This document shows positions 1 through 64,000 of a stretch of 64,000 nucleotides of DNA, one piece after another. Source of the DNA: Nitrospirota bacterium (lineage in GTDB: Bacteria; Nitrospirota; Nitrospiria; Nitrospirales; Nitrospiraceae); assembly GCA_040755395.1 (NCBI GenBank), contig JBFMAX010000008.1, forward strand, positions 1 through 64,000. The letters are read 5' to 3'. The position numbers were made by a program, and so were the translations under genes. Position 1 is the first letter of the stretch; each line of letters opens with the position of its first letter. The notes beneath the pieces are model-generated. The model worked only from the letters and a program-made list of their open reading frames with translations. It made no database searches and was not told the origin of the DNA.

Positions 1-301
1 CGGTGCTGTGCTCTGCTCCTTCACGGCGGTGCCTCCTTTCATGGCCGGAATGCCTCCGGCTGGGTTTGGTCACCCGAAAGGTTGCCACCGCCTTTTTCCT
101 ATTTCCACACTTTCTGACTATACCTCCATTCTCATATTTCTGTAGGCATAACCGGTATGCTTTGACGAACTCAGCCGTTTCCTGCCTTAACTCTGCGTCG
201 GCCTTCCGTTGTCTATACTCCTGACACGCTATAGCCGCTGCGCCCACCAACTCATCGCAGTTGCGCTGGCCAAAGACGCATCCTGCTAACACGCCTGACA
301 A
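1..301 (-). CDS. possible partial small protein, runs off the window edge
   Basis: An open minus-strand frame covers the whole first 300 bases and continues past the window start. It reads LSGVLAGCVFGQRNC near its beginning and then a Cys/Lys/Arg-rich helical stretch (for example CQEYRQRKADAEL). A TTG at 301 follows a GGAGG by only three bases, so the start is uncertain. The stretch before the first Cys is too short for a normal lipoprotein signal. I do not recognise the family. It may be a gene remnant or a chance open frame. Confidence 0.22.
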   Translation of the reverse strand, partial: MSGVLAGCVFGQRNCDELVGAAAIACQEYRQRKADAELRQETAEFVKAYRLCLQKYENGGIVRKCGNRKKAVATFRVTKPSRRHSGHERRHRREGAEHST

Positions 302-339
302 ATTCCTCCGGGCTCACTGGCGAAGGAAACCAGATAGCT

Positions 340-805
340 TCACTCCACAGCCTGCTCCAGCAACCTGCCAACAGGATCGAGCTTGTCGGCGAGTTCCGTC
401 GGCAGGCCGTGTCGCTCTTGCAACAGCACGGGCGAGTTATAGGTGAGCCACACGTTGCCGTCCTTGTCCTGCCAGGCCAAGGCTTTCATGGGGAGATCAA
501 TCGCGACCGTTGGCTTGGCCTTCATCAGGGCAGTTCCTCCTTTGGGGTCGCCGAAAATCAGGAGCTCCGTCGGCTTCATTTCCAGTCCGACACTTTTCGC
601 CTCTCCGCTATGATTGATACGGACGAAGATTTTCATCCCTTTCGCCGTTACGGCCTTCTTCGATACCATTGATCGTTTCGGGAACCGAATACTTGCTCGG
701 CTTGGTCACCAGAGTGCGGTCCGCCCGAGCTAGACCAATAAGCACAACTAAGCTCCCCAAACCGACATACAGAAGGTCATTCAAGAGCGTACGAAAGGAC
801 ATCAT
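340..805 (-). pseudogene. DUF302 family protein, split by a frameshift
   Basis: Two overlapping frames together make one DUF302 protein. The first (from 805) gives a membrane or signal segment (LYVGLGSLVVLIGLARA) followed by a segment ending VPETINGIE. The second (to 340) continues with TAKGMKIFVRINHSGEAKS and the hallmark PTELLIFGDPKGGTALM and LPMKALAWQDKDGNVWLTY. DUF302 proteins normally carry these parts in one frame: the switch falls near 650-665, around a GAAGAAGGCC stretch, and needs a one-base indel. DUF302 is a small periplasmic or cytosolic fold of unknown function. A sequencing or assembly error is the main alternative to a true pseudogene. Confidence 0.75.
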
Positions 806-837
806 GGGCGACTCCTTCTGCTCTTTCCCATAGAATC

Positions 838-1788
838 CTACAGCGGAGTGCTCGGCGTCGTGCGCTTCGGCAACGAGGAGGTCGCCGACACGACGGCGTG
901 AAGGGCGTCGAGAAACGTGTCGGTATTCCGAAGCGCGGCTAGGAAGTAATTGCGCCGGGCCACAGCGGGCAGATCAAAGAACCAGTACCAAGACATGAGC
1001 GGTGAAATATGTAACCGGCTGCCCCCGGTTTTCTCTGTCAGGTGATGATCGCCGAAATACCCTCGCGTGGCGGAAATGATGCACGAGTTGATCACGCTCG
1101 GGTCCTGGTAGCGTTTGCCCTGCGCATACAGGACCGCCTCTTCGTACAGTCGATACGCGTCCATTTGCGGCGCCAATGCGCAGCCGCCCAGAAAGGCATT
1201 GGTCTCCATGAGCCCCGCCACGTTTTCCAGTACTTGCGTGTGTGCGACATCCGGTTCGATAGTCAGTCCCAGGCAAGCATGAATTCGCACAGCCAACTGT
1301 TTGAGTTCGTTGACGGCGAAGAGCGAGATCGCATCCTCAACGAACGTGCCCATCCCAGACTCATCCCCTCGAACCAGACTGTCCACCCCGCCGTCGATCA
1401 GGACGATGCCGTCAATGGACAGCCGCTCGATCAGCACCCGATAGTTCTCCAGTAACGGTTTGGCACCGGTTTTGTGAAAGGACCAAATGGTGACACGTTG
1501 GTTGCGCTTCTCCGCAAACCACTGCGCCAGGGAGAGCTCGGGAAAATAGGGCAAAAAATCCGTGAGACCGGCATCCACGCCGACCAGCGTCGGCGACACA
1601 CGGGTACCGTCCTGCAGCGACGCGATATCCGAGAAGCTGAAGCTGGCCAGGTGGGCCTCTTTTCCTCGATACTGCAGCTCGAAATAAATCGGCAACCCGC
1701 AGAACAGATCGAACCCGCCGCCCATTCCGGCGATCAGGAGATTTTCGCAAGAGGCCAGCTGATCAATGATCGGCAGGTTGAGGTGCAC
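838..1788 (-). CDS. DUF1152 family protein
   Basis: About 316 residues. The N-terminal part has the DUF1152 signature of a glycine-rich loop (LLIAGMGGGFDLFCGLPIYFEL begins near residue 18, quoted in part: AGMGGGFDLFCGLP) and a later acidic motif LIDGGVDSLVRGDESG, which resembles a nucleotide- or sugar-binding site. The family is uncharacterised and widespread in environmental bacteria. Two GTG codons compete for the start: the one at 1788 is preceded by GGAGAGG at a good distance, while the one at 1794 touches that ribosome site. The gene lies upstream of the DUF302 remnant on the same strand. No function can be assigned. Confidence 0.8.
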   Translation of the reverse strand: MHLNLPIIDQLASCENLLIAGMGGGFDLFCGLPIYFELQYRGKEAHLASFSFSDIASLQDGTRVSPTLVGVDAGLTDFLPYFPELSLAQWFAEKRNQRVTIWSFHKTGAKPLLENYRVLIERLSIDGIVLIDGGVDSLVRGDESGMGTFVEDAISLFAVNELKQLAVRIHACLGLTIEPDVAHTQVLENVAGLMETNAFLGGCALAPQMDAYRLYEEAVLYAQGKRYQDPSVINSCIISATRGYFGDHHLTEKTGGSRLHISPLMSWYWFFDLPAVARRNYFLAALRNTDTFLDALHAVVSATSSLPKRTTPSTPL

Positions 1789-1864
1789 GCACACCTCTCC
1801 GCTCAGGAAGGCAAGGGGAAAGAGATCCGCCCGTTTCGAGACAATCGGGTGAAGGGAGGCCGGC

Positions 1865-2422
1865 TTACCGCACCGTAGTGGCGTCTCCGACCCTGCCGCG
1901 GGATTTGAAAAACACGACCGCGAACTTTTCGATCAGGCTCCGCAGGCCTTTTCGGATGCTGTCGGGCACCTGGTCTTTCGGCCCATAGCCAAGCAGAGCA
2001 TGACCCCACACCGCGTTCGGCGCTTTGAGTGCCACGTACGGACCGGCGTTGCAATCCACGTGATAGGCCACGATGTACTCTTCCCCGACCGTCCACACTT
2101 CGCAATTGATAAAGCCGACCTGATTCGGCCGCTCGACTCCGTCAAGCGACGGTCCTCCGGAACCTTCCAACGCCACCCCGGGAAAATTGTTCAGGAACGC
2201 CAGTCTCGTGAGATCGGTCAACTCGGCGCTCTTGAGCCCGAGCTTCTCCGCGCTGCCCTGTGTCTGCACCTCGACAGAGACGAATTTTTTAATCTGCTGT
2301 AACTCGGCAATGGGGGCCCGTTCAGGATGCTTATCCGCCTCCGGCGCCGCCCGTGTGAGGGTGGGCGCCACACTCACGAACAAGGCGCAGAGCACGAGAG
2401 CGAGCTTACGACCCAGAACCAT
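1865..2422 (-). CDS. secreted protein of unknown function
   Basis: The 185-residue product begins with a clear Sec signal peptide (MVLGRKLALVLCALFVSVAP, likely cut after TRA near residue 25). The mature part has no domain I recognise. It holds two well-spaced Cys residues (in FINCEVW and HVDCNAG) that could form a disulfide in the periplasm. The ATG at 2422 is preceded by a GGAGGTGG-like ribosome site. It follows the lipoprotein pair on the same strand with a 149-bp gap. Likely a periplasmic protein; function unknown. Confidence 0.75.
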   Translation of the reverse strand: MVLGRKLALVLCALFVSVAPTLTRAAPEADKHPERAPIAELQQIKKFVSVEVQTQGSAEKLGLKSAELTDLTRLAFLNNFPGVALEGSGGPSLDGVERPNQVGFINCEVWTVGEEYIVAYHVDCNAGPYVALKAPNAVWGHALLGYGPKDQVPDSIRKGLRSLIEKFAVVFFKSRGRVGDATTVR

Positions 2423-2571
2423 CGTGCCACCTCCTGCGTCGCCCGGTTAAGCATTCGAGGCCCCAGTTTGCCATAAGTCGGGCGGGCCGATCACGGCAAA
2501 AGCGATTTGGCCGCTCCTTCCCCTCCTGCCCTTCCGCTCGCCGTCACGGATCCGGATCGAAGCCATCGCTC

Positions 2572-2955
2572 TCACAAGGCCGGCTTCTGCACTCCGATCG
2601 TTGTATTGCACGCGAGCGGCATCAACTCACCGCCGTGGAGAAACGACTTGTGGGTCCAGTGCCTGAGCACCCCGTCAGTGTCAAACCTGAGCGTGTACTC
2701 ATCGCACCATGACCCGGTGGTTGCCCACGTATTCTGACTTCCCGGCTCCAATTGCCGAACCTCGTACACCCAGACCGGTTCTCCAGCCTGAGTGATCGCC
2801 ACCCGTTGCGGTTCTCCTAGTTGTTGTCTGACGTCCTCCAGGGTGGCCCGGTCCTGCGCTGACTCCAGATAACGGCTTTCCTCGGGAACGAACAGGGCAC
2901 ATCCCGCCGTCAGCACGCACAGACCGAGAACAGGGATGTGAAGGATGGTCTTCAT
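2572..2955 (-). CDS. small lipoprotein, tandem paralog 1
   Basis: 127 residues with a lipoprotein signal: a hydrophobic segment ending LTAGC, with Cys19 the expected lipidated residue. The body reads AQDRATLEDVRQQLGEPQRV, a pattern reminiscent of the SmpA/OmlA (BamE-like) fold, where a short helix pair precedes a GxP turn, followed by WVYEV and WCDEYTLRFD. The next gene upstream (start 3355) encodes a 127-residue protein with the same layout, so this is a tandem duplication. Likely anchored to a membrane facing the periplasm; function unknown. Confidence 0.8.
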   Translation of the reverse strand: MKTILHIPVLGLCVLTAGCALFVPEESRYLESAQDRATLEDVRQQLGEPQRVAITQAGEPVWVYEVRQLEPGSQNTWATTGSWCDEYTLRFDTDGVLRHWTHKSFLHGGELMPLACNTTIGVQKPAL

Positions 2956-2971
2956 CGTGCACCTCCGCCTG

Positions 2972-3355
2972 TTAGAGCTGGTCCGACGTTTTCACTTGAT
3001 AGCCGCCGGGCACGCAATAGGTCGGCGCGTACTCGCCGCCATGAAAATAGGACTGATGCGTCCACCGCCGCAGAACGGCTTGGTCGTCGAACGTGAGGAC
3101 GTATTCGTCGCACCACATGCCCGGCGCCGTCGTCCGATTCCCCGGCTGCTGCGTCCGAATCTGGTAAACCCAGAGCGCTTCCCCCGTCTGCGTGGCGGCT
3201 GTCAGCGTAGGCGGTCCGAGTCGCTGCCGGACTTCCTCCTGCGTCGCACGATCTTGAGCGGTTCGCAAGTAGGCCGTTTCTTTGGGCTCGACCATCGCGC
3301 AGCCCATGGCAATCAGCACGAAAGCCGACAGAATGATCAGACGGCTCCTGTTCAA
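2972..3355 (-). CDS. small lipoprotein, tandem paralog 2
   Basis: I place the start at a TTG at 3355, six bases after GGGAGG. This gives a 127-residue lipoprotein (MNRSRLIILSAFVLIAMGC, lipidated Cys19) of exactly the same length as its downstream neighbour. Shared blocks include AQDRAT.EEVRQ.LG.P, WVYQ, MWCDEYVLTFD, VLRRWTHQSYFHGGE. A longer reading from an ATG further upstream would destroy the signal peptide and is unlikely. The gap to paralog 1 is 16 bp, so the two are probably cotranscribed. BamE/SmpA-like fold is an inference. Confidence 0.8.
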   Translation of the reverse strand: MNRSRLIILSAFVLIAMGCAMVEPKETAYLRTAQDRATQEEVRQRLGPPTLTAATQTGEALWVYQIRTQQPGNRTTAPGMWCDEYVLTFDDQAVLRRWTHQSYFHGGEYAPTYCVPGGYQVKTSDQL

Positions 3356-3462
3356 AGAACACCTCCCGGACGCGGTCTGTCCTCGTCGTTCACCATCTGA
3401 CATTCTACACCCAGGCTTTCCTCCTGGGAACAGGCTGCCTCGGCTTCGTTCGGTGCTCGCAC

Positions 3463-4365
3463 TTACGGAGCCTTGCCCGGCAAGACCTGATAGAAGCCGT
3501 TGACCTGCATCAGCTCTACCGCGGTGTCGAACAGAGCACTGAGCGTCTTGCTTGAGAAGATCTCTTGCTTGGGCCCGTCCGCGACGATTCTTCCCTTTTT
3601 CAAGAGCACGATTCGGGAGACCTCGGGCGGAATCTCGTGAATGTGGTGGGTCACGAGGATCAGCGTCTTGCCCTGCCGCATGAGATTCCGGACGAGATCG
3701 AGGTAGTGAAAACACGCCTGCAGGTCGAGGCCGCACGTCGGCTCATCCAGCACCAGCGCGGCGGGATTGTGAATCAGGGCGCGCCCGAGCAGAAAGCGTC
3801 GCTGCTCACCCGCGGACATCCGGCCGAACAGCCGATCTGCAAGATGGGCGATCCCAAGTTCTTGCATCACCTGGCCGGCTCGCTCGCGCTGCGTCGCACC
3901 GAATATTTGGTATTCGTAAGTTCCGATGCTCGCGTCATACCCGGACAGGATCACGTCCTCCCCCCTCACGTGTTCCAAGTACTGATGCTGCAGATCATGG
4001 GACACGACGCCCAGATGCTGACGCAGGTCCCACACGTTCCAGCCTTCCTGTCCGAACAGGCGGAGAGAACTGCCTTCGCGTGAGACGGGATGAAGCTCAC
4101 AGGAGAGAAGCTTGAGCAGCGTGGACTTGCCCGCGCCGTTCGGGCCGAGGATAGCCGTATGGCATCCGGCGGGAATAGTCAGCGACAGATCGGTCAAAAC
4201 GCGGGTGTCACTCCGATACGCGGTGACATGCGAGAGCTCGACGATGTTCGAATACGTCATCGACCGCAAGCCGGTCTCGCGGGATTCGTCGTGCGACCCT
4301 GACGATGCCTGCGCATCCCGGGAATATCCTTCCATCCTGCCCTCTTCGCCGAGACAGGTTTCCAT
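3463..4365 (-). CDS. ABC transporter ATP-binding protein
   Basis: 300 residues. Walker A GPNGAGKS is at 74-81, the signature motif is MSAGEQRR, Walker B is ALVLDEPTCG, and the H-loop is LVTHH. All are intact, so it should hydrolyse ATP. The order and spacing resemble the YlmA/ModF-like single-domain ATPases. No permease or binding protein lies next to it, so the transported substrate or other role cannot be told. The ATG at 4365 follows AGGTGAGG; a later ATG at 4260 (MTYSNIVEL) would remove a low-complexity 35-residue lead and is the main alternative start. Confidence 0.88.
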   Translation of the reverse strand: METCLGEEGRMEGYSRDAQASSGSHDESRETGLRSMTYSNIVELSHVTAYRSDTRVLTDLSLTIPAGCHTAILGPNGAGKSTLLKLLSCELHPVSREGSSLRLFGQEGWNVWDLRQHLGVVSHDLQHQYLEHVRGEDVILSGYDASIGTYEYQIFGATQRERAGQVMQELGIAHLADRLFGRMSAGEQRRFLLGRALIHNPAALVLDEPTCGLDLQACFHYLDLVRNLMRQGKTLILVTHHIHEIPPEVSRIVLLKKGRIVADGPKQEIFSSKTLSALFDTAVELMQVNGFYQVLPGKAP

Positions 4366-4515
4366 GAAACCTCACCTTTTCCTGAAACGCAACTCGATTG
4401 CGACGCCGCCTGTCGACAGGAGGCTCACCCGGCACTTGCGCTTCAGTCGTACAGTCGGCACTATCGGCCCTGCCACCGTCTGAACCTTCAGCCGGCAGAA
4501 AGGAGACGATGCCCC

Positions 4516-5196
4516 GTGTCTGTCTACAGCACAACCGCTCGACTTTTGCAGATCATCGTTCTCTTACTGGACGTTCTGACAACCATTGGCCTTAGCCATG
4601 GATTCCCACTGGGCACGGCGGAGGCGGAGATCCGGCCGCATCTGAAGGTCGGCACCATCGCCTGGGATCAACTGGGCGGCGTCGGCGGGCACAAGTCGCT
4701 GGTCGGCGCCGGGCTCACCACGAACGTGGACTGGGAACGCGTCGGAACCAGGCTTGCCGTTGAGAAATGGTGGGTGGCCGAAGGCTTGGATGACGACCGA
4801 GGGATCATTCCCAAGGAAGGCTATAGCCTCTCCGCCGACGCCAGGTACGACTTCAGAACCGGATCGGTCCGGCTCTTTCCGTTCGCCGGCCTGGGCTATG
4901 ACACCTGGGAAGACCGCGGCGCGCCGGCGAGTTGGGATACCCTGCGATTTCTCAGTTGGCGGGCGGGTGCCGGCCTCGACCATGACCGGGGATACATTTC
5001 AGCGGGACTGCTTCGGCCGTTTGCCGTAAATGCCGTCGGCGGCCCGGATCCCAGAGCTCGATACGGATTCACGCTCGAAGGCGGAATCCGCGTGAACGCC
5101 GTGACGATCGGCCTGTTCTACAAATCTCTCGGGTTTCAGGACCCGGACGCCAAAATGGTCCAGAGCGGCGTGTTCGTGGGATATCACTTTAAGTGA
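4516..5196 (+). CDS. outer-membrane beta-barrel-like protein
   Basis: 226 residues starting at a GTG after AAAGGAGA. A hydrophobic N-terminus (LLQIIVLLLDVLTTIGLSHG) is a signal peptide or anchor. The remainder alternates polar and hydrophobic residues in repeated strands rich in Gly, Tyr and Trp (for example RLFPFAGLGYDTWED, FTLEGGIRVNAVTIGLFYKS) and ends VFVGYHFK. An aromatic C-terminal strand of this kind is typical of outer-membrane barrels. It is the only plus-strand gene in this part. The assignment rests on composition, not on a recognised family. Confidence 0.65.
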   Translation: MSVYSTTARLLQIIVLLLDVLTTIGLSHGFPLGTAEAEIRPHLKVGTIAWDQLGGVGGHKSLVGAGLTTNVDWERVGTRLAVEKWWVAEGLDDDRGIIPKEGYSLSADARYDFRTGSVRLFPFAGLGYDTWEDRGAPASWDTLRFLSWRAGAGLDHDRGYISAGLLRPFAVNAVGGPDPRARYGFTLEGGIRVNAVTIGLFYKSLGFQDPDAKMVQSGVFVGYHFK

Positions 5197-5215
5197 CGGC
5201 GAGCCGAGCCGGTCG

Positions 5216-6979
5216 TTACTCGATGAGATCGAGCTTGATCCGCAACTCTTTCAACTGGTCGGGGCTGACCGGCGAGGGAGCCTCGGTCATGGGACACTGG
5301 GCCTTCTGAGTTTTTGGGAAAGCGATCACATCGCGGATGGAGTCGGCGCCGCCCAGAATCATGATCAGCCGGTCAAGCCCGAAGGCAATCCCGCCGTGCG
5401 GAGGGGCGCCATACTCGAGGGCTTCCAGCAAAAACCCGAACTTGGCCTCCGCCTGCTCCTTGCCGATGCCGAGCAGGTCGAGGATCTTCATCTGCACATC
5501 GCGTCGATGGTTGCGGATGCTTCCTCCGCCGATTTCATTCCCGTTCAAGACCATGTCGTAGGCCTTGGCTCTCGCCCTCAACGGATCAGAATCGAGAAAC
5601 TTCACGTCGTCATCCAACGGCGCCGCAAAGGGGTTGTGCATGAACACGTAGCGTTTCGCCTCCTGATCGTAATCCAGCAGCGGGAATTCGATGATCCAGA
5701 GCGGCCGCCACGCAGACTTGTCGATCAGGTTCAGTTCCTCCCCCAGCAGGAGCCGCAGCCGGCCCAGCACGTCGTGCACCACGCCGGGCTTGTCCGCCAC
5801 GAAGAGCACCAGGTCGCCGACCGCCGCGTCCGGCAAGACCGCCAGCAGCGCCCTGGCGTCCAAGAACTTCGCGATGACGGAATCGAGCTGTCCCTCACCG
5901 ACGATCTTGACCCAGGCCAATCCCTTCGCCCCGAAACTCTTGGCCGTCTCGCCGAGCCCGTCGATCCGCGTCCGCGAAATGGCCGCGCCGCCCTTGACGA
6001 TCAACGCCTTCACGAGACCGCCTTTGGCGACGGCGTCTTTGAACACTTTAAATTCGCTCTTTGCCGCGAAGTCCGTCAGGTCATAGAGCGGCATGTCGAA
6101 CCGCAGATCCGGCTTGTCGGAGCCGTAGCGGCCGACGGCTTCCGCATAGGTCATCCGCGGAAAGGGCGTGGGCAACTCGACGCCGGCGGCTTCCTTGAAG
6201 ACCGTGCTGATCAGCCGTTCCGTCAACGACATGACCTGGTCGCGGTCCGCGAAGGACATCTCGATATCGATCTGCGTGAACTCCGGTTGCCGGTCGTTGC
6301 GCAAATCTTCGTCCCGGAAACAACGGGCGATCTGATAATAGCGATCCATCCCGCTGACCATCAGGATCTGTTTGAACAGTTGCGGCGACTGCGGCAACGC
6401 GTAGAACGAGCCGGGATTGACGCGGCTGGGGACGAGATAGTCCCGCGCGCCTTCCGGCGTGCTTTTGGTCAGCATGGGGGTTTCGACTTCCAGGAAACCC
6501 TGCGCATTCAGGAAGGCCCGTGTGTGCTGCGTGACCGCGTGGCGGAGGGCGATCAGGCGCTGCATGGTCGGCCGTCGCAGGTCCAGATACCGGTACTTGA
6601 GCCGGATCGCTTCGGTGACGTCGGCCTCGTCCTCGATGAGGAACGGCGGCGTCTTCGACTCGTTGAGAATCTCCACGGAATCGACCAGCACTTCGATCGC
6701 ACCGGTCGCAAGGTCGGGATTCTCCGAGCCTTCCGGCCGCAGCGCCACCTGTCCGCGGACCGAGACGACATATTCGCTCCGAAGATCATGGGCGTGCTGA
6801 TGCGAGGCCGGGCTCCGCTCCGCGTTGAACACGATCTGCGTGATCCCGTGCCGGTCTCGGAGGTCGATGAAAATCACGCTGCCATGATCCCGGCGCCGTT
6901 GCACCCAGCCGTTCAACACGACGGTCTGCCCCACGTGGGCCTTGGTCAGCTCGCCGCAGTGATGGGTCCGCATCAACAT
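5216..6979 (-). CDS. aspS: aspartate--tRNA ligase
   Basis: 587 residues, the usual bacterial AspRS length. It charges tRNA-Asp with aspartate in the cytosol. The N-terminal OB-fold anticodon-binding domain covers about 1-110 ([20 protein letters not shown]). The class II catalytic core shows motif 2 as [18 protein letters not shown] (221-238) and motif 3 as [13 protein letters not shown] near the C-terminus. The bacterial-type insertion domain lies between them. Its start overlaps the end of the pseudouridine synthase by 7 bp, so they are probably cotranscribed. Whether it also charges tRNA-Asn cannot be decided from the sequence alone. Confidence 0.97.
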
Positions 6980-7821
6980 GCGCGCCTCCGGCGCAGGTGC
7001 GAGGCGGGGGGCGAGAGGCGAGAGGCGTGACCGGGGACGGGCTCATGGGTTTCATGGACATTCGCACCGCCAGCCGCTCGCCTCGTGCCTCTGGCCACAC
7101 GATCTCGAACGAGATCGCGGATCGCGTTCGCTTCCCGATCCGTCAGATACCGAAACTCACCCGGTTCGAGGTCTCCCAGCGACAAGGGACCGAACCGAAC
7201 CCGCGTGAGTTTAAGCACCGGGTGCCCGACCGCCTCCAACATGCGTTTCACCTGATGCTTCCGGCCTTCGTGAATCGTGATTTCCAGCCAGGAATTCTGC
7301 TCCGCCTTCCGGACCGGCCTGACCGTCGCCGGCCCGGTCGGCCCGTCCTCCAGCGTGACCCCGCGCGCCAGCCGATCCATTTGTTCGCGCGACAACACGC
7401 CTTTCACCTTGATCAGATAGGTCTTCGGCACATGATACCGCGGATGCAACAACGCCTGCGCGAGTTCGCCGTGATTCGTCAGCAGCATCAGGCCTTCGCT
7501 GTCGAAATCCAGCCGCCCGACCGGAAACACCCGCACGCTGACGCCGCGCAGCAAATCCTTGACCGTCGGCCTGCCTTCGGGATCCTCCAAGGTGGACACG
7601 ACACCCTTGGGCTTGTTCAGCATGAGATAGACGTAAGGCTGCACGGCCCTGAGATGCCGGCCGTTCACCTTCACATGGTCACGAGTCGGATCCACTTTCG
7701 TGCCGAGTTCCCGCACGACCTTCCCGTTCACCGTGACCAGCCCTTCGGCGATCATCCGCTCCGCCTTCCGGCGTGAGGCCAGGCCGGTGCCGGCGATGAG
7801 TTTCTGCAGGCGAATTTCCAT
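6973..7821 (-). CDS. rRNA pseudouridine synthase, RluB/RsuA family
   Basis: 282 residues from the ATG at 7821. An N-terminal S4 RNA-binding domain ([20 protein letters not shown]) is followed by the catalytic domain with the family motif [14 protein letters not shown], whose Asp is the nucleophile, then KTYLIKVKG and [12 protein letters not shown]. RluB acts on 23S rRNA and RsuA on 16S; the sequence fits RluB better. A longer reading to 7947 would only add residues encoded by the spacer repeat. The last 30 residues or so are encoded by another word-repeat hairpin (6993-7095) and look non-native. Confidence 0.92.
6993..7095. repeat. word-repeat hairpin 1 (word like GAGGCG)
   Basis: The left arm holds reiterated GCGAGAGGCGAGAGGC-type words. 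The right arm (about 7073-7095) holds their complement (CTCGCCTCGTGCCTCTGG). It lies inside the 3-prime end of the pseudouridine synthase and just upstream of aspS, so its arms are translated as a Pro/Arg/Ser-rich tail. Same architecture as the other word hairpins listed, with its own word. Confidence 0.6.
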
Positions 7822-7824
7822 AAA

Positions 7825-7963
7825 CCGTATCTCGTCGCTCGTGAAGCGTATTTCGTATTTCTGAACCGCCGTATCTCGTGAAGCGTTACTCGTAACTCGC
7901 GAAGTATCGCTAGAGTTAGTGGGGCGACTTCCTTCTTCACGCTTCACGCTTCACGTTCTTCCG
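7825..7963. repeat. word-repeat hairpin 2 (word like CGTGAAGCGT)
   Basis: The spacer between guaA and the pseudouridine synthase gene is almost wholly made of degenerate repeats. The left side has CGTGAAGCGTATTTCG and CGTGAAGCGTTACTCG; the right side has the complementary CTTCACGCTTCACGCTTCAC. The arms can fold into a long imperfect hairpin. No gene is seen in it. Confidence 0.65.
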
Positions 7964-9520
7964 CTACTCCCATTCTATCGTGCTGGGCGGCTTCGAACTG
8001 ATGTCGTACACCACCCGATTGACGCCTTTGACTTCGTTGATGATGCGATTGGAGATCCTCCCCAACAGCTCCGGCGGCAGTCTCGCCCAGTCGGCGGTCA
8101 TGCCGTCGAGGCTCGTCACGGCCCGGATGGCGATCACATGCTCATAGGTCCGCTGATCCCCCATGACGCCGACGGTGCGGATCGGCAGCAACACGGCGAA
8201 CGCCTGCCACAACTCTTGATAAAGCCCGGCCGCGCGGATCTCCTGATCCACGATCATCTCCGCGTCACGGAGAATCGCCAGTCGCTCCTGCGTGACGGCC
8301 CCCAGCACACGGATGGCGAGCCCCGGTCCGGGGAACGGCTGCCGCCAGATAATGTCGTCCGGCAGGCCCAACTCTTTGCCCAGCACTCGCACCTCGTCCT
8401 TGAACAGTTCGCGCAGCGGCTCGATGAGCTTCAGCTTCATCCGAGCGGGCAACCCGCCGACGTTGTGATGCGTCTTGATCGTCGCGGACGGCCCTTTGAA
8501 ACTCACGCTTTCGATGACGTCCGGATACAGCGTGCCTTGCACCAGAAACTTGATCGCGCCCAGCTTCTTGGCCTCCGCCTCGAAGTTTTTGATGAAGAGC
8601 CGCCCGATGATCCTGCGTTTGCGCTCCGGATCGGTCACGTTCTTGAGCGCGGTCAGGAACTGCGGCGAGCGGTCGAGGAACCGGAGATTCAGCTTCAAGT
8701 GCGACGCGAAGGTCTTTTGCACCTGTTCACCCTCCCCGGCCCTGAGGACGCCGTTGTCCACAAAGACGCAGGTCAACTGGTTGCCGATCGCCTGATGGGT
8801 GAGCGCCGCGGCCACCGAGGAATCGACCCCTCCGCTCAAGGCGCAGATCACCTTTTCCTTCCCGACTTGTTCGCGTATCTGCCGGACCGCCGTGTCCACA
8901 TAGGATCGCATCGTCCAGGTGGGTTTGCATCCGCAAATGTCGTAGACGAAATTGCGCAGGATACGGGTCCCTTCGACCGTGTGCGCCACCTCCGGATGAA
9001 ACTGAAGGCAGTAAATTTTTCGGCCGCCTCCGTCCATCTTCATCGCGGCCACCGGCGAATTCGCCGTATGGGCGATCGAGCGGAACCCCTTCGGCATGCG
9101 CTCGATGCGGTCGCCGTGGGACATCCAGACCGTGGTGGAGGAGCCCTCGCCCACGCCGTTGAACAGATCGGAGCGATCGTCGATGACCAGATCCGCGCGG
9201 CCGTATTCCCGCCTGGTCGCTTTCGCCACCTCCCCATCCAGCAGGTGCGTGACCAGTTGCATGCCGTAGCAGATGCCGAGAATGGGAATATCCTGATCCA
9301 GCAGTTGCTTGGAGATCGACGGGGCCTTGCGCTCGTAGACACTGGCGGGCCCTCCCGACAGCACGAGCCCCTTGGGACGATACGCCAGAATGGTCGCGAG
9401 CGGCGCCGAACACGGAAGGATCTGGGAATACACCTGGGCTTCGCGGATGCGGCGGGCGATGAGCTGCGTGTATTGGGACCCGAAATCGAGGACGAGGATG
9501 CGATCGTGCCAGAGTTCCAT
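7964..9520 (-). CDS. guaA: GMP synthase (glutamine-hydrolysing)
   Basis: 518 residues. It converts XMP to GMP with ATP and glutamine. The N-terminal class I amidotransferase has its nucleophile Cys84 in GICYGMQL and its His in [10 protein letters not shown]. The ATP pyrophosphatase P-loop is [10 protein letters not shown]. The C-terminal dimerisation domain ends with the typical PPSTIEWE. All parts are intact. It follows guaB on the same strand (99-bp gap holding a word hairpin), giving the two-step IMP-to-GMP route in one cluster. Confidence 0.97.
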
Positions 9521-9524
9521 GAAG

Positions 9525-9616
9525 ACGTTAATCGTGCGGCGTTAAACGTTAACCGAAAGAGAAAATTGACGGGAGGCTTCCTACGATTAACGATTCACGA
9601 TTAACGTTTAACGAGG
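9525..9616. repeat. word-repeat hairpin 3 (word like CGTTAAACGTTAA)
   Basis: This fills the spacer between guaB and guaA. The left arm reads GACGTTAATCG and CGTTAAACGTTAACC; the right arm reads CGATTAACGATTCACG and ATTAACGTTTAACG, its reverse complement with mismatches. The word differs from those of all other spacers. Confidence 0.65.
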
Positions 9617-9619
9617 AGA

Positions 9620-11089
9620 TCACTCCCAATCCGTGCGGTAGTTCGGCGCTTCTTTGGTGATGATCACGTCGTGGACGTGGCCTTCGCGCAGTCCGGCCAG
9701 AGTCTGGCGAATGAACGTCGCTTTCTGCTGCAATTCCGGAATCGTCCGACAGCCGCAGTAGCCCATGCCGGACTTGACGCCGCCGACCAACTGATAGACG
9801 ACGCCGGCGAGCGGGCCCTTGTACGGCACACGGCCTTCGATCCCCTCCGGAACCAGCTTCTGCGGGGCACGCCCGCTCTGTCCGTATCGATCTCCCCCGC
9901 CCCGTTCCATGGCGGCGATGGAACCCATACCCCGATAGACCTTGTACGTCCTGGCCTGGAACAACACCGTCTCGCCGGGCGACTCTTCGGTTCCGGCCAG
10001 GAGCCCGCCGAGCATCACGGCCGACGCGCCGGCCGCTAGAGCCTTCGTGATGTCGCCGGAGTATTTGATTCCCCCGTCGGCGATGATCGGGATGCCGGTG
10101 TCGCTCAGCGCCTTCGCGCAGTCCGCCACCGCCGTCAGTTGCGGCATCCCGGCGCCCGACACGATGCGGGTGGTGCAAATGGAGCCCGGGCCGACTCCGA
10201 CTTTCACCGCATCGGCGCCGACTTTCGCCAGATCCTTCGCCGCTTCGGCCGTCGCGATGTTGCCCGCCACCACGTCCAGATCCGGATGCTTCTTCTTGAT
10301 GAATTTCACGGTATCCAATACGCTCTGCGAATGCCCGTGCGCCGTGTCCACCACCACGAGATCGACGCCGGCCTTCACCAACGCCGCGACCCGCTCCTCG
10401 GTATCCGGCCCGACGCCGACCGCCGCGCCGACCCGCAGCCGGCCGTGCGCGTCCTTGCAGGCGTTCGGATACTTGATCCGCTTCTCGATATCCTTGATCG
10501 TGATCAGTCCCTTCAGCTCGAAGTTCTTGTTCACGACCGGCAGCTTCTCGATCCGATACTCGTGAAGAATCTCGCGCGCCTTTTCCAGGCTCGTGCCCTC
10601 CGGCGCCGTGATCAGCTTTTCCCTTCTCATCACCTGCGAGACCTTCAGGTCCATGCGCGTCTCGAAGCGCAGGTCCCGGTTGGTGAGGATGCCCACCAGT
10701 TTCCCGTTTTTCGTCACGGGAATGCCGGAGATCCGATACTTCGCCATCAGGTTATGCGCGTCGCGGATCGTCTGGTCCGGCGAGATCGTGATGGGATCGA
10801 GAATCATCCCGCTTTCCGACTTCTTGACCTTGTCCACCTCGGCGGCCTGGTCGGCCGGCGCGAGCACGCGATGAATGATGCCGAGCCCGCCCTCCCGGGC
10901 CAAGGCGATGGCCAGACGCGCTTCGGTCACCGTATCCATCGCCGCGCTGACGATCGGAATGTTGATCGTGATATGTCGGGTGATCGAGGTCCGCGTGTCG
11001 ACTTCGCTCGGCAGAATCTGCGATTTGGCTGGCACCAGTACCACGTCGTCGTAGGTGAGCCCTACGCGAACCTCTTTGTCGAGCATCAC
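9620..11089 (-). CDS. guaB: IMP dehydrogenase
   Basis: 489 residues. It oxidises IMP to XMP with NAD, the rate-limiting step to GMP. It is a TIM barrel interrupted by a CBS pair at roughly 95-200 ([20 protein letters not shown] and [20 protein letters not shown]). The catalytic loop Cys is in [13 protein letters not shown] and the downstream flap region follows ([11 protein letters not shown]). Complete and well conserved. Directly upstream of guaA on the same strand and downstream of the NHL protein gene (27-bp gap). Confidence 0.97.
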
Positions 11090-11116
11090 GCCTCTCCGTC
11101 GGCTCCGACCCGGAGC

Positions 11117-14083
11117 TTAAACCTGCGCTGCACCCTGCGCCTTTTCGAGTTCCGCAGCCGCTTCGGCTTCTTCCCTCAGCCGCTCGCTGCCTTCCTCGGC
11201 TGGCATGAACTGTTGCACGCGCGTGTTGCCGCTGTCGACGACATACACGCTGCCCTTGGCGTCCACGGCGATCCCGTACGGGAAGTTGAACTGCCCGTCG
11301 CCGTTGCCGAAGCCGCCCCATTGGGTGACAAAGTTGCCCTCTCGATCGAACTTCTGCACGCGATGATTGCCGGTATCGGTGACATACACGTCGCCTTGGC
11401 TGTCGACGGCGATTCCCCACGGCGACCGCAACTGGCCGGCTTCCTGGGCCTGCGGGCTGCTCGCATGGCCTGGCTCCGAGCTGCCGCCCCACTTGGTCAG
11501 CAACTGCGGCAGTACGTTCGTGCTGGTGTCGAATTTCTGAATCCGATGGTTGCCCATGTCCACGACGTAGACCGACCCGTCCGCCTGATCGACCGCGATG
11601 CCGCGTGGAAAATAGAACTGGCCGTCGCCGTTGCCGAAACTGCCCCACGACATGATGAACTCGCCGGTCATGTCGAACTTCTGGACCCGGAAGTTCGCGC
11701 TGTCCACGACGTAGATGTAGCCCCGCACTCGGTCGATCGCGATCCCCCAGGGCGAGTTGAATTGGCCTTCGCCGTTGCCGCGCGAGCCGAACTTCATCAG
11801 GTACCCGCCCAGCTTGCCGTCGAATTTCTGCACCCGGTGGTTGTTCGTATCCACGACGTACACGTCGCCCTTGGCGTCGCAGGCGACGCCGGTCGGATTA
11901 TGGAAATTCGCGTTGGCCGACCCGAAGTTGCCCCACAGGATGATGAAATTGCCGGCGCTGTCGAACTTTTGCACGCGGTTGTTGCCGTTGTCGACCACGA
12001 AGAGGCAGCCCTGCTGGTCGATGGCCAATCCATAGATCGGCGCCATGAATTCGCCGCCGTGCAGCAAGGAGGCGCCGCGTCCCGGCTTGCCCCATTTCGA
12101 CACGCAGAGATAGCCTGACGTATTGACCAGGATGCTGGCTGAGGCGGGGGTCGAGACGTTGTTGCCTGCGTCCTTGAACCACACATAGATGGTTTTTTGC
12201 CCGTCCCCTGGAGAGAGCACGAACGGAATCGTCGCGCCGAACTTTTGCGCCGGCTCGACATCGACCCAGCCGGGCGTGCCGGCCATGGGCGTCACAGGAT
12301 TCTCGGAGATATAGTACGCGGCGACTCCCGTATCCACATCGACCGCGGAGATCGTGACCACCACCTCCGGGGAGTTCGTCATGAACGCCCCGTGGTTGAT
12401 CAACGCGTTGGCGTTCTGCGGCGCGGTCATGTCGATAAGGACCGGCGTCGCCGTCACTTCCTCCGACAGGGGGCTTTCGGCCCCGTCCTCATAGACCGCC
12501 GTGAGCGCGTAGTAATATGGGATATCGTTCGTCAGGCCGGTGTGGGTGAAGGGGCTTGTGACGCCTTCGATCTTGGTCGCTGTCTGCATCGCCAGGTTCG
12601 GCGACGTATTGAAGTAGAGGTTGTAGGAGACCGCTCCCGGCACCTCCAGCCAACTGATATACGTTTCCGTGTCTCCGGGCTTGACGGCAAGACTCCTCGG
12701 CGGCGCATGCTCGCCCGATTCTTTCGGCGCGGCCTTTTGCTCCTGCGCCAACTGCTCTTCGGTCGGCACGTACTTCAGAACACGGTTGTTGCCGCTGTCC
12801 ACCACATAGACGCACCCTTCTTTGTCGACCGCGATCCCGGAAGGGAAATTGAGCTGTCCTTCCGTCTTGCCGCGGTTGCCCCACGCGCACAGGAAGGTGC
12901 CGTTGCCGTCGAACTTTTGAATGCGGTGATTGCCGCTGTCCACCACATAGACGTTGCCGAGCGCGTCGCAAGCCACCCCCCAAGGGGCCTTGAATTGGCC
13001 GGGGCCGCTGCCTTCGCGACCCCACTTGGTGAGGAAGCTCCCTCTGGCGTCGAACTTTTGGATGCGGTTGTTTCCCTCGTCGGCCACAAAGATATTGCCG
13101 ACGAAATCGACGGCCACCCCACGGGGGAAGAAAAATGCGCCGTCGAAGCTGCCGTCGCGTCCCCATTTCAGCAGCGGCGTCCCGTCGGACTTGAACTTCT
13201 GGATGCGGGAATTGCTGGTGTCCGAGACGTAGATATTGCCTTCCTTGTCGGTGGCGATACCCCAGGGCACGTCGAATTTCCCCAAGTCGGCGCCGCGCCA
13301 CGCGAAGCCGAACCTTCCCCAGGCATGCATGCAGTTGCCGTCGGAATCGAACTTCTGCACCCGGTTATTGCCGCTGTCCGCGACATACACTTCGCCGTCG
13401 GGACCGATCGCGAGGCCGCGCGGATAATAGAACAGGCCTTCTTCCTGGCTCGGTTCGCCGCCCCAACGCGCGATGAACTTTCCGTCCTTGTCGAATTTCT
13501 GGATCGAATGATTGTCGGTATCGGCGACGTAGATGTTGCCGTCGTTGTCCAGCGCGATACCGGTCGGCGAGCTGAATTCCCCGTCGTCGACGCCCTCCTG
13601 CCCGAACTGCATGGCCAGTAGATAGGGCGACGGGATCGCCATCACTTCCTGCGACTCCGGGCTCTCGCCTTTCGGCGTCACCACCGTGACGACGTAGTGG
13701 TAGCAGGTGCCGTTGGCAAGATCGTCGTGTACGAACGGAGAGGCCGCGCCTTCGATGCAATTGCCTTTTTCCTTGGTCACGCCGATGGTGTGTTTGAAAT
13801 CCTCGGGACCGGCGATCGGCCGGGTGAGCTCCGAAAACTTGATTTGAACGCCCTTGGACGTCATGAAATAGAGGTTGTAGTACATGGCGTCCGGCACGGG
13901 ATCCCAGGTCAGGGTGACCCGGCCGTTCCCCGGTTTGGCAGTCAACCCGGTCGGCGGCGGCGGTGGCTGCTCCTCTTCCTCGATGACCGAATCCCCCGCG
14001 CCCCACTCTTCCGGGCCGCCTTCCGCCCGCAACGCCGGCCGATCGAACCTGAACATCTCATCGAGTAACCAAGCCTTCATCAT
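11117..14083 (-). CDS. NHL-repeat protein with two six-bladed propellers and fibronectin III domains
   Basis: 988 residues from an ATG pair at 14083, eight bases after GAGG. I count twelve NHL repeats of the type VYVVDSGNxRVQKFD in two blocks of six. One block lies at about 180-480 and one after about 690. A fibronectin-III-like domain precedes each block (LTAKPGNGRVTLTW; LAVKPGDTETYISW), and an Ig-like segment (TAPQNANALINHGAFMTNS) sits before the second propeller. No signal peptide is visible, although such proteins are often extracytoplasmic. Likely a protein-interaction scaffold. It lies 27 bp upstream of guaB. A longer reading to 14167 lacks a ribosome site. Confidence 0.85.
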   Translation of the reverse strand: MMKAWLLDEMFRFDRPALRAEGGPEEWGAGDSVIEEEEQPPPPPTGLTAKPGNGRVTLTWDPVPDAMYYNLYFMTSKGVQIKFSELTRPIAGPEDFKHTIGVTKEKGNCIEGAASPFVHDDLANGTCYHYVVTVVTPKGESPESQEVMAIPSPYLLAMQFGQEGVDDGEFSSPTGIALDNDGNIYVADTDNHSIQKFDKDGKFIARWGGEPSQEEGLFYYPRGLAIGPDGEVYVADSGNNRVQKFDSDGNCMHAWGRFGFAWRGADLGKFDVPWGIATDKEGNIYVSDTSNSRIQKFKSDGTPLLKWGRDGSFDGAFFFPRGVAVDFVGNIFVADEGNNRIQKFDARGSFLTKWGREGSGPGQFKAPWGVACDALGNVYVVDSGNHRIQKFDGNGTFLCAWGNRGKTEGQLNFPSGIAVDKEGCVYVVDSGNNRVLKYVPTEEQLAQEQKAAPKESGEHAPPRSLAVKPGDTETYISWLEVPGAVSYNLYFNTSPNLAMQTATKIEGVTSPFTHTGLTNDIPYYYALTAVYEDGAESPLSEEVTATPVLIDMTAPQNANALINHGAFMTNSPEVVVTISAVDVDTGVAAYYISENPVTPMAGTPGWVDVEPAQKFGATIPFVLSPGDGQKTIYVWFKDAGNNVSTPASASILVNTSGYLCVSKWGKPGRGASLLHGGEFMAPIYGLAIDQQGCLFVVDNGNNRVQKFDSAGNFIILWGNFGSANANFHNPTGVACDAKGDVYVVDTNNHRVQKFDGKLGGYLMKFGSRGNGEGQFNSPWGIAIDRVRGYIYVVDSANFRVQKFDMTGEFIMSWGSFGNGDGQFYFPRGIAVDQADGSVYVVDMGNHRIQKFDTSTNVLPQLLTKWGGSSEPGHASSPQAQEAGQLRSPWGIAVDSQGDVYVTDTGNHRVQKFDREGNFVTQWGGFGNGDGQFNFPYGIAVDAKGSVYVVDSGNTRVQQFMPAEEGSERLREEAEAAAELEKAQGAAQV

Positions 14084-14338
14084 GGTTGTTGCCTCATGTG
14101 GTTCACGCCCGTTCGAAACAACGAGAAATCGCGGATTTTTCGAGTAGATAAGCGGGCAGTCTAACAAAGCGAAAAGAAGGGAGTCAACGGGGGCCCCGAT
14201 CGCCCTTTGTGCTCGCGCAACGCGCGGCCTCAGAAGGCCCTCGTTGGACGAGCGTAATTCAAGGGCTGATCAGGGTACCCGGCAGGGGAAAGAAGCGCGG
14301 AAGCGGAAAACATCCGACGCGCAGGCGATCACAAGAAA
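14084..14338. other. intergenic, no gene seen
   Basis: The spacer between scpB and the NHL gene (255 bp) holds one GGGTACCC palindrome near 14272, as in other repeats of this window, and no convincing gene or terminator. Confidence 0.5.
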
Positions 14339-15184
14339 TTATTCCGCGGTCTCCAGGTCGAACGAGGGCGAGCAACCGACGGCGGTCGCGCACGACTCCC
14401 CGTCCGTCCTGAACGGTCCGCTGTCTGTCTCGCCGTTCGCATGCCCGGCAGGACGATCGTCTTCCGCGAGGTCTTCGTCCATCGGCAGGAACGTCTGCTC
14501 CGCCTCGCCCAATTCTTTGAACTCCTTGAGCGGCGGCAGTTCCGACAGGTCGCGGAGGCCGAAGTGTTCCAGAAAGAATTTGGTCGTGCCGTACATGATC
14601 GGCCGCCCGGGGACGTCTTTGCGTCCGACGATCCGCACGAGCTTGCGTTCGAGGAGGGTCCTGAGCACACCCGACGTTTCGACGCCGCGAATCTCTTCGA
14701 TCTCCGCCCGAACGATCGGCTGTTTGTAGGCGATGATCGCCAACGACTCCAGCGCCGATCGCGAGAGTTTGGGCGCCGCCTTGGTTTTTTCGAGCCGGCG
14801 AATCCAGGGCGCATACTCGGTCTTGGTCGCCAGACGATAGCCCCCCGCTACCTCGATGAGCTGCAGGCCGCGGCCGTCCTGTTCCAGTGCCTGGCGCATC
14901 CGTCCCAGCGCCTGCTCGATCTCGGCTTTCTTCACGTCGCCCACCAGCGCGACGAACCGATCGAGCGAAAGGGGCTCGTGCGCCACAAACAACAACGCTT
15001 CAAGGATGGCCTCGAGCTCCCGTTCCTCCCGCAATTCCGAAAGGCCGTCGGCCGACGCGCCGGCCTTATTGCGGTGCTCTGCCCGCCCGTCGGCGATGGA
15101 ATGCTCATGCCCGTTTTCGCCGGGCGCGTCGAGTTCCGTGTCCTGAGCCGAGTCATCCATGGCGGGGAGCAATGTCGCACTCAT
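14339..15184 (-). CDS. scpB: segregation and condensation protein B
   Basis: 281 residues. ScpB is the winged-helix partner of ScpA in the SMC condensin complex that organises the chromosome. The conserved core is visible: LEAILEALLFVAHEPLSLDRF, GGYRLATKTEYAPWI, LSRSALESLAIIAYKQPI and RAEIEEIRGV. The first 55 and last 60 residues are low-complexity and acidic, longer than in many homologs. The start at 15184 overlaps the scpA stop in an ATGA arrangement, indicating translational coupling. A longer upstream reading in this frame would overlap scpA wholesale and is rejected. Confidence 0.93.
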   Translation of the reverse strand: MSATLLPAMDDSAQDTELDAPGENGHEHSIADGRAEHRNKAGASADGLSELREERELEAILEALLFVAHEPLSLDRFVALVGDVKKAEIEQALGRMRQALEQDGRGLQLIEVAGGYRLATKTEYAPWIRRLEKTKAAPKLSRSALESLAIIAYKQPIVRAEIEEIRGVETSGVLRTLLERKLVRIVGRKDVPGRPIMYGTTKFFLEHFGLRDLSELPPLKEFKELGEAEQTFLPMDEDLAEDDRPAGHANGETDSGPFRTDGESCATAVGCSPSFDLETAE

Positions 15185-15981
15185 AGGTTCCTCCATTCCG
15201 ACTCTTCCAGCATCTCCGGCGGCTCCGTTTCGTTGACCAGCGAGAACGCGCGCGAAACCAGAATCGGCCCGAACGTCTCGGCCTGAAACGCCCGCACCAC
15301 CCGGATCCGGATCAGTTCCAACAGCGCGAGAAACGTCACGATCACCACCAAGCGATGACACGATTCCTCGAACAACGACACGAAGGTCACCGAGTCCTTG
15401 CCTTCCAGCGCATCCAGAATGGCGTTCATGCGGTCCCGAACCGTCAGGTTCTCGGGCACGATCTCGATCAGCCGCCTGCCCGGCGTCCTGGCGATGACCT
15501 CCTGCAACGCATCGACGAGGTCGAACAGGGTGATGTTCTCCAGCAGCGCCTCTTCCGAGCGGACCCGCATCGGGGGTCCTTGTTCCCTGACAAACACATC
15601 GCGCCACAGGCGTTCCCGGCTGTCGAATTGGTTCGCGGCCTCCTTGAACCGCTTGTACTCGAGCAAGCGTCGGACCAGTTCTTCCCGAGGATCCGGACCG
15701 TCTTCCTCGTCGGTTTCTCCCTCCTCCGACGGCAGCAACATGCGGGACTTGATGTGCAGCAGGGTCGCCGCCATCACCAGAAATTCGCCCGCCACCGACA
15801 GGTTCAGAGCCTTCAGGGTGTTCAGATAGTCGAGGTACTGTCGGGTGATGAGGGCGATGGGGATGTCGTAGATGTTGATTTCGTTCTTTTTGATCAGGTG
15901 CAGAAGCAGGTCCAACGGCCCTTCAAATTTCTCCAGGCGCACCTGATACGCCAGTTCCCCCTGTTCCACGGCACTCTCCAC
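15181..15981 (-). CDS. scpA: segregation and condensation protein A
   Basis: 266 residues. ScpA is the kleisin that bridges the SMC heads. The N-terminal family block is clear: YQVRLEKFEGPLDLLLHLI, INIYDIPIALITRQYLDYL and AGEFLVMAATLLHIKSRMLL. The C-terminal winged helix includes VTFLALLELIRIRVVRAFQ. The start is an apparent GTG at 15981. It is coupled to scpB downstream. A sigma-70-like promoter lies just upstream. Confidence 0.94.
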   Translation of the reverse strand: MESAVEQGELAYQVRLEKFEGPLDLLLHLIKKNEINIYDIPIALITRQYLDYLNTLKALNLSVAGEFLVMAATLLHIKSRMLLPSEEGETDEEDGPDPREELVRRLLEYKRFKEAANQFDSRERLWRDVFVREQGPPMRVRSEEALLENITLFDLVDALQEVIARTPGRRLIEIVPENLTVRDRMNAILDALEGKDSVTFVSLFEESCHRLVVIVTFLALLELIRIRVVRAFQAETFGPILVSRAFSLVNETEPPEMLEESEWRNL

Positions 15982-16001
15982 TTCGAAACTGCGGTCGGCC
16001 C

Positions 16002-16030
16002 CTTATATCAGCTTATGGTGGTACGAGCAA
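16002..16030 (-). promoter_or_regulatory. predicted promoter for scpAB
   Basis: On the minus strand TTGCTC (16030-16025) and TATAAG (16007-16002) are separated by 17 bp, 20-odd bases upstream of the scpA start. The match to the sigma-70 consensus is moderate. Confidence 0.45.
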
Positions 16031-16070
16031 GCCCCAAATCTACATATAGGGGATGCACAGCCTGCGTCTG

Positions 16071-17168
16071 TTATCTCGCCCTGATGAGATACGCCACTAA
16101 GGCTGCGGCGAACAACAACAAGACGGCGGTGAAGGCGAGTTGGAAGATCGAGCCTCGGGCTTGGAAGGGCGTGGAGCGACCACCAACCAGTTGGGCCCTT
16201 GTAAACTGTGGCTGCTTCTCAAACCGGGTGTTTGTAAAATCTTCGCTCCCCTTGAATTGGCTGTCCGAGAAGTCCGCAACCGACCGAAAGGTGGCTTGGC
16301 GGAACGAGGCGTCTTCCCCGAACATGGAGAACAGAAAAAACGCTTCCCGCTCGAAGACGGCTTCGGAAAAGTCGGCCCTCTTCAGAAACTCGCTCCCGGA
16401 AAAGCCGGTGCCCATTTTGAAGGTTGCCTGCGAGAAGTCGACATCCTTCTGAAACGTGACCTCCAGAAACTCAGCCAGGCCGTTGAATTCGGCCTGAACA
16501 TAGGTCACGGGTTCGGCGAAGACCGAACGGAAGAACCGTGAGTGGACGCCGAAGGCGGTTTGGGCAAACCGGGCTTGGCCGGTGAACCGGCCATGAACAA
16601 AGAACCCTTCCCGAAGGATCACGGCCTTCGAAAGGTCCACCGGTCCGAGAAAGACACAGCGCGACAAATCCAGCAAATGCTCAAAGACCGTGCCGGTCAA
16701 GATGACGGGCCCGCGCATCAGCACGTACCCCTCTTTGATGCCGGTGCTGATCGTGCCTTTGACCACCGAATCCCGAATCGACAGAGGCCCTGAGACCAAT
16801 CTGACTTCCCGCACGTTCAGCCCCGAGACGGCATTCCGCTCGTCTGCCGAAAGACCGAGGATCGCATCGACCGGCACGGGGGTCAGCTCATCGAGCCTGA
16901 GATCGCCGCTGACGACAACCCCGGCGAGATCGACGCCTTTTCCTGAATTCAAGGCGGCCAGCAACTCCTCGGCCGTGACCGCGCGAGCCGTTTGCTCCTG
17001 CTCCGAGCATCCGGTCAAATGCCTCACGAACATCTGTTCCGCCGTTCCGGCGATGGACTCTTCCGTGCAGGCCGCCGGAAGAGGACTCGCGCACAGGAGA
17101 CCGATGAGCGGCGGCAGACACCCACCGGCGACGACGAAGGAAGACCGGAACCACATGAGTCGTTTCAC
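16071..17168 (-). CDS. secreted/membrane pentapeptide-repeat protein
   Basis: 365 residues. The N-terminal signal peptide spans about 1-33 (SFVVAGGCLPPLIGLLCASP). Degenerate pentapeptide repeats of the A(D/N)F type run from about 165 to 330 (VDFSQATFKMGTGFSGSEF, ADFSEAVFEREAFFLF, ADFSDSQFKGSEDFTNTRF). A C-terminal membrane helix (LAFTAVLLLFAAALVAYLI) closes the protein. This predicts a right-handed beta-helix held at the outside of the inner membrane. Function unknown; an antibiotic-target mimic is not supported. Confidence 0.8.
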   Translation of the reverse strand: MKRLMWFRSSFVVAGGCLPPLIGLLCASPLPAACTEESIAGTAEQMFVRHLTGCSEQEQTARAVTAEELLAALNSGKGVDLAGVVVSGDLRLDELTPVPVDAILGLSADERNAVSGLNVREVRLVSGPLSIRDSVVKGTISTGIKEGYVLMRGPVILTGTVFEHLLDLSRCVFLGPVDLSKAVILREGFFVHGRFTGQARFAQTAFGVHSRFFRSVFAEPVTYVQAEFNGLAEFLEVTFQKDVDFSQATFKMGTGFSGSEFLKRADFSEAVFEREAFFLFSMFGEDASFRQATFRSVADFSDSQFKGSEDFTNTRFEKQPQFTRAQLVGGRSTPFQARGSIFQLAFTAVLLLFAAALVAYLIRAR

Positions 17169-17287
17169 GCGGAGACCTTGCGCGAAGCTCCACCGACCAG
17201 GAGCAAGGTGAGCGAATCGTTTACAGAGTCACCCCGGCCTCTTACAATAATTGCGACGGACTCGTTTGGACGAGGAGCTGCCCGTTC

Positions 17288-17956
17288 ATGCCGCGCCGCA
17301 GCATCCGCTTTTTCCTGGCCGGTCTCACAACTTTCGTTCTCCTCTGCATCGCCGTCGCCTGCGCGCGGCCGACGGACGCGGCGGCCGAATCGGTCGGCGA
17401 GATGCCGGTGTTGGCCTCCTACAAGTCCAACGATCGCGGTGTCTTTGAGATCCTGCTGTTGCATTGGGACCAGAAACCCGACCCAAACCCCGTCGCCCTG
17501 AAATGGCTCGACGCTGGCGTCACCCTGGGGCAAGCCCATTTGGACGCGATGGTGGTCGCCTTTCGCTACGCGGTCGAACGGACCCCTTCCGTCCCGCATA
17601 CCGGGACCGTCTCAGTTCAAGGAGTGACGTACCTCCCGACCACCAGCGACGGTCCCAGCGCCGGAGCCGCCATGGCGGTCGGATTTATCGCGATGTTCAA
17701 AGGCGATCCGATCCAACGCGGCGTGGCCCTGACCGGGACGATCCGACCGGACGGCACCATCGGACCGGTCGGCTCGATTCCCGACAAAGTTCGCGCCGCC
17801 GTCCGCGAGGGCTATCGAACGGTTCTCATCCCGGCCGGTCAACTATACGAACCGCGCTGGAATCTGACCGGGCTGGGCGTCGAACTGAATGCCACGATCA
17901 AGGAAGTGCACACGGTCGAGGAAGCCTATGAACTCGTGACGGGCCGGAAGCTGTAA
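17288..17956 (+). CDS. secreted stand-alone Lon-type (S16) protease domain
   Basis: 222 residues. A signal peptide (FFLAGLTTFVLLCIAVAC, possibly lipidated at Cys25) precedes a domain that matches the proteolytic part of Lon: SDGPSAGAAMA with catalytic Ser124, then LTGTIRPDGTIGPVGSIPDK with catalytic Lys167 and RTVLIP. There is no AAA+ ATPase domain and no room for one. Lon normally works in the cytosol with its own ATPase, so an exported protease domain must act without one or with a partner. It starts divergently from the pentapeptide protein, 119 bp away. Confidence 0.8.
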   Translation: MPRRSIRFFLAGLTTFVLLCIAVACARPTDAAAESVGEMPVLASYKSNDRGVFEILLLHWDQKPDPNPVALKWLDAGVTLGQAHLDAMVVAFRYAVERTPSVPHTGTVSVQGVTYLPTTSDGPSAGAAMAVGFIAMFKGDPIQRGVALTGTIRPDGTIGPVGSIPDKVRAAVREGYRTVLIPAGQLYEPRWNLTGLGVELNATIKEVHTVEEAYELVTGRKL

Positions 17957-17969
17957 GGAGTTTCTCTAC

Positions 17970-18413
17970 TTACCCCAACGCTCCGAGAATCGCCTCATAT
18001 TCTTCTTGCGTCAGCACGTGCATTCCCAGATTCAACCGCCGCGCGAGTTCCGCCTGGTCGGGGATCTGAAGGACCTTTTGTAAGAGCGCCTGGCTCTCGC
18101 CCGGCGACGACTCCCATCGGTTGACGAGCCTGATACGGATGAAGCCGAAGCGAGCTTCGTTACGCAACTCATCCTTGAGCAGATCGTCAAGCCGGTCGAA
18201 CGGCAGGACGCCCGAGACGATCCGAAAGTGCGCGCAGATTCCCGATTTGAGGACATAGACCAGGCCGCAGGACTCCGCGGTCAGGAGCCTTTGCAGGTTG
18301 TCCCGAATGAGCGCAGTCCTGAGTCCCCACAGCTCATGAGTCAATTGCAGTTCCGCGCTTTCGCCGGAGCTTCGTTCACGAAGGGCGCCGGCCACGAACA
18401 GAAAATGGCTCAT
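17970..18413 (-). CDS. conserved hypothetical protein
   Basis: 147 residues, no signal peptide and no recognised family. It is predicted to be mixed alpha/beta, with a strand block RFGFIRIRLVNRWES and a helical end. It is convergent with the Lon-like gene (13-bp gap). Codon use looks like that of its neighbours, so it is probably a real gene. Confidence 0.55.
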   Translation of the reverse strand: MSHFLFVAGALRERSSGESAELQLTHELWGLRTALIRDNLQRLLTAESCGLVYVLKSGICAHFRIVSGVLPFDRLDDLLKDELRNEARFGFIRIRLVNRWESSPGESQALLQKVLQIPDQAELARRLNLGMHVLTQEEYEAILGALG

Positions 18414-18627
18414 CGGAGTGAAACATCTCTTGAGATAGCGAGAAGCCGGCGGGTCGGCGTCGAGCTGGAAAAAGCGTCAATGACCGCGCTGAAGATCGCC
18501 GGCGAGGAACCGTCCTTGCCGGCAATCCAGCCGACGAGCGATTCCTCGCTGCGATACGACTCTGCATTCGCTCAAAGGCATCAGCGCAACCGGGGCGGCT
18601 GTTTCCTGCAGAAAGAGAACATCCTGG

Positions 18628-19080
18628 TCAATTATTCCGAAAGTCGTCGTTATCGTCTAGCAAGTCTTCGGATTTCTCGAGGTAGTCCACGTCGTCATCC
18701 TCGTCCTCGAGCGAGAGATGCTCCTGCATGTCCTCTTCCACTTCGTCCACGTCTTCGGGCATCTCCATGTCCTCCGCCATCTCTCGATCAAGATCAGGCA
18801 GTTTCGGCTCCGCCGCAGCCTTCTCCGGCCCGGCCGCCGCTTTCGGCTCAGCGGACACCGGGGCCGGTTTGGCGGCCTTTTTCGCCTTCGCCGGAGCCTT
18901 CTTCTTCGGCGCCTTCGCAGCGGCCTTCGCTCTCCTGGCCTTGGCCGCTTTGGCCGATGGGCGCTTGGCCGTCGCTTTTTTCGCGGCAACCTTTTTCTTT
19001 GGTCTCGACTTCGCCTTGGCCCGCGACCTCGTCGCGGCGGCCTTCGCCTTTTTCTTCATCGCCTTTTTCTTTTTCGCCAT
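18628..19080 (-). CDS. Lys/Ala-rich histone-H1-like protein with acidic tail
   Basis: 150 residues of two opposite parts. Residues 1-75 are Lys/Ala/Pro repeats (KKKAKAAATRSRAKAKSRP) of the histone-H1-like kind that bind DNA or rRNA. Residues 95-150 are strongly acidic (EDVDEVEEDMQEHLSLEDED). Bacterial H1-like proteins usually lack such a tail, though basic-acidic fusions occur in RNA polymerase delta-like and nucleoid proteins. A role in nucleoid structure is an inference. The low complexity makes homology weak evidence. Confidence 0.65.
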   Translation of the reverse strand: MAKKKKAMKKKAKAAATRSRAKAKSRPKKKVAAKKATAKRPSAKAAKARRAKAAAKAPKKKAPAKAKKAAKPAPVSAEPKAAAGPEKAAAEPKLPDLDREMAEDMEMPEDVDEVEEDMQEHLSLEDEDDDVDYLEKSEDLLDDNDDFRNN

Positions 19081-19247
19081 CGGCAGTCCTCCTCAATGAG
19101 CCGCTGCGCGGCTGGAATTTTTTCGGGGTCTCCATCTAGCACGAATGAGTATCGCGATGCAACCGTCCATGGCAAACACTCTCTACGTAGAGGGCATCAG
19201 TTCCCCCGGCGGAATACCTGCGCGGGAGCATCGGCCCGCCTCTGGCG

Positions 19248-20240
19248 TCACGGTTCTACCCACACACTGACCACGGACGGAAAACTGTCGGCCCCTTTGA
19301 CGGTATCGGGTCCCGTCATGTCGGTGACTCTGAGCCTGAACTGCAACAGCCGCCTGCGTGAGACCTTCGGCGCCACGAACGTCGCCTTTGCCTCGTCCAC
19401 GTTGAAGAGGGTCACCTTGTGACCGCGGATCTGCTTCCATTCGTAACGCAACGGATCACCGTCCGGATCCGTGCTCTGTATGCCGTTCAGCACGACGGTC
19501 GCCCCGGATTTGACCGTCAAATCCGGGCCGGCTCGCGCGATGGGGGCTCGATTGGGCTCCGAGTTGCCGTCCACCACAACATCCAGAGTCCCGACTTTGC
19601 CTCGATTGGCCACCGCGATCGCGGCCCGTCCGTTTCCGACGACCTGGGCCAAACCCTCCGGGAATACCCGGACCACCCGTTCATCCGAAGAACGGTATGT
19701 GCTCCCGGCCGACGCGCCTCCGATGCGTCGCAGGACCCCGTCGGCGAACTGTCCGACCACGGGAATATCAACTATTTTTCCGATCGTATCCAGTCGCCAA
19801 GGTTTCTCCACCGCGAACTCGATGGTCGACAGCTCAGCGGCGGGCTCGACGTGCACCAGGATTTCATCGAACTCTTCCCGGCCCTCCAGCCGGCCACGCA
19901 CCACTTCGCCCACTGCCAGAAGACGCAACGTTCCGATTGCATCCACGGGCACGCGGAGTATCCCGCCGAACGGCGGAGTCGAGGCCTCAGTCGCCACGAG
20001 GGCGGGAGTCGCCTGCTGCGTGGCGACCGGCTCTTCTCCTTGACGAAACCACAAGTACTGTACGCGGCGGAGGCCGATCTCGGACCCGATATCGACGGAG
20101 ACCGGCACGTCCTGCCCGGCCTGCAACACCGCATCGGAACGGGGCGAGGTGATCGAAAATGCCGCGGCGACCGAAGGGGCGATGAGCCAGACAGCCGCCG
20201 CCTGAAGGATCAGGAACCTGTACCGAAGACCGAGCCGCAT
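19248..20240 (-). CDS. secreted protein with C-terminal PKD/cadherin-like domain
   Basis: 330 residues from the ATG at 20240, which is followed by a signal peptide (LILQAAAVWLIAPSVAAAF). The middle is an unassigned beta-rich region with a Big-like patch (YRSSDERVVRVFPEGLAQVVG). The last 95 residues match the PKD/K319 type: PIARAGPDLTVKSGATVVLNG, STDPDGDPLRYEWKQI and LQFRLRVTDM. The protein probably sits at the cell surface or in the periplasm. It follows the esterase gene by 13 bp, so the pair is probably an operon. Confidence 0.75.
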   Translation of the reverse strand: MRLGLRYRFLILQAAAVWLIAPSVAAAFSITSPRSDAVLQAGQDVPVSVDIGSEIGLRRVQYLWFRQGEEPVATQQATPALVATEASTPPFGGILRVPVDAIGTLRLLAVGEVVRGRLEGREEFDEILVHVEPAAELSTIEFAVEKPWRLDTIGKIVDIPVVGQFADGVLRRIGGASAGSTYRSSDERVVRVFPEGLAQVVGNGRAAIAVANRGKVGTLDVVVDGNSEPNRAPIARAGPDLTVKSGATVVLNGIQSTDPDGDPLRYEWKQIRGHKVTLFNVDEAKATFVAPKVSRRRLLQFRLRVTDMTGPDTVKGADSFPSVVSVWVEP

Positions 20241-20253
20241 CGCCGCTGCGAGC

Positions 20254-21432
20254 TTATCGCAGGACGGCGGCCAAGAATCGCTCAATCGCATAGGTGCTGA
20301 TCTGCCCGCACGGACCGTTGAAATTGACATCGCAGCCATGGGTTGCCCAGGGCAGTCGGATATACAGATGGGAACTGCCTGTTTGCGCAAGCTTGGCGGC
20401 CAACCGCGCGCTTTGTGCCGGCAAGACGAGCTCGTCCCGCTGACCATGAATCAAGAGGGTGGGCACCGTCTTGGTTACGACCGCATTCAACGGGGAAGCA
20501 GCTTCATACAAAGCGGGCGCGTCGTCAAGAGACATGCCGATATAGGCCCTCAGGAGTCCGCGAGTATCGATGACGGCCGGGTTGCCGGGATTCTGATAGG
20601 CGTATGAGAGATCGGTCGGAGCATACAACGCCGCCACGCCCTTGATCGCAGGATCTCCAGAGGCATAGGCCGTCAAGAGTGCCAGTTGGCCTCCAGCCGA
20701 CCGGCCGACCAGCGCGAAGCGGTCCGGATCGATGCCGAACTCAGCCGCACGCGTCTTGAGGTAGCTGATCGCATCGGCGACATCATCCCTGGCGGCAGGA
20801 AACCGCCACTGCGGGGCGAGCCGATAGTCTACTGCAGCGACCACAGAGCCACGGGCAGCCAGGTAGGCGTTGAAACGGCTCTGTTCAGTCCGATCACCGG
20901 CCTGCCAGGACCCGCCATGCAAGACGACAACGCAGGGCGCCTTGGCCGACACGGCACCGTTGACAACCGGGGCCGGGGAGGAATCAGAGGAGTGATACAC
21001 ATCCATCCGAAGTTCAGTCCCCTCCTTGAGCGCGTAGACGACGGTTCGCATGAGCACTTCCGGAGTTCGCACACCGGTAAACAGCTCGGTCAGCACCAAC
21101 GCAGAGGGCCTTGGAGCAGCCGGCTTCGGCTCCGGCACTGTCACGTCGCCGAAGGCGGCGGTGAGCTGAGCCGGCAGGTGTCTGGCGAGAGAAACGGCTT
21201 GCAGCACCGGGTTCAGCAGTAAACCGCAGGCCACCAGTCCCAGGAACGCCCCGATCAGCCGAGTCGTCTTCTCTCGCCAACCGGGAAGCCAGAGCAGGAG
21301 CAATGATAAAATTAACCAATAGCCCCATTCGGTCACGGCGAGCGAGATCAACCAAAACGCGTGAGCAGGAGGACGGATCACGGTCATGGCAGAAACCGCC
21401 ACGGCCAGGACGCCGAACAGGAGTCGCCCCAT
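20254..21432 (-). CDS. membrane-anchored alpha/beta hydrolase (esterase)
   Basis: 392 residues. Two or three N-terminal membrane helices (about 3-20, 27-50, 58-80) are followed by an alpha/beta hydrolase of the BD-FAE/acetyl esterase type. The oxyanion motif HGGSW is at 172-176, the nucleophile Ser245 in GRSAGG, the acid Asp in HGQRDELV and the His in ATHGCD. The catalytic triad is therefore complete. The substrate is unknown; such enzymes cleave acyl or aryl esters. It is upstream of the PKD-domain protein in a likely operon. Confidence 0.85.
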   Translation of the reverse strand: MGRLLFGVLAVAVSAMTVIRPPAHAFWLISLAVTEWGYWLILSLLLLWLPGWREKTTRLIGAFLGLVACGLLLNPVLQAVSLARHLPAQLTAAFGDVTVPEPKPAAPRPSALVLTELFTGVRTPEVLMRTVVYALKEGTELRMDVYHSSDSSPAPVVNGAVSAKAPCVVVLHGGSWQAGDRTEQSRFNAYLAARGSVVAAVDYRLAPQWRFPAARDDVADAISYLKTRAAEFGIDPDRFALVGRSAGGQLALLTAYASGDPAIKGVAALYAPTDLSYAYQNPGNPAVIDTRGLLRAYIGMSLDDAPALYEAASPLNAVVTKTVPTLLIHGQRDELVLPAQSARLAAKLAQTGSSHLYIRLPWATHGCDVNFNGPCGQISTYAIERFLAAVLR

Positions 21433-21512
21433 CGGTGACGAATCCTTTCCGCCTTTCTGAGGCTCTTATCAATTAGGAGCGAACGGCCGCTTGCGCCGGA
21501 TGAGACGCCAGC

Positions 21513-21893
21513 ATGAGAACGTTGCCATTGATCACCATAGTGACCTGTGCCCTGGTCCTTGCGGCCGCTTGGCCGGGTGTCGCCGCGGCGCCCCAGCTTC
21601 ACATCACGATCGAGAACGGGTCCCCCTATTTTGTGCCGGCGAAAGCGGTGGTCTCGGCAGGCGCGCCGATCCGCTGGGATAATCCCACACCGACGCATCA
21701 CACCGTCACCCACAACGGCTGCGTCGAAGAAGGGGCGGTGTGCGCGTTTGACTCCGGCACCATGGAACCTGACGGGAGCTACACGATTCCCAGCCTCCCA
21801 CCAGGACAATATCCCTACCATTGCCGGGTCCACCCGATCATGCAGGGTATCCTCACGGTCGTCGAGCACGTACCCGTCTCTTCTCAGACCTAG
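21513..21893 (+). CDS. cupredoxin (plastocyanin-like) protein
   Basis: 126 residues. A signal peptide ends near AAA (residue 26). The type I copper ligands fit the plastocyanin order: a His at 62-63 (PTHHTVTH), then Cys104, His107 and Met110 in YHCRVHPIMQG. It is therefore a small periplasmic copper protein, probably an electron carrier. Cys70 and Cys77 may form a disulfide. It stands alone on the plus strand before the methyltransferase gene; its redox partner is not in view. Confidence 0.85.
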   Translation: MRTLPLITIVTCALVLAAAWPGVAAAPQLHITIENGSPYFVPAKAVVSAGAPIRWDNPTPTHHTVTHNGCVEEGAVCAFDSGTMEPDGSYTIPSLPPGQYPYHCRVHPIMQGILTVVEHVPVSSQT

Positions 21894-22065
21894 CACGAAT
21901 CGACACGTCTGTCGATCTCTTTTGAGGCCACCCCCTGATCTCGCCCTCTCCAATATCTTAGCCGCTTTCCCCGCCGAACCGCTTGCCCGACAGCTTGCGA
22001 TAGCCGAGTCCATCGTGTACTCTGGCACTCCCCGAGTCCATCGGTAACAGAACCGAGCCCGCTCG

Positions 22066-23550
22066 ATGAAAACGACCGCCGCAATCCGAGAACCCCTGGC
22101 GTTGACCGATGCGGTCCTCAAGCTCCGAGCTTGGCGCATGCCTGACATGGTGGCCTACCAGCACGGCTCAGACGAATGGTGGCTGACTCCGCTGGATGAC
22201 AACCTTCCCCTTGTTCGCCTGAACGGACTCGGCATCGAGTTGCTGACCTCGATGGACGGACACATCACCGTGGAGGCGCTGCTCAATAAGTACGGCAGAT
22301 GGGTCTGCGGCCCGGACGGGCAGACCGGCCGCTGGTGCTTAGAACATTGGTCCCTGCCGGGCTACTCCCTCTGCTACTTCGGGGTGAACCCGCCGGCCGG
22401 CGACCACCGTCTCGGCGCCAAGTGGGACCTGCTCCTGCAACAGATTCGAGACAAGTGGTCGGGTCAAGAGGGGTTCGAGGGAGAAGAGCACCTGTCCGAA
22501 TTTCATCTGCACGACATCGCCAAGGAGGAAGGTCATTTCGACACGATCGAAACGACCGTGTCACACCTGTTCAGAGAGCCCTCCGACGCCCTCCAAGGGC
22601 AAACCTATGGACGCCTCCTCGCCAAACACCTCCGCCGCTTGGGTTGGTGGTCGCCGAAACCGCGGGTGCTCCTCGAAGTCGGCGGCGGCCTCGGGTACGT
22701 GGCGCGGGAGATGGCACAGGAACTTTCTCCGCGCGAAAAGGAAGACGTCCACTACCTCTTTCTGGACGTGACGAAGCCGTTTGTGAAGTCGCAACTCGCT
22801 ATGGCCCACAGCGCCGGCTGGAAGCGCTCCGCAACACAAGCAAACGCGGAATGGTTGCCCTTCAAGGATGCCACCGTCGATCTTGTCATCGACAACGAGA
22901 ACCTCGCGGACATGACGCCGGTGCAGTTGACGAAGCGGGAGGTGCAGGCGGACAAGGGCGAGACGCCCGCTCACCAGGAGGCGATCGACTGGATCAGGCG
23001 CACCCGTCTTCCCCTGGGACAGGATCTGCCCGACGAATTCATCTTCAATCTCGGGCCGTTCCGCTTCGTCTCGGAGCTGTGGCGGGTTCTCAGACCGGGC
23101 GGGCGGGCCATCCTGATCGAGTTCGGCATTGACACCGGCTGGCCGGCTCCCGTGAAGCTGCCGGGCCACACCGAGTACGAAGTCCAATACACGCACTTGC
23201 GCCATCTGGCGCGCTGGCTCGGCTTTCAGGAGCAGTATGTCGCCTTGCCGCAGTTCCTGGGCATCAAACCTGATACTCCTGTCCTGTGCACGGGCGCCGC
23301 CTACGCCATCCAGCGATTCTGTGAAGCGCAGGGCAAATCCTTCGCCATCCGGGCTTATACCGAGCCAGAACTGGCCAAGGCGCTGGGCGACATGTTGCCG
23401 AAACTGCGCGGCTGTCACTATCACAAGATCGGCGACCCGGCCTGGTTCGGTCTGTGGGATTTCAAAGTGCTGCTGCTGGAGAAACCCGGCGCGGCGCCCA
23501 AACCGGCGTTCACGGAGGCGAAGGGCTTCCGGTGGTATTCCCAGCGGTAG
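22066..23550 (+). CDS. SAM-dependent methyltransferase with N-terminal PqqD-like segment
   Basis: 494 residues. Residues 45-75 (VRLNGLGIELLTSMDGHITV) resemble the PqqD-like peptide-binding fold that often starts such enzymes. The class I methyltransferase core has motif I LLEVGGGLG (202-210) and the late motif LWRVLRPGGRAILIEFG. An unusual 30-residue stretch follows motif IV (NENLADMTPVQL). Substrate unknown. No peptide precursor gene is visible nearby. The gene ends 10 bp before a broken gene at the edge of the accessory island. Confidence 0.8.
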   Translation: MKTTAAIREPLALTDAVLKLRAWRMPDMVAYQHGSDEWWLTPLDDNLPLVRLNGLGIELLTSMDGHITVEALLNKYGRWVCGPDGQTGRWCLEHWSLPGYSLCYFGVNPPAGDHRLGAKWDLLLQQIRDKWSGQEGFEGEEHLSEFHLHDIAKEEGHFDTIETTVSHLFREPSDALQGQTYGRLLAKHLRRLGWWSPKPRVLLEVGGGLGYVAREMAQELSPREKEDVHYLFLDVTKPFVKSQLAMAHSAGWKRSATQANAEWLPFKDATVDLVIDNENLADMTPVQLTKREVQADKGETPAHQEAIDWIRRTRLPLGQDLPDEFIFNLGPFRFVSELWRVLRPGGRAILIEFGIDTGWPAPVKLPGHTEYEVQYTHLRHLARWLGFQEQYVALPQFLGIKPDTPVLCTGAAYAIQRFCEAQGKSFAIRAYTEPELAKALGDMLPKLRGCHYHKIGDPAWFGLWDFKVLLLEKPGAAPKPAFTEAKGFRWYSQR

Positions 23551-23559
23551 GGCAACGCA

Positions 23560-23820
23560 CTATGTTCGAAAACCAAGTCTAGCGCTCCATTTCTCAGCAT
23601 AGTTCCAATCGATGTGCAAGTCGTCTTGGCGAGCTCTGATTTTTTCCAGATCGGCCTGATCCTGAAGACGCCCGGCCAAGGTTTTCAGCACAATAAGATC
23701 CTCTATAGTCAAAATGGGCGTCTGTAGTGAGTCGAATTTAACGATCCGCCGACGGGACAACGCGGTCCGAAGATACTCCGAGTCCGCCAACAGCAGATCG
23801 ATGACGACTTCCTGAATCGA
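23560..23820 (-). pseudogene. truncated nucleotidyltransferase-like protein, 5-prime end lost at a REP element
   Basis: The frame encodes a C-terminal piece reading IQEVVIDLLLADSEYLRTAL, then TPILTIEDLIVLKTLAGRLQ, ADLEKIRARQ and IDWNYAEKWSARLGF. This is the pattern of the C-terminal half of AbiEii/MNT-like nucleotidyltransferases. The glycine-rich N-terminal active site is missing. Upstream the frame runs straight into a REP-like palindrome (23821-23882), which supplies a false start (MAEKKGSGVLIV). The insertion or a recombination at the element removed the 5-prime part. Confidence 0.65.
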
Positions 23821-23882
23821 AGAAAAGGGGTCGGGAGTCGTTTTATGACTGAGCACTATTAAGACTCCCGACCCCTTTTTCT
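23821..23882. repeat. REP-like palindrome, copy 1
   Basis: GGGGTCGGGAGTC and its complement GACTCCCGACCCC enclose a loop with TGACTGAGCACTATTAA and are flanked by A- and T-runs. A partial repeat of the right end (ACCCCTTTTTCTCTGCCAC) follows. Five such copies lie between 23.8 and 30.4 kb and none elsewhere in the window. The shape fits REP elements moved by TnpA-REP (RAYT) enzymes; no such gene is in the window. Confidence 0.85.
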
Positions 23883-24044
23883 CTGCCACGACCCCTTTTT
23901 CTCTGCCACGCTAGCTCTTCCATCTGTCCAAGCCCCTGATGGGAAACGCCTGACCCGGCGCGGCGCATTCTCCGCCGATTCATTGAGCACGTCAAGGACC
24001 ACTTAGGGTTGTGTCCCTGAGATTGTTAAAGAGGTGGCGAGGAG

Positions 24045-24108
24045 AAAGGGGCGGGCGGGAGTCGTGTTATGACTGAGCACTATGAAGACTCCCGACCCCT
24101 TTTTCTCT
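24045..24108. repeat. REP-like palindrome, copy 2
   Basis: Same element with point changes in the left arm (GGGGCGGGCGGGAGTC) and an intact right arm GACTCCCGACCCC followed by a T-run. It lies about 85 bp upstream of hicA. Confidence 0.8.
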
Positions 24109-24157
24109 CCTTGAACCGAAGCGCCACCCGGACGGCCCCGAGGCTAGCGCGGGCCGT

Positions 24158-24186
24158 TTGCGGCACGCCTCCTCCTCGTGTAGAAT
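24158..24186 (+). promoter_or_regulatory. predicted promoter of hicAB (leaderless)
   Basis: TTGCGG (24158-24163), 17 bp, TAGAAT (24181-24186). The hicA ATG begins seven bases after the -10 box, so transcription would start at or next to the A of ATG and the mRNA would have no leader. Confidence 0.5.
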
Positions 24187-24192
24187 TCTTGG

Positions 24193-24387
24193 ATGAAGGT
24201 ACGTGAACTGATCGCCTTGATCGAAGCCGATGGCTGGTTTCTTGTTCGAACGAAAGGCAGCCATCGTCAATTTCATCACCGAGTGAAGAAAGGGACGGTT
24301 ACGGTGTCGGGAAACCCTGGCGTGGATGTACCGCCCGGAACACTGAACAGCGCGCTCAAGCAGGCGGGTCTCAAGAAGCAGGAGTGA
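24193..24387 (+). CDS. hicA: HicA family toxin
   Basis: 64 residues with the complete HicA double-stranded-RNA-binding-like fold: KVRELIALIEADGWFLVRTK, then GSHRQFHHRVKKGTVTVSG with the catalytic His in GSHRQF, and VPPGTLNSALKQAGL. HicA cleaves mRNA and arrests growth until neutralised by HicB. The hicB gene follows by 6 bp. There is no Shine-Dalgarno site upstream; the promoter position suggests leaderless translation. Confidence 0.93.
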   Translation: MKVRELIALIEADGWFLVRTKGSHRQFHHRVKKGTVTVSGNPGVDVPPGTLNSALKQAGLKKQE

Positions 24388-24393
24388 ACCTCT

Positions 24394-24609
24394 ATGCGAT
24401 ATCTTGTCATCGTTGAAAAAGGTCCTACGTCCTACGGAGCCCACGTCCCGGACCTTCCCGGCTGTGTCGCTGCCGGAGAAACGAGGGAGGAAGTACTGGA
24501 CCTCATCCGTGAGGCCATTGAGCTCCATCTGGAAGATCTGAAACATGAAGGGCAGCCGATCCCGCCTCCCTCATCGACGGCCGAAGTGGTAGAAGTCAAA
24601 GCCGCATAA
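24394..24609 (+). CDS. hicB: HicB family antitoxin
   Basis: 71 residues. It has the partially degraded RNase-H-like HicB domain: RYLVIVEKGPTSYGAHVPDL, GCVAAGETREEVLDLIREAI and LHLEDLKHEGQPIP. There is no C-terminal DNA-binding helix-turn-helix, so this is the short HicB type and its autoregulation, if any, would need another factor. It sits directly after hicA in the toxin-first order typical of this family. Confidence 0.92.
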   Translation: MRYLVIVEKGPTSYGAHVPDLPGCVAAGETREEVLDLIREAIELHLEDLKHEGQPIPPPSSTAEVVEVKAA

Positions 24610-25260
24610 CAACCGGTTCGAGCCGGCTCCGGGAGGTATAAAAGGGGTCGCCCATCTCGAAGGCTCTAGTCAAGGGGAAAAGAATCCTCTGCGCGCCGCG
24701 CTGGGTGCACGCGGCGTGCGTCCTTCACGTCTAGCCCTCCTCCCCGGAGGCGAGTGCTGACGCGCATCCCCGTTCTCGTTCCGGTGGTGTCGACTCAGGA
24801 TGCTGAGTCGCACCCGTCACTCATCAGGATCAAGGCATAGAAGGAGCGTGTCGAGCGGCTCCTTTCGCCCCTGGCACCTCGTGTGCCCCAGAGAACGGGA
24901 GGGAAGAAAAGGGGTCGGGAGTCGTTTTATGACTGAGCACTATTAAGACTCCCGACCCCTTTTTTCTTCCCCCTGTGCGTATCGTGCGCACACACCGTGA
25001 CGGTATACGCCACATGAGGAGCCTTCGAGATGATTATCAGGAGTCGTTGTTGGCATAAGGGCTTGGCCATCTTGACGACAGTGCGATCGCATGTGCCTCC
25101 AGTTCAATACACCGCCACCACCGCCAACCTTGCGCACGATGATCGAATCTAAGACTCCCGGCCTCTTTTCTTTTCCCTGAATTGTTAAAATATCAAAGCC
25201 TGACCTCGCCTCCCCGGACGATAGTTCCCTCCCTTCGATCTTTCCTTTGCTCCTGGCCCC
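24610..25260. other. 650-bp spacer with REP copy 3 and hairpins, no gene
   Basis: No frame looks coding. It contains a partial REP-like start near 24640 (AAAAGGGGTCG), several short GC-rich inverted repeats (for example CTGGCACCTCGTGTGCCCCAG at 24869-24889, partly paired), REP copy 3 at 24904-24966 and a half REP at about 25150-25175. Confidence 0.55.
24904..24966. repeat. REP-like palindrome, copy 3
   Basis: Nearly identical to copy 1, with both 13-base arms intact and the loop TGACTGAGCACTATTAA. It lies in the gene-free spacer after hicB. A half copy with changes follows at about 25150-25175. Confidence 0.85.
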
Positions 25261-25288
25261 TTGAAAAGCCCGGTACTGGCTCTATACT
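25261..25288 (+). promoter_or_regulatory. predicted promoter of the 773-residue gene
   Basis: TTGAAA (25261-25266), 16 bp, TATACT (25283-25288), 26 bp before the GTG start and followed by AAGGTGGG as ribosome site. A good sigma-70 match. Confidence 0.5.
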
Positions 25289-25314
25289 ACGAATCCTAAG
25301 GTGGGATCCGTCCG

Positions 25315-27636
25315 GTGGAACAAAGAGAATTGGATAGACTCTTTGCGGAAATTACAGTCAAGGCGCAACAAGTAGAACAGGCCGCCATAGCCGAACTTCA
25401 ATCGCTCGCTCTCGAAGTAGGACCAGAGCGCCTTTTTACGACCGTCATGGTCATGCTCACGCTGGTCCCACCAGGGAGTGCCTCAGATGCAACGCACGGC
25501 ACTGTTTCGGTCAAGACGGAACTGCTCGCCTACCATCTCCTTCCACTCTTCGGGAATCCTCCCAAAGGCCCTCTCACACCGCAAGGCGTAGAACGAACTC
25601 TGGAACTCGTCGAGATACTTCTCGGATCGTATATCCAAGGGAACAGTTTTCGGGAGGAGCAGACCGAAGGGAGCAACCTACCGCTTGACCTCAAGGCTCT
25701 CATCAGACATGTCGTGATCGATACAAGAGTTGTTCGTGGATCGGCCTATCCCGAGCAAACCATGCAAGAGATTTCCGAAGTTCAAGGCCACTTCGAGGAA
25801 TGGTTTTCAAGCCGTGCCGGCATTGGTCCGCGCCGAGCAATTGATCTGCTCCTGGCCATCTTGCGTGCCGAAGAGGATCTCGGAAACGAATGGCGCTTCA
25901 AATTAGTGGATGGTCGTCTGTCGGCTGAAAAGGCCTGGAAGGAGGCACGGCGAACAAAGAAAAGCCAGCTGAAGGTCGAACAACAAACCCTCCTATCCAC
26001 TGCCCACTCTGCCCAACAGGCAGGGTTTCTTGGCTATGCACAAACACTGGCCAATGTGCCTCCAGATGCGGTGTCTGTGCCCCGGGAACTTACCAAGTTG
26101 TCACCAGAACCCACCCTGAAAGAATGGGAAGGACTGATCGCCCTAATTGGCTGTACACCGCAAGCCAGAAAGGTGATGCACGATCCAGTGGAAGTGAGAC
26201 ACCGCCCGCTGTTCGTGCTGCCCGGTAATCGTGTCTTGCTTGGCGATATCTCGAATGCCGTGGATCAACTCTGGCGTGCATTCGAGGACATCGCTCGACA
26301 GGATCAGGCTTTCTACAGCGGTGCCTACCAACAACACAGAGGCCGGTGGCTTGAGGATAGACTTGCGGTTCTGGTTCAGCGCGTCTTCCCGGCCGAAACG
26401 ATTTACCGAAAGCTGACCTACCCCGACCCCGACCGAGGCCAGGGGGCTACGGCAGAATTGGACGCAGCAATCCATTGGCTGCCCTTCCTGGTGGTGATTG
26501 AGACCAAGGCTGCGCAGTTCCGGTTTGCATCCCAACTCGGCGATCTGGTCCGTCTCAGGAGCGATGTGAAGGCAAACGTCACCGATGCCTTTGAACAGGC
26601 GAGACGCGCTGCCCGGTACATTCAGTCGGTCCCGGAGGCTGTTTTCCTCGAAAATGGTACAGGCAGGACTCTTGTCGTTCGGCGTGATGAGATCCAGCGC
26701 ACATACCTGATCACGGTATCCCTCCACCATTTGGCTCGCATTGCAACACGATTGGCGTCGATTCAAGGGTTGGGACTCTTTAGAGACGGGCAATACCCGT
26801 GGGCCATCTCGGTTGCAGACCTTGACCTCGTGACTCAGTTTTGCCCTGGGCCGGACGCGTTCCTACATTATGCAGAGCGAAGACTGGCTATACAAAGAGA
26901 GGTGGTTAATATCCAGGCCGACGAGATAGATCTGTTCGGTGCCTATTTAAAGACCAGACTTCAGGCCAATCGGATATGGGAACGGGAAGGCATGAAGAAG
27001 CCTGATTGGGTAAGCCTTTCCGGCTTTCAGGAACCATTCGATGAGGTGATGGCTCACAGAAGAGGGGATCGTAAAGATGCGCCCCAGCTCCGCCTTGAAA
27101 TTCCCCAAGAGGTGGAGGATATCCTTCAGGAACTCCGGAGGCATGAAAGCGATAAAGATGCACGCTGGATCGCATTTAGTCTCCTTTCCCTGTCTGATAG
27201 GGCGCTGGAGATTGTCGCAAGGATGTTCAGAGATTTACGGTCTCAATCACTCAATGCCGACTCATTCCGAAGGCTTACTCATACTGAACGCGATCTGGCC
27301 ATTTCGATTGTTGCGACAAAAGGTCAAGCTGCAGACGCCCTCCTGCGGAACACTCAATCTCGCACCCTGTTGGAGAAGTACAGGAGAAAATGCACCACGA
27401 GCATAGGATTTGGAGTCGTAGTGTCTGATCCCTCGAAGCCGTTTCACTGTGCAGCATGGGCTGAATGGCCTTGGGCGTACGATCCTGAAATGGAGAAGTT
27501 GATCGAGACAGAACCGGCACCCACGCCGGCGCCGGGCAGTAAGATTCCCGGCAGAAATGATCCTTGTCTCTGCGGAAGTACGAAAAAGTTTAAGAAATGT
27601 TGTCTGCCGAAAATGGAAGCCTCTCGGCGAAGGTAA
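25315..27636 (+). CDS. large protein with PD-(D/E)XK-like core and C-terminal SEC-C zinc motif
   Basis: 773 residues from a GTG. Around residues 380-400 the sequence ATAELDAAIHWLPFLVVIET then KA matches the nuclease pattern Asp-x(n)-Glu-x-Lys of the PD-(D/E)XK/NERD-like fold, followed by a helix with QARRAARYIQ. The C-terminus is a SEC-C zinc finger: RNDPCLCGSTKKFKKCCL with C-x-C and CC ligands. The rest is unassigned and helical. No helicase or methylase is next to it. A nuclease role, perhaps in defence, is an inference. Its lower GC content and island setting suggest horizontal acquisition. Confidence 0.7.
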   Translation: MEQRELDRLFAEITVKAQQVEQAAIAELQSLALEVGPERLFTTVMVMLTLVPPGSASDATHGTVSVKTELLAYHLLPLFGNPPKGPLTPQGVERTLELVEILLGSYIQGNSFREEQTEGSNLPLDLKALIRHVVIDTRVVRGSAYPEQTMQEISEVQGHFEEWFSSRAGIGPRRAIDLLLAILRAEEDLGNEWRFKLVDGRLSAEKAWKEARRTKKSQLKVEQQTLLSTAHSAQQAGFLGYAQTLANVPPDAVSVPRELTKLSPEPTLKEWEGLIALIGCTPQARKVMHDPVEVRHRPLFVLPGNRVLLGDISNAVDQLWRAFEDIARQDQAFYSGAYQQHRGRWLEDRLAVLVQRVFPAETIYRKLTYPDPDRGQGATAELDAAIHWLPFLVVIETKAAQFRFASQLGDLVRLRSDVKANVTDAFEQARRAARYIQSVPEAVFLENGTGRTLVVRRDEIQRTYLITVSLHHLARIATRLASIQGLGLFRDGQYPWAISVADLDLVTQFCPGPDAFLHYAERRLAIQREVVNIQADEIDLFGAYLKTRLQANRIWEREGMKKPDWVSLSGFQEPFDEVMAHRRGDRKDAPQLRLEIPQEVEDILQELRRHESDKDARWIAFSLLSLSDRALEIVARMFRDLRSQSLNADSFRRLTHTERDLAISIVATKGQAADALLRNTQSRTLLEKYRRKCTTSIGFGVVVSDPSKPFHCAAWAEWPWAYDPEMEKLIETEPAPTPAPGSKIPGRNDPCLCGSTKKFKKCCLPKMEASRRR

Positions 27637-27857
27637 GCCAACGACGTGCCTCCTGAATCTCCTCAGGTATGACGCGACCGGATAAACTCAAACAGTCACA
27701 ATTCCGCAAGGTAGGGTTCGGAAGGCAGCCTGGCTGAACCACGAATCATGCCTGTCGATTGGGCGCCGCCCTATTAGACGATGCTTCCAAGCTCGCTCGC
27801 CTCTTCTGTTTCCGGGACTGGCACCCGCGTTGGCTCTACTGCGGCCGTCGGGAAACA

Positions 27858-27922
27858 AGAAAAGGGGTCGGGAGTCGTTTTCTGACTGAGCACTATTAAG
27901 ACTCCCGACCCCTTTTTCTCTC
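27858..27922. repeat. REP-like palindrome, copy 4
   Basis: Same element as copies 1 and 3 with one change in the loop (TCTGACTGAG). It lies between the PD-(D/E)XK/SEC-C gene and the integrase remnant. Confidence 0.85.
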
Positions 27923-28138
27923 CTCAAAAAACAGCATTTCTCAGGCCGATTGGCTAGATGGGCCTTGACGGAGCCAGCGAATCGACGGAGAATGTGCCGC
28001 GCTGGTCCATGCGTTCACATCGGAGGTGTGGACAGATGGAAGCGCTGGCAAGAGCAACAAGACATGCGGAGGCCAGTGCCGGTGAAGGATTGAGCATGCC
28101 GACAGCGCCGATTCGGCATCAGGCGAGGGACGGAAGGA

Positions 28139-28811
28139 AAGCTGATCGTGTCTCTGCCGTATTATCGCGAGCGTGTCGCCAAGGTTAAGACCGTGGCCGG
28201 GCGACGGTGGCACAGCAGCAACAACATCGGACCGCACCTCACACGAAGGGGATCATCACACACCTGCTGGCCCTCTTCGCCGGAGAGCCGACGGAAGTCG
28301 ATGCTGCTCTTCGTCCACTCAACGGCGCTCACCATGACATGTCTGCAGGTGTCCCAGTCGTCCGTCCGACCGTTCCGGGAGACCATCTGCTCCTCAATCA
28401 GGTGCGTCTTGCCGCCCGCGCCCGACATCTGAGCCGCCACACCGAGCAGGCCTACAGTCAGTGGGTCAGGCGCTTCATGATCTTTCATGGCCCGCGGCCC
28501 TTGGCAGACATGGCCGAACCGGAAATCGGGCAGTTCCTCTCAAGCTTGGCGTCGCCGTCTCATGTGAGCGCCTTGACGAATCAGTCATGCAAAAAGCCAT
28601 GAAGGAGGCCCCGCTCAAAGCAGGGATGCCCAAGCCGGCGAGTTGTCATACCTTGCGGAACTCGTTCGCCACTCATCTGTTGGAAGACGGCTACGACATG
28701 CGCACGGTGCAAGAGCTGTTGGGACACACCGACGTGAGTACGACCATGATCTACACACATGTCCTGAATCGAGATGGGCAGGGCGTAGACAGTCCTGCAG
28801 ATCGTTTCTGA
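28139..28811 (+). pseudogene. integron-type tyrosine recombinase, broken by frameshifts and an internal deletion
   Basis: Three frames join into one integrase. About 28139-28230: LIVSLPYYRERVAKVKTVAGRRWH, an N-terminal extension seen in environmental IntI-like enzymes. About 28230-28590: LLALFAGEPTEVDAALRP and [20 protein letters not shown], the core-binding domain. About 28590-28811: [40 protein letters not shown], with the His-x-x-Arg and catalytic Tyr boxes. The middle part carrying the first catalytic Arg is missing (about 100 residues). The protein is inactive. It points towards the cassette that follows. Confidence 0.8.
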
Positions 28812-28885
28812 CTGCAACTTGGTGGCTGGATATACTGCGGGCTGATAGCCGGATAGACCGCAGGATTCGCAGTCTATCTCAGACA

Positions 28886-29005
28886 GCTTAACGGCGCGAT
28901 GTCTTGATAAGTGTCGGATTTCCTTTTAGGCTTGCCATCCAGTGAGCTGCGTAGGTTCCCGTGCTATGCGTCGCGGGTAACCTGCAGCAGACTTAATGGT
29001 TAGAT
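28886..29005 (+). other. possible integron recombination site upstream of cassette
   Basis: GCTTAAC (28886-28892) fits the RYYYAAC box and GTTAGAT (28999-29005) fits the GTTRRRY core. Between them lies a short palindrome (AGGTTCCCG ... CGGGTAACCT). The inner L-boxes are not clearly complementary, so this could be an attI-like or decayed attC site, or chance. The position, between the integrase remnant and a gene that starts 19 bp later, supports it. Confidence 0.4.
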
Positions 29006-29024
29006 TGCGCAAGGGAGAATTGAC

Positions 29025-30032
29025 ATGGCCACACAAGAAGCCGCGAAGACGCTCCGTGAAAAGATTGGCGGCGCGCTAGCGTTTCGCGAGAAGAGTCTGG
29101 AAGCTCGGTCTCAGTGGGGGTCGATCTCCTTTGAGAAGGCCTCGTCCGATTTTCGTCGGATCTTCGAGATTCTTGCTCACCTTAGTGTGCTCCCCCTTGA
29201 TTACCTCACTGACTCCGCGATGGCGCAGATTCAAAGTGAGGTGGATCAAGTCGTAACGCTCTACACCCGCATCGATCGGTTCAATATCGAGCAGCACGCA
29301 CCGATCCAGGTCCGAGACCAACTCGTTCAAGAAGTCCATAGTCGGGCGGATCAGCTCTATTCTGTGTCAAGTCCATGGATCCCCTTCCTCGCGTACCAGA
29401 AGGGCGATGTTGCGAAGAATATTGAAACTCTCACAGCAACTGTGACCCAAGCGCAGGCCTTGGTGGACACCGCGAAGACAACGATTGAGAATCGACAGCG
29501 AGAGATCGAGACGATAATCACCCAGGCTCGCGAGGCCTCCGCTGCAGCTGGAGCAGCGGTTTTCACGCAAGACTTCAAAAATGAGGCAGCCACTCTAGAC
29601 ACTCGTGCCACGAAGTGGCTTTGGTTGACAGGCGTGCTAGCTCTCATAACCCTAGCTTTCACCGCCGCCATGTGGCTTTGGCCTGTCAACACGTCCGATC
29701 CGACCGTTGTACTTCAGCGCTTCGGGGGAAAGGTGGCCGTCTTGATTGTGCTCTTCACGGCGACCTTGTGGTGTGGCCGGACCTATAAGTCGCTCATGCA
29801 TCTCGCTACCGTCAACCGGCACCGCGCCCTGAGTCTGCAGACTTTCCAGGCCTTCTCCCACGCTGCAAGCGATGATGCCACCAAGGACGCCGTTCTCATG
29901 GAAACCACCCGGGCTATATTCGGGTCGGTGCCCACGGGCTTTCTCGATTCCAAGGGCTCGGCCGAAACTGATCTGAAGGTAGTTGAGATTGCTAGATCCC
30001 TTGGTGGCAAGGCAGCCACTACGCAGACGTAG
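29025..30032 (+). CDS. membrane protein of unknown function, probable integron cassette gene
   Basis: 335 residues. Residues 1-125 are helical. A coiled-coil stretch follows (NIETLTATVTQAQALVDTAK, TTIENRQREIETIITQAREA) at about 138-180. Two membrane helices then lie at about 205-224 (WLTGVLALITLAFTAAMWLW) and 238-256 (KVAVLIVLFTATLWCG). The C-terminal 80 residues are soluble. The start lies 19 bp after a GTTAGAT core and the stop 8 bp before an attC-like site, the usual spacing of a gene cassette. I do not recognise the family. AGGGAGAA is a plausible ribosome site. Confidence 0.75.
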   Translation: MATQEAAKTLREKIGGALAFREKSLEARSQWGSISFEKASSDFRRIFEILAHLSVLPLDYLTDSAMAQIQSEVDQVVTLYTRIDRFNIEQHAPIQVRDQLVQEVHSRADQLYSVSSPWIPFLAYQKGDVAKNIETLTATVTQAQALVDTAKTTIENRQREIETIITQAREASAAAGAAVFTQDFKNEAATLDTRATKWLWLTGVLALITLAFTAAMWLWPVNTSDPTVVLQRFGGKVAVLIVLFTATLWCGRTYKSLMHLATVNRHRALSLQTFQAFSHAASDDATKDAVLMETTRAIFGSVPTGFLDSKGSAETDLKVVEIARSLGGKAATTQT

Positions 30033-30040
30033 ATGGCGCA

Positions 30041-30120
30041 ATTTAACTTCGGGTTCCAGGGGGGCGCAGGCCAGCGGCGCTCCGCTTGCTGGCCTGCGCC
30101 CCTGAACCCGGCCATTAGAC
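30041..30120 (+). other. attC-like site (80 bp)
   Basis: ATTTAAC (30041-30047) matches RYYYAAC; the far end is ATTAGAC (30114-30120), one change from GTTRRRY. The interior is a long imperfect palindrome (CGGGTTC..AGGGG..CGCAGGCCAGC against GCTGGCCTGCG CCCCT GAACCCG) with unpaired bases on one arm only, as attC sites need for strand choice. It begins 8 bp after the upstream stop codon. Read on the other strand, the core is GTTAAAT, a perfect match. Confidence 0.6.
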
Positions 30121-30275
30121 GGCAGATAAGATACAAAGAAAATCAAAGAAAATCTGGCCCAGAGTGCAATTTCTGAACGGCCCACCCCTTTCGGGCGCCC
30201 GCGAGTTTCCCCTTTCAGCCGCCTGCCTGTACTGGGAAAGGGGAAAAGGTGTGAGCGACCTTTTTGACGGGTGTG

Positions 30276-30355
30276 GGAGAAAAAGGGGTCAGAAGTCTTA
30301 GCCGGGAGTATTAATAGTGCTCAATCATAAAACGACTCCCGACCCCTTTTTCTCT
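30276..30355. repeat. REP-like palindrome, copy 5, inverted and enlarged
   Basis: Opposite orientation to copies 1-4. The right side is intact (CGACTCCCGACCCC then T-run). The left arm carries an insertion (GGGGTCAGAAGTCTTAGCCG before GGGAGTATTAA), so the palindrome is imperfect. Confidence 0.75.
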
Positions 30356-30434
30356 CAATCAAGTTTTAGTCTGCACCACGCCCACCGGCGAGTTTAAAGA
30401 GGTTTGACCAAGAGAGGGGACCAAGTACAGTGCA

Positions 30435-31094
30435 TTAGCTCTTCAAGCTGAAATCAGCAGGGAGGGTATAGCCACTTGCCCAATGTTTTCGATAGAACTG
30501 GAAAATCCAGCCTGAGGTGAGCGGATTATCTTTAGCCCTTGCAAATCTGTAAAGAACGATATTCCCGCCTATGGAGTTCGAGTGCCACCCTTGCGACGCC
30601 CAATCCATATCAGAAGTCAGTTTTCGTAGCCATTGCACCTTCATCGTTACACGGTCGCTAAGAATTTCACCAAAATGGTGAAAATAGAGCCCCCGTATGA
30701 TCCGCTCTATTGTCTTGTCGTGTGCCTGGCTATCCCAGAGAACTCGACAGCCTTTATCGAAAATAACGCCTGCCTTGGTTGTTAGGTATACGGGTTCAGT
30801 TCTGGCGAGAATTTCGTTTCTGAGTGTTTTGTTATGACGCATTGTCCTCACTGCATGATTTTCCCAGAGCTTCTGCGCTTCGGGTGAATCCACTCCCGCT
30901 TGAAGACTGAGGTACATTCTGAACTTCTCGTCAAGCCCCGACATACCCATGTTGCAACTTGCGCAAGCAGGGACCGTGATCAGATCACTTGGTCGTGGGG
31001 TGGGGAAAATGCTCCTGGGAGGGATATGGTCTCTGGTAGTTGCCACATTTCTGCCGCAAATGACGCAAAGTTGCTGGGATCTACTTGGTGTCAT
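30435..31094 (-). CDS. HNH-type endonuclease domain protein
   Basis: 219 residues. The N-terminal 55 residues form an HNH-like zinc site: CVICGR, then TRDHIPPRSIF with the DH pair of the active site, then CASCN. The second pair of Cys completes the four-Cys zinc ligation. The remaining 160 residues are unassigned, helical and rich in Trp (WLRKLTSDMDWASQGWH). It stands alone on the minus strand in the accessory island. A defence or mobile-element nuclease is possible. The ATG at 31094 has only a weak ribosome site. Confidence 0.7.
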   Translation of the reverse strand: MTPSRSQQLCVICGRNVATTRDHIPPRSIFPTPRPSDLITVPACASCNMGMSGLDEKFRMYLSLQAGVDSPEAQKLWENHAVRTMRHNKTLRNEILARTEPVYLTTKAGVIFDKGCRVLWDSQAHDKTIERIIRGLYFHHFGEILSDRVTMKVQWLRKLTSDMDWASQGWHSNSIGGNIVLYRFARAKDNPLTSGWIFQFYRKHWASGYTLPADFSLKS

Positions 31095-31285
31095 CGATTG
31101 AGAGTCCTTAAGCTTCTCGATCTGAAGGGAGATTTGGTTCAGACATGGCGCTTCTTCATGCCCTCACACTAATCCGCGAGGATGTGGTGGGTGCGCTTAA
31201 CTACGCGCGTCCAACGAGGGGTGTCCGAGACCGGGCGTTGCGTGAGCATGAAGCGCCGCGCCCAGCTCAGACTCGCGCCCCCTAT

Positions 31286-31429
31286 TCACCGTTCTGTGAT
31301 CCGCTTCGCCAAAGCAATCAACACCCCTTCGCGGAGTCCTAGATCGCTGACCAGACAGTCCGACTGGCCCAATGTCTCCATCACCGTGCTCAGGATCAAC
31401 GCTCCGGCGACGATGGCGTCTTCGCGGCC
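31286..31429 (-). pseudogene. duplicated 3-prime end of ppx
   Basis: This repeats the last part of the exopolyphosphatase gene (32520-32649 is the matching stretch, about 90 percent identical over 130 bp). Translated in the ppx frame it gives VAGALILSTVMETLGQSDCL then VSDLGLREGVLIALAKRITE, R, stop, against LIDLARRMGDR in the full gene. So it is a diverged but intact gene tail with its own TGA (31286-31288). It ends 8 bp from the stop codon of the adjacent HicA-like gene. Confidence 0.88.
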
Positions 31430-31437
31430 TCAGGCCC

Positions 31438-31668
31438 TTAAGAGTCGAGCAACGTCCGAAATTCTTCGAGCGTCAGCCCTGCTTGTCGAAGCATTTCGTG
31501 GAACAGCCACTTAGGAATGTCTCGTTTGTGCCGGTGGCTGATTCGGACTCGCAGGATCGAGCCGTTCGGCAGGAACTTCCGCCAGGTTTCGTGTTTTTCT
31601 GATCGGAGTTTTTCGAACCCTGCGCGTTTGAGGACAACGCGGAAATCGTTATACGTGAACGAGGCCAT
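31438..31668 (-). CDS. HicA-like toxin
   Basis: 76 residues of the YcfA/HicA family: YNDFRVVLKRAGFEKLRSEK, HETWRKFL (the His position of the family), then RVRISHRHKRDIPKWLFHEM and LRQAGLTLEEF. It is a predicted mRNA interferase. It overlaps the antitoxin gene upstream by 20 bp, so the order here is antitoxin first. The stop codon lies within 10 bp of the duplicated ppx tail. Confidence 0.85.
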   Translation of the reverse strand: MASFTYNDFRVVLKRAGFEKLRSEKHETWRKFLPNGSILRVRISHRHKRDIPKWLFHEMLRQAGLTLEEFRTLLDS

Positions 31669-31990
31669 GCTTGATCTCGATCAACGTACGCAACTCCCAA
31701 TCAGTCTTACACGCAGCAATGGCTTCGATGTAGGGAAGGTGGTGGGCTCGGTTGGGACTCGCGGCGTACCGATCGCGATCCCGGAGATATTCCTTGGCAT
31801 AGTCCTGAATGGCCTCAATGAGATCTTCCAAAGCGGCATCGGCGGTCGGGAGTTCTGTCACGAGATCCAATTCCGGACACTTGGCACAGAAGTAGCCGTT
31901 GTCCTTCGCAAGCAGAATCGTCAGGAGAGGCTCGGCAACCACGATCTTCGGCTCTCTTCTGCGATGCCGGCTTACCTTTGTGCTTGTCAT
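31649..31990 (-). CDS. HicB-like antitoxin
   Basis: 113 residues from the ATG at 31990, which follows AAGGGGCG. The core LLTILLAKDNGYFCAKCPEL, LVTELPTADAALEDLIEAIQ, YAKEYLRDRD is a HicB-like fold. The C-terminal block HHLPYIEAIAACKTDWELRT is typical of the antitoxins that accompany this HicA group. It is the first gene of the pair inserted after ppx. Confidence 0.75.
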   Translation of the reverse strand: MTSTKVSRHRRREPKIVVAEPLLTILLAKDNGYFCAKCPELDLVTELPTADAALEDLIEAIQDYAKEYLRDRDRYAASPNRAHHLPYIEAIAACKTDWELRTLIEIKHGLVHV

Positions 31991-32109
31991 AACCGCCCCT
32001 TTCAATGGCCTGCATTGTAGTTCAGCACGCCGGTGCGAGCAACTCGATATTCGTTCGATCACAGCCTAAGCATCAGTGGGATTTTCTGGAAACCGTGCGG
32101 GTTCAGCAC

Positions 32110-32376
32110 TGGGGCTGGAGCGGCCTGCTTCGCGAATCGCGCTTCACCCGTTGCAACCCAGGAGCAACGGGTACCCGGGCACCGCGACTTAGCGAGCAGC
32201 AGCGGTCCGCGAAGCGGACGGCGAGCACTGTCCGAAGCTGCGTTCGTGCGACGCACAGAACGCAGCCGGTTGCGCAGCCGAGCAGATGCGACGCTTAGTG
32301 CGGTCGTACGACCCATTGCACGCGGCAGGCAATGGGTACCCCGGCGTCTGAGCAGAGCAGGCCGCCCCAGCCCCGG
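32110..32376. repeat. structured palindromic element A
   Basis: Terminal inverted repeats (GGGGCTGGAGCGGCCTGCTT at 32111-32130 and its near complement ending at 32376) enclose at least four hairpins, for example GTCCGC/GCGGAC and GCTGCGTTC/GAACGCAGC, and two GGGTACCC palindromes. The motifs GCGAGCACTGTCCGA, CGCAGCCGAGC and GTCTGAGCAG are shared with element B near purC. The outer stem differs between copies but still pairs. No gene is seen in it. Confidence 0.7.
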
Positions 32377-32505
32377 CTCATGGATGCCAACCGCCAACCG
32401 GCTTGAACAGAAGCTGCGCAATCCACAGGATCAGGACGATCCGATCGACGATTGCCATCATCGTTACGGGATCGCGATACAGCTCTGCCAGCGCTGGCTC
32501 TTCGT

Positions 32506-33471
32506 TTACCGGTCTCCCATCCGCCTCGCCAGATCGATCAACACCCCTTCGCGCAATCCCAGATCGCTGACCAGACAGTCCGACTGGCCCAATGTCTCCA
32601 TCACCGTGCTCAGGATCAACGCTCCGGCGACGATGACGTCTTCGCGGCCGCGCTCCAGACCAGGCAGTCCCCGACGCTGCGTCTTGGTCCGGCGCAACAA
32701 CTCCTGCTCCAGATCTCGGATTGTTGCTAAGTTCAGCCGGTAATTGTGAATCCGCGCCGGTTCGTAGGCCGGCAGGCGCTGGGCCATCGCAGCCAAGGTC
32801 GTGATCGTGCCGGCGGTTCCGACGAAGGTGATGCCTGCCAGATCGCCGAGCTGAGCCTGCACCGTCTCCGTTTCTTTGCGGATCAGCGCTCGCGCCGCTT
32901 GTACTTCGTCCGCCGCCGGCGGATCATGATGAAAAAAGCGCTCCGTCAGACGGACGACGCCGAGATCGATCGAGCGGACGAACGGAGCCGAGCCTGGACG
33001 ATCGAAGATGAACTCCGTGCTGCCGCCGCCGATGTCCAGCGCGAGCATCGTGGAGACATCGGCCGGCAGTCCCGACCGGATCCCGAGCATCGTCCGCCGC
33101 GCTTCTTCTTCCCCGCTGATCAGCTCCACTTCCCAGCCGATGTCCCGCTTCACCCGATGCAGAAACTCGTCGCGATTGACCGCGTCGCGGACGGCGCTGG
33201 TCGCCACGGCGATGGTCCGTTCGACCGGATAGGTGTCGATCACCTGCTTCCATTCTCGCAAGGTCTGAATGACGCGGGTTATCGCTTCAGGACGCAGCGT
33301 ACGCGCGCGATCGACGCCTTCGCCCAGCCGCAGGATGCGCCGGTCCGAGCGCAACTCGGTCAGTCGTCCTGCCTCGGACACCCGGGCGATCAGCAGCCGG
33401 CACGTCAAGGTTCCGACATCGACCCCCGCCAACACTTTTTCGTCCGGATATTCGGGTTGCGTCGCGCTCAC
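32506..33471 (-). CDS. ppx: exopolyphosphatase / guanosine pentaphosphate phosphohydrolase family
   Basis: 321 residues of the Ppx/GppA family in the short form (no C-terminal HD domain). The ASKHA-type phosphate sites are clear: GVDVGTLTCRLLIARV, ATSAVRDAVN, ISGEEEARRTMLGI, LALDIGGGSTEFIF and FVGTAGTITTLAAM. It degrades polyphosphate or pppGpp in the cytosol. The last codons (LIDLARRMGDR) differ from those of the duplicated tail at 31286-31429, so its present end may have come with the island. Its start overlaps the stop of the coiled-coil protein by 4 bp. Confidence 0.93.
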   Translation of the reverse strand: MSATQPEYPDEKVLAGVDVGTLTCRLLIARVSEAGRLTELRSDRRILRLGEGVDRARTLRPEAITRVIQTLREWKQVIDTYPVERTIAVATSAVRDAVNRDEFLHRVKRDIGWEVELISGEEEARRTMLGIRSGLPADVSTMLALDIGGGSTEFIFDRPGSAPFVRSIDLGVVRLTERFFHHDPPAADEVQAARALIRKETETVQAQLGDLAGITFVGTAGTITTLAAMAQRLPAYEPARIHNYRLNLATIRDLEQELLRRTKTQRRGLPGLERGREDVIVAGALILSTVMETLGQSDCLVSDLGLREGVLIDLARRMGDR

Positions 33472-33791
33472 AGACCGCTCCTGATGTCATCCATCTCGGC
33501 CTCGATCTTCTTCCGTTGCTCCTGAAGCGATCGGACTTCTTGGACCATGCGGCTGATCTCCATGTCGTTCATGACGCGTTCGACCGGTTCGCCGCGCTCG
33601 TGCAGTCCGACGGCTCGTTCGCCGATGTCTCCGCACAGGTCCCGAATCCGTTCGTCCAACTTGCGCAGGTCCAACCGCAGGCGCAACAATTCCGCCTCTT
33701 CCATCGCGCGATTCGCCGCCTCGGCCGTCCCCCGCCGCACCGTCGCCCATCCGGCTTTCAGGTCATGTTTCAGTCGTTGCAGGAGGCCCAC
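33468..33791 (-). CDS. coiled-coil protein of unknown function
   Basis: 107 residues, nearly all helical and charged (RLRLDLRKLDERIRDLCGDI, EVRSLQEQRKKIEAEMDDI), with no signal peptide. It lies between recG and ppx in a likely operon, overlapping ppx by 4 bp and 29 bp after recG. Conservation of this order would support a structural or regulatory partner role, which I cannot test here. Confidence 0.75.
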   Translation of the reverse strand: MGLLQRLKHDLKAGWATVRRGTAEAANRAMEEAELLRLRLDLRKLDERIRDLCGDIGERAVGLHERGEPVERVMNDMEISRMVQEVRSLQEQRKKIEAEMDDIRSGL

Positions 33792-33820
33792 GGTCGCTTC
33801 GCTCCCGGCTCGCCCTGTTG

Positions 33821-36418
33821 TCAGCTAATCGACCCCAATTCCAATTTCGCCTGCCATCGCCGCAACATCGTCGCTCGCAACACGCGATGCTCGGGCTTGG
33901 CCAACTGCGGATCCTGCTTGAGCAACGCAAAGGCTTCCTCTCTCGCCCGCTGCAGCAGGTCCGCGTCGCGGATCAAGCTTGCCGCCCGAAACTCCGGCGC
34001 GCCCCACTGTCGCACGCCGAAAAATTCCCCGGGACCGCGAATCTTCAGATCTTCCTCTGCAATGACGAACCCATCGTTGGACTTCACCAACGCTTCCAGG
34101 CGACGCCGCGCCTCCGAAGAGGGGGCGGCAGGACGACCTGACGTGATGAGGAGGCAATACGCCTGCTGCCCCCCGCGCCCGACCCGCCCGCGCAACTGGT
34201 GCAACTGCGCCAGCCCGAACCGCTCCGCATGCTCGATCACCATCACCGTGGCGTTCGGCACATCCACACCCACTTCAATGACAGTCGTCGCCACCAGGAT
34301 GTGAAGTTCGCCGGCCTTGAAGGCCGCCATCGTTCGCTCTTTTTCATCCGTGCTCAGACGTCCGTGCAACAGCCCGATGCGGGCGTCGCGGAATTCTCCC
34401 GCTTGCAGCCGTTCCATCCCTTGAATGGCCGCCTGGAGATCGCTTTTCTCCGACTCTTCGACCAGCGGATACACAATGTACGCTTGGCGACCGGCCTTGA
34501 GTTCGTCGCGAAGAATCTGATACGCGCGCCGCCGCTGCGACTCTGTAAACAGCCAGGTACGGATCGGCTTGCGGCCGGGCGGCAGGGCATCAATGACCGA
34601 CACGTCGAGATCGCCGTACACGGTCATGGCGAGGGTCCGGGGGATCGGCGTCGCGGTGAGCACCAACACATCGGGATGATAGCCCTTGTCCAGCAAGGTC
34701 TTCCGTTGCAGGACGCCGAACTTGTGCTGCTCGTCGATGACCGCCAGGCCCAGGTTCGCGAACCGGACCTCTTTCTGGATCAACGCGTGCGTGCCGATGA
34801 CGACCTGGGCTTCGCCGGAGGCGATCTGTTGCAACGCCGCCGTCCGCGCCTTGGTCCGCCCCCCGCTCTTCAGCAGCACCGGTGTCAAACCCAGTTCCCG
34901 GAGCAACCCGCGCAGAGTGAGATAATGCTGCTCGGCCAGAATTTCCGTCGGGGCCATCAACGCCGCCTGATAGCCTGAGCCGCAGGCCGTGACCAGCGCG
35001 TGCAACGCCACGACGGTCTTCCCACACCCGACGTCGCCCTGAATGAGCCGGTTCATCGGACGCGGCGACGCCATATCCCGCCGGATGTCGGCGATCACCC
35101 GCTCCTGCGCCGCGGTGAGGGTGAAGGGAAGCACGGTGCGAAGGCGGCCGAGCAGCGGCGTCCTGACGTCGAACCGAATACCCTTGACCTCTTCCTTCAC
35201 CGATCGTTGACGGCTTCCGAGCGCCAACTGGAGCACAAACAGTTCTTCGAACGCCAATCGCCGATGCGCCGGCGTCGTCCCGCGCTCCAAAGCCTCGAGA
35301 TCGGTCCCGGGACGGGGAAAATGAACCTCCTGGATCGCCGCCGCCATACGAGGAAGCTTGAGTCGGAGGCGAACGGGCTCCGGGAGGATGTCCGGCATCG
35401 CCGCCGCATGCTGGTCCAGCAGCGACTTGACGAGCACCCGCATGTGCCGCGACGTCCAGCCCTTGGTTTCATGATAGATCGGCACGATCCGGCCGACATG
35501 CAGCGGAGCGTCACCCTCCTCCAGCAATTCGTATTGATCGACGTCCAGCCGCAGGTCGGCCCAGGATTTCCGGCCGACCTGGACCCGCCCGGCCATCATC
35601 ACGCGGACGCCGGGCGCGAGCAGTTCTTCCAAATATGCCTGATTGAAGAAAATAGCGTGGAGTCGGCCGGTCGAGTCGGCGAACGTCACATCGAGCACGC
35701 TCATCCGGCGGTGCGGAATGCGCTTCAGCGAACGAGCCGTGACCGTTCCGCAGACGGTCGCCCGCAGACCGGGGCGGAGCCGTTCGATCGGCGTGATCAC
35801 GGATCGGTCTTCATACCGCCACGGCAGGAACCACAGGGCTTCCTCCACGGTTTTGACGCCGAGCCGTTCCAAAGCCGTGGTCCGTTTGGGCCCAACGCCT
35901 TTGGCGAACCGGATGGGCAGATTCCACAACTCGATCGCGGCCGAAGAGCCGGAGGGGGTCAAAGCCCCTTCCGGGTACCCGGTGCGCTTCCTGGTGCAAC
36001 GGGTGAGGTTCGCGTGGGGTCTGGCTCCCTCGCGTGACGCGCGCGTCTCGCCTTCCATGCGAGTGCTTGTCTCCCTGGCCTCGCGCCGCTCGCCCATTGC
36101 CTCCGCCTTCGCAAGCCGCTCGATGATCGCTCGCGCCTGTTCCACGCGACGCTTCTGTTCGGCCGGAGACAACCCCGCATGGAAATCGGCGAACAACTGG
36201 CGAAGCACTAGCAACTCTCCTTCCACCTGTGGCGAGTAAACCGCTTCGGCCAGGGCCTGCACCACCTGAGCCGAGACGAACTGGCCGAGATTTTTCACCG
36301 TGGCCAAATGGGCGTAAGCATCCCGACTCGCGAACTCGATGGGGCGGGCGAGGCGATGCACGATGTCCCGAAGGCGATCGGTTTGGTTGGCGCCGGTAGC
36401 GGCCGGAGAGGCGGGCAT
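33821..36418 (-). CDS. recG: ATP-dependent DNA helicase RecG
   Basis: 865 residues, longer than the usual 690. RecG reverses stalled replication forks. It has the wedge/OB domain (RATVCGTVTARSLKRIPHRR), Walker A GDVGCGKTVVAL, the DEQH box (AVIDEQHKFG), VLTATPIPRTL, ATTVIEVGVDVPNATVM and the final QLRGRVGRGGQQAYCLL. The N-terminal 165 residues are extra: a helical domain (1-112) and then a Arg/Thr/Glu-rich linker at about 113-158 that is partly encoded by a palindromic repeat (35955-36020). The core is complete, so the enzyme is probably active. Confidence 0.94.
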   Translation of the reverse strand: MPASPAATGANQTDRLRDIVHRLARPIEFASRDAYAHLATVKNLGQFVSAQVVQALAEAVYSPQVEGELLVLRQLFADFHAGLSPAEQKRRVEQARAIIERLAKAEAMGERREARETSTRMEGETRASREGARPHANLTRCTRKRTGYPEGALTPSGSSAAIELWNLPIRFAKGVGPKRTTALERLGVKTVEEALWFLPWRYEDRSVITPIERLRPGLRATVCGTVTARSLKRIPHRRMSVLDVTFADSTGRLHAIFFNQAYLEELLAPGVRVMMAGRVQVGRKSWADLRLDVDQYELLEEGDAPLHVGRIVPIYHETKGWTSRHMRVLVKSLLDQHAAAMPDILPEPVRLRLKLPRMAAAIQEVHFPRPGTDLEALERGTTPAHRRLAFEELFVLQLALGSRQRSVKEEVKGIRFDVRTPLLGRLRTVLPFTLTAAQERVIADIRRDMASPRPMNRLIQGDVGCGKTVVALHALVTACGSGYQAALMAPTEILAEQHYLTLRGLLRELGLTPVLLKSGGRTKARTAALQQIASGEAQVVIGTHALIQKEVRFANLGLAVIDEQHKFGVLQRKTLLDKGYHPDVLVLTATPIPRTLAMTVYGDLDVSVIDALPPGRKPIRTWLFTESQRRRAYQILRDELKAGRQAYIVYPLVEESEKSDLQAAIQGMERLQAGEFRDARIGLLHGRLSTDEKERTMAAFKAGELHILVATTVIEVGVDVPNATVMVIEHAERFGLAQLHQLRGRVGRGGQQAYCLLITSGRPAAPSSEARRRLEALVKSNDGFVIAEEDLKIRGPGEFFGVRQWGAPEFRAASLIRDADLLQRAREEAFALLKQDPQLAKPEHRVLRATMLRRWQAKLELGSIS
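35955..36020. repeat. GGGTACCC-type palindromic repeat inside recG
   Basis: The plus strand reads CCGGGTACCCGGTGCGCTTC then CTGGTGCAACGGGTGAGG. It matches the reverse complement of part of element A (32130-32190, with GGGTACCCGTTGC and GTTGCAACGGGTGAAG). It encodes part of the extra linker of RecG in frame. Confidence 0.55.
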
Positions 36419-36631
36419 GAATCAGGGCATCCCTTACCCCGCGCGACGACCGCTGACTACCGAGGACGGAAATCAGCGGCGACGGCATTGCAGGTGCGCG
36501 AAGTCGTCAGATGGTAGCACAGGCCCCGGAGCGGCACAACGACGGGCAGGCTGCCTTTCAGCGTGAATTCCATACAGTCTTCATGAGCCTTGGGTTCCCC
36601 TACGCAGGATGACAATCATGGCTGGGCGAGA

Positions 36632-36702
36632 GGCGGGGGGCTCGGGGCAAGGGGGAAGAGACTCCGACCTCTAGCCTCGGGCCTCTAGCCTCGCGCCCAT
36701 TT
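36632..36702. repeat. word-repeat hairpin 4 (word like GCCTCTAGCCTCG)
   Basis: The left arm GGCGAGAGGCGGGGGGCTCG pairs imperfectly with the right arm CTAGCCTCGGGCCTCTAGCC and CTCGCGCCC. It lies in the 345-bp spacer between the divergent recG and TPR/peptidase genes, which otherwise holds nothing I can name. Confidence 0.6.
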
Positions 36703-36763
36703 TTAGAACAATATTTGGAGCGGCTGATCGGCAATGGTACACTTCCCGTCAATAGGGAATACC

Positions 36764-38203
36764 ATGTATCGGCGCAACATCGCCCATATTCTCGGACCGT
36801 TCGCCTTTCTGTTGGCGCTCTTCGTCGGATATCACGCCTGGTTCAAGCCGACCTTCCGACCGCCGCCTCCGCCGCCTCAACCCAAGACGGAACCGACCAA
36901 GGCGCCGGCGCCCCGACCGACCGAACCGGCTCCGGAGACCGTGTCTCACGCGGAAAGCCCGCAGGCCCGCCTGATGGATCCCGGCCATATCCCGGACTCG
37001 CAGTTCGCCGCGACGCTCAAGAACATTCATGAGGAACTGGAAAAAGCCAATTACGCCGACGCGGAGGCCAAGCTTGCCGACCTTCCCCCCAAGGCGCTGG
37101 CCCAGCCGCAGCTTCGCCGGTACGCCGCCGTCCTGTGGAACAATCTGGGCGTCCAGCAAGAGAAGACGGGCGGCACCGAGGCGTCGGTCAAGGCGTTCAA
37201 GACCGCGGTGTCGTTAGACCCCGCCAACCCGGTGGCCCATCTCAATCTCGCTCACGCGTATTGGGAGCTGCGCGATCCCGCGCTCACACCGGAATTCCTG
37301 GAAACCGTGATCCGCCTAGCGCCTGCCGAACCGTTCCCTCACCTCGCGATGGCCGATCTGCTGCAGGAACGGGACGACTTGGCGGCGGCGGCCCGACATC
37401 TGGAACAAGCCGCCGATCGCGCCGGGCAAGATCCCGCGCTGCGCTCCTACCTGCAGACCGTTGCCGCCAAGGTCAAGCGCACGGAGAAGACCGAACACCA
37501 GATGACCGCCCGCGGCAGCACCCATTTCACGGTGAAGTTCGACGGCGGGGATGACCAGACGACCTGGGTCAGTGTGCTTGAGATTCTGGAAGAGGCCTAT
37601 CGAGACATCGGGCAGAAGTTCGGCTATTTCCCCGCGAAACCGATCATCGTCGTGCTGCATACGAAAGACAACTTCCTGAGCGTGACCGGCAGCCCGATGT
37701 GGGCCGACGGGTTGTTCGATCCGGTCCTGGGGCGCATCCAGATCCCGACCCAAGGCGCCTTGACCGATCAAGTCTGGTTGACCCGCGTGTTGCGCCATGA
37801 ATTCGTGCACGCGCTGCTGCATGAACGCATGGGCCTCGAAGCCGCGGCCCTTCCCACCTGGTTGAACGAGGGGCTGGCGATGCAATTGGCGGGCGATCCC
37901 TGGCCTGATCTGGATCAGATCATCCAGGGCGAAGTGAAACTCTTGCCCCTGACCGCGCTGGAAGGAAGTTGGGGCGGGTTGTCAACGGAGACTGCGGCGG
38001 TGGCCTACTTTGAAGCCAACTCCGCCGTGCGTTACCTCATTGACCGCTTCGGCATGCATCGGATCGGAGAGATGCTCGCCATGCTCAAGGCAAGACACAC
38101 GCTGGCGGCTGCGATGCAAGACAAGCTGTTTCTCTCTTATGACCAATTCCAGCGCCAGTGGGCGGACCAGTTCCACGCGAAGCCGAAAACCGGCAGGACA
38201 TAG
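36764..38203 (+). CDS. TPR-containing membrane-anchored metallopeptidase (MA clan, gluzincin-like)
   Basis: 479 residues from the ATG at 36764 after AGGGAATA. A single N-terminal membrane helix (ILGPFAFLLALFVGYHAWF) and a Pro-rich linker (37-60) lead to TPR repeats at about 85-230 and then a peptidase-like domain with the zinc motif HEFVH and the downstream ligand Glu in WLNEGLAMQL. This is the DUF1570/peptidase MA-like pattern. It likely faces the periplasm. The 3-prime end overlaps the convergent gene by about 120 bp. Confidence 0.82.
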   Translation: MYRRNIAHILGPFAFLLALFVGYHAWFKPTFRPPPPPPQPKTEPTKAPAPRPTEPAPETVSHAESPQARLMDPGHIPDSQFAATLKNIHEELEKANYADAEAKLADLPPKALAQPQLRRYAAVLWNNLGVQQEKTGGTEASVKAFKTAVSLDPANPVAHLNLAHAYWELRDPALTPEFLETVIRLAPAEPFPHLAMADLLQERDDLAAAARHLEQAADRAGQDPALRSYLQTVAAKVKRTEKTEHQMTARGSTHFTVKFDGGDDQTTWVSVLEILEEAYRDIGQKFGYFPAKPIIVVLHTKDNFLSVTGSPMWADGLFDPVLGRIQIPTQGALTDQVWLTRVLRHEFVHALLHERMGLEAAALPTWLNEGLAMQLAGDPWPDLDQIIQGEVKLLPLTALEGSWGGLSTETAAVAYFEANSAVRYLIDRFGMHRIGEMLAMLKARHTLAAAMQDKLFLSYDQFQRQWADQFHAKPKTGRT

Positions 38204-39032
38204 ATCCGGCGTTCCTCCAGACCACGAGGGTGGCTGTCGCCTTCCGCTGCCGCCCCGGCCACAAGGGCAACACGCTGGCGCGCTCCTCTTCTTCCGGCGC
38301 TGCTTCTCGCTCCAAAGACTCGAAGGTGTCCACCCATAACAGGATTTCGCTTGTCCGGTCGTACGCGCTCACCATGAATTCAAACTCATGGCCGAGGTTG
38401 CGGAACGCGGCCGTCGGGACCAGCCGATATCCTGTCGGCTTGCCGGCTCCGCGACCGCTTCCGGTGAGCGCGAATTGGTCCTGCCACACCATGCTTCCCG
38501 TGTTCGGATCGAGGGCTCGAACGAGGTAATAGGGCTGGACGGCGGCGCCGCTCTGGTTCGCAGTCCGTTTGAGCGCGACCGTGGGCCGGACCAGCCTCGC
38601 GATGGGCCTGGCTGTTTCTCCTTCGCCGCCGGTCGTCAGATTCAATTGGCCTTCCCACAGAAAGCTTCCGGTCTGAGCATCATAGACCCGCAGAAGGAAT
38701 TTCGAGAGACCTTCTCCGCTTATAGAGCCCCCGCCGCCGATCCCGCCCGCGAAGATCCGTCCGGTCGTCTGGCCGGATGTCGGGGCTCCGTCCTCGATCA
38801 CCGCCAAGTCGAAAGACTCTTCCGAGAGCACCTGGCCGGTCCGGGCGTCGTAGATCCTGATCACGATGATCGATTCCCCGCCGGCTTGAAAACCGAACCC
38901 CGCCGCAAGCACGGGGGTGTCGGCATGAAAGCCGCGCGGCTGCTCGCCGCCCCATCCCTGTCCTGCCCACATCAGCAGTCCTATTCCTGCAATCGGCCAT
39001 GCAGCCCGGACGTTGCGCAGCAAGTTCTTCAT
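38085..39032 (-). CDS. secreted protein of unknown function
   Basis: 315 residues from the ATG at 39032, followed by a signal peptide (AWPIAGIGLLMWAGQGWGG). The body holds repeated blocks of the form YDARTGQVLSEESFDL, YDAQTGSFLWEGQLNL and LDPNTGSMVWQDQFAL, like blades of a PQQ/WD-type propeller, but only four are visible. The last 60 residues overlap the convergent peptidase gene and read like non-native sequence (SMSCRFSASRGTGPPTG), so the true stop may have been lost or shifted. Confidence 0.65.
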   Translation of the reverse strand: MKNLLRNVRAAWPIAGIGLLMWAGQGWGGEQPRGFHADTPVLAAGFGFQAGGESIIVIRIYDARTGQVLSEESFDLAVIEDGAPTSGQTTGRIFAGGIGGGGSISGEGLSKFLLRVYDAQTGSFLWEGQLNLTTGGEGETARPIARLVRPTVALKRTANQSGAAVQPYYLVRALDPNTGSMVWQDQFALTGSGRGAGKPTGYRLVPTAAFRNLGHEFEFMVSAYDRTSEILLWVDTFESLEREAAPEEEERASVLPLWPGRQRKATATLVVWRNAGSMSCRFSASRGTGPPTGAGIGHKRETACLASQPPACVLP

Positions 39033-39173
39033 GTCACAAACTCCGTGGATGAGTGTTGATGGATTCTGGCTGTGCGGGCATCCGGAGTAAATTCTGCTTA
39101 GGACAGGCAAACCCCTCGAAAAGGGGGGAAAGCAGCATGGATGTTTTAGGGAGGGAGAGCAGGATCGCTGAGA

Positions 39174-39572
39174 TCAGCGTGGCGGATGGACTTCGCCGAA
39201 CCAGCGATACCGATTTCTGGCGACGATCCAATAAGCCAGATAAGCCAGGGGCTTGAGCAGCGGTACCCGCATCAAGGCCAGCATGAGACGGCCGCCTCGA
39301 AGGCCCGGCAAGAGAGGCAGGAATGCATCGAGCCCGCGGCGAAGCTGACCGTCGGACCCGACCAGGAACGCCATATCGGGACGGCCGGGACGGTACTCCG
39401 CCCCCAAATACCGCGCCGCTTCCTCGCTCTGATACGGAACGAACCGGACGGGGGATTGCTCTACGTTTCTATCGAGCCGTTCGATTCCCGCCTTGGCCGC
39501 CACGCACAGACGGCATTGACCGTCGTAAATCAGCACGCACGGCGATTCAGGCTGTGAGGGGTGCCGACGCAT
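39174..39572 (-). CDS. DCC family thiol-disulfide oxidoreductase-like protein (DUF393)
   Basis: 132 residues. It begins with the family hallmark CVLIYDGQCRLCVAAKAGIE (the Cys-x-x-Cys pair) and continues with RFVPYQSEEAARYLG and LMLALMRVPLLKPLAYLAYW, the C-terminal hydrophobic part. DCC proteins are predicted thioredoxin-like oxidoreductases of unknown partner. No operon partner is evident. Confidence 0.85.
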   Translation of the reverse strand: MRRHPSQPESPCVLIYDGQCRLCVAAKAGIERLDRNVEQSPVRFVPYQSEEAARYLGAEYRPGRPDMAFLVGSDGQLRRGLDAFLPLLPGLRGGRLMLALMRVPLLKPLAYLAYWIVARNRYRWFGEVHPPR

Positions 39573-39679
39573 AAAGCAAAACAGCGTTCTGATTGAACCC
39601 GACCGACCCTAACACTGGGCCGGTGCTCCTGCAAGCCCCGGCTTGCCGACCTTAGCCATCGGCGTTATAGTCCCGACCC

Positions 39680-40102
39680 ATGGATCATCATCGGCTCATG
39701 CTGGGGCTGCTCGTCGCGTTGATGAGTCTGGCCGTTCTGTCGCGCGTTGCGCATCCAATCGCCGCGCTTTCGCTCACCGCGCAGGTGGTCTGGAACGGAT
39801 TTCTGTTCGGCGTTCCGATTGTGCTGGGAGGGTTTCTGCTGGCGAAGGCCAGGTGGGCTTTGATGGTCGGAGTCATGTATGGAACGGTCGGGCTTGCGCT
39901 GGACATTTCGACGTTGGTCCAGGAGGTGACCAGACCGGAAACCCGGACCTCGGTCCTCGCGCTCAGCGGATCGACCGGCCTGTTGAATTTCCTCTTGATT
40001 GCGCTGGGCGGGCGCGGGTTTCTCGACGTGCAACCGGACGTGAGGCCTCCAGCAGGCCGCCCTCCCAATCTTCGGCCCCCTTCTTCATCCTCACACGTCT
40101 GA
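39680..40102 (+). CDS. small integral membrane protein
   Basis: 140 residues with four predicted membrane helices (LMLGLLVALMSLAVLSRVA, VVWNGFLFGVPIVLGGFLLA, ALMVGVMYGTVGLALDI, STGLLNFLLIALGGRGF) and a Pro-rich tail. The tail overlaps the 3-prime end of the convergent methyltransferase gene by 140 bp. No family recognised. The hydrophobic pattern makes it a likely real gene. Confidence 0.6.
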   Translation: MDHHRLMLGLLVALMSLAVLSRVAHPIAALSLTAQVVWNGFLFGVPIVLGGFLLAKARWALMVGVMYGTVGLALDISTLVQEVTRPETRTSVLALSGSTGLLNFLLIALGGRGFLDVQPDVRPPAGRPPNLRPPSSSSHV

Positions 40103-41033
40103 TCCGCCCGTATCCGGCTTCCCGCAACCACCGGCTCGTCTCCGCGATCGAATAGGTGTTGCCTCTTTCGGTGAACAGCAACATGGTCACGGCGAAGAGA
40201 CTCGCCTCCACCGGATACAACCCTTCGCGGTCCAGCAGGAACGCATCCTGGATCAGGAGACGGCCTCCCGGCGCGAGCGCCGGGAGGAGGCGTCGAAAGA
40301 GACCACGATTCTCCTCCGGCGAGTAAATGTGCAGAACATTGGAGTACCAGATGACGTCGTATCGGCCGGGCACAGGCTTGCGCATGAAGTCCAGGGGGAG
40401 ATAGGAGAGCCGGTCGCCCGCCTTGTGGGTGGCCGCGATTTCCCGCGCAACGCCCAACGCCGGCGCCCGGTCGCAGACCGTCGCGCGCAACCGCGGATTG
40501 CGGGCCAGAAAGGCCAAGGCATAGGTGCCCGGCCCGCCGCCGAGATCCAACAGCGTCCGGGCGTTCCGAAGATCGACCTGCGCAGCGACCTTCGGCGCAA
40601 TCGCCGTCGATCGATGGTGCATGGCCCACGTGAATCGGCGGCGATATGCCGGTTCATCCGGGTCCTGCCGGTCCACCGGTTTTCCGCGCTTCACACAGGC
40701 GGTGAGTTGCGACCAATCGTTCCACTGATCCCGCAGAAGCTCGAGATAGGCGCCCCGATAGTGCGGGCTCTTCGCGTTGAGGGCGTCGGCGGCCGCCGGG
40801 CCGTTCCGATAAAGCCCGTTCCGCTTGCGAAGCAGACCTGCGGCGGCCAGATTGCGGCAGAGAATGTCCATCCCTCGCGGACTGGCGCGCAGCTTTTTTG
40901 ACAGCTCCGCGATCGTCCAAGCGCGTGAGCCGACGACGGTGAAGAGATCGAGGTCGAGCGCGGTGAGGATGATGCGCGGCACGCGGTAGGCGAACACCGC
41001 GTCGCGGAATTCTTCAAAGGAACGGATGAGCAC
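39963..41033 (-). CDS. O-methyltransferase with winged-helix dimerisation domain
   Basis: 356 residues. The N-terminal winged-helix domain (AWTIAELSKKLRASPRGMDI, LCRNLAAAGLLRK) precedes a class I SAM domain with motif I LLDLGGGPGTYALAF and motif LLPALAPGGRLLIQD. This is the layout of hydroxyneurosporene/CrtF-like and small-molecule O-methyltransferases. Substrate unknown. The last 35 residues are Arg-rich and overlap the convergent membrane protein gene, suggesting read-through past an older stop. The start is GTG. Confidence 0.83.
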   Translation of the reverse strand: MLIRSFEEFRDAVFAYRVPRIILTALDLDLFTVVGSRAWTIAELSKKLRASPRGMDILCRNLAAAGLLRKRNGLYRNGPAAADALNAKSPHYRGAYLELLRDQWNDWSQLTACVKRGKPVDRQDPDEPAYRRRFTWAMHHRSTAIAPKVAAQVDLRNARTLLDLGGGPGTYALAFLARNPRLRATVCDRAPALGVAREIAATHKAGDRLSYLPLDFMRKPVPGRYDVIWYSNVLHIYSPEENRGLFRRLLPALAPGGRLLIQDAFLLDREGLYPVEASLFAVTMLLFTERGNTYSIAETSRWLREAGYGRIRRVRMKKGAEDWEGGLLEASRPVARRETRARPAQSRGNSTGRSIR

Positions 41034-41098
41034 GTGATGAACGCTGAAAGAGAATCAGGCGGCGGACCGGCGCGCCGGCGTGGTCCGGCGCGTCACGC

Positions 41099-41533
41099 TC
41101 ACGCGAATTGTTGCTGGCACCACAGGACCATCTCTTTGAGTTCTTCCGGCTTCTCGAAATCGACCATTTTGTGGAACGTGACGGCCACGTATTGGTTCGT
41201 CATCTCGGTTTCCTCTTCGAACCCGGCTTGGAGGAGAAACGGGCGGCACTTGGCGACGGCGGGCTGGAGATAGTATTTCGCCTGCTTGGCCAACTCATCC
41301 GTCCCCAGATCTTCCGTCGTGCCGCCGGACATCAGGCTTTGGATGTCCTCCATCGCCAGGCCGTTCTGGCAGATCAACCGCCCGTCGGGCGTCACCTCCA
41401 ACATCCACCCTTCGCTGCCCAGGTCCAGAGCCAGCGCTCCGCCCGGCTCCAATTCGTAAAACTCTGGCGCAATCCGGCACAGCAACGATCGGACGTGTTC
41501 CCACGACGGAGCGGAAGACGACGCCCCGTTCAT
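41099..41533 (-). CDS. conserved hypothetical protein
   Basis: 144 residues, cytosolic, unassigned. It contains a Trp-bearing strand block (ALALDLGSEGWMLEVTPDG) and an acidic C-terminal half (FEEETEMTNQYVAVTFHKMV). It overlaps the TPR gene upstream by 4 bp, so it is translationally coupled to it and probably works with it. Confidence 0.65.
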   Translation of the reverse strand: MNGASSSAPSWEHVRSLLCRIAPEFYELEPGGALALDLGSEGWMLEVTPDGRLICQNGLAMEDIQSLMSGGTTEDLGTDELAKQAKYYLQPAVAKCRPFLLQAGFEEETEMTNQYVAVTFHKMVDFEKPEELKEMVLWCQQQFA

Positions 41534-42357
41534 CTGCGGCTCTCTCGCGGCTGGGGTTGTTGTCGGGCTTCGACGGCAAGGCGGGCGCGGATGGTCGCCA
41601 GGCGTGTCTCATTCTCCTCGAGTTTCGGCAAGCGGTACTTCCGATCCATGTGGACAACCTGCTCCAGCAGGTCGGCGGCTTCCTGCAGCCGACCTAACTC
41701 TTCGTAACACTGCGCCAGCACATAGCGGGCGACGCCGGTCCGTAGTTCGTCCTTGGCCCGCTCGGCGATGGCCTGGCTTGTCTGGCAGCAGGCGATGGCC
41801 TCGTCGTAGCGCTTCTGGAGCAGATAAGTCCGCCCCATCATGCGCCACGCGTCGGCGACTCCGCCCTGATCGCCCAAACGCCGCATCAGGACCAGCGATT
41901 GCTCATAGTAGCGGATCGCTTCTTCAAACTGTCCCGTCTCCCTGGCCACCAGCCCGAGGTCTGAGAACAACACGGCCTTGCCGGCCTCGTCGTGTGCGCG
42001 CGTCATGATGTCCAGGGCCTCGAGGTAGTAGGCGCGAGCCCGGTCCCATTCCCCCGCGTCCGCGCGCAGGTTCCCGAGATTGGCCAGCGTCGTCCCGATG
42101 CCCCGTTCGTCGCCGAGAATCTTTTGCAGTTCGAGCACTTCCTGATAGTAGGCCTGCGCCGCTTCGCGCCGCCCACTGACCGCGCAGATGTTGCCGAGAT
42201 TGCCGAGCGTCGCCACCAGCGAGCGACGGTCGCCGGTCAGGCGGTCGCACTCCAACGCTTTCGCGTAACAGAGATAGGCTTCGGTGTAATGACCGCGCGC
42301 GAAATGCTCGTTGCCCTGGCGGTTCAGTTCTTCGGACAGCCCGTTGCGCATGACCAT
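41530..42357 (-). CDS. tetratricopeptide repeat protein
   Basis: 275 residues from the ATG at 42357. It has at least five TPR units of the type AxAYYQEVLELQKILGDERG and RARAYYLEALDIMTRAHDEA with the related AIRYYEQSLVLMRRLGDQGG. There is no signal peptide, so it should be a cytosolic scaffold. It follows the metallo-beta-lactamase-like gene by 4 bp and is coupled to the hypothetical gene downstream (4-bp overlap): a three-gene unit. Confidence 0.82.
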   Translation of the reverse strand: MVMRNGLSEELNRQGNEHFARGHYTEAYLCYAKALECDRLTGDRRSLVATLGNLGNICAVSGRREAAQAYYQEVLELQKILGDERGIGTTLANLGNLRADAGEWDRARAYYLEALDIMTRAHDEAGKAVLFSDLGLVARETGQFEEAIRYYEQSLVLMRRLGDQGGVADAWRMMGRTYLLQKRYDEAIACCQTSQAIAERAKDELRTGVARYVLAQCYEELGRLQEAADLLEQVVHMDRKYRLPKLEENETRLATIRARLAVEARQQPQPRESRR

Positions 42358-42361
42358 GGAG

Positions 42362-42958
42362 TCAACTCTGGACAACACGCTCGACGGCCTGTTTGGCCCC
42401 GCTGAGGATGGAGACGCCGTCCCCGACCAGGATCGCGTCGAAATTGTATTTCAGCAAGCGGCGGAGCCCTTCCTTGGCTTTAGCGACATCGACATATTTC
42501 TCCGCCGGGAGCATACTGAGCGAGCCGGACGGTTTTCCGATCACCGCATCGCCCACAATGAGAATCCCCTTGCCTTGCTGGATAAAGAGCGCGCATTCTC
42601 CAGGCGATTTCTGATCCTGTAGATGGACGACCCAAATGCCGCCGGGAAGCAACTCTCCGTCCCTGAAGGTCTTGCTCGGTTTGAGCTGCATCTCCGGCGC
42701 ATCGACCTCCGGCACCTGCAGTTGGCACTTGAACTCGGCCTGATACGTCGCCGCCTCCCGCTCATGGTCCCGATTGGTGACAATGATGTAATCGATCGGC
42801 CCGCCGCGTTTGACCTGTTCCAGATCGTCCGGCGTCATGGGAGGCGGATCGACGAGGATCCGATGTTCGCCGACTGTCAGCAACAGCCCGTTGAAGTCAA
42901 GCTGCTTCTCCTGGGAGAACCAGGACCACTGCCAGATGCCGGGAAAGAGCTGCTTCAT
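42362..42958 (-). CDS. metallo-beta-lactamase-fold protein with altered metal motif
   Basis: 198 residues. The fold is suggested by FNGLLLTVGEHRILVDPPPM, IDYIIVTNRDHEREAATYQ, GECALFIQQGKGILIVGDAV and the final DAILVGDGVSIL. The usual HxHxDH is replaced by NRDHE, and GDA and GDG remain at later ligand positions, so the metal site is incomplete. It may be a non-catalytic member or a different hydrolase subgroup. First gene of a unit with the TPR protein. Confidence 0.7.
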   Translation of the reverse strand: MKQLFPGIWQWSWFSQEKQLDFNGLLLTVGEHRILVDPPPMTPDDLEQVKRGGPIDYIIVTNRDHEREAATYQAEFKCQLQVPEVDAPEMQLKPSKTFRDGELLPGGIWVVHLQDQKSPGECALFIQQGKGILIVGDAVIGKPSGSLSMLPAEKYVDVAKAKEGLRRLLKYNFDAILVGDGVSILSGAKQAVERVVQS

Positions 42959-42963
42959 GGGAG

Positions 42964-43076
42964 AACCGCGCGAATCGCGGGAAAGGCGCGAAGAGCGAGA
43001 ATCGCCGGCGACATCTCGTTGAATTCTCCCATTCTTCCGCTTCGCGCCTTTTCCGCCCGTCCCGCTCGCCGCGCCG
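42964..43076. repeat. word-repeat hairpin 5 (word like GGCGCGAAGAGCG)
   Basis: The left arm CGCGGGAAAGGCGCGAAGAG pairs with the right arm CCGCTTCGCGCCTTTTCCGC. It fills the whole gap between two genes. Confidence 0.6.
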
Positions 43077-43078
43077 TC

Positions 43079-43318
43079 TCAGAGCGCCGCCACGGCGTCT
43101 GTGACCACCTTCGTGACTTTCGCCAGAATGTCCGCTTCATTGGGGAGGTCGATCATGTCGTCTTCGGGAATGGTAATGAATTTGCGGTTGGGGCCTTTGG
43201 TCAGGGAAATCAGGAACATGCTGTTGGACGGCGTCACGGGGATCACCACCTGCACGGCGGCGTCGATCCCCTTCACGAGATCAAGAAACCTCTGCTTCCC
43301 TGCTTCCAGTTCATCCAT
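43079..43318 (-). CDS. small conserved hypothetical protein
   Basis: 79 residues from the ATG at 43318. The sequence AAVQVVIPVTPSNSMFLISL, TKGPNRKFITIPEDD and ADILAKVTKVVTDAVAAL looks like a compact alpha/beta domain. No family known to me. The ribosome site is weak. A longer reading to 43423 only adds residues from the word repeat and is rejected. Confidence 0.6.
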   Translation of the reverse strand: MDELEAGKQRFLDLVKGIDAAVQVVIPVTPSNSMFLISLTKGPNRKFITIPEDDMIDLPNEADILAKVTKVVTDAVAAL

Positions 43319-43324
43319 ATGAGT

Positions 43325-43435
43325 CCGTGATCCGTAACGCGTGACGCGTGACGAGTCAGATCGCCTATACGGACAAAGCAGCCCATTGAAGATAGACAAC
43401 CGCTTCGTCGTGTGACATGTCACGTATCACGCATC
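43325..43435. repeat. word-repeat hairpin 6 (word like CGTGACGCGTGAC)
   Basis: Left arm GATCCGTAACGCGTGACGCG, right arm GTGACATGTCACGTATCACG, complementary with mismatches. No gene in it. Confidence 0.65.
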
Positions 43436-43973
43436 ACATCCCTTGTGATTTGCCCCCGCTCGCCAGCAACTTCTCCACTTCCTGAACGATCACCTCCGCC
43501 CCGGCCAGATCCATGTTGCCGACCCGCTGCCAGCGGATGACGCCGTGCTGATCGATCACGTAGACGTTCGGGATGAACTTCCCTCCGCCGTACAGTTTGT
43601 CCGTGACCTTGTTGGGGTCGAGCAGATACGGATAGGTGACCTTCACGGGAAAGGCGGCCACGAACTCGCTCACGTCTTTCTTGGAGTTGCCGGCGGAATT
43701 CACACCGATCACCGCTACGTCCTTGCCCTTCGTCGCCTCATACACTTTCTGCAGATTCGTCCCTTGAATCATGCAGGGCTCGCAGATGTGAAAGAGCCCC
43801 AGCACGACGACCTTGCCCTTCAGGCTCTCCAGCGAAACGGTTTCGCCGTTGATCGAAGTCAGCGTAAAGGTCGGCGCTTTCTCGCCGATCTTGAAGAACC
43901 CGGCGGCGGACACGGTCCCTACCGCAGCCATACAGATCGCTGCGACCATCAAGAAGATAAGTTTCCGGTTCAT
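43434..43973 (-). CDS. secreted thioredoxin-like (TlpA/AhpC-TSA) protein
   Basis: 179 residues. A signal peptide (LIFLMVAAICMAAVGTVSAA) precedes a thioredoxin fold of the TlpA/AhpC-TSA group: GEKAPTFTLTSINGETVSLE, then VVVLGLFHICEPCMIQGTNL with the redox pair C-E-P-C, and GGGKFIPNVYVIDQHGVIRW with the cis-Pro region. It is a periplasmic thiol-disulfide protein. Its partner is unknown. Confidence 0.9.
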   Translation of the reverse strand: MNRKLIFLMVAAICMAAVGTVSAAGFFKIGEKAPTFTLTSINGETVSLESLKGKVVVLGLFHICEPCMIQGTNLQKVYEATKGKDVAVIGVNSAGNSKKDVSEFVAAFPVKVTYPYLLDPNKVTDKLYGGGKFIPNVYVIDQHGVIRWQRVGNMDLAGAEVIVQEVEKLLASGGKSQGM

Positions 43974-43995
43974 GGCAGCCTCCGCACCTTTCAGG

Positions 43996-44066
43996 AGTTC
44001 TGAGTCGTGAGTTCTGAGTTCAATAAACCATTCGGAATTCAGCGCTCAACACTTCTCACTCATCAT
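43996..44066. repeat. word-repeat hairpin 7 (word like GAGTTCTGAGT)
   Basis: Left arm GAGTTCTGAGTCGTGAGTTC and TGAGTTC, right arm GAATTCAGCGCTCAACACTT and CTCACTCAT. It lies upstream of the thioredoxin-like gene. Confidence 0.6.
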
Positions 44067-44117
44067 GTCGCGCTTATCCTAGCACGCGGTTTTTTTCAGG
44101 AGCAACAGGCTGGAAAG

Positions 44118-44194
44118 AACGTCAAGCGTCAACCGTCAACACCCGGTCGCTCAAGCTCCCGCTATTAACGATTGACGAATGACGGTGACGGTTT
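44118..44194. repeat. word-repeat hairpin 8 (word like GTCAACCGTCAA)
   Basis: Left arm GTCAAGCGTCAACCGTCAAC, right arm TTAACGATTGACGAATGACG. It lies directly after the purF stop codon and could act as a transcription terminator. Confidence 0.65.
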
Positions 44195-44195
44195 T

Positions 44196-45674
44196 TCAGT
44201 GTGAGGGATCGAAGAGCCCGAGCTGCAGTTCTTCGGCTCGAGTGAAGGAGATGGGGTAGCGTTCGGTGAAACAGGCGTCGCAGTATTGCTGCGGCGTGCC
44301 CGGCGCGGCCTTCAGCATGCCTTCCAGACTGAGATAGGCCAGGCTGTCGGCGGTGATGTACTTGCGGATTTCCTGAACCGTATGGCTGGACGCGATCAGC
44401 TCCTTCTTCGTCGGAGTATCGATCCCATAGAAGCACGGGGACACGATCGGCGGGGAACTGATCCGCATGTGCACTTCCTTCGCGCCGGCGTGGCGGATCA
44501 TCTTCACGATCTTTCGGCTGGTGGTCCCGCGCACCAATGAATCGTCCACCACCACCACTCGCTTACCCGCCAACACTTCGGGAACGGCGTTCAGCTTGAT
44601 CTTCACGCCGAAGTGCCGGATCGACTGTTCCGGCTCGATGAACGTCCGGCCCACGTAGTGATTGCGGATCAACCCGTTCTCGAACGGAATGCCGGAGCCT
44701 TCCGCGTAGCCCAGCGCCGCGGGCACGCCGGAGTCCGGCACGGGGATCACTACATCGGCCTCTACCCAGGCCTCCTGCGCCAACTGCCGGCCCAACGCCT
44801 TTCTCGTCGCATAGACCGCGTTGGCGCCGAAAATCCGGCTGTCCGGCCTCGCGAAGTACACGTACTCAAAGACGCACATGGCCGGCCTGGTCGGCGGGAA
44901 CGGCTTGTAGCTGGTGACGCCCTTGTCATCCAGAACGATCAACTCGCCGGGCTCGATCTCCCGCACATAGTCGGCGCCGAGCAGATCGAACGCACAGGTC
45001 TCGGACGCTACCAACCAACTGTCGCGCAGGCGAGCGAGGCACAACGGCCGGAATCCGTACGGATCGCGCGCGGCGATCACGCCGTCATCGGTCAGCAGGA
45101 CCACGGAGAACGCTCCACGCACCTGGCTCAACGCATCGATGACCCGCGCGAGCAGCGTGTCGGCCCGCGAGTGAGCGATCAGATGGATGATGACTTCGCT
45201 GTCCGACGTGGATTGGAAGATCGCCCCATAGGCCTCCAACTCATGCCGTAGCATGGTGGCGTTGATCAGATTGCCGTTATGAGCCAGCGCCAGATTGCCG
45301 AAGGCGAAATTCACGATCAGGGGCTGGACGTTTTTGAAATCGCTCCCGCCGGCGGTCGAATACCGGTTGTGGCCGATGGCCATGTGCCCGGGCAACCGCT
45401 TGAGGACGGACTTGGTATAGATGTCCGCGACCAGCCCCATGCCTTTTTCGACATAGAAATGGTTCCCGTCGCCGGACACAATGCCGGACGCTTCCTGCCC
45501 CCGGTGTTGGAGCGCATAGAGGCCGAGATAGGTGAGATTGGACGCTTCCTTGTGGCCGTAAATCCCGAAGACGGCGCACTCGTCATGGAATTTGTCTGGA
45601 GTGATCAAAGGCAGACGTGACGCGTGACCCGTGACGCGTGAAGCGATAGGAAGATTCTTGCGCGCGTTGCCCAT
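44196..45674 (-). CDS. purF: amidophosphoribosyltransferase
   Basis: 492 residues from the ATG at 45674 (after GGTGAGG). It commits PRPP to purine synthesis. The Ntn glutaminase begins at the Cys of [10 protein letters not shown], which becomes N-terminal after removal of a leader of about 32 residues. The phosphoribosyltransferase loop is [16 protein letters not shown]. Possible iron-sulfur Cys residues are present at the C-terminal end (YCDACF), as in the Bacillus type. The leader is largely encoded by a word-repeat hairpin (45612-45712). An alternative GTG start at 45704 overlaps the purL stop. Confidence 0.95.
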
Positions 45675-45712
45675 TGCCCTCACCCCTAACGCCTTACCCC
45701 TCACGCCCGGAC
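45612..45712. repeat. word-repeat hairpin 9 (word like GTGACGCGTGA)
   Basis: The left arm CGTGACGCGTGACCCGTGAC lies within the purF leader codons; the right arm CCTCACCCCTAACGCCTTAC spans the purL stop and purF start. The arms are complementary with mismatches, so the hairpin embraces the purF start. Confidence 0.6.
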
Positions 45713-47953
45713 CAGCGCCTTTTCGATCGCATACGCCCAGCGGTCATAGAGCGTCTCGACTGGCACATCGATCTTGCAGCCGGGCATGCCCCGATCGCCC
45801 GCGACCTCGATTACCAGCCGATCCCCGCCCACCGTCCCGATCACTTCCACCGGCACATTCGACTCCGATGCGACGCGCAAAACCATATCCCGATGGTCGG
45901 GGCTAACCGACAGCACCACCCGCGACTGGCTCTCCCCAAACAGCAGCGAGTCCAGGCGAAGCCTGCGGGCATTCAATCTTACCATAGCGCCGAGGCATCG
46001 CGTGTGCGAAGACATCGTGCATTCGGCCAGCGCGACCGCCAGCCCCCCATCGGAACAGTCGTGCGCCGATCGCACGAGGCCTTCCCGGATCAGCCGCAGC
46101 ACACAGGCATGGAGGGCATGTTCAGCCTCCAAGCTGAGCAACGGCGGCGAACCCTGCTCGCGCGAATGGATCACGCGCAGATATTCGGTTCCGCCCAACT
46201 CATCGTTCGTCGCGCCGAGCAGCACGATGTCGTCGCCGGCCTCCTTGAACCATTGCGTCGTCGCCGCATCGGCCGGCTCGATCAAACCCACCATGCCCAC
46301 GATCGGCGTGGGATAGATCGAGAGCCCGTTGGTCTCGTTGTAAAAGCTCACGTTGCCGCTCACGACGGGAATGCCGAACGCCTCGCAGGCGTCTTTCAGG
46401 CCCTCGATCGAGAGGATGAACTGCCACATGATGTCCGGCCGCTCGGGATTGCCGAAATTCAGGCAATCGGTGAGTCCGATCGGCTCGGCACCGGAGCAGA
46501 CGAGATTGCGCGCCGCCTCCGCCACCGCGATCTTGGTGCCTTCATACGGATTCAGCAGACAGTAGCGGCCATTGCAGTCCGTCGTCACCGCCAGCGCCTT
46601 GTTCGTGCCCTTGATACGGAGCACCGCCGCATCCGACCCGGGCCTGACCATCGAGTTCGTCCGCACCATGTGGTCGTACTGCTCGTAGACCCAGCGTTTG
46701 CTCGCGATGGTCGGCGACTCCAGCAATGCGAGCAGCGCGCCTTGCGGGTCTTTGACGTCGGACAGCGCGTCGTAGTTGAGCGCCTGGATCCAGTCCTGAT
46801 AGGACGGCGGCGCGCTGGGCCGCTCGTACCGCGGCCCGTCGTCCGCCAGCGCCTTGGCGGGAATCTCCGCCACGACCTGCCCGTTCTCCTTTACACGCAA
46901 CATGCCGTCGTCCGTCACCCGGCCGACCACGGCCACGTCCAGGTCCCACTTGCGACAAATCCGGATGACCTCGTCTTCTCTGCCGGCTTTCGCGACTATC
47001 AACATGCGCTCCTGCGACTCGGAGAGCATGATCTCGTAAGGCGTCATGCCAGGCTCGCGGCGCGGGACCTGGGTAAGATCCAACTCGACGCCGGTCCCTG
47101 CGCGCGACGCCATCTCGCACGACGAGCTGGTCAAGCCCGCCGCCCCCATATCCTGAATGCCGACCAGCAGATCGCCGGCCATCAACTCCAGACACGCCTC
47201 CAGGAGCAGCTTCTCCGTGAAGGGATCGCCCACCTGCACCGTCGGTCGTTTGGATTCGGATTCCGCATCGAAGGAGTCGGACGCCATCGTCGCTCCGTGA
47301 ATGCCGTCGCGGCCGGTCTTCGAACCGACGTAGATCACGGGGTTGCCGACGCCGGCTGCCTTCCCCTTGAAGAGCTTGTCCTTCTCGGCGATGCCGAGGC
47401 AGAAGACGTTGACCAGCGGATTCAACGAATAGATGTCCGTAAAGACCACCTCGCCGCCGACCGTCGGCACGCCCATGCAGTTACCGTAACCCGCGATCCC
47501 CGCTACCACGCCTTTGAAGAGATGCCGGTTCTTGGGATTGTCCAGCGAGCCGAACCGCAGCGAGTCCAGCAACGCGATCGGCCGCGCGCCCATCGTGAAG
47601 ATATCGCGCAGAATCCCGCCCACGCCGGTCGCCGCACCTTGGTAGGGCTCGATGAACGAGGGATGGTTGTGCGACTCCATCTTGAACACGGCGCACAGCC
47701 CGTCTCCGATATCCACCGCGCCCGCATTCTCGCCGGGTCCCTGAACCACGCGCGGCCCGGTCGTCGGCAGCCGCTTCAGATAGGCGCGGGAACTCTTGTA
47801 GGAGCAATGCTCCGACCACATGACCGAGAACATCCCTAACTCGGTCAGGTTCGGCTCCCGCCCCAGAATCTCGACGATCTTCTTGTACTCGTCGTCGGTG
47901 AGATTATGCTGCGCAATGAGGTCTTTGGTGATGGACTGTCCTTGCCCCCTCAT
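45701..47953 (-). CDS. purL: phosphoribosylformylglycinamidine synthase subunit PurL
   Basis: 750 residues, the small-type PurL that works with separate PurQ and PurS (both encoded at 50.7-51.7 kb). It forms FGAM from FGAR with ATP and ammonia. Conserved parts: [56 protein letters not shown] and [10 protein letters not shown]. It is complete. Its start would normally be next to purQ; here 2.7 kb of accessory DNA separates them. It is followed by purF. Confidence 0.97.
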
Positions 47954-48009
47954 TCGCCCTCACGCCTTATCTTGTTCCATAGCCCGTAACCGATCCGCCT
48001 CGTTTCCCT

Positions 48010-49126
48010 TCATTCTTCCTCGAAGTAATCCGAATCGATACGTTTCACCGCGTAGCTCGCTACTTCCGTCACACCGATCCCATGATCGATCATCAATTGC
48101 GCCAGTTGCTCGCCATCTATCAAGACAATCTTTTTCTCGATTCTGTCCACATAGTCTTTCGCGTCTTGAGAAAACCGCGAGGTTGTCATGAGAACGCCCT
48201 TCCGCGCCCGATGCCCCTCCAGACTACCGGCAAATTCCTGGACAGTGGGCCTGCCTACTGCCCCCTCCCAGCGCTTCGCCTAGCCCACATTATTCATGAA
48301 CGCTTCTACTGCACCCGCCGATACGCCGCTGCGACAAGCCAGCATGCGGCTTCGAACGCATGCTGGCGGGCAGGCTCGCCCATCGAGGCCTCAACATACT
48401 GTTTCAAGTATGCCTCGGCCTCTCGGGGCTCCGCGTGCCCGTCTCGCTTGGCGTCTTGGCGGTTTCGTCACGAACCGTCATGAATAATGTGGGCTAGATA
48501 TAGACGACATCCAAACCCAGTTTGTCTTCTTTGATAATCCCATCGACCCCATCGTCACCACGCCGCCCGAGAGCTTGGCCGGCATCTTTCCTCGAACCTC
48601 CATAGCCAATAGCAACCAAGAGATCGACAACGAGCTTCTCAAAAAACTTTGGCGAGCAACGCTTGACGCGATCCAACACGTCCTGTGCAAGCGCGCGCCT
48701 AAGGTCCTGGTAGGCGACTTCAAGGGTTTCGAATGGAGTGCGCTGAGTATCTTCGATCTCTTCCTCCTTTTGAGAAGAGCGAGTACCTTTCTGGAACTCC
48801 AGGAATTCAGGAAATTGTTTCAAAAACTTGGCGTCTATCTCTGAGGGTCTGCTGCTCAGTACCTTCAGGCCACGATCAGTAATTCTGAACTTGCCCCTTC
48901 CCGTTCGCTCGAGGAGCCCTGCCTTGGCAAGATAAGTTACCGCCCACACTACTCTATTAGGGAACTTAGCTTGCGTTCCGCTTGGAAGCATTTCGCCTAA
49001 GTCCTGTTCACTCAGACTAAATTGCCGGGCCACGGTGTCGATGACTTCCCCGGAACTATGCTCCTCGCGGTCTCCTGCGATCTTCAGAATCGGAAGCATG
49101 AACTTCTGATAGTCCGGAACGGCCAT
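48010..49126 (-). pseudogene. mrr: Mrr-type restriction endonuclease, split by a palindromic element
   Basis: The N-terminal part (49126-48498, ATG after GAGG) encodes a Mrr N-domain (YQKFMLPILKIAGDREEHSS) and the catalytic start (FEKLVVDLLVAIGYGGSRKD, GDDGVDGIIKEDKLGLDVVY). It then hits a TAG brought by a 218-bp element. After the element the same frame resumes (48279 down to 48010) with AKRWEGAVGRPTVQEFAGSL, EGHRARKGVLMTTSRFSQDA and ends RIDSDYFEEE. The break is at the Q-x-K of the catalytic motif (VYIQAKRW in family members). The gene is otherwise intact, so the insertion looks recent. Confidence 0.88.
48280..48497. mobile_element. MITE-like palindromic element, copy 1 (in mrr)
   Basis: 218 bp with terminal inverted repeats CTAGCCCACATTATTCATGA and its complement (perfect for about 20 bp). 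CTAG stands at both ends, either as part of the repeat or as a 4-bp target duplication. Inside is a hairpin CATACTGTTTCAAGTATG and another, AGCATGCG/CGCATGCT. No open frame. Related copies lie at 55419-55608 and 58222-58406. Confidence 0.85.
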
Positions 49127-49177
49127 GTTCAAACCTCGTCGCTCATCCGTAAATCGCTACAGTTCTGGCTCAGAAGG

Positions 49178-49305
49178 TTGACCGCGGGTGACGCTAACCT
49201 GGGTACCCGTCCGCCCGGAGCGGGATCCCTCAGGTACCCGCCTTGCGGGTGCGGGCGGGGTGCGGGGACGGACAGGCTAATCAGCGGCACGACCCGCGGT
49301 CATCT
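49178..49305. repeat. structured palindromic element C
   Basis: Ends GACCGCGGGT and ACCCGCGGTC are inverted. Inside lie GGGTACCCG, a second GGTACCCG and GC-rich hairpins (CGCCCGGAGCGGG; CCCGCCTTGCGGG). It sits between mrr and the RelE gene. It shares the GGGTACCC motif with element A but not its other conserved motifs. Confidence 0.5.
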
Positions 49306-49370
49306 CCCTGCTTCCACCATCTTCGGCTGCAGCATCGCCTACCGCAACACATCCGGGATTGAGAAGACAA

Positions 49371-49667
49371 TCAACCTCCGGTCCGCTGTCGCAAGAGCAA
49401 GGCCCTCAGCTCTTCGTACACATTCCGCCGCGGACCGACAAATACGATATCCACCGTCGCCTCTTCCTCATTGATCTGGTAAATGACGCGATGAGTGCGG
49501 ACTCGATAGGACCGGTAACCGGATAACTCAAACTGGAGCTGATGTCCGGCCAATGGAGAGGTCAGGAGCATACGGATGCCTTCCTTGATCTCCTGCTTGA
49601 TCTGCGGATGAAACTTGCGAATTCTGCTGGCCGCCTCCGGAGTGTAGCGGGCGCGGTACCCCTTCAC
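49371..49667 (-). CDS. RelE/ParE family toxin
   Basis: 98 residues of the RelE/ParE fold: YRARYTPEAASRIRKFHPQI, SPLAGHQLQFELSGYRSYRV then RTHRVIYQINEEEATVDIVF and VGPRRNVYEEL. Basic residues typical of ribosome-dependent mRNA cleavage (RelE) are present, but ParE-type gyrase inhibition cannot be excluded. It overlaps the antitoxin by 4 bp. Confidence 0.88.
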   Translation of the reverse strand: MKGYRARYTPEAASRIRKFHPQIKQEIKEGIRMLLTSPLAGHQLQFELSGYRSYRVRTHRVIYQINEEEATVDIVFVGPRRNVYEELRALLLRQRTGG

Positions 49668-49942
49668 GCTTCCTCTCGACCGAACACTTGCTCATGAGTC
49701 ACCCACCGTCCGGCACCGGCCTGTTTGATTGACCGCCTCAGTCGGCGCATGGCGCCCTGGTCGCTGAGAATCTCGACTGTCTCCATCAGGCCCTCAAATT
49801 GATCCATGCTGAGCAGCACGGCGGTCGGGACGCCGTCTCTGGTAATCGCGACGATGTCCCCACGCGTCTTTAACCTGCGGATCAGATCCAGCAGCTTGTT
49901 CTTCGCCTCGGTAATGGAGACGAACTGGTCAACTTGTGGCAT
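49664..49942 (-). CDS. Phd/YefM family antitoxin
   Basis: 92 residues. The N-terminal DNA-binding part is typical: FVSITEAKNKLLDLIRRLKT, DIVAITRDGVPTAVLLSMDQ. The C-terminal part (RRSIKQAGAGRWVTHEQVFG) wraps the toxin. It likely represses its own operon at the palindromic promoter just upstream. Confidence 0.9.
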   Translation of the reverse strand: MPQVDQFVSITEAKNKLLDLIRRLKTRGDIVAITRDGVPTAVLLSMDQFEGLMETVEILSDQGAMRRLRRSIKQAGAGRWVTHEQVFGREEA

Positions 49943-49968
49943 GAGAACCTCCTGGGACCGCCAGTTTA

Positions 49969-50003
49969 ATGGCCATTATACTGGCCATCCTCAGAACTGA
50001 CAA
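49969..50003 (-). promoter_or_regulatory. promoter/operator of the relBE-like operon
   Basis: On the minus strand TTGTCA (50003-49998), 17 bp, TATAAT (49980-49975), a near-perfect sigma-70 promoter. Two TGGCCA palindromes flank the -10 box (TGGCCAGTATAATGGCCA), a symmetrical operator of the kind bound by Phd/YefM proteins. Confidence 0.75.
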
Positions 50004-50028
50004 GCACATGTCGGGAGGTCCTAGTTCG

Positions 50029-50150
50029 TCACGCCACGACCGTGCGGCGCTGTCCTTTCGTCTTCTTCAGCGCATCCAGCATCGACAGGAAGATCAGCCG
50101 GCCGTCATCGTTGCCGAGCGCCGCTTCGGCGCAGCGCTCCGGATGCGGCA
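50029..50150 (-). pseudogene. duplicated 3-prime end of purQ
   Basis: 89 bp (50062-50150) are about 95 percent identical to 50707-50795 inside purQ. In frame it reads [30 protein letters not shown] and then diverges to TKGQRRTVVA with its own TGA at 50029-50031, while purQ itself ends [12 protein letters not shown]. The copy ends 3 bp from the stop codon of the neighbouring toxin gene. Confidence 0.9.
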
Positions 50151-50152
50151 AG

Positions 50153-50476
50153 CTAAGTCGGTAAGGGACGCCGCCCTTCACGCTCCCACAAGGCCTTGAG
50201 GTCCCGCGATCCATGAACGATCCCGACAACATGGACGACAGGACCTGCCACCTGATAGATGAGACGATAATTTCCCACGAGCAGTTCGCGAGTGGTTTGC
50301 TCATGCCATTCAGGCACCACGCGCCCCCGTTCCGCCAACTGAGCCAGAGAACGGGCAGCATCAAGCAACTCGAGAAGAAAGGCTGCGGCATAGTTTGGTG
50401 AATCCCTAGCGATATAGTTCGCGATTGTGTCCAGATCGTCTAAAGCCGCTTGAGCCCACTTTACTTCCCAAGCCAC
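50153..50476 (-). CDS. RelE/ParE family toxin
   Basis: 107 residues of the ParE/RelE fold: [51 protein letters not shown] and RELLVGNYRLIYQVAGPVVH. The pattern TIANYIARDSP is typical of the ParE branch (gyrase inhibitors). It overlaps its antitoxin gene by 16 bp. The stop codon abuts the duplicated purQ tail. Confidence 0.9.
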   Translation of the reverse strand: MAWEVKWAQAALDDLDTIANYIARDSPNYAAAFLLELLDAARSLAQLAERGRVVPEWHEQTTRELLVGNYRLIYQVAGPVVHVVGIVHGSRDLKALWEREGRRPLPT

Positions 50477-50649
50477 TTAGACATCCTTTGCTCGACTTCT
50501 TCCTGGCTGAGCACCCGGCCTTCTTTGATATCCTTGAGGCCACGCTCAATCTTTTCCCGAACGTAAATGTGATATTGGATGTCCTCAAAGGACGAATCAT
50601 CGGGAATCCGGTCAAGCAACTTGCGGACTTCTTCTTTAGGAGTGCTCAT
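50461..50649 (-). CDS. antitoxin of the ParE/RelE-like toxin
   Basis: 62 residues, small and charged: [40 protein letters not shown] and [18 protein letters not shown]. This is the antitoxin type that commonly accompanies ParE-like toxins (a helical protein related to the YefM-less short antitoxins). Start ATG at 50649, 18 bp after the purQ stop. Confidence 0.8.
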
Positions 50650-50667
50650 CTTGGACTCCTGTTCATA

Positions 50668-51396
50668 TCAGCCTGGCGCCATAGCCGGCTTGGGTTGGAG
50701 TTTCGCTTTCTTCAGCGCATCCAGCATCGACAGGAAGATCAATCGGCCGTCGTCGTTGCCGAGCGCCGCTTCGGCGCAGCGCTCCGGATGCGGCATCATG
50801 CCCAGCACGTTGCCGTCGGAATTGCGGATGCCGGCGATGTTGTCGAGCGAGCCGTTCGGGTTCGCCTCCGCCGTCACCCTGCCGTCCGGCGTGCAGTAGC
50901 GAAAGACGATCTGCGCGTTAGCCTGTAAGGCGGCGAGCGTCACAGGATCGGTGTAGTAATTGCCGTCGGCGTGGGCGATAGGGATTTTCAGGATCTGACC
51001 GGGCTCGCAGCGCCCGGTAAAGGGCGTGGCGGCGTTCTCGACGCGGACATAGACGTCCTTGCAGATGAAGGTGAGCGACGTATTCCGCAGCATGGCGCCC
51101 GGCAACAATCCCGCCTCCAGGAGGATTTGAAACCCATTGCAGATGCCGAGCACCAGCCCGCCGCTCTTGGCGAATTCTTTCACCGCCCCCATCACGGGCG
51201 AGAAGCGGGCGATGGCGCCGGTCCGCAGATAGTCGCCGTAGGAAAACCCGCCGGGCAGAATGACCGCATCGAGGCCGGCCAGCGAGGTCTCCTTGTGCCA
51301 CACCATCGTGACCGACTGCCCCAACACGTCGCCGAGGACATGCGCGCAATCGTGATCACAGTTAGAGCCGGGAAAGACGACGACGCCGATATTCAT
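50668..51396 (-). CDS. purQ: phosphoribosylformylglycinamidine synthase subunit PurQ
   Basis: 242 residues from the ATG at 51396. It is the glutaminase of the PurLQS complex. Class I amidotransferase features: [15 protein letters not shown] at the start, nucleophile Cys in [20 protein letters not shown] and the His-Pro-Glu of the triad in [11 protein letters not shown]. The final residues ([12 protein letters not shown]) differ from those of the duplicated tail and may have arrived with the toxin-antitoxin insert. A TTG two codons upstream is a weaker start. Confidence 0.95.
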
Positions 51397-51400
51397 GCCC

Positions 51401-51477
51401 AAATGAGGAATGAGGAATTAGGAATGAGAAATTGTGGACCCACCATTCTCATTCCACATTTCACATTTCTAATTGCG
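51401..51477. repeat. word-repeat hairpin 10 (word like GAGGAATGAGGAAT)
   Basis: Left arm AATGAGGAATGAGGAATTAG, right arm ATTCCACATTTCACATTTCT and AATT, folding around GTGGACCCAC. It lies between purS and purQ. Confidence 0.7.
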
Positions 51478-51484
51478 CGCTGTA

Positions 51485-51727
51485 TCACGCGCTCAGCTCG
51501 TATCGATATTCCTCAATGATCGTGTTCGCCAGCAGCTTCTCGCACATGGCCTTCACCTCGGCCTCGGCCTTGGCTTTATCCTTCTCGCTCAGGTCCAATT
51601 CCATGTACTTTCCCACCCGCACGTTGCTCGCCGACTTGAAGCCCAAGGTCTCCAACGCATGCTCGATCGCCTTCCCCTGCGGATCGAGAATGCCCGGCTT
51701 CAACGTGACATGAATCTTCGCTTTCAC
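51485..51727 (-). CDS. purS: phosphoribosylformylglycinamidine synthase subunit PurS
   Basis: 80 residues, the standard length. PurS bridges PurL and PurQ. The sequence KAKIHVTLKPGILDPQGKAI, EHALETLGFKSASNVRVGKY and EAEVKAMCEKLLANTIIEEY is typical. Its start overlaps the upstream membrane-protein gene by 4 bp. Confidence 0.95.
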   Translation of the reverse strand: MKAKIHVTLKPGILDPQGKAIEHALETLGFKSASNVRVGKYMELDLSEKDKAKAEAEVKAMCEKLLANTIIEEYRYELSA

Positions 51728-51948
51728 GGTTTGCTCTCCTGCTCCGACGCTTTAGCGAGTGCGTTGATGTACCGACGAATCCAGAGAATCCCCCCGACGG
51801 TTGCGAGCCCGCCCAACGAGAGCGCAACGAACGCCCACCGCCACGTCGAGTCGGTCAGATGATAGGCCATCAGGCCGACCACCCCGGCCCAGATGAGAAC
51901 CGCGGCTATCAGGCCGTAATTCAGGAAAAGCTGCAGAAACCGCTTCAC
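51724..51948 (-). CDS. small two-helix membrane protein
   Basis: 74 residues with two membrane helices (LNYGLIAAVLIWAGVVGLMA; WRWAFVALSLGGLATVGGIL) and a short charged tail. It is coupled to purS by a 4-bp overlap, so it is part of the purine operon, although no purine function is known for it. Family unknown to me. Confidence 0.65.
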   Translation of the reverse strand: MKRFLQLFLNYGLIAAVLIWAGVVGLMAYHLTDSTWRWAFVALSLGGLATVGGILWIRRYINALAKASEQESKP

Positions 51949-51996
51949 CGTTTCCCTTTATTCTCTCCCTCACAAAGAGGAGCAGCACGACAATCA

Positions 51997-52205
51997 GCGA
52001 CGGCCTCGGCCTGCGTCGCGAATCACACGAAGGCTCGGGTCACCGCACTTGGCGAACTGAAGCGGCCGCCGCAAGGCGGCGGCGAGGACTGTCCGACGTT
52101 TCGTCCGGGCGAAGCCTTGAACGGAACGAGTTCCGCAGCCGAGCGGCAGTGAGCCGTAGCACGGTCGAGCCGCAGTGTCTGAGCAGCGCAGGCCGAGGCC
52201 ATCGC
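51997..52205. repeat. structured palindromic element B
   Basis: It starts right after the purC stop codon. Terminal inverted repeats GCGACGGCCTCGGCCTGC and GCAGGCCGAGGCCATCGC enclose hairpins (GCCGCCGCAAGGCGGCGGC; GGAACGAGTTCC; CGGCAGTGAGCCG). It shares GCGAGGACTGTCCGA, CGCAGCCGAGC and GTCTGAGCAG with element A at 32.1 kb. No gene. Confidence 0.7.
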
Positions 52206-52913
52206 TCATCCGCACACTCGCCGCAACACCTCTTGATACGCCTCCTCAATCCTCCCCAAATCCTTCCTAAACCGATCCTTGTCCATGGACTCCCCCGTGG
52301 CCATGTCCCAGAACCGGCAGGTGTCCGGCGAAATCTCGTCGGCGAGGATCAGCTTGTTGTGATACACGCCGAACTCCAGCTTGAAGTCCGCCAGCAGCAT
52401 CTTCCGTTCTTTGAAGAACGGCGTCAAAATGCGGCCGGCCTTGAGCGCCAGTTCCTTGAGGTCCCGCACGACCGCCGGCGTCGCCAACTTGAGCAGCCTG
52501 ACGTGGTCGTCGGTAATCAACGGATCGCCGAGCGCGTCGTTCTTGTAATAGAACTCGACGAGCGGCGGCTCGATCGCGTCGCCTTCTTTCAACCCCAGCC
52601 GTTTCGCAAGGCTGCCGGCGACGACGTTCCGCACCACCACCTCGATTGGCACGATCATGACCCGCTTGGTCAGCATCTCGCGATCGCTGAGCCGTTCGAT
52701 GAAGTGCGTGGGCACGCCGCCCTCTTCCAGCAGCCGAAAGAGCCGCTCCGAGACCTTGTTGTTGACCACGCCTTTCTCGACGATCGTGCCGCGCTTCTGC
52801 GCGTTGAAGGCTGTGGCGTCGTCCTTGAAGTACTGGATCACGCGATCCGGGTGATCCGCTGCGAACAACTTTTTGGCTTTCCCTTCGTAGATCAGCTCGC
52901 CCTTGATCGTCAT
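52206..52913 (-). CDS. purC: phosphoribosylaminoimidazole-succinocarboxamide synthase
   Basis: 235 residues, the short bacterial SAICAR synthetase. It joins CAIR and aspartate with ATP. The start GELIYEGKAKKLFAADHPDR, the block VVRNVVAGSLAKRLGLKEGD and the substrate site DFKLEFGVYHNKLILADEIS are typical and complete. It lies 12 bp after purB on the same strand. Confidence 0.97.
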   Translation of the reverse strand: MTIKGELIYEGKAKKLFAADHPDRVIQYFKDDATAFNAQKRGTIVEKGVVNNKVSERLFRLLEEGGVPTHFIERLSDREMLTKRVMIVPIEVVVRNVVAGSLAKRLGLKEGDAIEPPLVEFYYKNDALGDPLITDDHVRLLKLATPAVVRDLKELALKAGRILTPFFKERKMLLADFKLEFGVYHNKLILADEISPDTCRFWDMATGESMDKDRFRKDLGRIEEAYQEVLRRVCG

Positions 52914-52925
52914 GTCCTGCCCATC

Positions 52926-54260
52926 CTATGCCCGCCGCTTTCTCGGACGGGCGCGCCGGATCGAACCCCGACCGAACACCCGCCGATAAATCTTGTCCAG
53001 ATGCCGCAGATAATACCTGGGATCGAAACAGGCCTTGATCTCGGCCTGGCTGAGATACTTTGCAATGAACGGATCTTTGCCGACCAGATCCTGAAAGCCG
53101 GCGCCGCCTTTCCAACCTTCCATCGCGTTCCGTTGCACCGCCTCGTAGGCGTCCTTCCGTCGAGCCCCTTTCTCCACGAGCGCCAACAGCAGCCGCTGTG
53201 AATAGACCAATCCGCCGGTCAGATCGAGATTGCGCCGCATGCGATCCGGATAGACGAGCAGGTTCTTGATGATGTCGGTGAACCGGACCAGCATATAGTC
53301 CACGAGGATCGTGCTGTCCGGCAAGATGACCCGCTCGACCGACGAGTGGCTGATGTCCCGTTCGTGCCACAACGCCACGTTCTCCATCGCCGCCAGGCTG
53401 TTGGCCCGAACCACGCGCGCCAGGCCGCAGAGGTTCTCCGATGCGATCGGGTTGCGCTTGTGCGGCATGGCCGAGGATCCCTTCTGTCCCTCCGAGAAAA
53501 ACTCCTCGGCCTCCAGCACTTCGGTCCGTTGCAGGTGTCGGATTTCCGTCGCAAACTTTTCGATGCTCGCCGCGAGCAGCGCCAGCGCCGACACGTAGGC
53601 CGCGTGGCGGTCCCGCTGGACGACCTGGTTGGACACCGGCTCGGGCTTGAGCCCGAGCCGCTCGCAGACGAACTCTTCCACCCCCGGTCCCAGATGGGCG
53701 AAGGTCCCCATCGCACCCGACAGCTTCCCGACCGCGATCTCCTCGCGGACCGCCTGCAGGCGATCGCGATGGCGGCGGACTTCCTGGTACCAGATGGCCA
53801 GCTTGAAGCCGAACGAGATCGGCTCGCCGTGAATGCCGTGCGAGCGCCCGATCATAATGGTGTCGCGATGCTCCAACGCCCGTTTCTTCAACACGTCGAG
53901 CAACGCGTCCAGATCCTCCAGAATGATGTCCAGCGCCTCGGCCATCTGGACGGCCAGGGAGGTATCCACGATGTCGGACGAGGTCAGACCCATGTGGAGA
54001 AACCGCGCATCCGGTCCCACGGAATCCGCGAGCGATTCCAAAAAGGCGATGACGTCGTGCTTGGTGACCTTCTCGATCTCCGCGATCCGTTCCGGATCGA
54101 TCCGCGCGGCGCGGCGGATCCGGGCGGTGACCCCGCGCGGCACCTGACCGGCGCGTTCCAGCGCTTCGCAGGCCCGCAACTCGACTTCCAGCCAGATCTC
54201 GTACTTGTGCGCAAGATCCCAGACGGCCTTCATGCGCGGCAAGGTGTAGCGGTCAATCAC
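52926..54260 (-). CDS. purB: adenylosuccinate lyase
   Basis: 444 residues from a GTG. It performs two fumarate eliminations in purine synthesis. The fumarase-superfamily signature SSAMPHKRNPIASENLCGLA holds the catalytic loop; the His motif is GRSHGIHGEPISFG, and TSSDIVDTSLA is the first conserved block. Complete. It heads the purB-purC pair after the nusB gene. Confidence 0.97.
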   Translation of the reverse strand: MIDRYTLPRMKAVWDLAHKYEIWLEVELRACEALERAGQVPRGVTARIRRAARIDPERIAEIEKVTKHDVIAFLESLADSVGPDARFLHMGLTSSDIVDTSLAVQMAEALDIILEDLDALLDVLKKRALEHRDTIMIGRSHGIHGEPISFGFKLAIWYQEVRRHRDRLQAVREEIAVGKLSGAMGTFAHLGPGVEEFVCERLGLKPEPVSNQVVQRDRHAAYVSALALLAASIEKFATEIRHLQRTEVLEAEEFFSEGQKGSSAMPHKRNPIASENLCGLARVVRANSLAAMENVALWHERDISHSSVERVILPDSTILVDYMLVRFTDIIKNLLVYPDRMRRNLDLTGGLVYSQRLLLALVEKGARRKDAYEAVQRNAMEGWKGGAGFQDLVGKDPFIAKYLSQAEIKACFDPRYYLRHLDKIYRRVFGRGSIRRARPRKRRA

Positions 54261-54265
54261 ATGAA

Positions 54266-54350
54266 CCTCGTGAGGCGTGATGGGTGATGCGTGATGCGTG
54301 CGAAGGGGAGAATGCTAAACGCATGAGGTCTTACGCTTCACGCTTCACGG
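54266..54350. repeat. word-repeat hairpin 11 (word like CGTGATGCGTGATG)
   Basis: Left arm GTGAGGCGTGATGGGTGATG and CGTGATGCG, right arm CTTACGCTTCACGCTTCACG. It lies between nusB and purB; the right arm supplies the last codons and the stop of nusB. Confidence 0.65.
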
Positions 54351-54798
54351 CGGCAGCCGCCGCTTCCGTCCGCTTCGTTTCGAGACGCGGCTCCTTGTTC
54401 AGGACCTGATCCAGCACGCCGTTGACGAATTTCGAAGCTTCTTCATCGCCGAAGCTCTTGGCCAATTCGATTGCTTCGTTCATGGTGACCTTGGCCGGCA
54501 CGTCGGGCAACCAGAGCAGCTCGAAGAGGCCGGCCCGCAGAATATTCCGATCCACGATCGGCATCCGGCTGACCTTCCAGTTGGTGGCGTAGGACCCGAT
54601 GAGCGCGTCCAACTCTTCCCGATGACTCAGCACGCCCTCGATCAACCGCTCGGCGAACGCCCGGACATCTTCCTTTTCCGGATAGTGCTTCCAGAATTCG
54701 TCCAGCCACTCGCCGCCCTTGCCGTGAATGTCATATTGAAACAGCACCTGGATGGCCCGCTCACGGGCCTTGCGTCGGGAACCCATAGGTCGGATCAA
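54331..54798 (-). CDS. nusB: transcription antitermination protein NusB
   Basis: 155 residues. NusB binds the boxA RNA of rRNA operons with NusE. The all-helical fold is recognised by [20 protein letters not shown], then [40 protein letters not shown] and VLDQV. The last 20 residues are low-complexity and partly encoded by the word-repeat hairpin. It overlaps ribH by 4 bp, the common ribH-nusB order. Confidence 0.95.
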
Positions 54799-55325
54799 CC
54801 CCTCCGGCGGCGCGACGCGGCGCGCGCGCCCGACGGCTTGCGGACCGCAGGCCGGCCGTCGCCTTTGAGCTGTCGCATCACCGTCGCCATTTCAATGGCC
54901 GTCTTCGCAGCCTCCGCGCCGCGGTTGTGCTTATTCGGATCGGCACGCTCGATCGCCTGCGCCACCGTGTCGGTCGTGAGCACGCCGAACACCACCGGCA
55001 CGTCGGCGTCAAGACCTGCCTGCATGATCCCGCGGCTGGTTTCCGCGCTGATATAGTCGAAATGGGGCGTGTCGCCTCGGATGACGGCGCCGAGGCAAAT
55101 CACCGCATCAAACCGACCGGACTTCGCCACGGTCCGAGCCGCCAAGGGAATCTCGAACGCCCCCGGCACCCGTACTACCTCGATCGCTTCTTCCTTCGCT
55201 CCCGCCTTCGTCAGCGCCTGCTCGCAGGACGTCAGCAACCGGCTGGTCACGAATTTGTTGAACTTGCTGACGACGATCGCGAAGCGCAGGCCGGTCGCAT
55301 CGTGCGAGCCTTTCCGGAGTTTCAT
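54795..55325 (-). CDS. ribH: 6,7-dimethyl-8-ribityllumazine synthase
   Basis: 176 residues. It makes lumazine from the ribBA product and a ribitylaminopyrimidine. Conserved blocks: [66 protein letters not shown] and [16 protein letters not shown]. The C-terminus has an extra basic tail of about 20 residues ([15 protein letters not shown]). It follows ribBA with a 280-bp gap that holds a palindromic element. Confidence 0.96.
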
Positions 55326-55418
55326 AAACGGGTCCTGGCGATGGGCGATTGGCTCGGGCCCGATGGGACGTTCCGCGATTGTCTTTCCTATAGCCTCTAG
55401 CCGCTCGCCCCGCGTCGT

Positions 55419-55608
55419 CTGGGAGCCGGTCCGACATTACGCATTCTGCTGCGGCGAGCGATGCACGAGCATCTGCTTTGTTCTCGGCCCCGAAAATTCC
55501 TCAACGTATTCCGGCGAATACGCCTCCGGTTTTCCGGGGCCTGCGGCCGCGCATTTGCTCACGCCTCCCTCGCCTCGCCACGAACGGTAATATCGGACAG
55601 GCTCCTAG
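55419..55608. mobile_element. MITE-like palindromic element, copy 3 (after ribBA)
   Basis: About 190 bp. Terminal inverted repeats GGGAGCCGGTCCGACATTAC and, at the ribBA end, TAGGAGCCTGTCCGATATTA on the minus strand. The central hairpin CGTATTCCGGCGAATACG aligns with those of the copies in mrr and near umuD, with paired changes. The ribBA stop codon TAG is formed by the end of the element. Confidence 0.65.
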
Positions 55609-56813
55609 ACTTTCTTTAAGATGTGTCCCAACTTCGCCTTCTTGGTGCGGAGGTAGCGTTCATTGTGCGCCCGCGGCGGAATTTCGATCGGCACCCGCTC
55701 GACCACGCGGAGGCCGTAGCCCTCGATGCCGACGATCTTGCGCGGATTGTTCGTGATGAGCCGGATTTGCCGAAGGCCCAGGTTGACGAGGATCTGGGCG
55801 CCGATGCCGTAGTCGCGCAGATCGGCTTTGAACCCGAGCTTGAGGTTGGCTTCGACGGTATCGCTCCCTTGGTCCTGCAGATGGTAGGCCCTGATCTTGT
55901 TGAGCAGCCCGATGCCGCGCCCTTCCTGGTTGAGATAGAGCAGCACGCCGCGCCCCTCTTTCTCGATGATCTCCATCGCGCGGTGAAGCTGGTCGCGGCA
56001 GTCGCAGCGCAGCGAGCCGAAGACATCCGCGGTCAAACATCCCGAGTGGACCCGAACCAACGTCGGCGCCCCGTCGTCCACCCGACCCTTCACGAGCGCG
56101 ATGTGGTTTCCGCCGTCGATTTCGTTTTCGAATGCGACCGCTTCGAACTCCCCGAACACCGTCGGCAACCGCGCGCTGGCGACCCGCTTCACGAACGTTT
56201 CACGGCGCAGACGGTATTCGATCAGCGCCTTGATCGTGACCATCTTGATCCTGTGCGCCTTGGCGAACTTGGCCAGCTCCGGCACCCGCGCCATGGTGCC
56301 GTCCTCGTTCATAATTTCGCAGATCACCGCGGCCGGATACAGTCCCGCGAGACGCGCCAGATCGACCGAGCCCTCGGTCTGCCCGGCCCGCTTGAGCACG
56401 CCGCCCTTCTGCGCCTTCAACGGAAAAATGTGGCCTGGCCTGGCTAAATCGGACGGCTTCGTCCTGGGATCGATCGCCACATGAATGGTGGTCGCGCGGT
56501 CGGCCGCCGAGATGCCCGTGGTAATATCCCGCCGCGCATCGATCGAAACTGTGAAGGCCGTGCCGAACGTCGCCGTGTTCTCGGGGGACTGAGGCGGAAG
56601 CTGGAGCTCTTCGACGCGCTCGGGTGTCAAGGCGAGACAGATCAACCCGCGCGCATGTTTGGCCATGAAGTTGATGGCCTGGGGTGTGACCTTTTCGGCC
56701 GCGATGACGAGGTCGCCTTCGTTCTCCCGGTCCTCATCGTCGACCAGAATGACAAAGCGGCCTTTCTTAATCTCTTTGATCGCCTGTTCAATGGTATCGA
56801 AGGGAGACGGCAT
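55605..56813 (-). CDS. ribBA: bifunctional 3,4-DHBP synthase / GTP cyclohydrolase II
   Basis: 402 residues. RibB (1-200) makes dihydroxybutanone phosphate: [20 protein letters not shown] and the [11 protein letters not shown] block. RibA (205-402) opens [23 protein letters not shown] with the zinc Cys residues, [20 protein letters not shown] and [14 protein letters not shown]. Both halves are complete. Together with ribH this gives most of lumazine synthesis here. The final codon runs directly into the TAG of element copy 3. Confidence 0.97.
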
Positions 56814-56823
56814 GACTGAAGCC

Positions 56824-56856
56824 TAATTCTGAATTCTGAGTTCTGAATTCTGAGTT
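56824..56856. repeat. word repeat 12 (GAATTCTGAGTTCT)
   Basis: A tandem run of TTCTGAATTCTGAG-type words just upstream of ribBA. It is self-complementary through GAATTC; a second arm is not evident. Confidence 0.55.
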
Positions 56857-56940
56857 GCGGTCAATACCTTACCAGAAATGCGGCCCCCAAGTAACCTTCT
56901 TTACGGTGCCCCTGTCAATGGGAAACCAGCCTGGATCGCC

Positions 56941-58143
56941 CTATGGCTGGGCGGCTGCCCGATTCCGTCTGATGACCCTTGTCACACTCGCCGCCGCCCC
57001 GGCGGCCAGGACGGCGAAGAGCCACAGCCCGGGCTGAAAGGTCCCCGTCGCATCCTTCAAGATCCCCAACCAGACCGGCAACAGAAATCCCCCCAAGCCG
57101 CCAGCCGCGCCGATCAACCCGGACGCCAGACCGATCTGCTTTGGGAATCGGTCCGAGACGACCTGGAACACAACGCCGTTCCCGAATCCCATGCCGGCCA
57201 CGGCCAGAACTGCGAGGGGCACGGCCCACGTCAAGGCGGGCAGTTCCCCGACGCCGACGACGAGCCCGGCAATAACCAGAAACGCCGCGCGCAGGACGCG
57301 AAGCCCGCCGATGCGATCCGCAACGTACCCACCGAACGGCCGGATCACGCTCCCGACCAGCCCGCACAGGGCCGTCACCGAACCGGCCGTCACGGGGTTC
57401 AACCCGTATTGATCGTGCAGGAAGATGGGAAAGACGCTGCAGAACCCCACGAATCCGCCGAACGTCACGGCATAGACGAAGCACAGCCAATACATCGACG
57501 GCCGCCGGAGCAGTTCGGCCATCGGCGCCCACGACCGCCACTGACGCTCGACCCGCGAGTGGGTCACGTGGTCGTTCCGCACCAACGCCGCGAACAGGAC
57601 CAGCGTGAGCAGGATGGGCGCGATCATGACCCCGAACACCCCGCGCCAGCCGACCACTTCCGCCAACCTCGGCGCGAACAGCATGGCCAGCACGGTGCCG
57701 CTGTTGGCGGAGGCCGCCACGCCCATCGCCAGTCCCTGGTGCGCAGGTGGATACGCGCGGCTGGCGATCGGCAATGCTACCGCAAAACTGGCCCCGGCCA
57801 CGCCCAAGAGCAGCCCGACCGCCAAGACCTGCCCATAGCCGGCCGCTCCCAACCAGCCGCAGCTCACCGCGATCAGCTCGCAGGCCAGCAGCGCCAGTCC
57901 GGTCCGCTTTGTCCCGTACCGGTCGCTGCAGAATCCCACGATGACCCGAAGCAGCGCGCCTCCGAGCAAAGGAACCGCGACGAGCAACCCTTTCTGCGTC
58001 GGCGACAGCGCGAACTCCTCCGCAATCGACACGCCGAGGGCGCCGATCAGGAGCCAGGTCATGAAGCTGACTTCGAAGTGCAGCCAAGCCCCGACCAGCG
58101 ACGGCCAATGTCCGCTGCGCAAAGCTGTGACAAGTTGTCTCAT
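56941..58143 (-). CDS. NarK-type nitrate/nitrite major facilitator protein
   Basis: 400 residues from the ATG at 58143 with about 12 membrane helices. Family features: the loop motif GFCSDRYGTKRTG, RPFGGYVADRIGGLRVL and the late signature FQVVSDRFPKQIGLASGLIG AAGGLGGF (glycine-rich nitrate signature, here split for length). NarK/NasA proteins move nitrate and nitrite across the inner membrane; in a nitrite oxidiser this could import nitrite or export nitrate. There is no nitrite oxidoreductase gene in the window. Slightly longer starts (58164) are possible. Confidence 0.85.
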   Translation of the reverse strand: MRQLVTALRSGHWPSLVGAWLHFEVSFMTWLLIGALGVSIAEEFALSPTQKGLLVAVPLLGGALLRVIVGFCSDRYGTKRTGLALLACELIAVSCGWLGAAGYGQVLAVGLLLGVAGASFAVALPIASRAYPPAHQGLAMGVAASANSGTVLAMLFAPRLAEVVGWRGVFGVMIAPILLTLVLFAALVRNDHVTHSRVERQWRSWAPMAELLRRPSMYWLCFVYAVTFGGFVGFCSVFPIFLHDQYGLNPVTAGSVTALCGLVGSVIRPFGGYVADRIGGLRVLRAAFLVIAGLVVGVGELPALTWAVPLAVLAVAGMGFGNGVVFQVVSDRFPKQIGLASGLIGAAGGLGGFLLPVWLGILKDATGTFQPGLWLFAVLAAGAAASVTRVIRRNRAAAQP

Positions 58144-58221
58144 CGTGCACGCACCGCTTGCCACTATAGGGTACCGTGTTTCACCCCTGCAACCTGCAGC
58201 GACTGACGTCGCGCTTGGCCC

Positions 58222-58406
58222 CTAGCCCGGATTATTCATGAACGCTTCTGCTGCAAACGCGGATACGCTGTTCCGACGGGCGTGCTCGCCGTTCAGTCCC
58301 TCGACGTACTGTTCAAGTACGCCTCGGTCCCTCGCGGCTGTGCTTGCCCGTCTCACGACGCGTCTGCGCGCTTTCGCGACGAAGCGCCATGAATAACCCG
58401 GGCTAG
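58222..58406. mobile_element. MITE-like palindromic element, copy 2
   Basis: 185 bp with ends CTAGCCCGGATTATTCATGA and, less perfectly, CATGAATAACCCGGGCTAG. CTAG at both ends. The central hairpin CGTACTGTTCAAGTACG corresponds to that of copy 1 with paired changes. It lies between narK and umuD, where no gene is seen. Confidence 0.85.
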
Positions 58407-58482
58407 ACATCCCTCGCCATTCCGACTACCATTTGGGGGCCATCGCTCAACCCGCAGAATCATGCCGCCGGAGGTCGCGACC

Positions 58483-58893
58483 ATGCATCAACCAGACCGA
58501 TCTTTTACCTGCGAGCGGCCGTTGTTCGTCGCCTCGATTCCCGCGGGATTTCCTTCGCCGGCAGACGATTACGTCGAGGGAACGCTCGACCTCAATCAGC
58601 ACTTGATCAAACATCCGGCCGCGACGTTCTTTGTCCGCGTGACCGGCGATTCGATGATCGATGCCGGCATCCATCCCGGCGACCTCTTGATCGTGGACCG
58701 GGCGCTGACTCCGGCCGAGGGTGACGTCGTGATCGCGGTGCTGGACGGTGAGTTGACGGTCAAGCGCCTGCAGCGGGTCAACGCCAAACCGGTCCTGGTC
58801 GCGGACAATCGACGCTATCCCCCGATCCGGCCGCGCGAGAACCAAGAGTTCGAGATGTGGGGCGTCGTGACCTACGTCATCCACAAAGTCTGA
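58483..58893 (+). CDS. umuD: UmuD-type S24 peptidase (DNA polymerase V subunit)
   Basis: 136 residues from the ATG at 58483, eight bases after GGAGG; an earlier ATG at 58462 overlaps that site. The self-cleavage site Ala21-Gly22 (IPAGFPSPADDY) and the Ser57/Lys94 dyad (GDSMIDAG; GELTVKRLQ) are all present and at UmuD spacing. After RecA-stimulated self-cleavage it forms the error-prone polymerase with UmuC. I saw no consensus LexA box upstream. Confidence 0.93.
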   Translation: MHQPDRSFTCERPLFVASIPAGFPSPADDYVEGTLDLNQHLIKHPAATFFVRVTGDSMIDAGIHPGDLLIVDRALTPAEGDVVIAVLDGELTVKRLQRVNAKPVLVADNRRYPPIRPRENQEFEMWGVVTYVIHKV

Positions 58894-58899
58894 ACATCG

Positions 58900-60168
58900 A
58901 TGCAACCGGTCTTCGCCCTGGTCGACTGCAACAATTTCTATGTGTCCTGCGAACGCGTTTTCAACCCGTCGCTCGAAGGCCGTCCCGTCGTGGTGCTGTC
59001 GAACAACGACGGATGCGTCGTGTCTCGGTCCGATGAAGCGAAGGCTTTGGGCATTACGGTCGGCGTTCCGGTCTATCAGATCCGCGCACTGATCCGGACT
59101 CACGGGGTGAGACTCTTGTCTTCCAACTACGCCTTGTACGGAGACATGTCCCGAAGGGTAATGGAAACGCTGGAACAATTCAGCCCGGAGGTCGAGGTCT
59201 ATTCGATCGACGAGGCGTTCCTGAATCTATCCGGCTTGTCCCGCATCAACCGGACCGAGTATGGCCGCCGGATTCTCATGACCGTGAAGCAATGGACGGG
59301 TCTGCCGGTCTCGGTCGGCATCGCGGCAACGAAAACGCTGGCCAAGTTAGCCACTCGGTTCGCCAAACGAGCCGCTGAAGGCGCCGGAGTGCTCGACCTC
59401 ACCGACACGCCGAATCGCGAACATGTTCTCGCCGAGGCGGCGGTTGGCGGGATTTGGGGGCTCGGAGAGAGCGCGGCCCGTCGATTGGAATCCCACGGCA
59501 TCTGTACGGCCTTGCAGTTGCGCGACGCGGACGAAGGCTGGATCGGAAAACATCTGGGCGTCGTCGGTCTCAGGCTTGTGCGCGAGTTGCGCGGACTGTC
59601 CTGTTTTTCGGTGGAGGGTTGTCCTCCGCCCAAACAGGGCATTGCCGTCTCCCGCACGTTCGGACGCCCCGTCGAATCCTTGGAGGAGCTGTGTGAAGCC
59701 GTCGCGGCCTATACGGCGCGGGCCGGGGAAAAGTTGCGTCGGGAACGCTTGCTCGCCGGAGGGCTGTGGGTGTTCCTGACGACGACCCGGCTCACGGACG
59801 ACTCGCGCGACTCGCAGTCCGTGTTTCTCGACCTGCCCGTTCCCACCGAGGATACCGGCGATCTCATTCGTTACGCTTTACGCGGAGTCGAGCGCGCATT
59901 CACAGCCGGATGCCGATACAAAAAAGCGGGCGTGGTGCTGACTGAGCTGACGCCTGCGGATCGACGACAGATCGACCTGTTCGATGCGACAGATCGCGAG
60001 AAGTCCCGCCGCCTCATGCAGACGCTGGATCGTCTGAATCAACGGATGGGCGCGGGGACGATCCGCTATGCCGCCGCCGGACTGGCTCAACCCTGGCAGG
60101 CGAAGTTCGCGCACCGCTCGCCCGCCTACACGACGAACTGGCAGGATCTCGTTCAGGTCCGCGCTTGA
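58900..60168 (+). CDS. umuC: UmuC-type Y-family DNA polymerase
   Basis: 422 residues, full length. It is a translesion polymerase. The catalytic blocks are intact: [33 protein letters not shown] with the acidic pair, and [20 protein letters not shown]. The C-terminal part carries the little-finger domain and QIDLFD (a clamp-binding-like motif). It is 6 bp after umuD, so the two are an operon. Confidence 0.95.
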
Positions 60169-60198
60169 GAAGCCCCCAGGGAATGCGTCTGCCCAGGG

Positions 60199-60726
60199 CT
60201 AAGGCTTCTCCGTCGACGCCTCGGGCGCCGGTTTCTCCACTTTGAGCACGGTGACGTCGAAGATAAGATTTTTGCCGGCCAGCGGGTGGTTCAGATCGAG
60301 CACGACGGTCTCTTCTTTCACTTCCAACACCTTCACCGGCCGGCCGTCGGCGGACTGCAACCACATGCCGGGCTTCACGTCGGCCGGCACGTGACTTTTC
60401 TCGACCTCCATCCTGGCTCGCATGCTGTATGCGCCGAATCCCTCCACCGCCGATACCTCCACCCGCTTGCTCTGCCCGGCTTTCATACCGACCAGCGCCT
60501 TTTCCAGTCCGGTGACGATCTGATGCGCGCCCTGGGTGAACGTGAGCGGGTCTTTCCCCACGTTCGAATCGACCACCGTCTGATCCGGCAGCGTCAGCGT
60601 ATATTCCAAGGTGACCACGAGCCCGTCGGCAACGGTCAAGCCGTCTTTGGCGCGGGCGCAACTGCCCCAGGGAAGTACTCCCAGAAGACCGACGACGCCA
60701 ACCAATCCCCAGACCGCCTGTTTCAT
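60199..60726 (-). CDS. secreted FKBP/SlyD-type peptidyl-prolyl isomerase
   Basis: 175 residues. A signal peptide (VWGLVGVVGLLGVLPWGSCA) is followed by an SlyD-like FKBP domain: LVVTLEYTLTLPDQTVVDSN, ALVGMKAGQSKRVEV, then the insert-in-flap region and TVVLDLNHPLAGKNLIFDVT, which is the SlyD signature NHPLAGK. It probably acts as a periplasmic folding helper. SlyD is usually cytosolic; the signal peptide is the difference here. A Cys at 23 could be lipidated, though the site is not ideal. Confidence 0.88.
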   Translation of the reverse strand: MKQAVWGLVGVVGLLGVLPWGSCARAKDGLTVADGLVVTLEYTLTLPDQTVVDSNVGKDPLTFTQGAHQIVTGLEKALVGMKAGQSKRVEVSAVEGFGAYSMRARMEVEKSHVPADVKPGMWLQSADGRPVKVLEVKEETVVLDLNHPLAGKNLIFDVTVLKVEKPAPEASTEKP

Positions 60727-60755
60727 CCGCTCCTCTTTTTGCCGGTCAGAACGCG

Positions 60756-60797
60756 TGAAAGAAAACGGGGCCGCCCTCCCACACGGAGGGCGGCCCC
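60756..60797 (-). terminator. rho-independent terminator of the RRM gene
   Basis: A perfect 13-bp stem (GGGGCCGCCCTCC/GGAGGGCGGCCCC, loop CACAC, 60767-60797) is followed on the minus strand by GTTTTCTTTC. It lies 24 bp after the stop codon of the RNA-binding protein gene. Confidence 0.85.
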
Positions 60798-60820
60798 GGA
60801 GGCTGCCAGAACCGCATCGA

Positions 60821-61120
60821 TCAGCGTCTGCCGCCGGCGTTCGCGCCCATTCGGCCGCCGCCCGAGCGCGGCTCCTGGGGACGCGCTTCGTTGACGGTCA
60901 GGGTGCGGCCGCCGAGTTGAGTGCCGTTCAGAGCGGCGATCGCGGTCTTGGCTTCTTCGTCCGTGGCCATCTCCACGAAACCGAAGCCCCGCGACTGACC
61001 GGTAAATTTATCGGTGATAATCCGTGCCGATTGCACGTTCCCGTGCGCAGCGAACAAATCGCTCAACTGTTGCTCGGTCGTGGAATACGGCAACCCTCCA
61101 ACATAGATCTTCGAACCCAT
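60821..61120 (-). CDS. small RNA-binding protein, single RRM domain
   Basis: 99 residues. One RRM with both RNP motifs: KIYVGGLPYS (RNP2) and SRGFGFVEM (RNP1), plus a short Gly/Arg tail (PRSGGGRMGANAGGRR). Such proteins bind single-stranded RNA and are often cold- or stress-induced. The ATG follows AAAGGAGG (on the minus strand), a strong ribosome site, so it may be highly expressed. It has its own terminator. Confidence 0.95.
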   Translation of the reverse strand: MGSKIYVGGLPYSTTEQQLSDLFAAHGNVQSARIITDKFTGQSRGFGFVEMATDEEAKTAIAALNGTQLGGRTLTVNEARPQEPRSGGGRMGANAGGRR

Positions 61121-61374
61121 CGGGTTCCTCCTTTGCGAAAGTGATATTGTCTTGGATGCGAGAACGAACCAAGGAAGGAACGGCCCGAAGACGCGACCAC
61201 TGCGGCGACTTAGGTCTGGCTTCCAATCAGATCCCGAACACTACCAAAACAACATCGGTTCAGGCCCTGCTCCCGTCCCCCGCTCCACTGCCGGGCCCAT
61301 TACAGTAAAGCGGCCTCACTCTAACCCACGCGATGCGCAAAAGCAAGTCGGAGGCGATTTTGCGACTCCTGATC
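61121..61374. other. intergenic upstream of the RRM gene
   Basis: 254 bp between the RRM gene and the next minus-strand gene. It must hold the RRM promoter and leader; apart from the ribosome site no clear motif was found. Confidence 0.4.
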
Positions 61375-62208
61375 TCAATAGGCGGCCGGCGGCGAGAGCG
61401 GCCGATGGGAAAACAGCGGAATCGCATGGAAGTTGTCGAATTGCACGGTCGAATCGCCGCGCGCCACAAGTCCCACCTGCCCCAGCCCCAGGGTCTGGTC
61501 CTCGACCGAGAGCGCCAGTTCCCCGTCGACAAAGGTTTCGATGAAGTCTTTGCTGATGATCGTATTCCGCTGGACCCGCAACGTGTGCCAGGGCAGCGGC
61601 TTCAGCTTGACGGTCGCGCGGCCGAGCACGCTCTCCTTCCCGTCCACCACCCGGATCACCTCCAGGGATTGCTGAGTCAAATCCACCACCGCCGCGTAAA
61701 AGTTCTTGGCATCCTGGACGCCGAAGACGACCCCGCCGACGCTCCGGCCTCCATCCGATCCCGAACGCAGGTGCATGGTCAGATCCGGGTATTCATACTG
61801 CAGGCCGTCCGCCACCAACAGGCGGTAGCACGCCTGGCTCGGACAGGGTGACGCCGACAGGACCACATTAGGCGCGGAAAAGGCGGTCGTGTCGGTCTGC
61901 ACCTGCCAGGTCCCGGCCGGACCGTCTCCCAAGTTCAGCGCGGAGAAGCCCAGCGGGACGCTCCCAACCGTCTGTTGATCGAAGTTCCAAAGCTTAAAGA
62001 GTCCGGCCTCGGCCTGCTTCTTGAGATTCTCGGCCTTCTCGCTCGGACTCTCCGCCCGGATGGCGTGCGCGACCGGCGCGGACACGCCTCCCCAAAGCAA
62101 GGCCGCCGCCAAGGCGGTCGCCACGGCTGCGCCCCGCCCGCGCCGCCCGATGTGCCGTCCCGGTTCTCCGCTCCCTTCTCTCTCCATCTCTACCGCCATC
62201 GTCCGCAC
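61375..62208 (-). CDS. secreted protein with concanavalin/LamG-like fold
   Basis: 277 residues from a GTG at 62208, eight bases after GGAGGGG. An N-terminal signal or anchor (AVATALAAALLWGGVSAPVA, about 30-50) follows a basic stretch. The mature part resembles the 3-keto-disaccharide hydrolase/LamG-like jelly roll: FKLWNFDQQTVGSVPLGFSA, SVGGVVFGVQDAKNFYAAVV, PWHTLRVQRNTIISKDFIET and FVDGELALSVEDQTLGLGQV with the final VGLVARGDSTVQFDNFH. No catalytic residues can be named. It is probably a surface or periplasmic binding protein. Confidence 0.72.
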   Translation of the reverse strand: MRTMAVEMEREGSGEPGRHIGRRGRGAAVATALAAALLWGGVSAPVAHAIRAESPSEKAENLKKQAEAGLFKLWNFDQQTVGSVPLGFSALNLGDGPAGTWQVQTDTTAFSAPNVVLSASPCPSQACYRLLVADGLQYEYPDLTMHLRSGSDGGRSVGGVVFGVQDAKNFYAAVVDLTQQSLEVIRVVDGKESVLGRATVKLKPLPWHTLRVQRNTIISKDFIETFVDGELALSVEDQTLGLGQVGLVARGDSTVQFDNFHAIPLFSHRPLSPPAAY

Positions 62209-62294
62209 GGAATCGTCCCCTCCTCCATCCCATATCTCCACATCTCTGTCCTTTACTTTCTCCCGTGACGCGCCCAACAGGTCGCAAGCGAATC

Positions 62295-62594
62295 TCAGGA
62301 CCGGCGATCCGAACGGGTGTTGACCGTATCGCCTTCCGATCCAGACCCCGACCGTTGAGGCGCCTCTCTGATCCGGAGAATCTCCTGCTGCAGTCGGTCT
62401 CGCTCCGCCCGGACCCGTCGCAGGCGTCTCCACCGATCCAACGTCCACCACTTGAGCCGTGCTGCGAAGGTCACGGTCGGCGGCGGCACATTGCCGACCG
62501 GCGCTTGCTGAAACTCATACCCCTGATGCGCGTCGCGCTTCTGCACATACCGCTTATAGAGATGGTCGTACAGCCCTCGGTCCGATTCGCTCAT
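62295..62594 (-). CDS. small basic hypothetical protein
   Basis: 99 residues starting at an ATG that overlaps the stop codon of the upstream YyaL-type gene (TGATG). It contains LYDHLYKRYVQKRDAHQGYE, a tryptophan pair (KWWTLDRWRRLRRVRAERDR) and a charged helical end. No family recognised. The overlap argues for translational coupling with the upstream gene. Confidence 0.6.
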   Translation of the reverse strand: MSESDRGLYDHLYKRYVQKRDAHQGYEFQQAPVGNVPPPTVTFAARLKWWTLDRWRRLRRVRAERDRLQQEILRIREAPQRSGSGSEGDTVNTRSDRRS

Positions 62595-64000
62595 CACTCC
62601 GCCTCCGACTTCGCGCTTCTCACGCCCAGCAGTGATGCCAACTCCTCCCACTCGGTCACCGGCCGGGAGCAGGTGAACCCATGACAGACGTAGACGGTCG
62701 GCTTGCCGTTCACTGCGACTTTTCCGGCGGCCGGCCCCGGGACCCGCACCGGTCCCCCGTTCTGAGTGTTCGCCTGCACAATGAGCGTCTTGTTCGGAAC
62801 ATAGCAGCCGTGAATCTGCCTCAGCAGCGCCTGCACGGCCGGATCGGTCCCCGCCCCCACCAACACGATCTCCTTGGGCTTCGCGAGAAAAAGGTCCAGC
62901 GCGCACAGCAGGGCCGCCGAGCCATAGGCGTTTTGATCCATCTGGCCGCGAAAGACGCGGAGCGTCTGCTCGGCTCGGTCCCAATAGCGCGGCTCGCCCG
63001 CGTAGGAAAACAGCCGCAGCAGATTTGTCGCCGCGACCGCGTTGCCGGACGGCATGGCGCCGTCGGTCCCGGATTTCATCCGTTGAATCAGCGCCTCGTG
63101 GTCCCGCCCGGTGTAGAAACAGCCGCCCGTCTCGTCGTCCCAGAACTGTTCCAGCATCATTTCTGTCAGCTCGACCGCATGCTCGAGATACCCTCGCTGC
63201 AAGGTCGCCTCGTACGCGTCGATCAACGCCGCCGCCAGGAACGTATAATCGTCGAGATAGCCGTTCAGCCGTGCCCGTCCGCCCGTCACGGTTCGGTGCA
63301 ACCGACCGTTCACCCACGCCCGTTCCAGCAGAAAAGCCAGCGCCCGCTCGGCCATATCCAGATACGACGGAGTCCCGAAGGTCTGGTAAGCGTCCAGCAA
63401 GCCGGAAACCATCAGGCCGTTCCAACTCGTGAGGATGTTCTCATCGCGCTCCGGCTTCACGCGCCGGTCGCGGACCTCCCGCAGCCGCCGCCTCGCCGGA
63501 GCCAGAATGGTTTCCAGCTCTTCCTGCTCCTCGGGTTTCAGATTCAGGCCGGCCAGCCGATTCAGAATCGACCGGCCTTCAAAATTGCCGTCCGCCGTGA
63601 CCCCGTACACCCGGCAGAACAATTCGCCCAATTCCGGTCCCAGTTCCGATTTGATTTCGCCCGGTTCCCAGACGAAGAACTTGCCTTCATGGCCTTCGCT
63701 GTCGGCATCCTGCGCCGCATAAAACCCGCCGTCCGGATGGGTCATCTCCCGACGAACGTATTCCAGCGTCTCCTCGACGACTTGCTTGAACCGGACCTCT
63801 CGTGTCAGCCGCCAGCCATCCAGGTAGATGCGGACAAGCTGGGCGTTGTCGTACAGCATTTTCTCGAAGTGCGGGATCAGCCATTGCGCGTCCACCGCGT
63901 ATCGGTGGAATCCCCCGCCCAGATGGTCATAGATCCCTCCGGCCGCCATGCGCCGGAGTTGATGGATGACTTTTTCCTGAGAGGCCAGGTCGCCGGTTCG
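62594..64000 (-). CDS. YyaL/DUF255-type protein, C-terminal part (runs off the window)
   Basis: The open frame continues past 64000; 468 residues are visible. They match the glycoside-hydrolase-like part of the YyaL/SSP411 family: GGIYDHLGGGFHRYAVDAQW, PHFEKMLYDNAQLVRIYL, GGFYAAQDADSEGHEGKFFV, WEPGEI and ILTSWNGLMVSGLLDAY. The N-terminal thioredoxin-like DUF255 domain is outside the window. A late Cys motif (VYVCHGFTCSRPV) is present. Function of the family is unclear; the all-helical barrel suggests a sugar- or nucleotide-linked activity. Confidence 0.9.
   Translation of the reverse strand, partial: RTGDLASQEKVIHQLRRMAAGGIYDHLGGGFHRYAVDAQWLIPHFEKMLYDNAQLVRIYLDGWRLTREVRFKQVVEETLEYVRREMTHPDGGFYAAQDADSEGHEGKFFVWEPGEIKSELGPELGELFCRVYGVTADGNFEGRSILNRLAGLNLKPEEQEELETILAPARRRLREVRDRRVKPERDENILTSWNGLMVSGLLDAYQTFGTPSYLDMAERALAFLLERAWVNGRLHRTVTGGRARLNGYLDDYTFLAAALIDAYEATLQRGYLEHAVELTEMMLEQFWDDETGGCFYTGRDHEALIQRMKSGTDGAMPSGNAVAATNLLRLFSYAGEPRYWDRAEQTLRVFRGQMDQNAYGSAALLCALDLFLAKPKEIVLVGAGTDPAVQALLRQIHGCYVPNKTLIVQANTQNGGPVRVPGPAAGKVAVNGKPTVYVCHGFTCSRPVTEWEELASLLGVRSAKSEAE

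Follow-up and report, generated by a model that had tools for sequence, protein, structure and literature searches.

Toxin-antitoxin gene pairs between duplicated gene ends in Nitrospiraceae genomes

Toxin-antitoxin (TA) gene pairs of several families lie between an intact gene and a second copy of its 3' end in the genome of a Nitrospirota bacterium and in its relatives of the family Nitrospiraceae, and this shared layout around unrelated TA pairs points to a common route for their chromosomal entry and persistence. For the pair at ppx, it is probable from sequence comparison that the cassette entered by gene-tail displacement, i.e., additive recombination through the gene end. How TA genes spread on chromosomes without transposases, and whether addiction matters there, has long been debated.

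Results

The duplicated ppx tail and the enclosed TA pair

The ppx locus was analysed within a window of 64,000 nucleotides, the whole stretch of DNA under study, from the genome designated G000. As shown in Table 1, the 3' end of ppx is present twice. The two copies, detected by a repeat search and by self-BLAST, are 145 nt long and 91% identical (E = 2.7e-52). A preliminary description of this DNA had placed them at 31300-31429 and 32520-32649 with about 90% identity, and the duplication proved slightly longer. As had also been described, both copies read open to their own stop, the in-gene copy ending in LIDLARRMGDR and the orphan in LIALAKRITER. Their mismatches are clustered, with 1, 3 and 9 in the successive thirds toward the stop. 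The stop codon of the toxin gene ends at 31438 and the tail copy starts at 31429, which leaves a gap of 8 bp, within the 10 bp stated earlier.

The pair had been called HicAB-like. This name stands for the toxin, which scores above the curated cut-off of the HicA family. On the other hand, no match to the HicB profile was found in the antitoxin adjoining HicA, which matched PHD_like. The pair thus resembles HicAB type II systems in its HicA-family toxin, adjacent antitoxin gene and own promoter, and differs from them in gene order, the antitoxin gene coming first, and in the family that the antitoxin matches, PHD_like instead of HicB. Other genomes have homologues of the antitoxin, with 77-89% amino acid identity, at their ppx locus, and the promoter leader is also present in L211, L213, L227, L251, L262 and L267; the module brings its own promoter. 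The element of about 300 bp between ppx and this promoter lies outside the duplication and is a separate, later insertion. Pieces related to it gave 11 BLAST matches, itself counted, in about 1 Mb of the G000 genome, and one related piece is located in the window at 52038-52167.

Two further features were observed in this region. A decayed tyrosine recombinase at 28207-28811 retains an N-terminal SAM-like and a C-terminal Phage_integrase piece; the two are in different frames, and the part between them is lost. A palindromic repeat of about 62 bp, dispersed over about 10 places in 1 Mb, occurs at 23819-23880, 24043-24104, 24903-24964 and 27857-27921, and inversely at 30303-30350; it flanks a second HicA locus (24202-24384).

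Table 1. Features of the ppx and purQ loci in the window, and the repeat-enclosed TA loci of the G000 genome (target / cargo)
Feature	Location	Strand	Basis or remark
ppx (Ppx/GppA phosphatase, 321 aa), target gene	32506..33471	-	Pfam Ppx-GppA, 250.9 bits
In-gene copy of duplicated ppx tail	32505..32649	-	Repeat search, self-BLAST
Element of ~300 bp between ppx and antitoxin promoter	32090..32400	.	Ends complementary by eye (~32107, ~32370)
Sigma70-like promoter of TA pair, TTGCTC-17-TACAAT	32014..32042	-	Conserved position and sequence in other genera
Antitoxin gene	31649..31990	-	PHD_like PF12910, 69.8 bits; N-terminal part HicB-like by eye
HicA-family toxin gene, 76 aa	31438..31668	-	Pfam HicA_toxin, 31.4 bits (cut-off 27)
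Orphan ppx tail, own stop after LAKRITER	31285..31429	-	Taken as displaced resident tail
purQ, target gene	50668..51402	-	GATase_5, 149 bits
ParD/RelB-like antitoxin, 62 aa	50461..50649	-	Position; weak NCBIfam RelB_ParD match, 16.9 bits, below cut-off
ParE/RelE toxin, 107 aa	50153..50476	-	ParE_toxin, 62.3 bits
Orphan purQ tail, 95 bp	50056..50150	-	95% to gene
ppx / HicA	window		
purQ / ParE	window		
Phosphoglucomutase (pgm) / PIN	L046		
cas6 / ParE-family (RelBE)	L291		TA on opposite strand
Tail of unnamed gene / HicBA	L309		
120-aa gene / two PIN remnants	L292		
5' head of glyoxalase-family (VOC) gene / BrnTA	L296 15715-16931		216 bp, 97.7%
Intergenic 291-bp repeat / PemK	L308		90%

Recurrence within the genome

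A locus built alike, as the preliminary description had held, is present at purQ in the same window, where the tail at 50701-50795 and its second copy enclose the genes of a ParE/RelE toxin and of a small antitoxin resembling ParD. A second TA pair (49371-49942; ParE-like toxin and Phd-like antitoxin by eye) directly adjoins the purQ orphan tail, without a flanking repeat of its own.

Repeats were scanned in about 1.0 Mb, roughly a quarter of the genome, using a simple gene caller, and the resulting count is partial. Local, compact repeats of at least 60 bp with a period of up to 2.2 kb were kept, while dispersed, massed and paralogous ones were filtered out, among them the 62-bp palindromic repeats (23.8-27.9 kb), L035, the dispersed repeats of L292/L293 and paralogous genes. 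Nine repeat pairs survived; eight of them hold TA genes, and the ninth is a low-complexity repeat. The eight TA-bearing loci (Table 1) have direct repeats of 90-291 bp with 82-98% identity, and their cargo comprises HicA, ParE/RelE, PIN, BrnTA and PemK. This number, with TA cargo at every locus, excludes chance, against which the two cases in the window had already been held to argue.

Gene tails are the usual target, though other targets occur. At L296, it is the head, not the tail, of the gene that was duplicated, and this case looks the youngest; at L308 the site is intergenic. Gene ends are thus not the sole target. The constant order and strand described before hold for ppx and purQ, but the TA genes are oriented opposite to the target gene at cas6/RelBE, at the HicBA locus of L309 and at a methyltransferase gene with VapBC in relatives.

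Enrichment of TA genes between the repeats

PIN, ParE and HicA toxins were mapped genome-wide without reference to repeats. In the examined 1 Mb or so, 5 of the 13 mapped toxins lie inside local repeat pairs, where 0.095 were expected (P about 6e-8). The same held for the cargo of relatives: TA families account for at least 23 of 50 cargo genes, compared with 2 of 50 length-matched neighbours (P = 6e-7), both tests ignoring phylogeny. The relatives' TA cargo was assigned to HTH_3 antitoxin-like (9), PHD_like (3), HigB (3), PIN (3), Gp49 (2), ParE (2) and HicA (1); HTH_3 alone is not TA-specific, and most HTH_3 cargo proteins adjoin a toxin gene. The preliminary description had named, as the finding that would speak against it, tail duplications no more frequent at TA genes than elsewhere, and the excess observed here is opposite to that.

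In E. coli K-12, flanking repeats were found at 0 of 10 TA loci once REP elements had been removed; REP elements occur around dinJ-yafQ only. In a background of 80 loci, mostly of distant phyla and totalling 1.25 Mb, four repeat pairs passed the filters, as against nine in 1.0 Mb of the own genome, and 41 pairs survived the same filters in the relatives' loci. These results clearly indicate that the recurrence is neither local nor due to chance. One of the four background pairs encloses a VapB-like gene in an actinobacterial MAG: at L137 (9367-10194), this gene and a PIN-like remnant, both recognised by eye, are enclosed by direct repeats of 90 bp with 94% identity, and the case may represent the same phenomenon outside Nitrospirota.

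Recurrence in related genomes

The ppx and purQ tails were searched in 175 genomes of the family, the majority of them metagenome-assembled, and the matches were inspected together with 80 further ppx neighbourhoods. Additional orphan tails were found close downstream of intact ppx or purQ. In G087, G115, G114, G077 and G094 the orphan ppx tail accompanies TA cargo, namely HigBA, the HicA pair or both; orphan ppx tails are also present in G083 and G129. TA genes are not the sole cargo, since orphan ppx tails also accompany an adenosine deaminase gene (G008 and G183), a 3-keto-disaccharide hydrolase gene of the DUF1080 type (G179) and a trypsin-like protease gene (G144). An orphan purQ tail with ParDE-like cargo is present in G187.

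A methyltransferase gene that is the convergent neighbour of ppx carries like scars around VapBC, PIN, HigBA and MNT-type nucleotidyltransferase pairs. Three methyltransferase tails stand in succession in L231 (1096-2914), L260 (17925-19744) and L281 (623-2376), spaced by about 800-870 bp. The gaps contain differing pairs of small genes, most of them TA; such triple tails are stacked insertions. Altogether, the targets include ppx, purQ, pgm, cas6 and the methyltransferase gene, and the cargo includes HicA, HigBA, ParDE, VapBC, RelBE and MNT-type pairs.

From the direct orientation and short spacing of the repeats, they might be taken for what remains of ordinary tandem gene duplications, or for assembly artefacts. 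This explanation is largely refuted, and we regard it as extremely improbable: the orphans consist of tails alone and the intervening cargo varies, an identical joint was found across several genera, and cases occur in the single-contig genomes G115, G077 and G139.

The positions of the joints bear on another explanation, in which a trans-acting recombinase uses 3' gene ends as att sites and the tail of the element restores the gene. Phage and island integration into 3' gene ends does restore the tail, with the old end at the far side, as for e14 at icd. The loci described here resemble e14/icd in that the gene end is restored by incoming DNA and the old end is left at the far side, and differ from it in having no integrase, no fixed core by eye, inserts of about 0.5-2 kb and other types of target. 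The ppx and purQ joints fall in a narrow stretch across genomes, the purQ orphans of G000 and G187 begin at the same PHPER codon, and the window contains the decayed tyrosine recombinase, all of which would suit site-specific integration. However, no core motif common to the targets was seen in a by-eye comparison, no recombinase gene was found among the called cargo genes of the inserts, TA genes occur in either orientation, and head and intergenic targets occur. A fixed insertion site had been suspected, as the ppx orphans start close together, but the exact joints differ by tens of bp between cargo types. We abandoned the idea of a common recombinase core, because the joint depends on the cargo and is shared, probably by descent, among genomes with the same cargo. 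Site-specific integration is very unlikely.

Association of the in-gene ppx tail with the cargo

Of 83 ppx loci, nine carry the HicA/antitoxin pair; these nine belong to three genera. A C-terminal motif, [MA][GA][ND][RQ], which was chosen after the ends had been inspected, is present in eight of the nine pair-bearing ppx proteins and in none of the 74 others (P = 2e-10, ignoring phylogeny). The last 50 bp or so and the stop of G000 ppx, encoding RMGDR, are of this type, which travels with the HicA/antitoxin pair in relatives. Between G000 and G094, the TA DNA and its junction into the orphan tail run co-linearly with 85% identity, compared with 68% for their ppx genes, and the HicA of G000 shares 92% identity with its counterpart at the ppx locus of G115, although the ppx genes are only about 65% identical. 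The motif counts show that the in-gene ppx tail co-travels with the pair. Since the in-gene tail of G000 is of the travelling type, the orphan is probably the displaced native tail of ppx. G094 is an exception: it has the pair, but its in-gene tail ends in AKRITER, the type of the G000 orphan.

A comparison with an uninserted site was obtained for G008. Its orphan tail is closer than its in-gene tail to all seven of the listed congeneric loci lacking the insert (for example, 0.863 against 0.792), and the sequence behind the orphan matches the DNA directly after ppx in the uninserted genomes G163 and G098, which show the empty, single-copy site. For G000, the empty site is only deduced, because no genome of the same genus lacking the insert was found in the collection. 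On the ppx evidence, the in-gene tail of both G000 and G008 is more likely to derive from the donor. In G077, G129 and G114 it is the orphan that has diverged further; this is expected from old decay, and does not by itself prove which copy is native. A general clustering of mismatches toward the stop was also considered, and failed over 22 cases (11 against 9, P = 0.3).

These data bear on a further explanation, insertion with long target duplication, in which foreign TA DNA is attached to a resident target that has broken or been re-replicated, and the sequence of about 70-290 bp at the break is copied on both sides. Both copies would then be resident and would differ by later drift alone. 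Such pure resident duplication does not predict ppx in-gene tails that follow the cargo across genera, nor does it suit the foreign-like in-gene tail of G008; in addition, no Ku was found in the genome. On the other hand, it would accommodate the non-tail repeats at the BrnTA head and at the intergenic PemK site, as well as the ppx joints that vary by cargo type, roughly 90-155 bp before the stop. The pattern is also known for restriction-modification genes, as far as PMC3031569 relates it, citing Nobusato et al. 2000. We consider long target duplication unlikely, with a better chance than the two explanations discussed above.

Discussion

The earlier proposal of a general entry route through gene-end homology, with TA genes as the typical cargo, is supported by the enrichment of TA families in the cargo and by the co-travelling ppx tail. 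Under gene-tail displacement, the donor would be DNA of a related Nitrospiraceae cell, carrying in order the 3' end of ppx, the promoter, the antitoxin gene, the HicA gene and the start of a second ppx tail. Recombination of this DNA with the resident gene would take place in the conserved part of the ppx tail. The additive outcome would be an intact ppx with the donor tail, then the TA pair, and then the resident tail as an orphan behind the toxin. The unit bounded by two tails could then be transferred, stacked or removed via ordinary RecA recombination. Because both ends of the G000 unit have homologous counterparts in a relative, ordinary recombination with a ready-built unit would suffice there. 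First captures of new cargo, whose joints vary by case, would probably proceed by homology-facilitated illegitimate recombination during DNA uptake. This process is known in transformable bacteria and has been proposed for the displacement of T6SS effectors (PMC2884548, PMC5361080), and in pneumococcus a bridging model is documented in which the donor fragment pairs with two sister chromatids (PMC3784515). A circular Campbell-type intermediate, as suggested in the preliminary description, is not demanded, as linear homologous or homology-facilitated illegitimate recombination fits equally.

We infer that the DNA arrived by transformation, was joined by recombination and was retained through addiction. 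The genome encodes DprA and ComEC, which counts in favour of tail displacement, while the non-TA cargo of a minority of inserts counts against it. Direct repeats of such length invite deletion of the insert, and a deletion between them would cost the cell the antitoxin, so that it should be costly for TA inserts only; a predominance of TA cargo would be expected from this, and the TA genes would stabilise the insert.

Insertion with a long, variable target duplication has been described for restriction-modification genes of H. pylori (Nobusato et al. 2000, as cited in PMC3031569 and also in the TA review PMC2654758). To the extent that these sources describe it, the likeness consists in a small addiction-type gene set between long direct repeats of the target, which permit loss or amplification; such repeats were found here with 145 and 95 bp in the window and at eight loci in about 1 Mb. 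The present loci differ in that many TA families are involved, in Nitrospiraceae and mostly at the 3' ends of core genes, and in that the tail travels with the cargo at ppx and tails stack. In Rhs/T6SS displacement, the incoming gene end and small genes likewise displace the resident end, which is kept downstream as an orphan, repeated events lead to orphan strings, and homology-facilitated illegitimate recombination has been proposed (PMC5361080 and works cited there). Both hallmarks were observed here, namely an in-gene end that co-travels with the downstream genes at ppx (8/9 against 0/74, ignoring phylogeny) and downstream strings of orphan ends in L231, L260 and L281. Unlike in Rhs/T6SS displacement, the targets are housekeeping genes whose encoded function is unchanged, and the cargo is TA and not an effector-immunity pair. 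For TA modules, no description of flanking long target duplications was found in the open-access literature, with most subscription papers lying outside this search.

It is conceivable, though we advance it tentatively and at less than even weight, that TA pairs of Nitrospiraceae are minimal mobile "tail cassettes" without a recombinase, which each carry the end of the core gene in front of them, move by homologous recombination at this gene, stack there and resist RecA deletion by addiction. If true, tail cassettes would provide evidence from natural genomes for the retention of chromosomal TA modules through addiction. TA pairs still located between their own insertion repeats, beside non-TA inserts, constitute a countable natural experiment, in which the repeats predict the deletion rate and the cargo predicts the tolerance of deletion. 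In addition, an orphan gene tail behind a toxin gene offers a simple signature for recent TA arrivals and for unknown TA families.

Among the 83 Nitrospiraceae loci, the ppx C-terminus past LREGVL varies to an unusual degree, both in its length and in its sequence, perhaps as a result of repeated tail exchange.
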